Of a DNA stretch of 8,997 nt, positions 1 to 8,997 are shown piece by piece; the stretch's first letter is position 1; each line of letters opens with the position of its first letter. This DNA comes from Candidatus Desantisiibacteriota bacterium (GTDB taxonomy: Bacteria > JACRDZ01), in assembly GCA_016209155.1 (NCBI GenBank), contig JACQWU010000116.1, positions 1,933 to 10,929 of the forward strand, written 5' to 3'. Position numbers and translations under genes: made by a program. Under the pieces are notes generated by a model. It ran no database searches. It was given only the letters and a program-made list of their open reading frames with translations, and was not told the DNA's origin.

Positions 1-25
1 ATAATTAAAAGTACATTTCTTATTT

Positions 26-1109
26 TCATTTTGGTTTCTTCTTAAGATAAGCTTCCACAAACATATCTATATCCCCGTCCATCACCGGAGATACATTTCC
101 TGTTTCATATTCGGTACGATGATCTTTGATAAGTTGATAGGGATGAAAAGTATAAGAACGAATTTGATTACCCCAGCTGATATCTTTCTTAACTTCGCTT
201 AATTTTTCTTTCTGTGCTTCTTTTTTTTGCTGCTCAATATCAAAAAGCCGCGCCCGCAAAATTTTAAGCGATTTAGCTTTATTATTTAATTGAGACCGTT
301 CATTCTGGCATTGAACAACTATTCCTGTGGGGATATGAGTAATTCTTACCGCTGAATCTGTTTTATTGACATGCTGACCGCCTTTCCCTCCGGCGCGAAA
401 AGTATCTATACGCAAATCAACAGGATTGATAATTATTTCAACATTATCTTCTATTTCAGGATAGACAAATACAGAAGCAAAAGAAGTATGCCTGCGCTTA
501 TTAGCATCAAACGGCGAAATGCGTACAAGTCTATGTACACCTATTTCCGATTTGAGATAACCATACGCATATTCACCGCTTACAGTTATTGTCACACTTT
601 TTATTCCGGCTTCCTCCCCGGGCTGCAAATCTACAACATCATAGGCATATCCTTTACGCTCAAACCATCGGATATACATACGCATAAGCATCTGTGCCCA
701 GTCTTGAGATTCGGTACCACCTGCGCCGGGATGAATAGAAACAATAGCTCCTGAACTATCATGCTCGCCTGAAAGCATAGCTTTAAATTCCATCTCAGCT
801 ATTTCACCGGTTATTTTTTCAAGCTCAATCTGCAATTCACTGAATATACTCTCATCTGTATCCGCAAGTTCCGACAATACACAAATTTCCTCAAATTCCT
901 TTAATACTTTTTCATAGGGCATTATTTGAAATTTAATATCTCTGACTCTTTTAATGACCTCTTTGGATTTCTGCCGGTCATTCCAAAAGGAAGGATCTGT
1001 CATTCTTGCTTCCAGCTCAGAAAGCTCTTTTTTCTTTTTATCTATGTCAAAGATACACCAAAAATTTATTGAGTTTCTGTCTTATTTTAATTAATTCTTC
1101 CTGTATCAT
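26..1109 (-). CDS. prfB: Peptide chain release factor 2, +1 programmed frameshift
   Basis: Release factor 2 recognises UGA and UAA in the ribosomal A site and triggers release of the finished peptide. The zero frame starts at ATG 1109-1107 with AGGAG 6 bases upstream, runs 20 codons and meets TGA at 1049-1047. Skipping one base after CTT gives LDIDKKKKEL and joins the long downstream frame, for a product of about 360 residues (E. coli RF2 has 365). The stop-recognition tripeptide SPF is at about residues 198-200 and the catalytic GGQ at about 243-245, both very close to their E. coli positions. SPF rather than PxT marks it as RF2, not RF1. The gene follows lnt on the same strand, and the 82-base spacer is a heptad-repeat element. 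Autoregulation follows from the family mechanism: scarce RF2 favours frameshifting at UGA. A start at ATG 1003 would lose the conserved N-terminus. Confidence 0.97.
1046..1059 (-). promoter_or_regulatory. RF2 programmed +1 frameshift site
   Basis: On the coding strand this reads GGTG-TAT-CTT-TGA-C. The slippery CTT (1052-1050), the in-frame TGA (1049-1047) and the following C match the conserved bacterial RF2 recoding site. The 3-base distance from the upstream Shine-Dalgarno-like stimulator to CTT is also conserved. The stimulator is only GGTG, which can pair with CACC of the 16S anti-Shine-Dalgarno; the E. coli stimulator is AGGGGG. Confidence 0.93.
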
Positions 1110-1115
1110 ATTTAT

Positions 1116-1120
1116 CTCCT
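1116..1120 (-). promoter_or_regulatory. prfB Shine-Dalgarno site
   Basis: AGGAG on the minus strand lies 6 bases before ATG 1109. It fixes the true prfB start upstream of the frameshift site. It sits at the edge of the heptad-repeat element, inside a sequence shared with the permease Shine-Dalgarno region at 4302-4312. Confidence 0.85.
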
Positions 1121-1208
1121 ATGAAATTAGCAATGAGCAATTAGTGATGAGCAACGGGTTTAAATTTTTCAAACTCATCACTCATTGCTCATCACTCATT
1201 GCTCATTG
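1116..1208. repeat. Heptad-repeat inverted element, copy 1
   Basis: Three heptads at 1131-1151 (CAATGAG, CAATTAG, TGATGAG) face five heptads at 1174-1208 (CTCATCA, CTCATTG, CTCATCA, CTCATTG, CTCATTG). The 21-base left arm is complementary to 1188-1208 with one mismatch, so the transcript can form a long hairpin. Between them lies a core, 1156-1182 when the first right-hand heptad bases are included, that matches 4371-4397 of copy 2 at 23 of 27 bases. The left end, CTCCTATGAAA at 1116-1126, is identical to 4302-4312. The element fills the lnt-prfB spacer: the lnt stop codon lies inside it and the prfB ribosome binding site is at its other edge. It encodes no protein of its own that I can support. 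Confidence 0.85.
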
Positions 1209-2730
1209 CTTGTTTTACTACTAATAATAATATCACAATTACACATACTTGCGCAAAGACATCTCCATATATAGTATAGAAGGTATGTTTATTTCCTGAT
1301 AGAAATATTTTTTCCTGAATAGTCCCTCTTTTATATATTTCCAATTTTTTTAAAATTCGTCCGTAAGGGTCGATAATACAAGATACTCCTGTATTGGCGG
1401 CTCTTATAAGATAGACATGATTCTCCACTGCCCGAAATATGCTTATATTAGCATGTTGATGATGGGATGTAGAGCTTTTTGACCATGAATCATTTGTAAT
1501 GTTCACTAAAAATTCCGCACCTTTTTTTACGAATTTGCGCGTCAGATCTCCAAAAGTACCTTCAAAACATATAAGTACGGCAAAACTTGTACCGGATTTA
1601 CCTTTTCCCATTTTAAAGATAGTTATTCTTTTACCGGATTCAAAACCACCGCAATCCACACGGCTTTCCATCTGTTTAATAAATTCAAACCTGTTGCGTA
1701 GCGGAAATGCCTCCCCAAAAGGTACTAAGTGTATTTTGTCATATCTATCAATAATTAATCCTTTCGGGTCAAGCAGATATGCGCTATTGAAATCTTTTAC
1801 CTGATTTAAGATAATATCTGATGAAGGATTTCCAAGTAAAATAAAAGAATTATTATTATATGCAATTTCATTTATATCTGATTTTAAACTATTACTGGTG
1901 ACAATATTATTCAAAAGAACTGTCTCTGTCCAAACTATAAGATCAGCACCGGATAAAGAAGATGACAATTTTTTAAGATGACCAATCTTTTCATAATCAT
2001 AAGTTATATTTACATCGAAATTTCCCTGTATTATACCTGCTTCTAAAGTTTTAACATTTTTAGCTGTACTTATGGTTGATTCTTTCTTATTATCGGTCAT
2101 TATTTTTTCCGGTATAGAAAATTTTCCATAAATAAGTGCCAAAAGAATAAGCATCAAGCAGAGCCAAAGGGATTTTATTCTAGGTTTATCCAAAATTAAA
2201 AAATCCGCAAGATAAACATTTGTAAGGACTATAAGGAAAGTAATACCGGCTATTCCTGTTATATCAGCTATTTGAATTAAATAAATATTTTTGTACTGAG
2301 TATAAGCAAGGCTATTCCATGTAAGCCCCAAAAAGCCAAGTCCGCGAATATATTCTATAGATGTCCATAAAAGAGCCGCCAGCAAATGTCTTAAAAAAGG
2401 AAAATGCTTTTTCATTAAAACATAGAGCCATGCAAAAAGCCCAAAATATAAAGAAAAAACTAAAAGCATCCCAGGTAAAGCCAAAAAATGGAAAATTCTT
2501 ATCCAGAACATCGAAGCTAATGTAAAAATTATTCCCTGCATATATCCAAGCCAGAATCCCTTCCGGGGACTAGCTTTTTCAACAGCTATTATAAGAGGAA
2601 TCAAAGCTATCCATGATAGATTGGGAAAATTAAAATCAGGAAAACACAAAGCAAGCAATAATCCCGAGACCCCTGCCAAAATAAAAGGATTAGCTGAAAT
2701 AATCCAATTGCGTATTTTGCTGACCTGCAT
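1192..2730 (-). CDS. lnt: Apolipoprotein N-acyltransferase
   Basis: Lnt is an inner-membrane enzyme that transfers an acyl chain from phospholipid to the N-terminal cysteine of apolipoproteins, the last step of lipoprotein maturation in diderm bacteria. The 512 residues match the usual family length. Residues about 1-205 hold several hydrophobic membrane segments, and a nitrilase-type domain begins near EAGIIQGNFD (about 230). The catalytic triad known from E. coli can be placed: Glu269 in WTET (most homologues have Pro before this Glu), Lys332 in DKIHLVPFGE and Cys388 in LICFE. A last hydrophobic segment lies near 490-505. The start has AAGGAG at 2740-2735, 4 bases upstream. The last residues, AMSNE, and the TGA stop are encoded by the heptad element, so the original C-terminus may have been altered. 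prfB follows on the same strand. Confidence 0.96.
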   Translation of the reverse strand: MQVSKIRNWIISANPFILAGVSGLLLALCFPDFNFPNLSWIALIPLIIAVEKASPRKGFWLGYMQGIIFTLASMFWIRIFHFLALPGMLLVFSLYFGLFAWLYVLMKKHFPFLRHLLAALLWTSIEYIRGLGFLGLTWNSLAYTQYKNIYLIQIADITGIAGITFLIVLTNVYLADFLILDKPRIKSLWLCLMLILLALIYGKFSIPEKIMTDNKKESTISTAKNVKTLEAGIIQGNFDVNITYDYEKIGHLKKLSSSLSGADLIVWTETVLLNNIVTSNSLKSDINEIAYNNNSFILLGNPSSDIILNQVKDFNSAYLLDPKGLIIDRYDKIHLVPFGEAFPLRNRFEFIKQMESRVDCGGFESGKRITIFKMGKGKSGTSFAVLICFEGTFGDLTRKFVKKGAEFLVNITNDSWSKSSTSHHQHANISIFRAVENHVYLIRAANTGVSCIIDPYGRILKKLEIYKRGTIQEKIFLSGNKHTFYTIYGDVFAQVCVIVILLLVVKQAMSNE

Positions 2731-2782
2731 ATTGCTCCTTCTAAAATTTAATTTTACTCAGAAGATATAAACATTTGATAAA

Positions 2783-2806
2783 GGGCAGGTGCAAGACCTG
2801 CCCCTA
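2783..2806. repeat. GC-rich hairpin repeat at the DUF1848 stop
   Basis: GGGCAGGT (2783-2790) and ACCTGCCC (2796-2803) form a perfect 8-bp stem with a GCAAG loop, markedly GC-rich against the AT-rich surroundings. On the minus strand the element begins TAGGGGCAGGT, and its TAG is the stop codon of the DUF1848 gene. The U-tract after the stem on the minus strand is only CTTTATC, so it is at best a weak intrinsic terminator. It resembles dispersed REP-like palindromes common in bacterial genomes. Only one copy is present here. Confidence 0.6.
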
Positions 2807-3589
2807 CATTATAAATGGATTAGCATAACAATATAAACATCCGTTTTTACATTTTAGGCCATATGAACCTATATCAAAACTCTCTGTACATCCGCAAAAT
2901 TCCCTCTGCCCATGCGCCCGGAGAGTGGAACAAAATAATTTCTCTGGATGAAGCCTTGTAAAAAGTTGTCCATCAATACAGCTTGAGCCCGGGAATCCGC
3001 TGACTGCGCATATTAAAAGAGACATGTTCTTTTCCCCTAATTTTGTATTCATGTATTGATAATCTTCTTTCATTTCAGACTCACTGGGGACAATGAGCCT
3101 AAATCTTTTTTTTTCAAGATGATTTAGTACTTTTTTATAAGGGAATACCCAGCTTGTACGGCATGTTTTTATTCCAAGCCGGGATATCTTTTCCAATAAA
3201 TAATCAAAAAAAACAAAATTCGTAAAAAAAGTCCCGTTTTTAATTATTCTTATAATAGGGTCAAATCTCCATGTAATCCTTTCAGGTCCAGAAACAAAAT
3301 CAATTAGCGCAGGCAGAATAGAAAATATTTTATCAGATTCAGGTATCCCGTGTTCCAGTTCCGTACCGCCCATACCGGTAACTGTCAGATGAATATATAT
3401 CTGTCTATATTCCTTCAGTTTTTTATTTAGAACTTGATTGACCAAAATATTCGCAGGATTCTTAGTCCAGATTACAATGGTATGCACTGTTTCCGATGGA
3501 ATTTCATTTAATTTATCAATAAAAAATTCAGGGTAACAATCCACTATATCAGTGCGTCTGCTTGCAGATATTACAATTTTTTTTTGCAT
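2804..3589 (-). CDS. DUF1848 family protein, C-terminal cysteine cluster
   Basis: The 261-residue protein has the hallmarks of DUF1848: ISASRRTDI near residues 7-15, WTKNP at 41-45 and WRFDPI at 107-112. Its cysteine-rich C-terminus has CGC at 232-234, SFDIG at 237-241 and CKNGCLYCYA from 247. The function is unknown to me. The CX3CX2C pattern (Cys247, Cys251, Cys254) followed by Tyr-Ala is what radical SAM enzymes use to hold a 4Fe-4S cluster, and the DPI motif recalls spore-photoproduct-lyase-like proteins, so iron-sulfur binding is a reasonable inference. No Shine-Dalgarno site precedes ATG 3589; a -35/-10 pair ends only 8 bases upstream, which suggests a leaderless transcript. The stop codon lies in a GC-rich hairpin. 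The neighbours do not clarify its role. Confidence 0.88.
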   Translation of the reverse strand: MQKKIVISASRRTDIVDCYPEFFIDKLNEIPSETVHTIVIWTKNPANILVNQVLNKKLKEYRQIYIHLTVTGMGGTELEHGIPESDKIFSILPALIDFVSGPERITWRFDPIIRIIKNGTFFTNFVFFDYLLEKISRLGIKTCRTSWVFPYKKVLNHLEKKRFRLIVPSESEMKEDYQYMNTKLGEKNMSLLICAVSGFPGSSCIDGQLFTRLHPEKLFCSTLRAHGQREFCGCTESFDIGSYGLKCKNGCLYCYANPFIM

Positions 3590-3597
3590 AAAAAAAT

Positions 3598-3627
3598 ATA
3601 TTAATATGCTTCTATGATAAAAGTCAA
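3598..3627 (-). promoter_or_regulatory. Putative promoter of the DUF1848 gene
   Basis: TTGACT (3627-3622) and TAATAT (3603-3598) are separated by 18 bases on the minus strand. The -10 box ends 8 bases before ATG 3589, so transcription should start at or next to the start codon. This fits the missing ribosome binding site. The local AT-richness makes chance matches likely. Confidence 0.45.
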
Positions 3628-3633
3628 ATGATT

Positions 3634-4291
3634 TTATTCACTTTTATTAAAAGCAATCACTGCCGATGAAATCATTGTTATTGAAAAAATGATAAGGAAT
3701 AGAGCATTTATATAGATAGGATATTGAATTATGTGTTTTATGATTTCCGGTTTTAGGTTTGGAGCCATCATTAATTGTCTAAAAGCATCTACACTATAGG
3801 AAAGAGGATTTATTTTTGACAGTAAATTCATCCATAAAGGGATATCTTTTAAGGGGAAAAATAAATAAAAAAAGAAACGGGATAATATTAAAATGAATTG
3901 TAATACCTATAAAAGGGGCAATTAGAAGAAGAATCAGCGCCTGAAAAAAAGCAAGAGAAACTGACCCGAGTGCCTTACCCAATATAATTGCTGTACGAGA
4001 CACTGGAGCAACAAGTATTTCTTTTAAAAAACCGAATTCTCTGTCCCAAACAGTTGATACTGTGGAATAAAATGCCACTCCCATTATACTCATGGCAATA
4101 ATACCCGGATACATAAACTGAACAGAATCTACTCCCAGATGTCCACTGCTGAATGTCTTCTTTAGTCCCGAACCAAAAATCGTGAGAAACATCAAGGGCT
4201 GAAAAATTGTCAAAAAAATTCTCATCTTATCCCTAAAATAGCGGATCATTTCTCTCTCCCAGATCGTTGTCATTCCCCGCATAAAATACAT
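3634..4291 (-). pseudogene. ABC-2 type exporter permease, frameshifted and internally deleted
   Basis: This is the membrane partner of the DrrA-like ATPase encoded just upstream. The N-terminal part, from MYFMRGMTTIWERE, contains YPGIIAMSIMG and VWDREFGFLKEILVAPVSR, which are strongly conserved in DrrB/NodJ-type ABC-2 permeases. Near 3845-3870 the matching frame changes by +1: the C-terminal part continues as FFPLKDIPLWMNLLSKINP and then YSVDAFR. Family members have roughly 40-45 more residues between the hydrophobic stretch ending here at NIIPFLFLF and the FPL motif, including the FFLSGA-like segment. A single deletion whose length is not a multiple of three, within the T-rich stretch, would explain both defects. 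The combined product would be about 218 residues, against a usual 250-265. Start ATG 4291 is chosen because AGGAG lies 10 bases upstream; the longer open frame to 4396 only reads the repeat. Translational recoding is possible but would not restore the missing segment. Confidence 0.85.
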
Positions 4292-4301
4292 ATAAATGTT
4301 A

Positions 4302-4306
4302 CTCCT
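4302..4306 (-). promoter_or_regulatory. Permease Shine-Dalgarno site at repeat edge
   Basis: AGGAG on the minus strand lies 10 bases before ATG 4291. It is embedded in CTCCTATGAAA (plus strand), the same 11 bases that carry the prfB ribosome binding site at the edge of repeat copy 1. Confidence 0.7.
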
Positions 4307-4511
4307 ATGAAAAGAAGCAATGAGCAATGAGTGATGAGCAATGAGTGATGGGCAAGAAGCAATGAGCAATGAGTTAAAATATTTCAAACTTATCACTTTT
4401 CAGCTTTTTCGTCCCTCGTCCTAATGAGCGAAGCCAATGGTCATCCCTCATCCTTCTCATCACTCATCACTCATCACTCATCACTCATTGCTCATTACTC
4501 ATTGCTCATTT
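4302..4511. repeat. Heptad-repeat inverted element, copy 2
   Basis: The left half (about 4317-4374) has degenerate heptads of CAATGAG and TGATGAG, interrupted near 4350-4358. The right half (4456-4511) has eight uninterrupted heptads: four CTCATCA, then CTCATTG, CTCATTA, CTCATTG and CTCATTT. The shared core is at 4371-4397. Unlike copy 1, an extra stretch at about 4398-4455 with looser CCCTC/CATCC-type repeats separates the core from the right arm. The element fills the ATPase-permease spacer: its last base is also the edge of the ATPase TAA stop (4513-4511), and its other end carries the permease Shine-Dalgarno site. Open frames through it are artefacts of the repeat. Confidence 0.85.
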
Positions 4512-5428
4512 TAGTCCCTCACCTTTCGGCCGGTTAAAAATAAAAACACATCATCAAGAGATGGTTTTCGCAGTTCAATAGATTCGATTTTCACATCAAG
4601 TTCATTAAAAAGACGCGGCAAAAATTTTTCACCGTCAGCAATTTCAAACCGGATAATATCTTTTTCTTCTTTAATATCCAAATTATAGCGCGTTTTTAAT
4701 ATTTTTTTTAATTCATTTTTTTCAACACTTCTTATACTTATTATATCCCCGCCGACTAATCTTTTAAGATTTATCGGTGAGTCCAAAGCTGCAATTTTAC
4801 CATTATCAATTATGGCAATACGATTACAGTTCTCAGCTTCATCCATATAATGAGTTGTCATAAAAATTGTCATGTTGCGCTGCTGAGGAAGCTTTAGAAT
4901 ATAACTCCATAGATGCGCTCTTGTCTGAGGATCAAGACCAAGAGTAGGTTCATCAAGAAAAAGTACTTCAGGATAATGAATGAGACCGCGCGCGATTTCA
5001 AGTCTCCGTTTCATTCCACCTGAAAAAGTTTTTACAATATTATGCTTCCTGTCCCATAAATTAACGAGTTTCAACACTTCTTCCATGCGTTTTGTATAAT
5101 CCTCCCTTGCAACTCCATAAAGTCTTGCATGAAAACGAAGATTTTCTTCTGCAGTCAGACGATCATCAAGAGACGGGTCCTGAAAAACAAGACCGATAGA
5201 TCTGCGGACATTATCTCTTTCGCTCTGAATATTAAAATTATTAATAAATGCTTCACCTTCTGTAGGATGAATAATTGTAGAGAGCATATTTATAGTAGTT
5301 GATTTACCTGCACCGTTTGGGCCCAAAAAACCAAATATCTCACCTTTTTTTACCTCGAAAGATATGTGGTCTACAGCGATAAGTCTGTTAAATTTTTTTG
5401 TTAAATTATTAACTTTAATTATATCCAT
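4511..5428 (-). CDS. DrrA-type ABC transporter ATP-binding protein
   Basis: This is the cytoplasmic ATPase subunit of an ABC-2 type exporter. All nucleotide-binding motifs are intact: Walker A GPNGAGKST at residues 36-44, the Q-loop at Gln83 in VFQDPSLDDRLT, the signature FSGGMKRRLE from 135, Walker B VLFLDEPTLGLDP with Asp159-Glu160, and the switch His193 in TTHYMDEAE. The C-terminal region ends in ELRKPSLDDVFLFLTG, typical of the daunorubicin-resistance DrrA/NodI group, and 305 residues is the normal length. The substrate cannot be read from the ATPase. The start at ATG 5428 gives the usual MDIIKVNNLTKKF beginning. No Shine-Dalgarno site is visible, and an extended -10 box lies 7 bases upstream. 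The partner permease is damaged, so this exporter is probably not functional unless another permease is supplied. Confidence 0.95.
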   Translation of the reverse strand: MDIIKVNNLTKKFNRLIAVDHISFEVKKGEIFGFLGPNGAGKSTTINMLSTIIHPTEGEAFINNFNIQSERDNVRRSIGLVFQDPSLDDRLTAEENLRFHARLYGVAREDYTKRMEEVLKLVNLWDRKHNIVKTFSGGMKRRLEIARGLIHYPEVLFLDEPTLGLDPQTRAHLWSYILKLPQQRNMTIFMTTHYMDEAENCNRIAIIDNGKIAALDSPINLKRLVGGDIISIRSVEKNELKKILKTRYNLDIKEEKDIIRFEIADGEKFLPRLFNELDVKIESIELRKPSLDDVFLFLTGRKVRD

Positions 5429-5435
5429 TACAATA

Positions 5436-5444
5436 ATTGTATCA
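5436..5444 (-). promoter_or_regulatory. Extended -10 promoter of the ABC ATPase gene
   Basis: TGATACAAT on the minus strand is an extended -10 element. The -10 hexamer TACAAT (5441-5436) ends 7 bases before ATG 5428, placing the likely transcription start at the start codon. No good -35 box is visible, as expected for an extended -10 promoter. Confidence 0.5.
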
Positions 5445-5497
5445 CAAAATTTTAAATCGTCCTAATCCGAATAAATCGTAATAATTATCTTTTTCTA

Positions 5498-5526
5498 TTA
5501 AAATTAATTCTATTTTGATATATAAT
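5498..5526 (+). promoter_or_regulatory. Putative promoter of the CPBP protease gene
   Basis: TTAAAA (5498-5503) and a perfect TATAAT (5521-5526) are 17 bases apart. A second TATAAT at 5529-5534 is too close to the ribosome binding site GGAG (5543-5546) to leave it intact in the transcript. The 125-base region 5429-5553 thus holds divergent promoters for the ABC operon and the protease. It is almost pure AT, so the exact boxes are uncertain. Confidence 0.4.
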
Positions 5527-5553
5527 ATTATAATATTAATTTGGAGATAAATT

Positions 5554-6216
5554 ATGATTCCATATATATTACCTTTCATATTATATATAACATTGACTCA
5601 AATCCCTTTTTATTTTCCTGAATTTTATCCATGGTTATACACCGCGTGTGTTATTCTGGTTGGAGCGGCAACTATCTATTCATTTCATTTAAAAAAACTA
5701 TTAAAGATTCATAATGCTATTTTACCTGGAATTATATTTGGCATTACTGGCATTATTGTCTGGATTTTTCTTAGTCAATTGCATCTTGAAGCTAAACTTT
5801 TCACCTATCTGCCGAAGTGGATTCAACCGGAAAAACGTCCGGCATTTAATCCTTTTCAATCAATTCCCTATCCGTTTTTAAGATGGACATTTATTATTGT
5901 AAGAACTACCGGTGTTGCGGTTCTTGTACCTATAGCTGAAGAGTTATTCTGGCGTGGATTTCTAATGCGATGGATAATTACTCCGGACTGGGAAAAACAA
6001 GAAATCGGAATTTTTAATATAAAAGCCTTTCTCTGGACAACATTGTTATTCATCCTTGCCCATCCGGAATGGCTTGCTGCGGCGGCATATTTCTGTCTCA
6101 TTAGCATCCTGTTCTATTGGAAAAAAGATCTATGGAATTGTATAGTTGCTCATAGTATAAGTAATTTAATATTAGTATTTTATGTTATTCACACTAAAAC
6201 ATGGGAACTCTGGTAA
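5554..6216 (+). CDS. CPBP family glutamic intramembrane protease (CAAX-like)
   Basis: This is a multi-pass membrane protein of 220 residues in the CPBP (CAAX protease and bacteriocin-processing) family. The three catalytic motifs are present in order: EELFWR with Glu129, Glu130 and Arg134; FILAH with His170; and HSISN with His200 and Asn204. Hydrophobic segments at about 1-22, 28-45, 56-74, 113-128, 158-170 and 174-188 fit the family topology. The sequence around AEELFWRGFLMRW and the ending TKTWELW resemble the CAAX prenyl protease-related group (TIGR03008) found in bacteria with exosortase/PEP-CTERM sorting; that subgroup assignment is from memory and less certain than the family. The start has GGAG 7 bases upstream. 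The gene is divergent from the ABC operon, and its substrate is unknown. Confidence 0.9.
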   Translation: MIPYILPFILYITLTQIPFYFPEFYPWLYTACVILVGAATIYSFHLKKLLKIHNAILPGIIFGITGIIVWIFLSQLHLEAKLFTYLPKWIQPEKRPAFNPFQSIPYPFLRWTFIIVRTTGVAVLVPIAEELFWRGFLMRWIITPDWEKQEIGIFNIKAFLWTTLLFILAHPEWLAAAAYFCLISILFYWKKDLWNCIVAHSISNLILVFYVIHTKTWELW

Positions 6217-6310
6217 TTCTTAGAAATTAAAGGATGGAAAATAAAGCAAAAGAAAAAAATCCAGTATTTAACCAATATAAAATAGCTATAAAAAGCAGAT
6301 ATTTTTATAC

Positions 6311-6339
6311 TTGACAAATACATAAATATCCAATAAAAT
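6311..6339 (+). promoter_or_regulatory. Strong promoter of the AAA ATPase gene
   Basis: A perfect -35 TTGACA (6311-6316) and TAAAAT (6334-6339) are separated by the ideal 17 bases. A 12-bp palindrome, TATTTATAAATA, lies at 6342-6353. The sequence CATAAATAT occurs at 6321-6329 and again at 6355-6363, 34 bases apart on either side of the -10 box. These could be operator elements, but the AT-richness limits confidence in that part. Confidence 0.7.
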
Positions 6340-6379
6340 TATATTTATAAATACCATAAATATTTTGGGGAATATTATT

Positions 6380-7570
6380 ATGCTATATGCAAGAGATATT
6401 TTATTAGATATAGAGAAAGTTATTTTACGAGATGAATTTATTATTTTAACAGGAGCACGACAGACAGGTAAAACCTCTCTTTTGATAATGTTAAAAAATT
6501 TTTTAGAAGAAAAAGGCGGCAATTGTTATTATTTAAATTTAGAAAATCCGGATTATTTAAAATTATTGAATAGCCATCCTTTTAATATCTTTGAATTAAT
6601 CCCTGAAAAAAAAATAAAACAAACTATTTTTGTTGATGAAATACAATATCTTGATAATCCCACCAATTTTTTAAAATTACTTTATGATGAAAAAAGAAAC
6701 AAAATAAAAATTATTGCTTCAGGGTCATCAGCTTTTTATATTGATAAAAAATTTCATGATAGCCTGGCCGGAAGAAAATTTTTATTTGAAGTTTATCCAT
6801 TGAATTTCAATGAATATCTTATATTTAATCAACAATATGAATTATTAAAGCAGAAGAATAAAAAATTATCCTTTCATTATAAGGAAAAAATATTAGAATT
6901 GTGGAATAAATATATAATATACGGCGGTTATCCAAAAGTTGTTCTATCAGAGGATGTTGATATAAAAAAAATAATACTGGATGAGATTGGATTATCTTAT
7001 GTTAAAAAAGATATTATGGATGCAGGTATAAAAAATACTGATAAGTATTTTTCGCTTTTAAAAATTTTAGCAAATCAAACAGGACAGTTAGTAAATCTTC
7101 AAGAGTTATCTGTTACCATGGGAATTGCGCATAAGACATTAGAAGAATATTTATATGTAATGAAAGAATCTTATCAAATTTCTTTCATCAGGCCTTTTTA
7201 CAAAAATTTGCGTAAAGAATTAACAAAAATGCCTAAAGTATATTTTTATGACCTTGGATTAAGGAACTTTTTATTAAATAATTATAACCTGCCTGATGAT
7301 CGTTCGGATAAAGGATCATATTTAGAAAATATTGTATTTATAGAATGCGTACTGCAAAAGATAAGTCCGGATAAAATAAAATTTTGGCGGACACTGGATA
7401 AAAAGGAAATAGATTTCATTATTGAGAATGAAGCTTTTGAAATTAAATTTAACAGGGATAGCATAAAAAGGAATAAATATGAACAATTTGAAAAGCTTTA
7501 CCCTGAAATAAAATTAAATTTTTATTCTTATGATGATATTCTTGAAAAATTTTATTTATGGAGATTTTAA
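6380..7570 (+). CDS. AAA_14 family ATPase with DUF4143 domain
   Basis: The 396-residue protein joins an AAA-type ATPase domain to a C-terminal DUF4143 domain. Walker A is GARQTGKT at residues 25-32, Walker B is FVDEIQY with Asp86-Glu87, and ASGSS at 113-117 is the sensor-like segment, followed by the family motif LAGRKFLFEVYPL. YGGYPKVVL (about 181) and VYFYDLGLRNFLL (about 287) are typical of the second half. EID at 343-345 followed by EIK at 354-356 resembles a degenerate PD-(D/E)XK nuclease core. The cellular role of this family is not established. ATG 6380 is preferred over TTG 6365 because GGGG at 6367-6370 gives a ribosome binding site 9 bases upstream. The gene looks more AT-rich than its neighbours and has its own strong promoter, consistent with horizontal acquisition. 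Confidence 0.93.
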   Translation: MLYARDILLDIEKVILRDEFIILTGARQTGKTSLLIMLKNFLEEKGGNCYYLNLENPDYLKLLNSHPFNIFELIPEKKIKQTIFVDEIQYLDNPTNFLKLLYDEKRNKIKIIASGSSAFYIDKKFHDSLAGRKFLFEVYPLNFNEYLIFNQQYELLKQKNKKLSFHYKEKILELWNKYIIYGGYPKVVLSEDVDIKKIILDEIGLSYVKKDIMDAGIKNTDKYFSLLKILANQTGQLVNLQELSVTMGIAHKTLEEYLYVMKESYQISFIRPFYKNLRKELTKMPKVYFYDLGLRNFLLNNYNLPDDRSDKGSYLENIVFIECVLQKISPDKIKFWRTLDKKEIDFIIENEAFEIKFNRDSIKRNKYEQFEKLYPEIKLNFYSYDDILEKFYLWRF

Positions 7571-7588
7571 ATATTTAATTTTTTTGGG

Positions 7589-7630
7589 ATATAGTACCTG
7601 AATCTTGCTCTTCAGATTCAGGTACTATAT
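7589..7630. repeat. Perfect 17-bp palindrome with 8-base loop
   Basis: The arm at 7589-7605 and its exact complement at 7614-7630 enclose the loop TGCTCTTC. The hairpin lies 18 bases after the ATPase stop. It could terminate ATPase transcription, but what follows on the plus strand is TTTACTCC, a very short T-tract; seven T's instead precede the hairpin at 7579-7585. It also lies directly upstream of a TATAAT (7639-7644) that probably serves hemY, so a protein-binding dyad is an alternative. Confidence 0.75.
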
Positions 7631-7638
7631 TTACTCCT

Positions 7639-7644
7639 TATAAT
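7639..7644 (+). promoter_or_regulatory. Putative -10 box of hemY
   Basis: A perfect TATAAT lies 19 bases before the hemY start codon. No good -35 box is seen at the usual distance, because that position falls within the right arm of the palindrome. The ribosome binding site AAAGGA is at 7652-7657, 6 bases before ATG. Confidence 0.4.
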
Positions 7645-7663
7645 CCTCAATAAAGGATAAAAC

Positions 7664-8997
7664 ATGAAAAAAATAGTTATTATCGGCGGCGGGATATCAG
7701 GACTTTCAACTGCCTACTTCATACTAAAAAAATTAAAAGAGAAAAATGAAACTGCTGAAATTACATTAATAGAAAAAAACAGTACATTAGGCGGAAACAT
7801 TTCAACTTACTCTCATAACGGATTTATTATTGAAGGAGGCCCTGACTGTTTTATATCTGATAAACCTTCGGCAATTAACCTATGTGAAGAATTGGGACTA
7901 TCTGATAATTTAATCACAACAAAAGAAGAAAATAAAGGAACATTTATTTTAAATAAAGGCCGGTTGATTTTACTTCCCGAAGGTTTAATGTTTATGGTAC
8001 CGACAAAGATTACTCCTTTTCTTTCAAGTCCTTTAATCTCATTCCCGGGTAAAATCAGGATGGGAATGGATCTATTTATACCCAGAAGAAAAGATAATAG
8101 CGATGAATCATTAGGCAATTTTGTAAGACGGCGTCTTGGGCAGGAAGCTCTGGATAAAATAGCTGAACCTCTTATCGCGGGAATCCATGCAGGGGATCCT
8201 GAAAAAATGAGCGTTAAAAGTACGTTCCCGCGTTTTGTAGATATGGAAAAAAAATACAGATCTCTTATAAGAGGGATGCTTGCAAAAAAACATCACGCAG
8301 CAGAAACAAAAGATCATAACTCCGGTAAACACAAAAAAACTCTTTTTATGAGCCTTAAAGGCGGATTAATAGAATTACCGAATAAAATCAGGGATAAAAT
8401 CAATCCTTTTACCCGTATTATATTAAATACAAAAGTCTTATCTATAAACAAAATCCATATATCTGAGAATGAACAAAAATATGAAATTAAAATGAATAAT
8501 AATGAAACAATAATTGCAGACAATATTATCCTTACGAATCCTGCTTATGAAGCCGCGAAATTGATTAAGGACTTTGCACCAATATTATCTTCCTTACTTA
8601 ATGATTTTTCTTATACTTCAACAATTACAATTTCTGTAGGTTTTAATCGATCTGATATAAAACATGATCTTCATGGGCATGGATTCATTATACCAAAAAC
8701 TGAAAAACGAAAAATCATGGGAACTACATGGACCTCAGAAAAATTTCCATATCGTGCTCCTTCCGGATACGTTCTTTTAAGAGGATTTATTGGTGAATTA
8801 CGCAATCCTGAAGTAATTAAACTGCCTGAAGGACAGATACTCGAAATTATTCTAAAAGAATGGCATGATATTATGGGTATTGAAGCCAAACCTGTCATCC
8901 ACAAAACTTACCACTGGAACAAAGTTATGCCTCAATATATCCTCGGGCATGAAAATACATTGAGTAAAATGGAAAATATGGTTGCTTCACATAAAGG
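7664..8997 (+). CDS. hemY: Flavin-dependent protoporphyrinogen/coproporphyrinogen oxidase, 3' truncated by window
   Basis: This enzyme of late haem synthesis uses FAD and oxygen to oxidise protoporphyrinogen IX to protoporphyrin IX (named HemY or HemG in databases). The related CgoX acts on coproporphyrinogen III in Gram-positive bacteria. The frame is open for 444 codons to the window end. The Rossmann FAD motif IIGGGISGLSTAYF is at residues 6-19, followed by a matching acidic strand end (LIEKN) and LGGNIST. Further family motifs are IIEGGPDCFISDKP (about 58-71), AEPLIAGIHAGDPEKMS near 170, and LKGGLIELP near 232. The C-terminal FAD-binding part lies beyond the window, since homologues have about 460-500 residues. 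AAAGGA lies 6 bases upstream of the start. Given the diderm context from Lnt, the protoporphyrin route is more likely, but substrate choice cannot be settled here. Confidence 0.94.
   Translation, partial: MKKIVIIGGGISGLSTAYFILKKLKEKNETAEITLIEKNSTLGGNISTYSHNGFIIEGGPDCFISDKPSAINLCEELGLSDNLITTKEENKGTFILNKGRLILLPEGLMFMVPTKITPFLSSPLISFPGKIRMGMDLFIPRRKDNSDESLGNFVRRRLGQEALDKIAEPLIAGIHAGDPEKMSVKSTFPRFVDMEKKYRSLIRGMLAKKHHAAETKDHNSGKHKKTLFMSLKGGLIELPNKIRDKINPFTRIILNTKVLSINKIHISENEQKYEIKMNNNETIIADNIILTNPAYEAAKLIKDFAPILSSLLNDFSYTSTITISVGFNRSDIKHDLHGHGFIIPKTEKRKIMGTTWTSEKFPYRAPSGYVLLRGFIGELRNPEVIKLPEGQILEIILKEWHDIMGIEAKPVIHKTYHWNKVMPQYILGHENTLSKMENMVASHK

Follow-up and report, generated by a model that had tools for sequence, protein, structure and literature searches.

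The two heptad-filled spacers in the window (the whole stretch of 8,997 nucleotides analysed here) are, at a probability of about 0.6, copies of a dispersed, probably mobile, non-autonomous DNA hairpin that is tolerated at gene ends. This reading is supported by the many copies, by kin across phyla, by their concentration at the 3′-ends of genes and by nesting. Its heptads (7-nt words, AGYRATG directed inwards) form two inverted arrays on either side of a genome-specific core. In the model that we propose, copies would arrive by insertion and would survive mainly where the end of one gene and the Shine-Dalgarno site of the next tolerate them.

Heptad hairpins in the window and in the host genome

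The window derives from a 3.08-Mb MAG, which is 79% complete. The genes on its minus strand are prfB, lnt, a DUF1848 gene and an ABC-2 permease together with its ATPase. Inverted heptad arrays flanking an AT-rich core make up the spacers at 1116-1215 and 4302-4511. In both elements, the arms are composed of AGYRATG heptads directed inwards and CTCATYR heptads directed outwards. The features are as follows.

1116..1126, minus strand: CTCCTATGAAA, tail and AGGAG ribosome-binding site of prfB; the AGGAG is judged to be host sequence
1127..1215, no strand: element 1, comprising heptad arm, AT-rich core and inverse heptad arm, including the lnt stop codon; hairpin z −10.9
1156..1182, no strand: core of element 1; identical at 23 of 27 positions to 4371-4397
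1192..1194, minus strand: lnt stop codon TGA within the heptad arm; translation ends VVKQAMSNE*
4302..4312, minus strand: CTCCTATGAAA beside the ABC-2 permease start, from sequence reading
4313..4510, no strand: element 2, comprising heptad arm, core, nested second repeat family and inverse arm; hairpin z −9.8
4371..4397, no strand: core of element 2, by comparison with 1156-1182
4405..4457, no strand: loop of element 2, occupied by a second heptad type (GGACGAR; inner TAATGAGCGAAGC..AATGG) that also has copies elsewhere in the genome
4511..4513, minus strand: ABC ATPase stop codon TAA abutting element 2, from translation

Direct reading of the letters confirmed the earlier claim that both spacers are inverted heptad arrays with a shared core and a shared end string: the cores differ at four positions, and CTCCTATGAAA adjoins AGGAG at both places. 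When folded in the gene sense, element 1 forms one hairpin (−53 kcal/mol) and element 2 one long hairpin (−96 kcal/mol); neither value was matched by any shuffled sequence. The claim that an upstream stop codon lies in or at each element also held. The TGA of lnt is inside the arm of element 1, which encodes the terminal lnt residues KQAMSNE, and the TAA of the ATPase directly abuts element 2. Element 2 is a composite, with GGACGAR heptads (about 4405-4457) occupying its loop. Between its last full heptad (4316) and AGGAG lies the tail CTTCTTTTCAT, and the same tail is present at other copies.

Two further observations concern the flanking genes. The prfB gene contains the conserved CTTTGAC programmed +1 frameshift site near position 1046, and its first ATG comes after the AGGAG at the end of element 1. 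The ABC-2 permease frame consists of two overlapping ORFs (3634-3831 and 3794-4288), split near 3794-3831 beside A-rich runs; this split is a frameshift or an assembly error.

The host genome contains 105 matches to AGCAATGAGCAATGAG with two or fewer mismatches, versus 2 for the reversed control, and the sharing between the two spacers is thus beyond chance, as the sequence-only reading had argued. These matches collapse to about 20 loci, which bears out its description of the element as dispersed. The whole-genome search for further copies that it had called for gave about 13 full hairpins (both arms, with an AT-rich loop of the type GAGTTnAAAAnATATTTTAACTC) and 6 partial copies. According to ORF calls, the copies lie mostly between co-oriented genes; examples are found at murF-mraY, at leuC-leuD and a little upstream of rpsM (names recognised from the translations). 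Two short arrays are found within large FG-GAP-type surface-protein frames, where variants leave the frame open. Copies of the GGACGAR family stand at about ten further sites in the genome. As a separate observation, this second dispersed family, (GGACGAR)n, was seen at loci L068, L069, L034, L072 and L074, in some cases with the inner word CCATTCGCTTCGCTCATTA. When three relatives from the same phylum were searched, lnt followed secA in the two with readable context, and prfB was not seen beside lnt.

The sequence-only reading had further held that the element carries a ribosome-binding site. Towards the downstream gene, roughly half of the host-genome copies continue with GCTTCTTTT and then a GGAG site; this tail is element-specific. 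TTCTTTT recurs beside heptads, upstream of AGGAG, and is rare before genes without the element. In contrast, GGAG is ordinary in this genome: a GGAG-type site is present upstream of 40 of 98 sampled host genes, and AGGAG upstream of 23 of them. With moderate confidence, we therefore regard TTCTTTT as part of the element, whereas the AGGAG probably belongs to the downstream host gene. The element-plus-AGGAG tail showed no genome-wide excess (57 matches versus 79 for the reversed control), although its best matches are at elements, and CTTCTTTTCATAGGAG was accordingly rejected as an independent genome-wide signal. Seven copies (W2, C115, C153, C205, C113, C158 and C178) do share GCTTYTTTT with GGAG a few bases on, as expected of a cassette that brings its own ribosome-binding site. 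However, copies without a GGAG site exist (C335 and C347), and 29 of 108 classified copies in other phyla (among the matches listed) lie in convergent spacers, where no start codon needs such a site. Together with the frequency of GGAG in the host, this makes such a cassette very unlikely. The idea is not needed, and the hairpin behaves like an inserted DNA repeat.

Hairpins at gene ends across phyla

The pattern of a hairpin with two heptads per arm was found in at least 114 stretches of GTDB genomes from at least 10 phyla. The number expected by chance in the whole collection is below about one, as estimated from base counts. The matches listed include Acidobacteriota, Chloroflexota, Cyanobacteria, Nitrospinota, Bacteroidota, Chlorobi, Gemmatimonadota, Actinomycetota, Planctomycetota, Armatimonadota, Betaproteobacteria, Firmicutes and a Peribacteria MAG. 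The same pattern is present in five viral contigs. Two contigs of the viral collection, L194 and L195, represent the same locus on opposite strands with unequal numbers of heptads. The spread is patchy: a three-heptad array occurs in 1 of the 60 nearest genomes available, and this single match outside the host's own genome is equalled by one control match in the same genome. The inner cores vary by genome. For example, the core in Spirosoma profusum is GTTTGCTGACGC...GCGTCAGCAAAC, and in Spirosoma there are core-plus-heptad families with different inner cores. A universal core was rejected because the copies from Nitrospinota, Spirosoma and Acidobacteriota carry other cores.

The placement of the cross-phylum copies was counted with the element masked and with mechanical ORF calls, so that some of the assigned neighbours will be wrong. 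Among the matches listed, the 108 classified copies comprise 73 in tandem, 29 in convergent and 6 in divergent spacers. Of the 131 gene ends that face a hairpin in these matches, 68 run into it, with their stop codon at its edge or inside it, and 32 end no more than 10 nt away. Of the run-in stops, 60% fall no more than 7 nt beyond the edge and about 30% in the second or third heptad. For comparison, 88.5% of random positions in the same loci are within genes.

Every AGYRATG heptad, as read from the sequence, holds TGA. Because seven is not a multiple of three, an incoming frame of any phase is closed within about 21 nt, and the hairpin is therefore mild at a gene end. The earlier statement that the element inserts without breaking translation fits these data, but largely because the TGA stops of the arm cycle through all three frames. 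Survival of copies at gene ends would be helped by the inward arms, which offer a TGA every 7 nt. These properties also carry a warning for annotation. The outward arms, which have no stop in any frame, lead to spurious N-terminal peptides such as SLLIAHCS, and the inward arms give false or new stop codons.

Insertion, alphabet switching and complementarity of the arms

A heptad hairpin is present inside a protein gene in a Nitrospinae MAG (L143, 2627-2703), where it lies in frame within a class II ribonucleotide reductase gene. The insert of 25 residues (75 nt, AGCAATGAG...GCTCGTTT) is the hairpin itself. Neither the eight homologues of this class II enzyme that were compared, all from viral contigs, nor the T. 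maritima structure 1xje contains it. At this surface position, two of the eight carry a few residues peculiar to them, so that the edges of the insert can be placed only to within a few codons. Since the hairpin sits in frame within an enzyme, this case suggests that the hairpins are insertions and not just expanded spacers, and it is the strongest evidence for insertion over mere growth in spacers.

The second case is the junction after mqo in Chryseobacterium. A copy is present there in C. indologenes and in a relative. The junction was found in the 118 Chryseobacterium genomes searched, and about 70 loci were read. In nearly all of these, a hairpin lies between the stop codon and the next gene. 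The heptad alphabet is ATGAG/GTAAT in 46 junctions, GTGAAT/GTCAAT in 15 and neither in 6; in other parts of these genomes, both alphabets are found again, in proportions that differ. A tree of the flanking genes requires 6 changes for the GTGAAT type, at least 4 of which are forced by well-supported branches. Thus, the alphabet switched at least four times at one junction while a hairpin stayed. Some GTGAAT junctions (L325-L331) are nested composites that retain the old right arm; within these composites, TTTTGCTTCGCAAGTGAA segments are also repeated and apparently represent a further nested repeat. In the most distant genome (the outgroup, L335), the junction is 46 nt long without a hairpin. 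The suggestion that the element is possibly mobile thus gains indirect support from the 75-nt reductase insert, from the switches of heptad type and from the hairpin-free outgroup.

The arms covary. Across 21 orthologues, changes on both sides are seen in 13 of 21 stem pairs, a value that none of 500 shuffles reached, and complementarity has therefore been maintained. If selection acted on the transcript, G-U mismatches should be tolerated and A-C mismatches should not. For the tandem cross-phylum copies, the ratio of G-U to A-C on the sense strand is 38:41 among the matches listed, and in Chryseobacterium it is 27:23, in rows that are not independent. In the host genome alone, G-U exceeds A-C (18:8, p 0.08). 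Because the large sets contain no G-U excess, RNA-level selection finds no support, and from the equality of G-U and A-C we infer that complementarity arises from a DNA-level process and not from an mRNA function. The arms may be kept complementary by template switching at the hairpin or by single-strand transposition.

Two other explanations for the hairpins have to be weighed against this reading. Simple sequence repeats might have grown in place by slippage and been made palindromic by template switching, so that nothing moves. In many bacteria, heptamers are reported to be commoner than any other long simple repeat (PMC4679880, PMC4692102), and array number varies both at one locus (L194 versus L195) and among Chryseobacterium orthologues, as such growth predicts. 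However, the same heptads, core and tail TTCTTTT stand at unrelated loci of one genome, nested composites occur, and one hairpin is inserted inside the ribonucleotide reductase gene; growth in place is therefore doubtful. Alternatively, the hairpins could be functional mRNA structures in operons, acting in stability, translation coupling or termination, and kept by selection. Strong folding, compensatory changes in the arms and the scarcity of copies in divergent spacers would all agree with this, as would the hairpin after mqo, which is retained in nearly all Chryseobacterium species and could also mean a function. This explanation is still less probable than growth in place, because selection on RNA should favour G-U, yet on the sense strand of the large sets the two kinds of mismatch are equally frequent, and because hairpins also occur in convergent spacers and within coding sequence. 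At some sites, the hairpins may nevertheless have an mRNA role. As to a known RNA family, Rfam gave sub-threshold matches to microRNA-hairpins and none above the gathering score.

The reading as an inserted DNA hairpin can be extended, as a tentative possibility only a little less doubtful than growth in place. The heptad hairpins could be a single, very widespread class of transposase-free bacterial DNA inserts, which dock at gene ends, have their alphabets replaced genome by genome at fixed docking sites and are copied by an undescribed replication-linked hairpin mechanism.

Comparison with known repeats

Earlier records of heptanucleotide repeats are piecemeal (cyanobacteria, Xanthomonas and Beggiatoaceae) and have no agreed origin. 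Among the open-access papers searched, we found no account of inverted arrays at gene ends across phyla, of alphabet switching at a protein-gene junction or of an in-frame insertion of a heptad hairpin. Gene-end arrays in many phyla, an insert in an enzyme and a change of alphabet make the origin of these repeats and the level of selection on them testable by strain comparison.

REP/REPIN hairpins go with RAYT transposases (PMC3116915). They resemble the heptad hairpins as short, palindromic, non-autonomous intergenic repeats in genome-specific families, but they do not have 7-nt periodicity. Of six Y1 transposase loci in the host genome, the five that were fetched had no heptad array, and mobilisation of the RAYT/IS200 type was rejected on the grounds that the fetched Y1 genes are without adjacent heptads. 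One Y1 (RAYT-like) transposase gene of the host (L196, 1651-2636) is flanked by GTTAGGCGGCGC/GTTAGGCAGCGCGGC (GTTAGGC) hairpins, which are probably its own REP family. As for MITE traits, inverted arms are present; in comparisons that lacked a close empty allele, neither a target-site duplication nor an empty site at strain level was seen.

The P6b stems of the Nostoc trnL(UAA) intron are built of heptads (Class II NNTGAGT, Class I TDNGATT), the distribution of which does not follow phylogeny (PMC4476775). In both, a stem is formed from copies of the same heptad, with both arms pairing into one stem, and two unrelated heptad alphabets occur at one site against phylogeny. The variants AATGAGT and GATGAGT fit NNTGAGT, and AATGAGC is also common. 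However, P6b is one intron locus in cyanobacteria; it is not found genome-wide at gene ends and is not known to be an insertion. The copies in the window lie between protein genes, not in a tRNA-Leu intron.

TAACTGA heptamers are found in intergenic regions of Beggiatoaceae, Cyanobacteria and Bacteroidetes (MacGregor 2015, PMC4679880). Like the repeats described here, they are dispersed and patchy across phyla, have stops in all three forward frames and in some cases overlap upstream stop codons. In contrast, they form direct arrays, almost never inverted, near starts and usually without a Shine-Dalgarno site, and the units in the window are AGYRATG in inverted arrays.

The STRR heptanucleotides of Calothrix and Nostoc and the G-rich heptamers of Xanthomonas (GGGAATC) and Nostoc (PMC4692102) are also intergenic 7-nt tandem repeats in many copies, some of them inverted. 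These have no shared core, the Xanthomonas case is G-rich, and their placement is described relative to starts. As in repeats of the STRR kind, the host genome has tandem 7-nt units, several per array, in many dispersed and mainly intergenic arrays. The heptad hairpin is kin to these known bacterial heptanucleotide repeats.
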